Assembly: GCA_903881475.1 (NCBI GenBank)
Contig: CAIRTK010000004.1
Coordinates: 1-34,520 of the forward strand
Direction: 5' to 3'
Source: an uncultured Opitutia bacterium
GTDB taxonomy: Bacteria; Verrucomicrobiota; Verrucomicrobiia; Opitutales; Opitutaceae
Length of the DNA: 34,520 bases
Notes under the pieces: model-generated
What the model was told of the DNA's origin: nothing
Databases searched by the model: none
Seen by the model: the letters and a program-made list of their open reading frames with translations, nothing else
In this document: piece by piece, positions 1 through 34,520 of the stretch
Numbering within the stretch: position 1 is the first letter of the stretch
Layout of the letters: the number at the start of each line of letters is the position of its first letter
Position numbers and translations under genes: made by a program

Positions 1-2164
1 AGGTCGAGGTGCCCCGGCCGATTTCATCGAGAATGATGAGCGAGCGGTGGGTGGCGTTGTTGAGGATGTTCGCAGTCTCGTTCATCTCGACCATGAAGGT
101 GGAGTTGCCCCGGGCAAGATCGTCGCTGGCGCCGACCCGGGAGAAGATGCGATCCACCAGGCCGACCCGGCACGATTTCGCCGGGACCCAGCAGCCGACC
201 TGGGCGAGCAGCGTGATGAGAGCGACCTGCCGGATGTAAGTGGATTTGCCGGCCATGTTTGGGCCGGTGATGAGGGCGAGCTGCGCATCGTCGCAGGCGA
301 GCAAAGTGTCATTGGGCACGAAGGCCTGACTGGTGCCGCGCGCAAGGGCGGCATCGGGGGCCTTGAGCATCTGCTCCACGACCGGATGCCGGCCCTCGCT
401 GATTTCGAGGACCTCGCCCTCGTCGAGCAGGGGCCGGCAGTAGTCCCATTCGCGGGCGAGAACGGCCCAGCCGGCCAGCACATCCAGTTCAGCGACGGCG
501 TCGGCGGTCTGGGCGAGGAGGACGGATTCGTCGAGGATCGCGGCGATGAGCTGGTTGAAGAGTTCGAGCTCGCGGGCGAGGGCGTTTTCCTCAGCGTGGA
601 AAATCTCCTTTTCCTTCAGCTTCAGGGACTCGGTGACGTAGCGCTCGCCGCCGACGGTCGTCTGGCGCCGGATATAGTCGGCCGGCACGAGATGGAGGTT
701 GGCCTTGGTGATCTCGATGTAGTAACCGAAATTATTCGTGAACCGGACCTTCAGGCTGCGGATGCCGGTGCGCTCCTGCTCGGTGCGCTCGAGCTCGGAG
801 AGCCACGTCTTATTGTTTGTCGTGAGCGAACGAAGGCGATCGAGTTCCTCGTCGTGGCCGGAGCGGATGTAGTTGCCGTCGGCAAGATCGTTCGGGAGTT
901 CGTCCGCCAGGGCGCGGGCGAGCAGGTCGCGCAATGCCGGCAGCTCGGCGAGTCGCGGTTGATAGCCGGCCGACAGTTGCCCGCCGAACGCCGCGAGCTC
1001 GGCCCGCATCGCTGGCAGCTGCAGGAGCGTGTCCTTCACGCCGCCGAGTTCCCGGGGATTGCGCAGGCGGTTTTGCAGCCGGCCGAGGATGCGGGGAATA
1101 TCGCGCACCCCGGCCAGCTGTTCGCGCAGGGCGGCGAGCCGGGAAGGCTGGGCCAGCAATTCGCCGATGAGGGCCTGGCGGCGGTTGATCTCGGGCAGGT
1201 CGAGGGTAGGCGAGGCCAACCAGCGCTCGAGCAGGCGCGCGCCCGTCGAGGTCGTGGTGCGGTTAATGGCGCCCAGCAAGGAACCTTCGCGGGCCCCGCG
1301 ACTGGAGGAGAAAATCTCAAGATTGCGCAACGTGGCCGGGTCCAGCAGCAGCGTGCGGGCACTGCGGTACTCCTGCAGGCCGCGCAGGTTCTCGGGCTTG
1401 GCGCAGAGGTTTTCCGTGGCGTAGTACACCAGCGCGCCGGCCGGGCCGAGCGCGGGATGCGAATGGAGCAGACCGAAACCCTGGAGGTTGAGCACACCAA
1501 GCGTGTCCATCACCGTCTTGGCGCCGGTGGCGGTCTCGAAGTGATAGCCGGACAGCCCGGAGCACAGGCGCGACCCACAGAAGGCCTGGAGGGCATGAAT
1601 CGCGGCCTGGTCGTGGGGTGCGGCGGCCCAGCGGGCAAGCTCGCCCTCGATGACCAGCAACTCCGCCGGGTCGAGCGCAGTGAGGACCGGGAGCAGGTTC
1701 GCGATGTTGGGATCGGTCGCGATCTTGAACTCGCCGGTTGAGAGATCGAGCCAGGCGGCATGCAGCCCCTGCTGATCGAGCGCGAGGGCGCAGAGGTAAT
1801 GGTTGCGCGCGGCATCGAGCTGATTGGCGGCGAGGGTGGTGCCCGGGGAAAGGATGCGCGTCAGCTGGCGCTTCACGAGCCGGCCGGGCTGGGCCGTCTC
1901 CGCTTGGTCGCAGATGGCGACCTTCTTGCCGGCGGCGAGGAGCTTCGTGACGTAGGCGTCGCAGGAATGGGCGGGGATGCCCGCCATCGGGTGGTCCTGG
2001 CGTTTGGTCAGGGTCAGGCCGAGGAGCTTCGAGGCGACGACGGCGTCGTCGAAAAACATTTCGAAGAAATCCCCGAGGCGGAAGAGCAGGAGGGTGTCGC
2101 GGGGCAGGCCGCGTTTGACCTCGAAATACTGCTGCATCATCGGGGTGAGTTTCTCGGCCGGCAT
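1..2164 (-). CDS. mutS: DNA mismatch repair protein MutS (C-terminus cut by window edge)
   Basis: MutS binds mismatched or looped DNA and, as an ATPase, starts mismatch repair with MutL. About 721 residues are visible from the ATG at 2164, out of roughly 850-880 usual for the family. Near the N-terminus the mismatch-reading Phe-X-Glu motif is F33-F34-E35 within GDFFEMFFDDA. The Walker A motif GPNMAGKST lies at residues 634-642, and the Walker B segment ILDEIGRGTSTS is reached just before the edge. The frame is continuous between these motifs, so I see no break. No Shine-Dalgarno sequence precedes the start. The gene diverges from the hydrolase at 2260, with a short shared upstream region. The family is certain; only the exact start and the missing C-terminus are open. 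Confidence 0.96.
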   Translation of the reverse strand, partial: MPAEKLTPMMQQYFEVKRGLPRDTLLLFRLGDFFEMFFDDAVVASKLLGLTLTKRQDHPMAGIPAHSCDAYVTKLLAAGKKVAICDQAETAQPGRLVKRQLTRILSPGTTLAANQLDAARNHYLCALALDQQGLHAAWLDLSTGEFKIATDPNIANLLPVLTALDPAELLVIEGELARWAAAPHDQAAIHALQAFCGSRLCSGLSGYHFETATGAKTVMDTLGVLNLQGFGLLHSHPALGPAGALVYYATENLCAKPENLRGLQEYRSARTLLLDPATLRNLEIFSSSRGAREGSLLGAINRTTTSTGARLLERWLASPTLDLPEINRRQALIGELLAQPSRLAALREQLAGVRDIPRILGRLQNRLRNPRELGGVKDTLLQLPAMRAELAAFGGQLSAGYQPRLAELPALRDLLARALADELPNDLADGNYIRSGHDEELDRLRSLTTNNKTWLSELERTEQERTGIRSLKVRFTNNFGYYIEITKANLHLVPADYIRRQTTVGGERYVTESLKLKEKEIFHAEENALARELELFNQLIAAILDESVLLAQTADAVAELDVLAGWAVLAREWDYCRPLLDEGEVLEISEGRHPVVEQMLKAPDAALARGTSQAFVPNDTLLACDDAQLALITGPNMAGKSTYIRQVALITLLAQVGCWVPAKSCRVGLVDRIFSRVGASDDLARGNSTFMVEMNETANILNNATHRSLIILDEIGRGTST

Positions 2165-2259
2165 GAAGAACGCTGAGGAAACCACGAAACGGGCGAAGCA
2201 CACGAAAATTTTTCAGAACCTTGCTTGCAGTAAGTTATCCGGTGTTTCGTGTGAGCGTG

Positions 2260-6172
<3,913 letters not shown>

Positions 6173-6180
6173 CGCGGGGC

Positions 6181-6396
6181 TCAATTGGCTTTCTCGCTGA
6201 CGTCGACCTGCTTCAGCAGGTTATAGAACGCCTGGTAGCGGTGGTTGCGAGCATTCGGCTGCAGGCGGGCGTAATCCTTGGCCTGCGCTTGCAATTCCGC
6301 GAGTGAGGCGGAATTTAGGAAGTCCTCATCCCCCGCATGGAGCGCCGGGCAGAGAGACAACGACGCGAGCAGGGCGGCGAGCAGGACACGCCGCAT
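6181..6396 (-). CDS. small exported protein of unknown function
   Basis: The 71-residue product starts MRRVLLAALLASLS and has a clean signal peptide ending near ALHAGDEDF. The mature part is about 48 residues, charged and probably helical (NSASLAELQAQAKDYARL). I do not recognise a family. An in-frame ATG at 6438 would add 14 residues before the signal peptide and overlap the upstream gene, so 6396 is the better start. It is the last gene of a minus-strand run behind the polymerase delta' gene, 26 bases away, and converges on the beta-galactosidase with 8 bases between the stops. It may be periplasmic or a very small lipid-free envelope protein; no function can be assigned. Confidence 0.65.
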   Translation of the reverse strand: MRRVLLAALLASLSLCPALHAGDEDFLNSASLAELQAQAKDYARLQPNARNHRYQAFYNLLKQVDVSEKAN

Positions 6397-6422
6397 AGGT
6401 GGGGAGAAGGAGGGACGCCGGA

Positions 6423-7379
6423 TTATCGCTGGGTCCATAGCCGGAGCGAGCCGAGCAGGAAGTCCTCGAGCGCGGCGGATTCGTTGAGGTTCAGCCGGAG
6501 CAGGCCGACGTCGTGCTCGAGTCTTTCGATCGCGGCCGGGTACGCCCGGCGCATGCGTTCGTCGCCGGCGGCGAGCCGGGGCAGGGCAAACGTGCGCGTG
6601 GCGGCCTCGATCTCGGCAAACAGCCGGGCGCGGAGACCGTTCGCGATGCCCGTTTCGATGGCGACCTGTTCGTCATCGGCGAGATCGGGCGGGAGTTTTT
6701 CCTTCTGCTGTTTCCAGACTTCCGTGGTGGCGAAATCCAGCACGGCGCTGAAGCGGGCGACCAGGCCGTAGAGCGTGAAGACCTGGTCGGCGATGGCGGC
6801 CTTGCCGCTGACGCCCTCGGTCAACCGGGCGAGCCAGCTGCGGTAGTCCTCGAGCCAAGCCGTCCAGCCATCCGCCACCGTGGCGGCGGCGGCCGACGGA
6901 AAGCGGAAGTGCAGCACGCGGCTGCGGATGGTCGGCAGGAGGGCGTAGGGCCGCGTCGTCAGCAGCAGCAGGGTGGTGTTGGCCGGCGGCTCCTCGAGGG
7001 TCTTGAGGAAGACATTCGCCGCGGCTGTATTCATCCGGTCGACCTCGTGGAGGATCGCGACCTTGCGCGGGGCTACGGCCGGCGAGACCTGGACCTTGCC
7101 GATCAGCTCGCGCGTGGCGTCGGCGGAGATCTGCCGCATCTTGCCCGCGGGCCGGAGCATGAAGCAGTCGGGATGCTGGTCCGGGGCAAAGGATGCGCTG
7201 GCCGATGGGACGTTAAGCAGGCGGTCCGCGATCGCGAGGGCGACCGCGGCCAGGGTGTCATGATCGTCGCCATGGAGCAGCAGGCTGTGGGACAGGCGCT
7301 GGCGCGCGATGGCCTGCTCGATGACCGCCACCACGGGACTGCCGGCGAGGGCTGCGGGCCACGGGATGGCGGTAGTCAT
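6423..7379 (-). CDS. holB: DNA polymerase III subunit delta' (clamp loader)
   Basis: Delta' is the stator of the clamp loader, which opens the beta sliding clamp and places it on primed DNA. The 318-residue product starts MTTAIPWPAALAG and has the AAA+ fold of this family. It carries VAILHEVDRMNTAAANVFLKTLEEPP at the usual Walker B/sensor position, followed by LLTTRPYALLPTIRSR with the SRC-like motif reading SRV. The P-loop is degenerate (LLLHGDDHDT, no GKT), as is common in delta' subunits, which do not hydrolyse ATP; no Cys-rich zinc module is apparent. The ATG at 7379 is chosen over an upstream codon because homologues begin close to the PWxxLxG segment. It follows tmk by 63 bases, a classic tmk-holB pairing. 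Confidence 0.9.
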   Translation of the reverse strand: MTTAIPWPAALAGSPVVAVIEQAIARQRLSHSLLLHGDDHDTLAAVALAIADRLLNVPSASASFAPDQHPDCFMLRPAGKMRQISADATRELIGKVQVSPAVAPRKVAILHEVDRMNTAAANVFLKTLEEPPANTTLLLLTTRPYALLPTIRSRVLHFRFPSAAAATVADGWTAWLEDYRSWLARLTEGVSGKAAIADQVFTLYGLVARFSAVLDFATTEVWKQQKEKLPPDLADDEQVAIETGIANGLRARLFAEIEAATRTFALPRLAAGDERMRRAYPAAIERLEHDVGLLRLNLNESAALEDFLLGSLRLWTQR

Positions 7380-7442
7380 GGTGCAGGGGATCGGGCGGCC
7401 GGTTCGGGCCAAGCCCGCGAGGGGCCGGCAGCCGCGGCCAGA

Positions 7443-8090
7443 TCAGCCGAGGCGCTCCTTCACGGTCGCCCAGATTTTCTTCTCCAGCGCGTCCTCGCCC
7501 AGCGTGCCGTCAAACACGGCAAACCGGTCGGGCAGGCCCCGGGCGAGCAGCAGGTAGCCCTCGCGGATCTTTTTGTAGAAATCGATGTTCTCACGCTCCA
7601 TGCGATCGGGCAGGTCGGAGGCGCGCTGGCGGATGCGGGCGAGGCTGACCTCGGTCGGCACGTCGATCACGATCGTGAGGTCGGGCATGACATTGCCGAC
7701 GGCGAAGCGGTTGACCTGCGCGACGGGATCGGCGGCAAGGTTGCGGCCGATGCCCTGGTATACGGTGGAGGAGTCGAGGTACCGGTCGGTGAGCACGACG
7801 GCGCCGCGGGTGAGGGCGGGGGCGATGACCTCGCGCACCACCTGCGCCCGGGCGGCGGTGAAGAGCAGGAGTTCCGTCTCGGCGCACATCTCGTCGCCCT
7901 TGGAATTATGCACGATGATGTTGCGGATCTGCTCGCCGATCTCCGTGCCGCCCGGTTCGCGGGTGGAGACGACCTCGCGGCCGGTCTTCTGCAGGTGCGC
8001 GGCGAGGCGGGAAAGCTGGGTGGACTTGCCGCTGCCCTCGGAGCCTTCGAAGGAGATGAGCCGGCCGGTGGTCTTTGATTTCAGGGGCAT
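7443..8090 (-). CDS. tmk: thymidylate kinase
   Basis: This enzyme phosphorylates dTMP to dTDP for DNA synthesis. The 215-residue product has the P-loop GSEGSGKST at residues 16-24, the substrate-binding REPGGT segment, the LTDRYLDSS motif, and a lid region around RQRASDLPDRME. Length and motif order are normal for bacterial Tmk. It lies between the PfkB-type kinase (18 bases upstream) and holB downstream on the same strand, so all three are probably one transcription unit serving nucleotide supply and replication. No Shine-Dalgarno sequence is seen before the ATG. Confidence 0.96.
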   Translation of the reverse strand: MPLKSKTTGRLISFEGSEGSGKSTQLSRLAAHLQKTGREVVSTREPGGTEIGEQIRNIIVHNSKGDEMCAETELLLFTAARAQVVREVIAPALTRGAVVLTDRYLDSSTVYQGIGRNLAADPVAQVNRFAVGNVMPDLTIVIDVPTEVSLARIRQRASDLPDRMERENIDFYKKIREGYLLLARGLPDRFAVFDGTLGEDALEKKIWATVKERLG

Positions 8091-8108
8091 GGGTGGAAGC
8101 GTGGGGGA

Positions 8109-9221
8109 TTATTTCCAGTTCGCGAGGAAGGTTTCGAGATCGCCGAGGGAGGGGCTGCGGGCGGTCCGCACATAATGGCCGCTGGTGCAGACCCCCAAGC
8201 CGAGCGCGGCCTCGGGTGAGCAGCCCATCAGCTGGGCGGCAGCGAAGCCGGCGTTGAAATGGTCGCCGGCGCCCGTGGTGATCAGCGGCTGGGCGAAGTA
8301 GGGGCCGGGGACCCAGAAGGTGGCCTCGCGCGTCGCGCAGGCGGCGGATTCCTTGGGGTGGACGACGACAGTGGTAAGATCGAGGCGGGTCCGGATTTTC
8401 TCGGCCATCGCCCGCAGGCCGCTCTCCGTCTCGGTTTCCGTCCCAAAGCCCAGGGTGGTGAAGACCTGCTGGGCTTCCTTCAGGTTGAGCCCGAGGGTGA
8501 CGCGGCCGAACTGTTCGAACTGGGCGATCGTCTCGAGGGCGTAGACCAGGTCGGCCTGCGAGCGCTTCTCGGGATCGGCCAGGTCAAAGAAGAATCCGCG
8601 GCCCGGGCGGACCGGCACCCGGGGGAGGACGCGGGTGACGAGGTCGGTGAAGATCGCGGTCATGTTCGGGATCATGGTCCAGTTCACCAGGCCGACCAAG
8701 TCCGCCGCACCGAGGGCGGCAATCAGGGCACCGTCGCCCATGACCGAGCTGATGCGTTCCGGCGTGATCTCGTCGAGGCTGCGCATCATGCCGAGCATCA
8801 GCTTGCCGTCGGTGAACTCGACCGCGGTCGTCGCCGCGGGATCGCAAAGGGAGATCACGGTGGCGCGGCGGGCGAATTCGGCGAAGGCCGGGTGGATCGA
8901 GGCCCGGCCGAGGGCACCGACATATGTCACCGGCGCGCCATGGGCGAGCAGCGCGCTGGCCATGATGGGGCCGTTGCCGCCCAGCTTGTCCATGCGCGGG
9001 TAAAACTCGATGTTGGTGCTTTTGCCGGCCGCGCCGAGGATGCGCTGGCCAAACTCCGTGATGGTGCTGATCGGCGTGAAGTTCTCGCCCTGGCCGGCCC
9101 GGAGCGCGACCGGCGCTACGATGGTGTCGACGAAGCCGTCGAAGCCCAGCAGGGCCGGTTTGGAGGCGAGTACGCCGCGGCGGTCGCGGAGTTCCTGCAG
9201 CGTGCGCGTTTTGAAATTCAT
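8109..9221 (-). CDS. PfkB-family carbohydrate kinase
   Basis: The 370-residue product belongs to the ribokinase/PfkB sugar kinase family. The N-terminal GFDGFVDTIV starts the fold, KLGGNGPIMASALLAHG corresponds to the substrate-binding PfkB signature 1 region, and TTGAGDHFNAGFAAAQLMG is signature 2 with the catalytic base D320. Its sugar substrate cannot be read from the sequence. The ATG at 9221 (MNFKTRTLQEL) is chosen because the frame upstream runs into the divergent ExbB gene and has no recognisable homology. It probably leads the tmk-holB unit and lies back to back with exbB, leaving about 110 bases for two promoters. Confidence 0.88.
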   Translation of the reverse strand: MNFKTRTLQELRDRRGVLASKPALLGFDGFVDTIVAPVALRAGQGENFTPISTITEFGQRILGAAGKSTNIEFYPRMDKLGGNGPIMASALLAHGAPVTYVGALGRASIHPAFAEFARRATVISLCDPAATTAVEFTDGKLMLGMMRSLDEITPERISSVMGDGALIAALGAADLVGLVNWTMIPNMTAIFTDLVTRVLPRVPVRPGRGFFFDLADPEKRSQADLVYALETIAQFEQFGRVTLGLNLKEAQQVFTTLGFGTETETESGLRAMAEKIRTRLDLTTVVVHPKESAACATREATFWVPGPYFAQPLITTGAGDHFNAGFAAAQLMGCSPEAALGLGVCTSGHYVRTARSPSLGDLETFLANWK

Positions 9222-9333
9222 GGGGCGGGGAAGCAGCGAAAAATCCCCGGCGTCCGCCCGCAAACAGAATCGCGCGCGATCGGCGGGAATTTCCGTTGAA
9301 CGCGTCCGCCAAACCCTCCAACTCTTTGGCGCG

Positions 9334-10035
9334 ATGCCCGACACCGTCCTTTTTTCACCCGTCCTCGCGACGACCAACCTCATCGATGTTTTCCTCAAGT
9401 GCGACGTTGTCGGCCAGATCATCACCAGCGGCCTGGCGGTCTTCAGCATCATCGCCTGGTCGATCATGATCGGGAAGCACTTTGAGTTGAAGCGGCTCCG
9501 CCAGCTGAACCAGGCCTTCGAGTCGCACCTCAACGACCAGAAGACGCTGCTCAGCCTGCCGGAGTCGTTCCGCAACAAGCGCGCGATTCCCTACGCGGAC
9601 CTCTTTACCGACGCGATCGAGGCCTACTGGCGCGCCGCCGCCATCTCCAAGGAAAAGGGCGACACCACGCCGCGCGCCCGCCTCGAGCACGCGGAGAACG
9701 CGCTGCAACGGGCGCTGTCCCGCCAGACGCTGCGGTACGAATCGAGCATGATCTTCCTCGCCACGATCGTCACCGGCGCGCCGTTCCTCGGCATGCTGGG
9801 CACGGTCTGGGGCGTCATGGAGGCCTTCAGCGCGGTCGCGGTGCAGGAGTCGGCCAGCATCAAGACGCTCGCGCCCGGCGTGTCGGCCGCGCTGCTTACC
9901 ACGATCGCGGGCCTGGTGGTCGCCATCCCCTCGGTGTTCGGCTACAATTTCCTCCTCGGCAACACCAAGCAGCTCATCACCGAGCTGGAAAATTTCGCCA
10001 GCGCGCTGGCCGACCGGCTGGAGCTCGAGAGCTGA
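9334..10035 (+). CDS. exbB: ExbB/TolQ-type proton channel subunit
   Basis: Proteins of the MotA/TolQ/ExbB family form an inner-membrane proton channel that energises TonB or TolA. The 233-residue product shows the three-helix topology: segment one at about residues 25-46 (GQIITSGLAVFSIIAW), segment two around 135-165 containing TGAPFLGMLGTVWGVMEAF, and segment three around 180-210 with AALLTTIAGLVVAIPSVFGY. The conserved GxLGTVxG and TTxxGLxxAIP signatures are intact. It begins a tight plus-strand set with ExbD (18 bases downstream) and a TonB-like protein. That context suggests outer-membrane transport or Tol-type envelope upkeep; no receptor is next to it, so ExbB and TolQ roles cannot be separated. 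Confidence 0.92.
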   Translation: MPDTVLFSPVLATTNLIDVFLKCDVVGQIITSGLAVFSIIAWSIMIGKHFELKRLRQLNQAFESHLNDQKTLLSLPESFRNKRAIPYADLFTDAIEAYWRAAAISKEKGDTTPRARLEHAENALQRALSRQTLRYESSMIFLATIVTGAPFLGMLGTVWGVMEAFSAVAVQESASIKTLAPGVSAALLTTIAGLVVAIPSVFGYNFLLGNTKQLITELENFASALADRLELES

Positions 10036-10053
10036 GCCCCGGAGTCCTCCGCC

Positions 10054-10485
10054 ATGGCCCGCACCTTCCGCCGCAAGCATGCGCAGCATCCGATCTCGGA
10101 GCTGAATGTCACCAATCTCATCGACCTGGGGTTCACGCTCCTGATCATCTTCATGATCACGACGTCCGCCAAGCAGGAGCAGAGCATTCCGGTCAACCTG
10201 CCAAGCGAGTCGCGCAGTCCGCAGGTGAAACCCGACAAGGACGCCCGCTACGTGGCGATCGCGATCGACGCGCGCGGCAATTACTACCTGGAGAACCGCC
10301 CGGTGCCGGTGTCGTTCAGCGAACTCAGGGTCCGGCTCCACGAATATGCCACGTCCTCCAAGGTCCCGATCATCCGGATCCAGGGCGACGCCAAGCTGCC
10401 CTATGAAAAGGTCGTGCAGCTCATGGACGAGCTGAAGAAGAACAACCTGCTGAAGTTCACCCTGGACACGCAGACGCCGAATTAA
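10054..10485 (+). CDS. exbD: ExbD/TolR-type biopolymer transport protein
   Basis: ExbD/TolR partners ExbB/TolQ in the proton-driven motor. The 143-residue product has a short basic cytoplasmic start (RTFRRKHAQHP), one transmembrane helix at about residues 22-38 (LIDLGFTLLIIFMITTS) with the essential membrane Asp at D24, and a periplasmic domain. The segment VPIIRIQGDAKLPYEKVVQLMDELKKNNL is the usual C-terminal ExbD fold. Length is typical. A GGAG lies 11 bases before the ATG, a weak ribosome-binding candidate. It sits between exbB and the TonB-like gene. Confidence 0.93.
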   Translation: MARTFRRKHAQHPISELNVTNLIDLGFTLLIIFMITTSAKQEQSIPVNLPSESRSPQVKPDKDARYVAIAIDARGNYYLENRPVPVSFSELRVRLHEYATSSKVPIIRIQGDAKLPYEKVVQLMDELKKNNLLKFTLDTQTPN

Positions 10486-10547
10486 GCCGCGATGAGCCTG
10501 CGCCCAGCCTAAGGTTTTTTCCGCCCGCCCGTAGTTGCCGTGAAGCC

Positions 10548-11453
10548 ATGACCGCCCGTTCACCCAGCGCCCTGCTTTTGTCGGCGACGCTTCACGCGCT
10601 GCTGGTGGGCGTGATCCTGCTTTTTACCTACGCATGGGAGACGCAGGTCAAGGATCCGCCCAAGGTCTTCGAATTGGTGGCCGGGGCGGGCGACGATTAT
10701 ACCGCCACCCAGGCGCCGGCGCTCGGGGTTGAGGGCGGGGTCAAGCTGACGCTTCCGGAGCCGCCGGCCCCGGTGCTCACCCCGCCCGCGACGGCGGTTT
10801 CGCCGCCCGCGGAGACCGCGCCCGAGCCCCAGGTGACCCAGGCCCCGGTCGAGAAGCCCGTGGCGGTGACCAAGGCGCCGCCAAAACCCAGCGACAACAC
10901 GGCCCCGAATTTTTCCCGGCAGATCAAGCGGAAGATCATCAAGGCGGTGTCGAAGGCCAACCTGGAGATCAAGAAGGAGCGCGAGGCGGAGCAAAAGCGC
11001 CTGACCAAGGAGGAATTTGACCGGCAGAACAAGGCGGCGCGCGCGGCGGCAGCCGGCGGCAACCCGAAAGTGACGCACATCGATACCGAGGGCATTGCCG
11101 GCGGCGTGGTGGGCGGGTCCGCCTCCAGCAAGAGTGGGGCGGGGGGCAAGGCCCTGACGCGCGAGGAAGGCGAGCTGATGGACGCCTATTTCGCCCTGGT
11201 GAAGCGACATATGCAGGAGAACCTGGACAAGCCACCGGGCCTGAGCGATTCGCTGACCGCCGTGGCACAATTTCGCCTGGGAGCGGATGGCTCGGTCTCC
11301 AACGCCCAGATCACGAGCTCATCGGGGAGTGCGGAATTCGACCGGGCGGTGCTGGACGCGATCAGCCGCTTCCGGTCCATCGGGGCCCGGCCGGACCACA
11401 AGGGCGAGACCGTCAACCTGACCTTCCGGATGAAGGAGGAGGACGGAGGTTAA
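10548..11453 (+). CDS. TonB-like energy transducer with C-terminal TonB/TolA domain
   Basis: The 301-residue product has a short cytoplasmic start, one membrane anchor at about residues 8-27 (LLLSATLHALLVGVILLFTY), a Pro/Ala/Val-rich linker to about residue 115, and a basic helical stretch (KRKIIKAVSKANLEIKKE). The C-terminal domain, about residues 205-301, has the TonB/TolA repeat form (GSVSNAQITSSSGSAEFDRAVLDAI). Such proteins carry the energy made by ExbB/ExbD across the periplasm to outer-membrane receptors. The Lys/Glu/Ala-rich middle also recalls TolA, so TolA is an alternative, though no TolB or Pal gene is adjacent. It follows exbD by 62 bases. Confidence 0.85.
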   Translation: MTARSPSALLLSATLHALLVGVILLFTYAWETQVKDPPKVFELVAGAGDDYTATQAPALGVEGGVKLTLPEPPAPVLTPPATAVSPPAETAPEPQVTQAPVEKPVAVTKAPPKPSDNTAPNFSRQIKRKIIKAVSKANLEIKKEREAEQKRLTKEEFDRQNKAARAAAAGGNPKVTHIDTEGIAGGVVGGSASSKSGAGGKALTREEGELMDAYFALVKRHMQENLDKPPGLSDSLTAVAQFRLGADGSVSNAQITSSSGSAEFDRAVLDAISRFRSIGARPDHKGETVNLTFRMKEEDGG

Positions 11454-11512
11454 AAAGTCCTTGCCTTCGCGCGGGGAACTTTGATTTTCCACACCTCCCG
11501 TAGTTGGGAAAC

Positions 11513-11588
11513 GGGCTCTTAGCTCAGTTGGTAGAGCGCCTCAATGGCATTGAGGAGGTCAGCGGTTCGAACCCGCTAGGGTCCACCA
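11513..11588 (+). tRNA. tRNA-Ala (anticodon GGC)
   Basis: A complete 76-base cloverleaf is present. The acceptor stem GGGCTCT pairs with AGGGTCC, with two G-U pairs. The D arm is GCTC/GAGC around AGTTGGTA. The anticodon stem CCTCA/TGAGG holds the loop ATGGCAT with anticodon GGC (Ala). The T arm AGCGG/CCGCT holds the TTCGAAC loop. The 3' CCA is encoded. A strong terminator begins 5 bases after its end. Confidence 0.97.
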
Positions 11589-11593
11589 AATTT

Positions 11594-11622
11594 CAGGCCG
11601 CCGGCAACGGCGGCCTGTTTCG
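11594..11622 (+). terminator. intrinsic terminator after tRNA-Ala
   Basis: A perfect 10-bp stem (CAGGCCGCCG / CGGCGGCCTG) with a GCAA tetraloop is followed by TTTCGTT. It ends the tRNA transcript. The T tract is interrupted but the stem is very stable. From here to the next start at 11829 I see no further gene. Confidence 0.75.
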
Positions 11623-11828
11623 TTCAGGGGCGACGTCCATGAACCGCGCCCGGTACTTGCAGCAGGCCCGCGCCAGTTTCATTTCCCAACGGGACGGGTC
11701 CGGAGGGGGCCCGCCTTGACCCGCCGTCACAAGCGCGATAACGAAGACCGACTGAATTTCATTCTTCCTCTCCTCCGCAGGCGGCCCGGCGTCTGGGCAA
11801 CCAGGGTTCCGCGCGCACTCCCCGCCAA

Positions 11829-13956
11829 ATGATCCCTGCCAACCCTGCTTCCGTCTCTTCAGGTTGGCGGTTGTTCATCCTCTCGTTCACGGCGCTGTTC
11901 CTGGAACTCATGGTGATCCGCTGGGTGCCGTCCGAGGTGCGCCTCGTGGCCTACTATGCGAACCTGCTCCTGATCAGCTCGTTTCTCGGACTGGGCATCG
12001 GCGCCATGGTAAGTTCGCGCGGCTGGGGACTGTTCCGGCTCTTTCTCCCGCTGTTCGCGGCCGACATCATCCTGCTGCTCTGGCTGGGCAACGATCTGGT
12101 GCCGGCGGGAGAAGGCGAATTCCGGTTTGGCGCCATGCAGGGCAGCCTGCGCGGACACCTCTGGCTGCTGCTGGTTTTCTTCGCCAACGCCGCGATGTTC
12201 GCGCCGCTGGGCGAAGCCGTCGGCCTGCAATTCAGCCGCCTGCCGGCGTTGCGCGCCTATGCCTGGGACCTGGCGGGCAGTCTGGCCGGCACGCTGGCGT
12301 TTGGGTTGTTTTCGCTGCTGTCGTTTTCGCCGCTGGTGGGCCTCACGGCGGTGATGCTGATTGGGCTGGGCCTGGGTGGGCCGCGGCCCCGCTGGTGGAG
12401 CATCGGATCCGGCGTGCTGGCGATCGGCACGGTCTGGCTGGCAGCCGGCCACCGGGAGATTTTTTGGTCGCCCTATTACTACATCACCATCGATGAGAAC
12501 CGGCTGGTGACGGCATCCCCGCCGGGCGCCGCCTTCCGTCAATCCGTGGTCGAGCAGCCGGCCGGGGCGCCGCCTGGCGGCCTGCGGACGATGCGCGACC
12601 CGCCGATCTACACCCTTCGCGTCAACCAGGACTTCTATCAGTTGCACGCGACCGTGGACCTGCGCCGCTACACGCCGCGCGGCTGGCGCTACGACACGAT
12701 GGTTCCCATGGCTGAGCAATACCCAGCTGCCCTACCGGCTCCTGGGCCGCCTGGACCGCGTGCTGGTGCTGGGGGCGGGCGGCGGCATGGACGTCGAGAC
12801 CGCACTGCTCAACGGCGCCAGCCACGTGGATGCGGTGGAAATCGACCCGACGATCCCGGGGCTGAGCAACCGGCTCAATGCCGCCGCGCCCTACCTCGAC
12901 CCGCGCGTCACGCTGCACATCGACGACGGCCGGGCGTTTCTACAGCGCACGACCGACCGCTTTGATCTCGTGGCATTCGGCTTCTTGGACAGCCAGGCCC
13001 TGTTTAGCTATGGGGCGAATGTGCGGCTCGACGGCTACATCTACACCGTGGAGAGTTTCCGCCAGGCCTTCAGCCGTGTGCGGGAGGGCGGCGCCATGGC
13101 AGTCTGGTTCGTCGGCGGGCGCGAATGGCTGATGCGGAAGCTGGCGCACATGGTCGGGGAGGCCACCGGGGCTCCGCCGCTCGTCTATCTGAAACCCGGG
13201 GCGCTTGCGATCGTCGCGCGCAAAGGCGTCCCGGCGCGACCGCCGCCGCAGGTCATCGGCCCGTGGACCCTCAGTGTGGCGGGCGAACGGGCAATCGCCC
13301 TTGCCACCGATGACTGGCCTTACCTTTACCTCGAGCGACGCGGTGTGCCCACCGACTATGCGATTGTGATCGGCCTGATGGCGGCACTCTCCGTCCTCGC
13401 AGTCGCGGCGCTGCGCGGCCGGGGTTTCGGATCTGCGGATGGACATTTCTTTTTCCTCGGCTGGGGGTTCCTGCTGCTCCAGACGAAGGCCATCGGGGAC
13501 TGTTCGCTCTATTTTGGCGGCACGTGGCCGGTGACCACGGTGGTCATCACCGGTGTGCTGCTGATGGTGCTGCTGGCCAATGGGGTTGCGCGAAGGTTTC
13601 TCCAGACCTTCAACGCCTGGTGGTATGCGCCGCTGTTCGTCGCACTGCTGGCGCTGTTCGTGGTGCCGCGCGAGCTGATCCTCGCCCTGCCGCTGGGTCT
13701 GCGCGTGGCGTGGACCCTGGTGGCCGTCCCGCTGCCCGTCTTTTTTGCGGGACTGATCTTTTCCACGACCTTGCGCGCTTCGGACAATCCGTCCGCCTTG
13801 TTCGGCGCGAACCTGATCGGTGCGACGCTCGGCGGATTTTCCGAGTATCTGGGAATGTGGGCGGGCAGCCACGCGCTCGGCTGCCTCGTGCTGGCCGCGT
13901 ATGTTGCGAGCCTGCTCTGCACGCTGCGCTGGACCCGGATCGGCCGGGCCGGCTGA
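11829..13956 (+). pseudogene. membrane-bound spermidine-synthase-like protein, split by a frameshift
   Basis: Two overlapping frames together encode one protein of about 708 residues. The first (from ATG 11829) has about six or seven N-terminal membrane helices, then a soluble segment to YDTMVPM near 12710. The second frame, usable from about 12712, continues SNTQLPYRLLGRLDRVLVLGAGGGMDVETALL, the Rossmann motif of a SAM-type aminopropyltransferase/methyltransferase fold. After that come DAVEIDP and LVAFGFLDSQ, then six or so more helices. Removing one G at 12710-12711 joins the frames as TMVPMLSNTQLPY. As given, the first frame runs on into unrelated sequence and stops at 12965. Fused membrane/spermidine-synthase-like proteins are known, with unclear substrates. 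The break could be a real mutation or a base-call error. Confidence 0.82.
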
Positions 13957-14081
13957 CCGGCCCAGGTGCGCAGCAGGTAATCGGCGGAGAAGAATTGATT
14001 CGCTGCCCGCTCTTGACGGAGGGCCGCCGGCGAGTTCCCGCCGACCTGGCTGAACGCTGCAGGGCTATCCGGGCGATACCG

Positions 14082-15458
14082 TCATGGCCGGCGCAGCCAA
14101 GCGATGACGGACAGAACCAGCGCGACGATCAACCCGGCAAAGAGTGTCTGGCGGATCAGGTAGGTCCGCGGACCGTCGGTCGGAAGCAGGGAATAGGCGG
14201 CGGGCGGGTCGTAGAGGTAGCGCTTGAAATTCTCCCAGGCGAACGTCCGGTCCTTCAAAAGCATCGAGTACACCCCGCGGATATCCTCCACGTTGGGCGG
14301 ATGCCGGTACTTGATGATGGCATTGTGGGTGTACTCCTGCTTCGCGAGCCAGTTGACCGCGTCAAATGGCACCGTCACGGGCGTGAAGGGCGCCGCTTCG
14401 ACGGGCAGGTTCTTCCAGTGCCAGTCCTTGAAGACGCGGGCGGTGATTCCGTCGAAGGCATCGTGCTGGCACAGTTGGAGGATGTCAGCCGTGTTGAGCA
14501 GCGCGCCGTGCTTGTCCGCCACGCCGAACAGGGACTGCGTCATGTCCACGTAGGTCCAGCGGTTCTGCTCCTTCACCCATGACTCCGCCCAGGAATGCCC
14601 GCTGTAAACGATGACATCATCCTGGGTATTGGCACCGAAGACGAAGCGGGTGGGGATGCCGGCGCGGTTGGCGAGGAAGGTGTAGATCTGGGCGTTCTGG
14701 GTGCACCAACCCTTGCCGTTGCCGTTGATCATCTCCTGGCACATGGACCAGGGATCCATCCAGCGGAAGTCATCCTTGGGCACGCCGCCGGAGTTGGCGA
14801 GCCGGGGACTCAGGTAGCGCATGACCTTCGTAATGCGGGTGAGGGTGTCGTCGCTCTCCTTGATGCCGACATCCTCGCGCACGACACGGTCCGCGGCCGC
14901 CAGTTTGTCAGCGCCGATGTAGGCGTAATCATCCACCCAGTAGCTGAGCGGGTGGCGCTTGAACTTGCCGACGGGCAGGTCGGTCGAGACCAGGTAGACG
15001 TCGTTCGCGAACTGCATGCCGTTCTTCCGGTAAAATTCGGCGGAGATCTCGTTGACCGTGAACGTGAGGTCCGGCCCCGTCCCGGCCGGCAGCGGCTGGA
15101 GGGTATAGGCGTGCTTGAAGTCGTCGAGCGGCGTGCTGGTGGAACCGTCGAAGACCGGTCCGGCAATCTGCAGGCGCGGGGCGTCGCCGGGCATGGTCTG
15201 CACCGGCTTGCCGTCCACCAGGAGCCGCCACTGCGCAGGCGTGCGGTTCCAGGCGAGGTCGAGCCGGAGGACGTTGCCCTTTTCCACGACCCACTCCCGC
15301 AGGCTGGGCGCATCGAGCGGGTAGTTGAGCGTGGCGTAGCTTTCGGGGTAGAAAGACGATTCCCAGCCGCGCGAAAAGAAAACGTAGAGATTGGCGGCGA
15401 GCAGGAGCAGGCAGAGCAGACTCAGGGCGAGGCGGTTTTTCCGGGTGGGAAAGGGCAT
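14082..15458 (-). CDS. membrane-anchored transglutaminase-like (cysteine-protease-fold) protein
   Basis: The 458-residue product begins with a membrane segment (ALSLLCLLLLAANLYVFF) and ends with another (TLFAGLIVALVLSVIAWLRRP), so the body is probably outside the cytoplasm and held at both ends. The middle has a transglutaminase-like core with a full triad: C252 in GKGWCTQNA, H288 in YSGHSWAE and D305 in TYVDMT. Members of this superfamily act as peptidases, amidases or cross-linking enzymes; the substrate is not evident. The ATG at 15458 puts the signal-anchor at the N-terminus, which longer in-frame starts would bury. It converges on the spermidine-synthase-like gene with 125 bases between the ends. 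Confidence 0.82.
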   Translation of the reverse strand: MPFPTRKNRLALSLLCLLLLAANLYVFFSRGWESSFYPESYATLNYPLDAPSLREWVVEKGNVLRLDLAWNRTPAQWRLLVDGKPVQTMPGDAPRLQIAGPVFDGSTSTPLDDFKHAYTLQPLPAGTGPDLTFTVNEISAEFYRKNGMQFANDVYLVSTDLPVGKFKRHPLSYWVDDYAYIGADKLAAADRVVREDVGIKESDDTLTRITKVMRYLSPRLANSGGVPKDDFRWMDPWSMCQEMINGNGKGWCTQNAQIYTFLANRAGIPTRFVFGANTQDDVIVYSGHSWAESWVKEQNRWTYVDMTQSLFGVADKHGALLNTADILQLCQHDAFDGITARVFKDWHWKNLPVEAAPFTPVTVPFDAVNWLAKQEYTHNAIIKYRHPPNVEDIRGVYSMLLKDRTFAWENFKRYLYDPPAAYSLLPTDGPRTYLIRQTLFAGLIVALVLSVIAWLRRP

Positions 15459-15540
15459 GGTTAAGGCCGGAGCCGCGCGGAACCCAACACGATTTCGCCG
15501 GACGTGACCAGCGGCAAACCGCGTGCGATGCCGGTCAGCA

Positions 15541-15650
15541 GGTGGGCGGGCACGTCCCGTGTCCGCATTCAAGGCATCGTACATCAGGCGGGCTCCGCTT
15601 TCCGATGGATTCACCTGTTCCTCCATGCCGGCACGGGACGCCGGCCCACC
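15541..15650. repeat. inverted pair of GGTGGGC-headed palindromic repeats (REPIN-like)
   Basis: Bases 15541-15561 (GGTGGGCGGGCACGTCCCGT plus G) and 15632-15650 (CACGGGACGCCGGCCCACC) are near-complements in opposite orientation, 70 bases apart. The right copy also forms its own small hairpin through two GCCGGC blocks. The pair fills the gap between the transglutaminase-like gene and the M50 protease gene, both on the minus strand. Two diverged inverted copies of one short palindrome is the architecture of a REP doublet. No gene is seen in this gap. Confidence 0.6.
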
Positions 15651-16433
15651 TCACGGGCCCAGCAGCGGCGGCTCCTCCGTCAAGGGCGGCGCGTCGTAGG
15701 CCTGGCGCAGCAGCGCCCGCCAGTGCTCATCCTCGACCTCGCGGCGCTGCACGGCGCGGTACTCCGCTTCGCCGGCGACGTAGATGAAGCCGAAAAGCGC
15801 GGCAGTGAGATAATTGTGGAAGATCGCGGCCGCGATGAACGCGGCCAGGATGGCCAGAACTTTTCCCACGGTCGCCGCCCAGAACGTGGCCCGCAGATAG
15901 GGCAGGCGGGTGGCGAGCAGGGCGCGGAAGATCCGGCCCCCGTCCATGGGGAACACCGGAAGCAGATTGAAGCACCCCATGAGCAGATTCCAGTGCAGCA
16001 GCAGCTGGGCGAAGCCGACGCCGTCGTCCGGGAAGTCGTAAAACCCGAACAGGTGCCAGCCTTCCGGGAGCCCGACCAGTGGCCACAGGATCGCCGCGAT
16101 GGCAAAATTCACCGCGGGTCCCGCGAGCGTGATCAGCAGTTCGCGCGAGGGTTGGCGGGGGATGGCGTCGAACTCCGCCATCCCGCCGATGGGCATAAGG
16201 AGGATGCGCCGGACGCCGACGCCGAAATGCATGGCGGTGAAGGAGTGGCCGAGCTCGTGGAGCACCACGCAGGCAAAAAACACCAGTAGCAGGGCGACGC
16301 TCCAGGCCAGCTGGACCAGCCCGCCGGCCTGCCAGCCGTCATAGGCGGCGTACGCCAGCAGCAGGAAAAAGCTGGCGTGAACCGCGAGCTGAATGCCGCG
16401 GACGCGGAACAAGTTGATTGACCAGCTGAGCAT
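15651..16433 (-). CDS. M50-family membrane zinc metalloprotease (site-2 protease type)
   Basis: The 260-residue product is an intramembrane protease of the M50 family. The zinc site is HELGHS with H59, E60 and H63, inside a membrane helix (LLLVFFACVVLHELGHSF). The third ligand lies in NLLPVFPMDGGRIFRALLA. Between them, AGPAVNFAIAAILW is another helix. There is no PDZ domain and no CBS domain, so it resembles the compact YwhC/SpoIVFB-like group rather than RseP. These enzymes cut membrane-bound regulators or leftover signal peptides; the substrate here is unknown. It starts 73 bases from the divergent NtrC-type regulator. Confidence 0.9.
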   Translation of the reverse strand: MLSWSINLFRVRGIQLAVHASFFLLLAYAAYDGWQAGGLVQLAWSVALLLVFFACVVLHELGHSFTAMHFGVGVRRILLMPIGGMAEFDAIPRQPSRELLITLAGPAVNFAIAAILWPLVGLPEGWHLFGFYDFPDDGVGFAQLLLHWNLLMGCFNLLPVFPMDGGRIFRALLATRLPYLRATFWAATVGKVLAILAAFIAAAIFHNYLTAALFGFIYVAGEAEYRAVQRREVEDEHWRALLRQAYDAPPLTEEPPLLGP

Positions 16434-16506
16434 GTGAAGTAATCAAATCCCGCTTTGCGAAAGCGCCAGCGCTCATTTGGCGACTCGCGGCCCCTCCTGA
16501 AGTTCC

Positions 16507-18024
16507 ATGCCTGAAACCGCCGCCAAACCCCCGTCCCTGCTCATCATCGACGACGACGCCGAGATCCGCTACTCGCTCACCCGGGTGTTTTCCTCGCGCG
16601 GCTACCACGTGGCCGAGGCCGCCAGCGGCGAGCAGGGCCTTGCGCTGGTGAAGAAGGGCCCGGTGCCGGACCTGGTGTTTCTGGACGTCCGGATGGGCGG
16701 CATGGGCGGCATCGAGGCCCTGCGGCTGATCCGCTCGGTCAATCCGCGCCAGCTGGTCGTCCTGATGACGGCCTTCGGCACGGCCCAGACCGCCATCGAG
16801 GCGATGAAATACGGGGCGTTCGATTACGTGATGAAGCCGTTCGATCCGCCGAAGGTCCTGGCCATCGCGGAGGCCGCGCTGAAGACCCACGCCGACCTGC
16901 GCGCCGCGGGCGACTACAAGCCCGCCCTGAATACCGAGGATTACAAGGAAGGCATCGTCGGCAATTCGCCGGTCATGCAGGAGGTGTTCAAGATCATCGG
17001 GCAGGTGACCGCCAGCGACGTCACCGTGATGATCACCGGCGAAAGCGGCACCGGCAAGGAACTGGTCGCCCGTTCGATCTGGAAGCACAGCCACCGCGCG
17101 GCCAAGCCGTTCATCGCGGTCAACTGCGCGGCGATCCCCGACAACCTGATCGAGAGCGAACTGTTCGGCCATGAGCGCGGCTCGTTCACCGGCGCCACGG
17201 GCCAGCGGCTCGGGAAGTTCGAGCTGTGTGACGGCGGCACGATCTTTCTCGATGAGATCGGTGACATGGCGACCGCGACGCAGACGAAGATCCTGCGGGT
17301 GCTGCAGGCGGGCGAAATCCAGCGGGTCGGCGGCACGGAGACGATCAAGGTCGACGTGCGCGTCATTGGTGCGACGAACAAGGACCTTGAGGCGATGGTA
17401 AAGGCCAAGACTTTCCGCGAGGATCTCTATTACCGCCTCAATGTCGTGCGGATCAAGATGCCGGCGCTGCGCGAGCGGGCGGAGGACATCCCGCCGATCA
17501 TCGATTTCTGCCTCCAGAACCTCGCAAAGCAGCGCAAGACCCATGTCACGCGCGTGTCGGCCGAGACCCTCGGGGTTCTTACGCGGTATCCGTGGCCCGG
17601 CAATGTGCGGGAGCTGGAAAACGTGATTTATCGCAGCGCGGTGATCGCCCAGGGCGACGCGATCCTCGTGAAGGACCTGCCGGCGGAGATCCGCAGCGCG
17701 ACCAGCACGGAGGCCACCGTGGGCGCGGGCACGGATACGAGCGATTCACCCTTTGATACGCTGCGCACGGCCAACGCGGAGCACGTGGCCCTGGCCACGG
17801 CGCGGGTGGTGGCGGAAAGCGTCGCGGCCGGCGAACCGGCCCTCACCACCGGCCGGGCCCTGGATTTCCTGTTTGCGGAACTGCGCAAGGGAGACGGGCC
17901 GCTGCTGGACCGCATCAGCCGCGAGATGATCCAGCGGTCAGTCGCGGCGGCCAATGGCGACCTGAAGGTTGCCGCCGCGGAACTGGGCTTGACCGTGCCC
18001 GCGCTGAAGAAGCGGCTGGCGTAG
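16507..18024 (+). CDS. sigma-54-dependent response regulator, NtrC family
   Basis: The 505-residue protein has three domains. A receiver domain (1-125) has the acidic pocket IDDDAE, phospho-acceptor D60 in FLDVRMGG and K110 in VMKPF. An AAA+ domain has Walker A GESGTGKE at 178-185 and Walker B IFLDEIGD with D249-E250. A Fis-type helix-turn-helix occupies the last 30 or so residues ([21 protein letters not shown]). The sigma-54 contact loop reads GSFTGA (225-230) instead of the common GAFTGA. About 100 residues of low conservation link the AAA+ and Fis parts. No histidine kinase is adjacent, so this is an orphan regulator here. It diverges from the M50 protease gene; whether they are linked is unknown. 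Confidence 0.94.
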
Positions 18025-18068
18025 CGTCCGGGCGCGGGGTGAGGTCAGGGGGCAGCGCCCTGCATCTT

Positions 18069-19058
18069 TCAGCGCCCGTAGCCCCCAGGATGCGCCGAGT
18101 GCCATTTCCATGCCGTGGCGACGATCGAGTCGATGTCGGGAAACTTGATGGTCCAGCCGAGTTCGCGCTGCGCCTTGGTCGAGTCGGCGTACAGGGCGGG
18201 CGGGTCGCCCGGCCGCCGCGGGCTTTCGACGATCTTGATTTTGCTTCCGGTGATCTTTTCCACGGCGCGGATCACTTCGCGGTTGGAGGTCGGCCGGCCG
18301 GTGCCGAGGTTGTAGAACAGGGCGGCTCCCGGCGCGGCGAGTTTGGGGAATACCGCGATGTGGGCCCGGCTGAGATCGTCGACGTGGACATAGTCGCGCA
18401 GGCAGGTGCCGTCGGGGGTGGGATAGTCCGTGCCAAAGATCTCGATCTGCGGCCGGCGGCCGCCGGCCGCATCGAACGCGAGGGGGATGAGGTGCGTCTC
18501 CGGCGAATGGTCCTCGCCGATGGCGCCGTCCTCCGCCGCGCCCGCGGCGTTGAAGTACCGAAAGGCGGCGAAACTCAGGCCATGCGCGCGGGCGATCGCC
18601 TTGAGCGCATTTTCCACATCCAGCTTGGTCTGGCCGTAGGGATTGATCGGCGCCTGGGGCGACTGCTCGGTGATCGGCAACGCGGCCGGCACGCCATAGG
18701 TGGCGCACGTGGAGGAGAAGACGAATTTCTTTACGCCGGCCGCCAGCATGGCGCGCAGAAGGTGCAGCGTCGCGACCCCGTTGTTGAAGTAATACTTGAG
18801 CGGATCGGTCACGGACTCGCCCACGTAACAGTAGGCGGCGAAGTGCATCACGAGCTCGATCCGCTCCGCGCGGAGCAGGCGCTCGACAGCGGCTTCGTCC
18901 CCGAGGTTGAACTCGTGCAGCGGCACCCCGGGCGCGAGCGCGGCGCGGTGGCCATAGACGAGGTTGTCCAGCACCACGGGACGGTGCCCCGCGGCGATCA
19001 GCTGGCGGACACAATGGCTGCCGATGTAACCGGCTCCCCCGACGACAAGCACGTTCAT
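18069..19058 (-). CDS. galE: UDP-glucose 4-epimerase
   Basis: GalE interconverts UDP-glucose and UDP-galactose, an extended short-chain dehydrogenase reaction with bound NAD. The 329-residue product has the NAD motif GGAGYIG at residues 7-13, the catalytic SSTCATYG segment with Y141 and K145 in YGQTK, and the C-terminal GTGRPTSNREVI and RPGDPPALYADS segments of GalE. Length is normal. It could work with the beta-galactosidase at 3044, which would release galactose, but the two are far apart in the window. It diverges from the ketosynthase gene with 59 bases between starts. Confidence 0.94.
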   Translation of the reverse strand: MNVLVVGGAGYIGSHCVRQLIAAGHRPVVLDNLVYGHRAALAPGVPLHEFNLGDEAAVERLLRAERIELVMHFAAYCYVGESVTDPLKYYFNNGVATLHLLRAMLAAGVKKFVFSSTCATYGVPAALPITEQSPQAPINPYGQTKLDVENALKAIARAHGLSFAAFRYFNAAGAAEDGAIGEDHSPETHLIPLAFDAAGGRRPQIEIFGTDYPTPDGTCLRDYVHVDDLSRAHIAVFPKLAAPGAALFYNLGTGRPTSNREVIRAVEKITGSKIKIVESPRRPGDPPALYADSTKAQRELGWTIKFPDIDSIVATAWKWHSAHPGGYGR

Positions 19059-19073
19059 GCGGTGAGGCTTGTA

Positions 19074-19101
19074 TTGCTTTCGGCGACGGGTTGGCTAGCG
19101 A
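19074..19101 (+). promoter_or_regulatory. possible sigma-70-type promoter for the ketosynthase-ACP genes
   Basis: TTGCTT (19074-19079) and TAGCGA (19096-19101) are spaced by 16 bases and end 16 bases before the ketosynthase ATG. The -10 match is modest. A similar TTGCCT hexamer precedes the tRNA gene. The call rests on position as much as on sequence. Confidence 0.3.
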
Positions 19102-19117
19102 TTTCCGTTCCCAACGA

Positions 19118-20356
19118 ATGAAGCCCTCCCGCATCGTCATCACCGGAATCGGTCTGACAGCCCCCAACGGCAACTCCCTCGCCGAATTCCGGCGGAACCT
19201 GCTCAGCGGCGTGGCGGGCATCGAGCGGATGGAAATCCGTTACATGGGCCCGCAGCTTGCGGGGGTCTGTCACTACGATCCGCTGCGGCACCAGACGAAG
19301 AAGGAGGTCCGGGTCGGCACCCGCGCCGGCAGCATTAGCATCTACTGCGCCCGCGAGGCGCTGGCGGACAGCGGCGTGGCTTGGGACGCCCAGCCGAAGG
19401 ACCGCGTGGGCATCTACATCGGCTGCACCGAGCATGGCAATGTCGAGACGGAGAACGAAATCTACAACATCTCGAAGTTTAACTACGACACGAAGTTCTG
19501 GTCGCATTATCACAACCCGCGGACCGTCGCCAACAACCCGGCCGGGGAAGCTTCGCTGAACCTGGGTGTCACCGGTCCGGCCTACACGATTGGCGCCGCC
19601 TGCGCGGCCGGTAACCTGGGCCTGATCCACGCCGCGCAGATGCTGCGCCTGGGCGAGGTGGACCTGGCGATCTGCGGCGGGGTGAGCGAGAGCATCCACA
19701 CGTTCGGGATCTTTGCCGGGTTCAAGAGCCAGAATGCGCTGGCGACGCACGCGGATCCCAGCAAGGCCAGCCGGCCGTTTGACCTCGCCCGCAATGGTAT
19801 CGTCGTTTCGGAGGGTGGCTGTCTTTACACGCTGGAGCGGCTGGAGGATGCGCAGGCCCGCGGCGCTAAGATCTACGCCGAAATCGCGGGCTACCACGTG
19901 AATTCCGATGCCAGCGATTACGTGCTGCCCAATCCCGTGCGCCAGGCCGAATGCGTCCGCGCCTCCATCCGCCGGGCCGGGCTCGAGCCGCGTGACATCC
20001 ACATCGTCAACACCCATGCCACCGCCACGCCGCTGGGCGACATCCAGGAGTGCGAGGCGATCCGGGCGGTGTTTGGCGAGGGTTGCCCCGTCACCCACAT
20101 CAACAATACCAAGAGTTATATCGGCCATTGCATGGGCGCGGCCGGCGCGCTGGAGCTGGCCGGCAATCTGCCGTCCTTCGATGACCTGACGGTTCATCCC
20201 ACGATCAACGTCGACCAGCTCGATCCGGCCTGTGCGCTGCCCGGACTGGTGCTGAATCAGCCGCGCACGGTTGCGAAAGTGGATACCATCCTTAATAATT
20301 CCTTCGGCATGCTGGGGATAAATTCCACGTTGATTGTTAAGCGCTTTGCCGCCTAA
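19118..20356 (+). CDS. beta-ketoacyl-ACP synthase, FabF type
   Basis: Enzymes of this family elongate acyl-ACP by condensing it with malonyl-ACP. The 412-residue product has the full Cys-His-His triad at FabF-like positions: C162 in GAACAAGNL, H300 in NTHATATPLGD and H337 in SYIGHCMGAAG (E. coli FabF 163, 303, 340). Sequence around the site departs from housekeeping FabF (ACAAG rather than ACATG, THATATPLGD rather than HGTSTPLGD), which points to a specialised synthase. The ATG at 19118 is chosen because the product then begins MKPSRIVITGIG, the normal family start. The ACP gene follows within 20 bases. It opens a long plus-strand run of acyl-chain enzymes. Confidence 0.92.
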   Translation: MKPSRIVITGIGLTAPNGNSLAEFRRNLLSGVAGIERMEIRYMGPQLAGVCHYDPLRHQTKKEVRVGTRAGSISIYCAREALADSGVAWDAQPKDRVGIYIGCTEHGNVETENEIYNISKFNYDTKFWSHYHNPRTVANNPAGEASLNLGVTGPAYTIGAACAAGNLGLIHAAQMLRLGEVDLAICGGVSESIHTFGIFAGFKSQNALATHADPSKASRPFDLARNGIVVSEGGCLYTLERLEDAQARGAKIYAEIAGYHVNSDASDYVLPNPVRQAECVRASIRRAGLEPRDIHIVNTHATATPLGDIQECEAIRAVFGEGCPVTHINNTKSYIGHCMGAAGALELAGNLPSFDDLTVHPTINVDQLDPACALPGLVLNQPRTVAKVDTILNNSFGMLGINSTLIVKRFAA

Positions 20357-20375
20357 GTCCCTCGCTTCAGCCCAT

Positions 20376-20639
20376 ATGACCAAAGACGAATGCAAGAAGG
20401 TGGTGATCGATATTATCGCTGATATCGCGCCCGATGAGGACTTGAGCGCGCTCAAGCCCGACGTGCGCCTGCGCGATCAGCTCCAGCTCGATTCGATGGA
20501 CTTCCTCGACATCGTGATGGAGCTGCGGAAACGCCACAGCATCGAGGTCCCGGAGGCGGACTACATCCAGCTGGCCTCGCTCGACAGCTGCGCGGATTAC
20601 CTGACGCCCAAGTTCAACGCGCTCAGCGCCAAGAGCTGA
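20376..20639 (+). CDS. acyl carrier protein
   Basis: The 87-residue acidic protein carries the growing acyl chain as a thioester on phosphopantetheine. The attachment site is S40 in QLDSMDFLDIV, the usual DSL motif reading DSM. Predicted helices match the four-helix ACP fold. It is somewhat longer at the C-terminus (NALSAKS) than the roughly 78-residue housekeeping ACP and diverges from it, so it is probably a dedicated carrier for the genes around it. It starts 19 bases after the ketosynthase stop and is followed by a strong terminator. Confidence 0.93.
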   Translation: MTKDECKKVVIDIIADIAPDEDLSALKPDVRLRDQLQLDSMDFLDIVMELRKRHSIEVPEADYIQLASLDSCADYLTPKFNALSAKS

Positions 20640-20662
20640 GCGCCGGGTTTGACCTTTCGACG

Positions 20663-20694
20663 GGGCCGGGAAGCATTTCCCGGCCCTTTGTTTT
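20663..20694 (+). terminator. intrinsic terminator after the acyl carrier protein gene
   Basis: A perfect 10-bp stem (GGGCCGGGAA / TTCCCGGCCC) with a GCAT loop is followed by TTTGTTTT. It lies 23 bases after the ACP stop and 16 bases before the next start. It should end or attenuate the ketosynthase-ACP transcript and lower expression of the downstream genes unless they have their own promoter. Confidence 0.85.
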
Positions 20695-20709
20695 GCCCGT
20701 GTCACCCGC

Positions 20710-22146
20710 ATGAACACCCGCTCGCATTACGATGTCGCCATCATCGGGGCCGGCATGTCCGGCCTCGCGGCCGGCATCCGGCTGGCACACTTCGGCAAGC
20801 GCGTGTGCATCTTCGAGCGCCACAACGCGGTCGGCGGCCTCAACAGTTTCTACAGTCTGGGCGGCCGCAAGTTCGACGTGGGGTTGCATGCGATGACCAA
20901 CTACGTGCGGCCCGGCATCAAGGGCACGCCGCTCGGCAAGCTGCTACGGCAGCTGCGCATCGACCGCGATGAATTCGCGCTGTGCGAGCAGAAGCAGTCG
21001 CGCATCGCCTTCGGGCCCCGCGGCGAGACTTCACTCCGCTTCACCAACGACTTCGCCGTGCTGGAGGGCGAAGTCGCCGCCCGCTTTCCGGCGCAGACCG
21101 ACGGGTTTCGCCGCCTGACGGCCGCGGTGCGAAGCTATGACGACGTTTCGCTGGATGCCGCGCCGGTCTCGGCGCGCCAAATCGTCCGTCAACACCTCAC
21201 CGATCCTTTGCTGGAGGACATGCTGTTCTGTCCGCTGATGTACTATGGGAGTGCCACCGAGCACGACATGGAATTCGGCCAGTTCGTGATCATGTTCAAA
21301 GCGCTTTTCCTCGAGGGTTTCGCCCGGCCGTTCGAAGGTGTCCGTGTCATCCTGCGCGTGCTCCTGGAGAAGTATCGCGCGGCGGGTGGCGAGCGCCGGA
21401 TGAAATGCGGCGTCCGGCAGATCGTCGCCCGGGACGGCCGGGCCGCGGCCCTGGTGCTCGACAGCGGCGAGGAGATTTCCGCGGACAATGTCATCTCCTC
21501 CATCGGTGCGCCGGAAACCGCCCGGCTGATTCAACCGGCGGCCCCCGGACCCCAGGCATCAGCCTTGCCCGGACGGCTGTCCTTCGTGGAGACCATCACG
21601 ATCCTCGACCGGCAGCCGGCCGCACTCGGGTGGGGGAGTGACACAATCGTCTTTTTCAATGACTCCGCGCGGTTCGACTACGCCTGCCCGGCCGACCAGG
21701 TTGATCCGCGGAGCGGGGTGATCTGCATCCCCAACAACTTCGATTACGGTCCGGAACTCCAACTGGCCGAGGGAATCTTCCGCTGTACGTGTCTGGCCCG
21801 CTACGATGGCTGGGCGCATTTGCCGGAGGAAGCCTATCAGGCGGACAAACGGCGCTGGTATCAGGCGCTGCAAGAAAGTGCGCAGCGCTTCCTGCCCGCC
21901 CTGCCGGAGGCGGGCACGCTGGCCCGGGCCACGGTGGCCACCGACATGTTCACGCCGCGCACCATCACCAAATTCACGGGCCATCTCGGCGGCGCGATTT
22001 ACGGCGCGGCCGAGAAAAACCGCCAGGGCCGGACCGGGCTCGTCAACCTTTATCTCTGCGGGACCGACCAGGGATTCCTCGGCATTGTAGGCGCGATGCT
22101 CAGCGGAATTTCGATGGCCAACTATCATATCCTGCAAAAAAGCTGA
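20710..22146 (+). CDS. FAD-dependent oxidoreductase, CrtI/phytoene-desaturase-like
   Basis: The 478-residue product has the dinucleotide-binding motif GAGMSG at residues 13-18 with the ribose-binding Glu in IFERHNAVGGLNS. The C-terminal FAD-contact segment is LYLCGTDQGFLGIVGAMLSGISMANY. This is the architecture of phytoene desaturases, carotenoid isomerases and retinol saturases, which add or remove hydrogens on hydrophobic chains. No phytoene synthase or other carotenoid gene is present, and it sits between ACP and FAS-like genes, so an acyl-chain substrate is a reasonable inference. No membrane segment other than the Rossmann start is seen. Confidence 0.85.
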   Translation: MNTRSHYDVAIIGAGMSGLAAGIRLAHFGKRVCIFERHNAVGGLNSFYSLGGRKFDVGLHAMTNYVRPGIKGTPLGKLLRQLRIDRDEFALCEQKQSRIAFGPRGETSLRFTNDFAVLEGEVAARFPAQTDGFRRLTAAVRSYDDVSLDAAPVSARQIVRQHLTDPLLEDMLFCPLMYYGSATEHDMEFGQFVIMFKALFLEGFARPFEGVRVILRVLLEKYRAAGGERRMKCGVRQIVARDGRAAALVLDSGEEISADNVISSIGAPETARLIQPAAPGPQASALPGRLSFVETITILDRQPAALGWGSDTIVFFNDSARFDYACPADQVDPRSGVICIPNNFDYGPELQLAEGIFRCTCLARYDGWAHLPEEAYQADKRRWYQALQESAQRFLPALPEAGTLARATVATDMFTPRTITKFTGHLGGAIYGAAEKNRQGRTGLVNLYLCGTDQGFLGIVGAMLSGISMANYHILQKS

Positions 22147-22198
22147 TCCGCGCGGCACGAAGCCCGTTGTCACCTGTCGCATCGGAAACCCCAACCCC

Positions 22199-23416
22199 AT
22201 GAAATCACCCCTGTCATTGATTCGGTCACTGGCCTTTTCCCTGAGCCTGACGGTGCTGCTGCCCGGTTCGACCCGGGCCCAGGCGCCGGCCACCGCGGCT
22301 GATGCCGACGTCCAGCTGACCCAGCCGCAACTCGATCAGCTGCTCGGTCCCATCGCCCTCTATCCTGATGCCTTGGTTGCGCTCATTCTGCCCGCCTCGA
22401 CGGTCCCCACGGACATCGTGCTCGCCGCGCGTTATCTGAACGCGGCGGGCTCCGCCGCGGAGATCGACAGCCAGGCCTGGAACGACAGTGTGAAGGCATT
22501 GGCGCGGTATCCCGAGGTCATCAAGTGGATGGACGATAACCTTGTATGGACGCAGCAGATGGGCACGGCGTTTCTAGCGCAGCAGCCCGAGGTGATGGCC
22601 GCGGTCCAGCGGCTGCGCGCGCGGGCCCGGGCGACGGGAGCCTTGGCCAATACGCCGCAGCAGCAGTTCATCGAGGACGACGGAGCGATCGAAATCGTGC
22701 CGACCCAGCCCAACGTCATTTACGTGCCACGCTATGATCCCGACGTCGTTTACGTGGCCGATCCGGATTATTATGGCGGGCCCTTCCTGGCCTTTGGATA
22801 CGGATATCCGACAGGATACTGGCTGAGCTATGAGTTCGACTGGCGTCGCCACAGCATCTGGGTGGGGGACCGCCACCGCGGCTGGTATCGTCCCGGTTCA
22901 CCCGGCCGGCCGAATTTTCCAAGCGATCCCGCGTGGCATCCCTGGAGCCCGCCGGTCAACCGCCCGCCCTCGCCGCCGCACGGCATCCACCGGCCGTGGC
23001 CGGACATCGTGAGCCCCAGGCCCTTCCCGGGCACCCCGCCTCCGCCGCACCGTTCGCGCCCTGATGACCGCAACCGCTCAAGCCGCCCGGACACCGCGGC
23101 CCGCCCACCGGCCACGAGTCAGCCGCCGGCCGCAACGGTCACCGGCTCAGCCCGGAATCCCTCCGGATGGAACGCCGCGGGTTCCGCGTCGCGAACCTCG
23201 GCCACACCCGCGCCGGCACCCACCTCAGTCTATGCGCCCGTCGCGTCGCGGGCAACAACCCAGCCGGCAGTGACGCCGAATCGAACGCCGCCAGTGAAAC
23301 CGGCACCTAGCCCCCGCATTGCCGTGCCTGCGCCGTCGGGATCATCAACGCCGGCAGCGGTCCTGGCGCCAGCGACTCCGCCCGCGACGACTTCAAGGGA
23401 CAACGCTCCGCGTTAA
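22199..23416 (+). CDS. DUF3300 envelope protein
   Basis: The 405-residue product has a signal peptide ([20 protein letters not shown]). The next region, about residues 40-195, has the DUF3300 hallmarks: [42 protein letters not shown] and [18 protein letters not shown]. An aromatic, Gly-rich stretch ([25 protein letters not shown]) leads into a Pro/Ser/Thr/Ala-rich tail of about 170 residues that is probably disordered. DUF3300 proteins are exported and of unknown role. It lies between two FAD oxidoreductase genes, 52 bases after the first, and is followed by a palindromic repeat. A link to the acyl-chain genes is possible but not shown. Confidence 0.88.
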
Positions 23417-23436
23417 GGATCGTTCGTATTCCGTCA

Positions 23437-23504
23437 GTAGCAGCCGACATAAGGAGGCTGGTTGGACATGTAACAGCGCCCAGCCTCCTTACGTCGGCTG
23501 CTAC
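23437..23504. repeat. GTAG-bounded inverted repeat, REPIN-like
   Basis: Two 25-base arms, 23437-23461 and 23480-23504, are inverted complements with one A-C mismatch (23449 against 23492), around an 18-base loop. Each arm starts at its outer end with GTAG and contains a smaller CAGCC...GGCTG palindrome. GTAG followed by a palindrome is the signature of REP elements, and two in inverted order make a REPIN. It lies between the DUF3300 stop and the second oxidoreductase. The transcript would form a long stem that could act as a terminator or protect the RNA end; there is no T tract. Confidence 0.7.
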
Positions 23505-23585
23505 GGGGCGCGGCAGAAAGAGGGAGCCGGCCGGGTACAAAACCCCTTGCCCTCGTTGCGGCACCGCTTTCACTCTGCTCCTTCC

Positions 23586-25049
23586 ATGGCTTATGACTGG
23601 CTTAAAGGAGTGGCCGACGAGTACGACGTAATCGTGATCGGCAGCGGTCTGGGCGGATTGACCGGCGCCAACGTGCTGGCCAAGGCCGGTCACAAGGTGC
23701 TGCTCCTGGAGCATCACTACCAGTTGGGCGGGCTGGCGACGTGGTTCACGCGCAAGGGCGGGCATATTTTCGACATCTCGCTGCATGGCTTTCCGGTCGG
23801 CATGATCAAATCGTGCCGCAAGTACTGGACGAAGGAGATCGCCAACTCGATCGTGCAGCTGAAGGACATCCGCTTCATCAATCCCCAGATGGATGTCTGG
23901 ACGACCTTCACGCGGGAGGATTATACGCGGGTGCTGGTCGAGCAATTCCAGCTCGATCCCGCCCATGTGGAGAAATTCTACGACTACCTGCGGCGAATGA
24001 ATTTCTACGACAACAACCCCGAGACGACGGGCGAGATGCTCGAGCGGTTTTTCCCGGGCCGGGATGATGTGAAGCGCCTGCTGATGGAGCCGATCGCCTA
24101 CGCCAACGGCTCGACGCTCGACGATCCCGCGATTACCTACGGCATCGTCTTCTCCAATTTCATGGGCTCCGGGGTCTATACGTTTCGCGGCGGTTCGGAC
24201 CTGCTGATCGAGAAGATGCTCGCCGAGCTGAAGCAGAACGGCGTGGAGGTGCGAAAAAAGGTGCTGGTCGACCGGATCCTCGTGGAGGAGCGCGAGGGCC
24301 GGAAGGTGGCGGCCGGCATCGTCGCCGGCAACGGCCGGGTTATCCGGGCGAAGGCCGTGCTGTCCAACGCCAACATCAAGAACACGATCTTCCGGCTCGC
24401 CGGGGAGCAGAATTTTCCCGCGGACTATGTCGAGGCGGCCCGGGCTGTGCGGATCAACGCCAGCTCCTGCCAGGTTTACCTTGGCATCCGGAAGGGGGAA
24501 ACAATCCCGCACATCGGCGACCTCGTTTTCACCTCGGCCAACCCACGGTTCAGCAGCGAGGAACTCACCGACTTTCACACCACGAGCCGCACCTTCTCGG
24601 TTTACTATCCCGACACCCGTCCCGGCTCCGACCGCTACACGGTCGTGGTTTCCCTCAACGGCCGCTATGCCGACTGGCAGCGGCTGGACGAGGCGGACTA
24701 CCAGAGGGAAAAGGCCCGGCTGGTGGAGGAATCGATTGGGGCGCTCGAACGGTATATCCCCGGGGTACGCGCCAAGATCGACTGGTCCGAAGCCGCCACT
24801 CCGCGCACGATCGAGCGTTATACCACGCATCAGGGCGGCACCTCCTTCGGCACCAAATTCGAGGGCCTCAAGGTCTCGATGGAGCTGTCCGAAAACCTCC
24901 CGGGGCTCTATCATGCGGGCTCCGTGGGCATCATCATGTCGGGCTGGCTCGGCACGATCAATTACGGGGTGATCACCGCCAACAAGATCGACCAGTTCCT
25001 TTTCAGCCAGCGCCAGCCTACTGCTACGCCAACCCCGGTCTCGGCATGA
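23586..25049 (+). CDS. FAD-dependent oxidoreductase, CrtI/retinol-saturase-like
   Basis: The 487-residue product has the FAD motif GSGLGG at residues 19-24, with [16 protein letters not shown] following, and a C-terminal [22 protein letters not shown] segment. It is in the same superfamily as the protein encoded at 20710 but clearly different in sequence, so this is not a recent duplication. The ATG at 23586 follows a 169-base gap containing the palindromic repeat; upstream in-frame codons fall inside the DUF3300 gene and repeat and are rejected. The stop overlaps the dehydratase start (ATGA), so the two are translationally coupled. That ties it to acyl-ACP chemistry; saturation or desaturation of a chain is inferred, not shown. 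Confidence 0.87.
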
Positions 25050-25498
25050 GCGCGAGTCCGATCGTTCTGGGCCTGATTCCCCACCGGCCGCCATTCCTGT
25101 TCGTGGACGAAATCGTTTCCGAGACGGCCGATGGCCTGGTCGCCCGGCGGACCTTCCGGACCGACGAGGATTTCTATCAGGGCCATTACCCGGGCGCACC
25201 GATCACACCCGGAGTGCTGCTGTGCGAGGCCGTTTTTCAGACAGGGGCGCTGTACATGGCCGGGACGATGGCGGGGCAGGGCAGCCGCGCGGGCGTGCCG
25301 CTGCTGGCGAAGATCAGCGACGTCCGGTTTAGGAATCCCGTTTATCCCGGCGAGACCATCCTCATCGAGGTGAAGCGGAAGGAAGTCCTCGGCGGTTTCA
25401 CGATGATGAGCGGCAGCATCAAGAGCGGTGAAAAACGGGTGCTTACCGTGGAGTTTGCCGTGGCCTGGAAAACGCCGGAGGGAGCACCCGCCGCATGA
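25046..25498 (+). CDS. 3-hydroxyacyl-ACP dehydratase, FabZ type
   Basis: FabZ-type hot-dog-fold enzymes remove water from 3-hydroxyacyl-ACP. The 150-residue product has [13 protein letters not shown] near the start, then [20 protein letters not shown] with the catalytic pair H47 and E61, 14 apart as in FabZ (54 and 68 in E. coli). The IPHRPPFL segment resembles FabZ more than FabA. It overlaps the preceding oxidoreductase by 4 bases and the next gene by 4 bases, so it sits mid-operon. Confidence 0.92.
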
Positions 25499-26307
25499 GC
25501 GATTTTCTCCAGCTGACCGGCAAGACCTTCCTTGTCTTCGGCGTCGCCAACCGCAAGAGCGTCGCATGGTTCGTCGCCGAATCGCTCGAGGAGCAGGGCG
25601 CCCGCGTGCTCTACAGCGTCCGCTCTGAGACGCGAAAGCAGTCCCTGGCTGCGCAGCTCGCGGGCAAGGCCGTGTTTGTCTGCGATGTTGAGCAGCCGGG
25701 GGCGGTGGACCGGCTCGCCGGGGAAGTTGCCGCCGCCGGCCACGCGGCGCTGCACGGAATTGTCCACTCGATCGCGTTCGCCAACTACAGCGAGGGCTTC
25801 AAGCCGTTCCACGAGACGACGCGCGCCGATTTTCTCCAGGCCACGGGTGTATCGGCCTTCTCGCTGGTCGAGGTGGCGCGGGCGTTCAAGCCGCTGCTGG
25901 TGAAGCAGGCATCGGTCGTGACGATCGGCATCTCCTCGCTGCAGGTCACGCCCGACAACTATGGCTACATGGGCCCGATCAAGGCCGCCCTCGAGTCGTG
26001 CGTGCGGTTCCTGGCGAAGTCGTTCAGCGCCGACACCGCGGTGCGCTTCAATGCGGTCGGGGCCGGGCCGCTCAAGACCAGCGCCTCGGCCGGTATCCCG
26101 GGCTATCTGGAGAGTTACCTTTACGCCGAGAAACTCACCTTTCGGAAAAAGAACCTCGAGACGCAGGAGATCGCCAACACCGTGCTCTTTCTGCTGAGCG
26201 AGCGCAGCAGCGGCGTTAATGGCACGACCCTCGTGGTCGATGCCGGGCTGGGTTCGAATTATTTCGACCAGGAAATCATCCGCCTCGCCATGCGGCCGGT
26301 GAAATGA
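25495..26307 (+). CDS. FabI-like enoyl-ACP reductase (short-chain dehydrogenase)
   Basis: The 270-residue product follows E. coli FabI closely in layout: the cofactor loop FGVANRKSVAW near the N-terminus, HSIAFANY after it, and Y156 and K163 in NYGYMGPIKAALE, the same numbers as in FabI. This suggests NAD(P)H-dependent reduction of an enoyl-ACP double bond. The position of the first FabI active-site Tyr (Y146) holds Ile here (GISSLQVTPDNY), so activity or substrate may differ; InhA also lacks Tyr there (Phe). No separate ketoreductase is in the cluster. It overlaps the dehydratase start (ATGA), and the OleA gene begins 7 bases after its stop. Confidence 0.85.
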   Translation: MSDFLQLTGKTFLVFGVANRKSVAWFVAESLEEQGARVLYSVRSETRKQSLAAQLAGKAVFVCDVEQPGAVDRLAGEVAAAGHAALHGIVHSIAFANYSEGFKPFHETTRADFLQATGVSAFSLVEVARAFKPLLVKQASVVTIGISSLQVTPDNYGYMGPIKAALESCVRFLAKSFSADTAVRFNAVGAGPLKTSASAGIPGYLESYLYAEKLTFRKKNLETQEIANTVLFLLSERSSGVNGTTLVVDAGLGSNYFDQEIIRLAMRPVK

Positions 26308-26314
26308 GGCCCGC

Positions 26315-27349
26315 ATGAAGTTCGAGAACGTCTGCATCGAAGCCCTCGCCGTCGCGTTGCCGGAGGAGAGCTGGAGCTCGGTCCAGATCGAGGAGCGCCT
26401 GCGCCCGCTCTACGAGCGGCTGAAGCTTCCGGCCGGCCGCCTCGAGCTCATGACCGGCATCCGCGAGCGCCGGATGTGGCCGGCGGGCACGCGTCCGTCT
26501 GATGCCAGCGCCGCCGCCGGCAAGGCTGTGCTGGCCAAATCGAGACTGAAGGCGGAGCAGGTGGAGCTGTTCATTCACGCCGCTGTCAGCCGCGACATGC
26601 TGGAGCCGGCCACGGCATCGTTCGCGCATCGCAAGATCGGACTGCCGGCCACGGCGCAGATTTTCGATGTCTCCAACGCCTGCCTCGGTTTCCTGAACTC
26701 CCTGACGGTCGCCGCCGGAATGATCGAGTCCGGCCAGATCCGCTGCGCACTTGTGGTCGCCGGGGAAAACGGCCGGCCGCTCGTCGAGCAAACCCTGGCG
26801 ACGCTGCTCGAGCGGCCACTGAACCGGAATGAGATCAAACCCTATTTTGCCAATCTCACGATCGGGTCGGGCGCCGTGGCGGCGGTCGTCTGCCACCGCT
26901 CCCTGGTGGACGGCCATGCGCACCGTCTCCTTGGCGGCGTCGCCCGCGCCGCGACGCAGCACAGCGAACTCTGCCAGGGTGACACCCATGGGACCGAGGC
27001 GCTCGCCATGCAGACGGATTCGGAGCAATTGCTGGTCGCGGGGGTCGCGCTCGCACAGGAGACGTGGCGTGAGTTTACCGGTGCCGCCGGATGGAGCACG
27101 GACTCGTTTGACCGCTTCATCTGCCATCAGGTCGGCAGCACCCATCGCCGGAAACTCTATGAGACCCTCGGCCTGGATCTGGCCAAGGATTTCTCGACCT
27201 TTGAAACCCTCGGCAACACCGGTTCCGTGGCACTGCCCGCCACGCTGTCCGCGGCGATCGACGCGGGCGCGGTAAGAGAGGGGAGCCGCGTCGGTCTGCT
27301 CGGCATTGGCAGCGGGCTCAACTGCCTGATGCTCGCGCTCGAATGGTGA
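26315..27349 (+). CDS. oleA: OleA-type thiolase (acyl-acyl Claisen condensation)
   Basis: OleA joins two long acyl-CoA chains head to head into a 2-alkyl-3-keto acid, the first step of long-chain olefin synthesis. The 344-residue thiolase-fold product has C123 in SNACLGFLNS, H271 in ICHQVGSTH and N301 in ETLGNTGS. It also has E97 in LEPATAS, exactly 26 residues before the Cys, as for E117 and C143 of Xanthomonas OleA; FabH lacks this Glu. The segment GENGRPLVEQTLATLLE also fits OleA. A GAGG lies 6 bases before the ATG. The stop overlaps the next start by 7 bases. FabH is the alternative but is less likely. Confidence 0.88.
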   Translation: MKFENVCIEALAVALPEESWSSVQIEERLRPLYERLKLPAGRLELMTGIRERRMWPAGTRPSDASAAAGKAVLAKSRLKAEQVELFIHAAVSRDMLEPATASFAHRKIGLPATAQIFDVSNACLGFLNSLTVAAGMIESGQIRCALVVAGENGRPLVEQTLATLLERPLNRNEIKPYFANLTIGSGAVAAVVCHRSLVDGHAHRLLGGVARAATQHSELCQGDTHGTEALAMQTDSEQLLVAGVALAQETWREFTGAAGWSTDSFDRFICHQVGSTHRRKLYETLGLDLAKDFSTFETLGNTGSVALPATLSAAIDAGAVREGSRVGLLGIGSGLNCLMLALEW

Positions 27350-28233
27350 CCCCGGGGCAGATTCCCGACTGGCTGGCGCGGCTCTACCCGTTCACGCCGC
27401 AGTCATTTGTCACGGCGCAGGGCGCCCGCCTGAGCTATCTGGATGAAGGGCCGCGGTCCGATGAGGCCGTGCTGATGCTGCACGGCAACCCGACCTGGTC
27501 GTTTTATTACCGGCAGCTCGTGCAGGAGCTGTCGCCGACGGTGCGCTGCATCGCGCCGGATCACATCGGCATGGGGCTGTCGGAAAAGCCCGGGGACTAT
27601 CACTACACGCTGGCGACCCGGATCGCGGATATCGAAGGACTGGTGGCGTCGCTCGGACTCAAGCGCGTGCATCTGGTGGTCCACGATTGGGGCGGAGCGA
27701 TCGGGTTCGGCTTTGCGGCGCGCCATCCGGAATTGATCGGCCGGCTCGTGATTCTCAATACGGCCGCCTTCGCGTCGGAGCGGATTCCAGCGAGGATCGC
27801 AGGGTGCAAAATTCCACTTATCGGCCCACTGCTGGTTCGGGGTTTCAATGGCTTCGCGTGGCCCGCCACCTGGATGGCGATGCACCGGCGCAGACTCACG
27901 CCGGAGGAAAAGCGCGGCTATCTCTTTCCGTATGAGTCCTGGGGCGCCCGGGTCGCGGTCAGCGCGTTTGTGCGCGATATCCCGCTCAGCCCGGCGCATC
28001 CGAGCTGGACCACGCTGAAGGCGGTCGAGGCCGGCCTCGTCCAGTTCAAGGACCGGTCAACGCTGATCGTATGGGGCGGCCGGGACTTTTGCTTCAACGC
28101 TACGTTCCTCGCACGCTGGCAGGAGCTGTTTCCCGCCGCCCGCTGCGAACGGATCGCCGACGCCGGACACTATGTGCTCGAGGATGCGGCGACGGAAGTG
28201 CTCCCACTTATTTGCGGGCATCTGCTGAAGTAG
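27343..28233 (+). CDS. oleB: OleB-type alpha/beta hydrolase (beta-lactone decarboxylase / haloalkane-dehalogenase fold)
   Basis: OleB decarboxylates a beta-lactone to the final cis-olefin. The 296-residue product has the haloalkane-dehalogenase fold: HGNPTWSFYYRQL, then nucleophile D115 in VVHDWGGAIGFG and H276 in DAGHYVLEDA. Those positions are close to those I recall for the OleB nucleophile and His. Because the gene overlaps oleA by 7 bases, OleB is preferred over a dehalogenase. It is not fused to OleC, as some OleBC proteins are, and no oleC or oleD follows. Its TAG stop lies inside a palindromic repeat. Confidence 0.82.
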   Translation: MVTPGQIPDWLARLYPFTPQSFVTAQGARLSYLDEGPRSDEAVLMLHGNPTWSFYYRQLVQELSPTVRCIAPDHIGMGLSEKPGDYHYTLATRIADIEGLVASLGLKRVHLVVHDWGGAIGFGFAARHPELIGRLVILNTAAFASERIPARIAGCKIPLIGPLLVRGFNGFAWPATWMAMHRRRLTPEEKRGYLFPYESWGARVAVSAFVRDIPLSPAHPSWTTLKAVEAGLVQFKDRSTLIVWGGRDFCFNATFLARWQELFPAARCERIADAGHYVLEDAATEVLPLICGHLLK

Positions 28234-28256
28234 CGCAGGCAGGATGCCTGCGCTAC
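28230..28256. repeat. GTAG/CTAC perfect palindrome, REP-like, overlapping the oleB stop
   Basis: Two perfect 11-base arms (GTAGCGCAGGC and GCCTGCGCTAC) surround an AGGAT loop. The TAG at 28231-28233 inside the left arm is the stop codon of the preceding gene, and the malQ stop begins 3 bases after the right arm. It lies between convergent genes and could stall or end transcription from both sides, although no T tract follows. The GTAG edge matches REP elements. Confidence 0.65.
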
Positions 28257-28258
28257 GT

Positions 28259-29788
28259 TCACCGCCGGTACAGCTCCGCCAACTCGCGCAAATAGGCGGA
28301 CGCGCCATCGCTCAGCGCGCGCAGTTGTTCGGCCCGGAAACGCCACGACCAGTTTCCCTGTGGCACGCCCGGACTGTTGAAGCGGGCGGCGGAACCGAGC
28401 CCAAGCAAGTCCTGGAGCGGAATGATCGCAAGGGCGCAGACCGACGCATAGGCGGAACGCAGAAAATCCCAGTGCACGTCCTGGCCATTCACGCGCAGGT
28501 AGCGGCGCACATGGTCGCGGGTCTTTTCGTCCGCGGTCGCGTACCAGCCGAGGGTCGTGTCGTTGTCGTGCGTGCCGGGGTAGACGACGCAGTTGGCGCG
28601 CTGATTGTGAGGCAGGTAATAATTGTCCGAAGTTCCGCCGAAAGCGAACTGCAGCACGGCCATTCCGGGCAGACCGGTGGCTTCGCGCAACGCAATGACC
28701 TCGGGGGTGAGCGTGCCCAAATCCTCGGCGATCAATTTGGCTTCGGGCAGGGCGGCACGAATGGCGCGGAAAAAATCCAAGCCCGGCCCCGGGACCCAGT
28801 GGCCGGGCCGGGCCGTCGCCGAACCCGCGGGAATCGACCAGTAGGCCTCGAAACCCCGGAAGTGATCGATGCGCACGATATCAAAGAGCGCAAAGTTGGC
28901 CCGGAGCCGGGCCAGCCACCACGCGTAGCCATCGGCTGCATGGACCGGCCAGTCGTAGAGGGGATTGCCCCAAAGCTGGCCGTCAGCCGAGAAGTAGTCG
29001 GGCGGACAACCCGCCACGGCCACCGGCCGGGACGTCTTCGGGTCGAGTTGGAAGAGCCGGAGATTGGCCCAGACATCGGCGCTGTCGAGCGCGGCAAAGA
29101 TGGGAGCGTCGCCGATGATGCCAACCCCCAGCGAAGTGGCCCTGGCGCGAAGCTGTGTCCATTGGCCGAAGAACAGGTACTGGATGTATTCGAAGGCCTC
29201 GATGCGTTCTGCGAGCTGGCGCGGAAGCGTCGTTTTGCGGGCGCTAGCCGGGGTGCGGGCGGTAACGGGCCATTCCCACCAAGGCTGGCCGGCAAAGTGA
29301 CCCTTCAAGGCGGAGAACAGGGCGTAATCCGGCAGCCAGACGGATTGCTGGCGGCGGAAGGCCTCGAAATCGCCATACGGCAGAAGCGTTCGGCCGCTCC
29401 GGACAAACTGGGCATGGGCTGCGAACAGGACAGGCCACTTGAGCGCGTAGAGCGCGCCGAAATCGACGCGGTCGGCATTGAGCGCCTGCAGGGGTTTGAC
29501 GTCGTCGGCGGTCAGCAGTCCGGCGCGCACCAACGCCGCGACATCGATCAGATAAGGATTTCCGGCAAAGGCCGAGAAACACTGGTAGGGCGAATCACCG
29601 TAACCCGTCGGACCGAGCGGACAGATCTGCCAGTGCTTGAAGCCCGCGGCCGAAAGGAACTCCAGAAAGGCGACGGCGTTTTCATCCAGTGATCCGATGC
29701 CATAGGAACCGGGCAGGGCGGTCGGGTGCAACAGAACGCCGGCATGCCGTTCGCCATCAATGAGCCAGCCATGGCGAGGCTCACTCAT
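28259..29788 (-). CDS. malQ: 4-alpha-glucanotransferase (amylomaltase, GH77)
   Basis: MalQ transfers glucan segments between alpha-1,4-glucans in maltodextrin and glycogen metabolism. The 509-residue product has the GH77 catalytic set: nucleophile D308 in VRIDHFRGF, acid/base E355 in IAEDLG and D408 in GTHDNDTT, with spacing like that of Thermus amylomaltase. It also shows GSYGIGSLDENA and CPLGPTGYGDSPYQCFS, which form the substrate entry region. The ATG at 29788 is chosen because AAGGTG precedes it by 4 bases, one of the few ribosome-binding candidates in the window; a GTG at 29794 is possible. It converges on the Ole genes. Confidence 0.95.
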   Translation of the reverse strand: MSEPRHGWLIDGERHAGVLLHPTALPGSYGIGSLDENAVAFLEFLSAAGFKHWQICPLGPTGYGDSPYQCFSAFAGNPYLIDVAALVRAGLLTADDVKPLQALNADRVDFGALYALKWPVLFAAHAQFVRSGRTLLPYGDFEAFRRQQSVWLPDYALFSALKGHFAGQPWWEWPVTARTPASARKTTLPRQLAERIEAFEYIQYLFFGQWTQLRARATSLGVGIIGDAPIFAALDSADVWANLRLFQLDPKTSRPVAVAGCPPDYFSADGQLWGNPLYDWPVHAADGYAWWLARLRANFALFDIVRIDHFRGFEAYWSIPAGSATARPGHWVPGPGLDFFRAIRAALPEAKLIAEDLGTLTPEVIALREATGLPGMAVLQFAFGGTSDNYYLPHNQRANCVVYPGTHDNDTTLGWYATADEKTRDHVRRYLRVNGQDVHWDFLRSAYASVCALAIIPLQDLLGLGSAARFNSPGVPQGNWSWRFRAEQLRALSDGASAYLRELAELYRR

Positions 29789-29794
29789 GCGCAC

Positions 29795-29841
29795 CTTTAC
29801 TTAACATAATATTCATTGTGCGTAATATGCCTATGAAAAGA
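29795..29841 (-). promoter_or_regulatory. AT-rich spacer upstream of malQ, probable promoter
   Basis: This 47-base gap between the lepB stop and malQ is strikingly AT-rich in a GC-rich window. On the minus strand it holds TATTAT as a -10 candidate and an imperfect inverted repeat of CATATTAC/AATATTATG type. No convincing -35 box was found. A regulator-binding site is possible but not shown. Confidence 0.3.
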
Positions 29842-31143
29842 CTACCGGGCAGGGCCCCAATGACTGCTGAATGGAAAGTAGATGAATAACGGACGGCCGA
29901 CCACATCCTTGGCGGGCACAAAGCCCCAATAACGTCCGTCGGCACTGTTGGCGGAATTGTCGCCCATCGCAAAAAAGGAGTTCGCTGGGACTGTAAGCTG
30001 ATCCTCCTCGTTCAGCAGAAACTGCGCACGCCCACCGGACGGACCGTAGAAATAACCGTGATATTGGCCGACCCGGTGCGCGTTAAGGTCAAAGGCTGCC
30101 GCCCCGGTGATCGGTTGGCCGTTCCGGTAGACCGCGGGTTCATGGATCTGGATCGTGTCGCCGGGCGTTCCGACCAGTCGCTTGATGTAATATTGGTCCA
30201 GACCGATGCCGGGGATGTTGCGGGTACCAAAGACGAAACCCTGCCCCACCTGCGGCCGGACAAAGTTATAGCTGACACGATCGACGAACAGCATGTCACC
30301 GGTGAGCTCGTCAAACGACAACACGCGTTCGCCCGTCTTTACAAAGCGGCCGGTGCGGATGCAGGGCGTCGGCTGGCCGTTGACGAGCTGCAATTCAAAC
30401 TCATGCGCCTTGATCTTTGCCTGCATGAAGGCGATGAACTCGCCTGTGCTCCGGCCCTGGGTTGACGGGAAAAAAGCATCGGACACCACCCAATCGAAAT
30501 CAAAATCAAGCGGCAGTGTCACAGTGACCGGCCGGTCGCCGACGAGCAGCGTGTACTCCCGCAGTTGGATCGGAAAAATCAGCCACGTGCGGCCTGGCAC
30601 GATCTGGCAATGCACGATCCCGCGGTTCTCGGCCCCGTAAACCGGCACCAGGACCTCGCCATCCGTCGGCGCGTCAAGCCGGTGCGGCCATGCGCCCCGG
30701 GTCACCACGCGTACCGCCTCGGTCAGCGCTCCAGGCTCGTCGGCGGGCTTGGCGAAAATCTCGGGCGTCATGCCGTTGTAGGTCGGCCACATCGAGTTCG
30801 TGGGGATCTTGAAGGGCTGCACGAAGTACGACTTGAGCCCGATGATCACGATCGCGGCCACAAGGAAGAACTCGACGTTCTCGACCAGTGCGGTCTTGGG
30901 ATAAAAGGCCCCGCCCGTGCGCCTCAGCACCTCCTCAAGCGCCTCGATGCCCAGCTTGAGCTCGGCGGCCCCGACCTTGGCCTTGAGCTGCTGGCGCAGT
31001 CCCTCGGTGCTTCGGCGCAGTTCCTCGGCTTCCTTAGACGGCAGCAGGTCGCGCCGGAAGCACCAGACCTTTTCCGCCAGCTCCAGCCAGTTGGCCGCGG
31101 TTTCGCGGGCCTTGGCTTCTTGCGATTCAAACAGGCCGAACAT
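29842..31143 (-). CDS. lepB: signal peptidase I with a large internal insertion
   Basis: Signal peptidase I cuts signal peptides from exported proteins at the outer face of the inner membrane. The 433-residue product has a helical, charged N-terminal region of about 80 residues, one membrane helix (FFLVAAIVIIGLKSYFV), the nucleophile S117 in IPTNSMWPT, the general base K321 in YYIKRLVGTPGD, and MGDNSANSADGRYWGFV near the end. The Ser-Lys spacing is about 204 residues, against about 55 in the E. coli enzyme, so a large domain is inserted between boxes B and D. It follows lepA by 8 bases on the same strand. Confidence 0.93.
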   Translation of the reverse strand: MFGLFESQEAKARETAANWLELAEKVWCFRRDLLPSKEAEELRRSTEGLRQQLKAKVGAAELKLGIEALEEVLRRTGGAFYPKTALVENVEFFLVAAIVIIGLKSYFVQPFKIPTNSMWPTYNGMTPEIFAKPADEPGALTEAVRVVTRGAWPHRLDAPTDGEVLVPVYGAENRGIVHCQIVPGRTWLIFPIQLREYTLLVGDRPVTVTLPLDFDFDWVVSDAFFPSTQGRSTGEFIAFMQAKIKAHEFELQLVNGQPTPCIRTGRFVKTGERVLSFDELTGDMLFVDRVSYNFVRPQVGQGFVFGTRNIPGIGLDQYYIKRLVGTPGDTIQIHEPAVYRNGQPITGAAAFDLNAHRVGQYHGYFYGPSGGRAQFLLNEEDQLTVPANSFFAMGDNSANSADGRYWGFVPAKDVVGRPLFIYFPFSSHWGPAR

Positions 31144-31151
31144 GGGAGGGA

Positions 31152-32948
<1,797 letters not shown>

Positions 32949-32950
32949 CG

Positions 32951-33862
32951 TCAGGCGGTCAGGTCGGAAAATTCGGCAAAGCTCCTCACGGCCCAGGTCT
33001 TCTCGGTCCGCCGCGCCAGCCCGGCCAGCACCCCGCCCGGCCCGAGTTCCCAGAACTCCACCGCGCCTGCGGCCGCGGCACTGCGCATGCAATCCTCCCA
33101 GAGGACGGAGGAAACGACCTGCTTCACCAGCGCGGCCTTCAGGTCGGCCGGCGCGGAGACAGTCCGCCCGGTGGTATTCGTGAACACCGTGAATTGCGGG
33201 GCCGCAAACGGGATCTGCTCCAGATAAGCCGCAAACGCGGCGCGAGCCGGTTCCATCAGGCGCGAGTGATAGGCGCCGGCGACATTGAGTGGGATGACCT
33301 TCTTGATGCCCCGCTCCCTGGCGGCCGTGACGGCCGTGTCGATTTTTGATTTCTCGCCGGAAACGATGATCTGCCCCGGGGCATTGAAATTGGCGGCCTC
33401 GAGGTCGAACTCGCGGCACAGCTCGTAAACCTTGGCGCGTTCCTCGCCGATGATGGCCGCCATGCCGCCGGTTGTCTGCTCGCACGCCTGCTGCATCAGC
33501 CGGCCGCGCTCGGCGACCACCCGGAGGCCCGTCGCAAAGTCAAACACGCCGGCGGCGCAATACGCCGTCACCTCGCCCAGGCTCAGGCCAAGCGCATACT
33601 GTGGCTCGCCAGCCGGCAGGCCGCCCCGTTCCCGCAGGGCGGCGAGCAGCGCCAGGCCATGCACGAACAGCGCAGGCTGGCAGACCTTGGTCTGGGTCAG
33701 CTCGGCGTCGGGCCCTTCGAAGGAGATTTTGGACAAATCCCAGCCAAGTACGGTATTCGCCTCGGCATACAGCGCGCGGGCTGCTGCTGACTGCTCGAAT
33801 AGCGAGCGTCCCATGCCAATCTTTTGGGCTCCCTGACCGGAAAAAATAAGTGCCAATGCCAT
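32951..33862 (-). CDS. fabD: malonyl-CoA:ACP transacylase
   Basis: FabD loads malonyl groups onto ACP for fatty acid synthesis. The 303-residue product starts MALALIFSGQGAQKIGMG, has the active-site Ser S94 in GLSLGE (the family consensus is GHSLGE, so the His is Leu here) and the His H199 in AYHSRLM. The acyl-binding QPALF segment is present. Length fits. It could feed both housekeeping FAS and the acyl-chain cluster at 19118-28233. The ATG at 33862 is chosen because the family starts at the FSGQG region. It leads the fabD-lepA-lepB run. Confidence 0.93.
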   Translation of the reverse strand: MALALIFSGQGAQKIGMGRSLFEQSAAARALYAEANTVLGWDLSKISFEGPDAELTQTKVCQPALFVHGLALLAALRERGGLPAGEPQYALGLSLGEVTAYCAAGVFDFATGLRVVAERGRLMQQACEQTTGGMAAIIGEERAKVYELCREFDLEAANFNAPGQIIVSGEKSKIDTAVTAARERGIKKVIPLNVAGAYHSRLMEPARAAFAAYLEQIPFAAPQFTVFTNTTGRTVSAPADLKAALVKQVVSSVLWEDCMRSAAAAGAVEFWELGPGGVLAGLARRTEKTWAVRSFAEFSDLTA

Positions 33863-33907
33863 GGTTGAACCGGCTAGAACATCCCCCGCCGCCGGAAAAA
33901 CCAAGCC

Positions 33908-34327
33908 CTAAAAACGTTTCAATTGCGGGAAATATTTCGCGTCGGCCGGTGGTTTGAGCAGGTCCAGAGGAGCGGCCTCCGTTTTGGCCGGGCCCGGGTC
34001 GTTGGGGACTGGGACCAGCATGGACGCCGCGGGCGCCGTCCCCGGTCCGTTCGGGGCCGGCAGGCCGGGCAACTCCATCATTCCGGCCAACGATGCAGCG
34101 TCCGGGGCGAATTCGGCGAGATAGGGGTTGGGTCGGCGCTCGGCCGATGACAAGCCGGCGGGGGCCGCGTTGCCTGGCGACAGTCCGTTGTCGCTGCGCA
34201 CCAAGCCATCGAGCATGCCGGTTTCGGCGGATCCGCCGGGCCCCTTGTCCGGGGCCGCTCCCAAACCAGGGTCCTCCGGTTTGGCCTTAAGGAGCTCAAG
34301 ATCCTTCGGCGTCATCCATGCGGACAT
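33908..34327 (-). CDS. proline-rich protein of unknown function, possibly cut by the insertion sequence
   Basis: The 139-residue product is rich in Pro, Ala and Gly, with short helical parts (MTPKDLELLKAK) and a C-terminus YFPQLKRF. No family is recognised. The frame stays open upstream of the ATG at 34327 through another 24 codons (AAADNPLTTYM...) right to the end of the insertion sequence at 34401. That suggests the true gene began further upstream and lost its N-terminus when the element inserted, or that 34327 is a secondary start. It lies 45 bases upstream of fabD on the same strand, so the insertion may also affect fabD transcription. Confidence 0.45.
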   Translation of the reverse strand: MSAWMTPKDLELLKAKPEDPGLGAAPDKGPGGSAETGMLDGLVRSDNGLSPGNAAPAGLSSAERRPNPYLAEFAPDAASLAGMMELPGLPAPNGPGTAPAASMLVPVPNDPGPAKTEAAPLDLLKPPADAKYFPQLKRF

Positions 34328-34400
34328 GTAAGTCGTGAGCGGGTTATCGGCTGCGGCGGGGGCCTGCTTCGCCAGCGCGGGTGGGCTTGCCTCGAAAGAA

Positions 34401-34520
34401 TGGACACCAATTCAGGCGGCTTTGATGTCTTTCGGTTGTTGTTGTATTTCGTAGGCCACAGGTGAGATCTGACCGAGCGAGCTGTGGCGTCTCGTCGGGT
34501 TGTAAAACGTCTCGATATAA
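34401..34520 (-). mobile_element. end of an IS3-family insertion sequence (cut by window edge)
   Basis: The element ends at 34401 with TGGACACCAATTC, a plausible terminal inverted repeat, 10 bases beyond the transposase stop. Only its transposase 3' end is in the window. The other end and the target duplication cannot be seen; the flanking bases at 34398-34400 are GAA. The open frame at 33908-34400 meets the element at this border. Confidence 0.75.
34412..34520 (-). CDS. IS3-family transposase OrfB, C-terminal end (partial)
   Basis: On the minus strand, the last 36 codons before the TGA at 34412-34414 read YIETFYNPTRRHSSLGQISP and then VAYEIQQQPKDIKAA. The YNPTRRHSSLG block is the conserved C-terminal end of the DDE integrase domain in IS3-family OrfB proteins. 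The catalytic D, D and E residues lie outside the window. Group assignment within IS3 is not possible from this fragment. Confidence 0.85.
   Translation of the reverse strand, partial: YIETFYNPTRRHSSLGQISPVAYEIQQQPKDIKAA

Follow-up and report, generated by a model that had tools for sequence, protein, structure and literature searches.

A cluster of fatty-acid synthesis, flavoprotein, and ole genes in an uncultured Opitutaceae bacterium contains eight core genes that probably form one unit. The unit would build a chain on its own acyl carrier protein (ACP), likely a polyunsaturated chain of the C16 type, and hand it to the condensing enzyme OleA. Its role is probably analogous to that of Pfa in Shewanella, which is to supply polyunsaturated acyl-ACP for hydrocarbon synthesis by OleABCD. 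The window (the whole stretch of DNA that we analyzed) is 34,520 nucleotides long. Within it, ORF calls and family assignment with Pfam and NCBIfam profile models confirmed nine open reading frames at 19118–28233:

19118..20356, + strand: FabF-type ketosynthase (P0001; PF00109/PF02801, TIGR03150), elongation step
20376..20639, + strand: dedicated acyl carrier protein (P0002; PF00550, E = 1.4e-8)
20710..22146, + strand: CrtI1, FAD enzyme with the carotenoid-desaturase fold (P0003; PF01593/PF13450), proposed acyl-chain desaturase or isomerase
22199..23416, + strand: DUF3300 protein (P0004; PF11737, E = 4.2e-48), accessory insert, non-core
23586..25049, + strand: CrtI2, second FAD oxidoreductase (P0005; PF01593), proposed acyl-chain desaturase or isomerase
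25046..25498, + strand: FabZ-type dehydratase (P0006; PF07977, E = 1.6e-20; FabZ relatives in PDB)
25495..26307, + strand: FabI-type enoyl-ACP reductase (P0007; PF13561, E = 7.2e-58)
26315..27349, + strand: OleA, head-to-head condensing thiolase (P0008; NF006720, PDB 3row)
27343..28233, + strand: OleB-like alpha/beta hydrolase (P0009; PF00561), proposed beta-lactone decarboxylase

The coordinates give 4-base overlaps between CrtI2 and FabZ and between FabZ and FabI, and a 7-base overlap between OleA and OleB. Together with the profile matches and the motif positions, they bear out the initial annotation, which had listed nine plus-strand genes with these overlaps and with catalytic motifs. The residues that we take to be catalytic are C162/H300/H337 in FabF, S40 within a DSMD motif in the ACP, H47/E61 in FabZ, Y156/K163 in FabI, E97/C123/H271/N301 in OleA, and D115/H276 in OleB. 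Both CrtI1 and CrtI2 have a GxGxxG FAD motif. FabF scored 306 bits against TIGR03150, under the cut-off of 494, so it is a divergent FabF; the genome has four other ketosynthase-like sites. The ACP is 74–98% identical across the clusters of relatives. FabI (best FabI model 177 bits, under its cut-off) is the sole homologue in the genome at E ≤ 1e-15, and it may additionally serve housekeeping synthesis. PDB searches with FabZ, the ACP, and OleB did not discriminate between housekeeping and dedicated enzymes.

We compared gene order at 40 CrtI2 loci, selected within the order (141 relatives, of which 129 carry CrtI2), and at the best 80 of 271 loci from named genomes. (These sets overlap in part, and loci cut by contig ends were kept in the denominators.) All eight core genes were present in the same order at 12 of the 40 loci and at 30 of the 80, and many other loci were split or cut by contig ends. 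The arrangement exceeds chance, and part of the order has kept this neighborhood. The DUF3300 gene was present at few of these loci (3/40 and 10/80) and was rejected as a pathway member. It is a local insert outside the conserved unit, so of the nine-gene unit first proposed, only the eight core genes stand. OleB follows OleA in many relatives, and FabI adjoins OleA at 10 of 15 loci of the order that were selected for having OleA away from CrtI2. Outside the order, the core genes are mostly scattered and CrtI2 and OleA are seldom linked: other core genes were near CrtI2 at none of 20 loci, CrtI1 had no other core gene nearby at 13 of 16 loci, and a Pfam scan of 10 proteins beside CrtI1, CrtI2, and OleA found no fatty-acid synthesis gene. 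In family f59 of the same phylum, CrtI1-ACP-FabF lies beside OleA in three of four genomes (G306, G321, and G422) and was not seen there in the fourth (G216).

The genome encodes the rest of the Ole pathway as well. OleA scored 453.9 bits against NF006720 (cut-off 285) and aligned end to end with PDB 3row (E = 1.5e-68), with the Cys, His, Asn, and Glu kept; the family score and these catalytic residues place it in the Ole pathway. Entry 3row is labelled 3-oxoacyl-[ACP] synthase III in the search table, and we take it to be the OleA of Xanthomonas campestris. In a plasmid collection, OleA matched 195 records, all at less than 60% identity. For OleB, the best models were for haloalkane dehalogenase, under cut-off, and no OleB-named model was among the matches; its family, its Asp/His motifs, and its place after OleA are compatible with OleB. 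On another contig, OleC scored 630 bits against NF006754 (cut-off 478), which we took to be the family containing OleC. This was then supported by olefin beta-lactone synthetase models, which were the next two matches in rank (522 and 424 bits, each short of its narrow cut-off). Directly downstream of OleC is a gene whose best NCBIfam family is OleD (NF042422; 375 bits, under the cut-off of 580). With OleC and OleD elsewhere in the genome, and with OleB as the putative decarboxylase, the whole pathway appears to be present.

Each of CrtI2, OleA, and OleC occurs in 129 of the 141 genomes of the order (for OleC, at E ≤ 1e-80, with 125 over cut-off). CrtI2 and OleA are both present in 126 of these genomes and both absent from nine. 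Co-occurrence holds across the phylum even when the genes are unlinked: CrtI2 is found in 107 of 387 genomes, 101 have both CrtI2 and OleA, 271 have neither, and CrtI1 is found together with OleA in 104. The mismatches, which weigh against our reading, are CrtI2 without OleA (6/387), OleA without CrtI2 (9/387), and CrtI1 without OleA (8/387). For example, G267 (a single contig, 93% complete) has CrtI1 without OleA; G234 (99% complete) has CrtI1, CrtI2, OleC, and OleD with no OleA at cut-off; G249 has OleA without CrtI1 or CrtI2 and no ketosynthase within 20 kb; and G114 keeps CrtI2 and OleA and lacks FabI and OleC. Because genomes share ancestry, which the p-values ignore, Fisher tests of co-occurrence are only descriptive. 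Co-loss is a stronger argument: seven genomes from five families lack CrtI2, OleA, and OleC, and none of the seven has a homologue of this FabI at E ≤ 1e-15. In two of these families (f5 and f8), other members retain CrtI2, OleA, and OleC.

We rejected Pfa as the acyl supplier in this genome, as no PfaA or polyketide megasynthase was over cut-off (PfaA gave partial matches only, at most 125 bits against a cut-off of 1010). Among the 141 relatives, PfaA was over cut-off in one, and there were three more strong matches under cut-off. The PfaA-positive relative (G038) has a PfaC-type gene followed by a second OleA-OleB-OleC-OleD. Of the four OleA genomes that lack both CrtI1 and CrtI2, two (G181 and G425) have an OleA gene immediately preceded by a PfaC-type gene. 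In all three of these genomes, then, OleA lies beside another supplier of polyunsaturated chains.

Several known systems are comparable. In Shewanella and Photobacterium, Pfa and OleABCD make hentriacontanonaene (C31:9), and part of PMC6463001 states that OleA takes 16:4 from the Pfa ACP to give 31:9. There, as here, OleA has a dedicated supplier of unusual chains with its own ACP, but here the supplier is a discrete type II fatty-acid synthase (FASII) with two CrtI-like flavoproteins. The oleABCD clusters of Xanthomonas and Micrococcales contain the same four ole genes (OleB being putative here), but in our genome AB and CD are split, and acyl-supply genes adjoin the A-B pair. A further comparison is with Desulfotalea psychrophila, which makes C31:8 and C31:9 without Pfa. 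Passages of Rattray et al. (2009; PMC2649909) cover FASII clusters of this bacterium and of the anammox bacterium Kuenenia stuttgartiensis. These resemble our cluster in gene content, with FASII genes that include fabF paralogues, two or three CrtI-like genes, and no Pfa, and FASII/phytoene-dehydrogenase-like clusters are proposed there to make the C31:9 precursors of D. psychrophila. These loci differ from ours in having several radical SAM genes and in having FabI in unrelated clusters, and those passages describe no joining to oleA or oleB. Our reading was thus partly anticipated in 2009. The initial annotation had called the combination undescribed, which is too broad, given that proposal and the known supply of polyunsaturated chains from Pfa to OleA. 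What we did not find described in the literature searched, which left most subscription journals uncovered, is the physical joining of oleAB to FAS/CrtI genes and their phylum-wide coupling.

A 2010 study by Sukovich et al. reportedly tested strain TAV2, and C31:9 is said to have been the commonest product. Verrucomicrobia are among the olefin producers of that study, according to a passage of PMC7158056. For Lacunisphaera (Opitutaceae), the part of PMC5303756 on major fatty acids reports no polyunsaturated acid, and iso-branched acids in two of three species. The lack of a polyunsaturated acid there counts against our reading, although a chain reserved for hydrocarbon need not show among these major fatty acids.

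The proposed pathway would run as follows. FabF would elongate, FabZ dehydrate, and FabI, at selected rounds, reduce a chain on the dedicated ACP, with malonyl transfer, ketoreduction, and priming presumably supplied by the housekeeping synthase. CrtI1 and CrtI2 might set or preserve double bonds in oxygen-independent reactions, either dehydrogenation or an isomerization like that of CrtISO. OleA would then accept two such acyl-ACPs and join them head to head, OleD would reduce the product, OleC would form the beta-lactone, and OleB would decarboxylate it to a long internal olefin. By analogy with other organisms, this olefin is plausibly of the C31:9 type in both length and unsaturation. More tentatively, CrtI1 and CrtI2 may be acyl-ACP desaturases or isomerases that need no oxygen and that, with a private FabF, ACP, FabZ, and FabI, form a non-polyketide polyunsaturated route dedicated to OleA; we give this proposal slightly less than even odds.

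Could CrtI1 and CrtI2 instead be carotenoid or other isoprenoid enzymes that lie by chance in a fatty-acid and Ole neighborhood? They share the fold and FAD motif of CrtI, CrtD, and CrtISO, and the predicted structure of CrtI1 (mean pLDDT 79) has the carotenoid desaturases 4rep and 4dgk as its top PDB folds, which is uninformative about substrate. (The CrtI2 model, with mean pLDDT 61, was judged too poor.) However, neither reaches the cut-off of any of the carotenoid families listed: the best scores are 112 bits for CrtI2 (carotenoid isomerase TIGR02730) and 58 bits for CrtI1, each against a cut-off of 587. In a tree of 64 of the 92 collected rows (CrtI2 rows thinned, anammox sequences left out, six CrtI2 matches from the plasmid collection as outgroups), built by a quick method that gave long-branch warnings for several reference rows, they form two clades separate from carotenoid CrtI, including the carotenoid-type CrtI of the same order. 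A profile search of this genome found no phytoene/squalene synthase (PF00494, SQS_PSY), which occurs in just 23 of the 141 relatives and is proportionally commoner without CrtI2 (5/12) than with it (18/129). On these grounds we rejected the carotenoid reading: despite the resemblance, CrtI1 and CrtI2 are probably not carotenoid enzymes, and a chance isoprenoid neighbor is very unlikely. In the plasmid collection, CrtI1 matched 10 records, at no more than 27% identity, and CrtI2 matched 37, of which 36 were below 60% identity and one at 60–80%; the 25 matches listed, which exclude that one, were at no more than 26%. Both genes are almost always single copy. The CrtI homologues of anammox bacteria formed no lycopene in E. 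coli (PMC4790861). Those bacteria's FASII clusters bear a general likeness to ours, and a possibly cyclised chain had been suggested on first annotation. We found no evidence in favor of a cyclised, ladderane-like product and consider it the least probable of the products discussed: the anammox loci hold several radical SAM genes, whereas Pfam found none among the nine cluster genes, and ladderanes were not found in D. psychrophila despite its having such clusters (both from passages of PMC2649909).

Two other explanations are unlikely but carry more weight. OleA could use housekeeping branched or mono-unsaturated chains, with the FAS and CrtI genes tuning length or saturation, to give a Xanthomonas-like mixture of olefins. 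Xanthomonas OleA does draw on housekeeping chains (in a passage of PMC6463001), and the iso-branched acids of Lacunisphaera fit as well. But a dedicated ACP, FabF, FabZ, and FabI and two conserved flavoproteins would then be superfluous, and FabI is absent wherever CrtI2, OleA, and OleC are all absent among the genomes searched. A shade less probable is that the FAS/CrtI chain serves mainly membrane or storage lipids, with OleAB as neighbors sharing the ACP pool. The genomes that keep CrtI1 or CrtI2 without OleA, including two of family f77 with both CrtI types (G297 and G416), and the dispersal of the genes outside the order favor this; the co-loss of CrtI2, OleA, OleC, and FabI, and the adjacency of FabI to OleA where CrtI2 is elsewhere, argue against it. 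The initial annotation had named two outcomes that would refute it: a neighborhood not conserved in relatives, and oxidoreductases that group with carotenoid enzymes accompanied by phytoene synthase elsewhere. Neither was seen among the genomes and sequences compared. Overall, the single-pathway reading is well supported by conservation, co-occurrence, and non-carotenoid placement, as amended to exclude DUF3300 and to include OleC and OleD from elsewhere in the genome.

How the polyunsaturated halves of C31:9 arise without Pfa was raised as a question in 2009 (in passages of PMC2649909), and we found no later answer in the literature searched. Across hundreds of genomes, two flavoprotein families tend to be present or absent together with OleA, and this coupling gives a short list of candidate genes. 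If CrtI-like enzymes act on acyl-ACP, they would add another type of chemistry to those known for the double bonds of fatty chains. That would also be relevant to the ladderane pathway, where the search has stalled and where the gene sets contain enzymes of a similar kind. If the proposed CrtI1/CrtI2 route is correct, it would explain C31:9-type hydrocarbons in bacteria that lack Pfa, and it would be an evolutionary counterpart of Pfa, present in this order as well as in families from other classes of the phylum.

The window, which is all of contig C4, belongs to a genome of 3.21 Mb in 83 contigs that is 99.9% complete and whose closest named relatives are Opitutae/Opitutaceae metagenome genomes (Verrucomicrobiota). 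All nine of the plus-strand genes in the initial annotation are present, at exactly matching coordinates. Based on Pfam and NCBIfam, these genes encode FabF, ACP, a FAD amino-oxidase/CrtI-like protein (CrtI1), a DUF3300 protein, a second CrtI-like protein (CrtI2), FabZ, FabI, OleA, and an OleB-like alpha/beta hydrolase. OleA scored 453.9 bits (the curated cut-off is 285) and aligned at full length with PDB 3row, which we take to be OleA from Xanthomonas. We found every catalytic motif that we sought in the cluster's proteins; the roles of the residues in these motifs, including the FabZ-type glutamate of the dehydratase, are presumed. The cluster lies between two genes on the other strand:

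18069-19058, minus strand: epimerase gene (galE-like), flanking the cluster on the FabF side
28259-29794, minus strand: 4-alpha-glucanotransferase gene, flanking the cluster on the OleB side

Roughly 5 kb downstream from the cluster, a malonyl-transferase (FabD-type) gene (32951-33904, minus strand) adjoins lepA and is possibly the source of malonyl groups for the cluster's chain. The cluster's FabI may serve more than this pathway.

The remaining Ole steps are encoded elsewhere in the genome. OleC is on contig C18 (NF006754, 630 bits versus a cut-off of 478; the next-best models are olefin beta-lactone synthetases), and an OleD-like reductase lies directly behind it. At five OleC loci from relatives, OleD adjoins OleC in three (L203-L205), is within 4 kb in another (L206), and was not detected at the fifth (L188).

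We counted these genes in 141 relatives (the window's own genome plus relatives from its genus, family, and order) and in 387 genomes drawn evenly from the phylum. These counts take no account of genome kinship, so we rely more on the fact that the genes were lost together repeatedly and stay coupled where they are not adjacent. Among the relatives, CrtI2, OleA, and OleC are each found in 129 genomes (for OleC, 125 are above the curated cut-off). CrtI2 and OleA are both present in 126 genomes, CrtI2 alone in 3, OleA alone in 3, and neither in 9. CrtI2, OleA, and OleC are jointly missing from seven genomes of five families (G093, G095, G096, G104, G122, G123, and G137). In 20 chosen genomes, the cluster's FabI was found in 12 of 13 CrtI2 carriers and in none of the 7 genomes without CrtI2, OleA, and OleC; the one carrier without FabI (G114) has CrtI2 and OleA and is also missing OleC.

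Across the phylum set, CrtI2 was found in 107 genomes, OleA in 110, and CrtI1 in 112, although three of the CrtI1 matches (genus g68 and its like) have an identity of merely 33-34%. As expected if the cluster forms a single pathway, which is how the initial annotation read it, the genes are mostly kept or missing together: 101 genomes have both CrtI2 and OleA and 271 have neither (CrtI2 only, 6; OleA only, 9), and the corresponding numbers for CrtI1 and OleA are 104 and 269 (CrtI1 only, 8; OleA only, 6). All three genes are present in 99 of the 119 genomes that have any of them. Outside of the window's order alone, CrtI2 and OleA are both present in 41 genomes and both absent from 270 (CrtI2 only, 5; OleA only, 8). 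CrtI1 and/or CrtI2 occur without OleA in G234, G267, G297, G343, G377, G390, G410, G416, and G444. Of these, G234 (99% complete, 6 contigs) has CrtI1, CrtI2, OleC, and OleD, with CrtI2 within 7 kb of OleC-OleD (L264), and no OleA in the genome at E ≤ 1e-40.

We compared gene order at 40 CrtI2 loci (each from a different one of the 129 relatives that carry CrtI2) and at the best 80 of 271 loci from named genomes; some organisms are in both samples. The neighborhood is conserved in part of the relatives: all eight core genes (the nine without DUF3300) recur in identical order at 12 of the 40 loci and at 30 of the 80. Another 10 and 19 loci, respectively, have only the CrtI2-FabZ-FabI-OleA-OleB block, 1 and 7 have only FabF-ACP-CrtI1-CrtI2, 14 and 11 have neither block even with at least 7 kb covered on each side, and 3 and 13 are cut or partial. 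The DUF3300 gene (22199-23416), which lies between the two CrtI-like genes, recurs at just 3 of the 40 loci and 10 of the 80, which marks it as a local insert. At 15 loci within the order that were chosen for having OleA away from CrtI2, FabI adjoins OleA in 10 and OleB adjoins it in 10.

Outside of the order, the core genes are mostly scattered. No other core genes were seen at 20 CrtI2 loci, and 13 of 16 CrtI1 loci lack any other core gene. At 15 OleA loci, OleB is present in 5, and FabF-ACP-CrtI1 is beside OleA in 2, both from family f59. A third locus from this family (L250) has CrtI1 with FabF, ACP, and OleA, and a fourth (L248) has CrtI1 with ACP only. At another CrtI1 locus (L252), OleA-OleB is within 3 kb.

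Some loci have other features. In two genomes of genus g68 (G126 and G108; L258:6685-9700 and L259:6271-9300), the CrtI1 behind a conserved FabF-ACP shares only about 31-34% identity with the window's CrtI1, which would fit its replacement by a distant relative; CrtI1 of G140 is similarly divergent. G214, a genome from outside of the order, has a lone CrtI2 next to an AMP-binding gene of the acyl-CoA ligase type that is only 22% identical to OleC (L168:11557-13416), and L179 has a weak match of a similar type near CrtI2. On a Streptomyces plasmid (L234:4800-7665), a ketosynthase-like gene is immediately upstream of one for a CrtI2-like oxidoreductase (26% identity), with P450 and adenylation genes nearby; this is one more case in which a ketosynthase and a CrtI-like enzyme are paired.

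CrtI1 and CrtI2 are probably not carotenoid enzymes. The initial annotation had weighed its reading against the possibility that they group with carotenoid enzymes and are accompanied by a phytoene synthase; in our comparison, they did not group with the carotenoid enzymes included and did not depend on a phytoene synthase. In a quick tree of 64 proteins, whose reference rows have long branches, the 18 CrtI1 rows fall into one group and the 34 CrtI2 rows into another, each on a long stem with an SH-aLRT of 100, and a separate group holds six carotenoid-type CrtI proteins, of which three come from the window's order. Phytoene/squalene synthase (SQS_PSY) has no match among the proteins of the window's genome and is found in 23 of the 141 relatives (18 of the 129 that have CrtI2 and 5 of the 12 that lack it). 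The predicted structure of CrtI1 has a carotenoid-desaturase fold (that of CrtI2 was too poor and was set aside), and the best NCBIfam match for both proteins is a carotenoid isomerase model. Both score far under the cut-offs of all carotenoid families among the best 25 matches listed. When expressed in E. coli, two broadly similar anammox proteins did not produce lycopene (PMC4790861).

A Pfa-type synthase could also supply OleA. The window's genome has only partial matches to PfaA, all under the cut-off, and among the 141 relatives, PfaA is above the cut-off in one (G038, from Opitutaceae), with strong matches under the cut-off in three (G053, G072, and G110). In G038, besides the PfaA match, a PfaC-type gene is followed on one strand by a second OleA-OleB-OleC-OleD (its contig C4, L240 and L241). 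Other contigs of G038 have OleA, OleC, and CrtI2 of the usual kind, the last as a partial match at a contig end: this is one genome with one pathway and two suppliers. In the phylum set, just 4 of the 110 genomes with OleA lack both CrtI1 and CrtI2. In two of these (G181 and G425, family f52; L218 and L219), a PfaC-type gene, whose protein has two ketosynthase domains, an acyltransferase, and three FabA-like stretches, is immediately upstream of OleA. No ketosynthase was seen near OleA in the other two (in a 20-kb stretch of G249 and on the short 8-kb contig of G456). Given these loci, OleA has a Pfa-type neighbor in some genomes and the FAS/CrtI set in others.

In the pathway that we propose, FabF, FabZ, and FabI would elongate a chain on the dedicated ACP, CrtI1 and CrtI2 would introduce or retain double bonds, the acyl-ACP would pass straight to OleA, and OleD, OleC, and OleB would complete the olefin. 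A direct hand-over fits because, by Pfam, the nine genes of the cluster include no acyl-CoA ligase and no hydrolase besides the OleB-like protein. For the Pfa system, direct use of acyl-ACP by OleA has been argued from co-expression (PMC6463001). The flavoproteins might dehydrogenate the chain stepwise, as Rattray and colleagues proposed for phytoene-dehydrogenase-like genes, or they might isomerize the enoyl-ACP while the chain elongates; the latter is suggested by the carotenoid isomerase model being the top match for both proteins and by the dehydratase's FabZ-type glutamate. From the products of Shewanella and D. psychrophila, we infer by analogy that this cluster would yield a C31:9-like polyene.

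Parts of this scheme have precedents. Rattray and colleagues (2009, PMC2649909) described, for Kuenenia and D. psychrophila, FASII clusters that include phytoene-dehydrogenase-like genes, detected C31:8 and C31:9 in D. psychrophila, and proposed an anaerobic pathway for polyunsaturated fatty acids. Pfa-like clusters have been tied to olefins (PMC3098273). A study of freshwater genomes reported oleABCD in Opitutae (PMC5673642), and oleC has been noted in Opitutaceae (PMC10176705); the passages on these genes mention no FAS or CrtI genes. Our literature search, with most subscription journals outside its scope, found no CrtI-like genes joined to OleA. The cluster is thus probably a form of Ole hydrocarbon synthesis, itself a known pathway, in which the chains come from a dedicated supplier other than Pfa.
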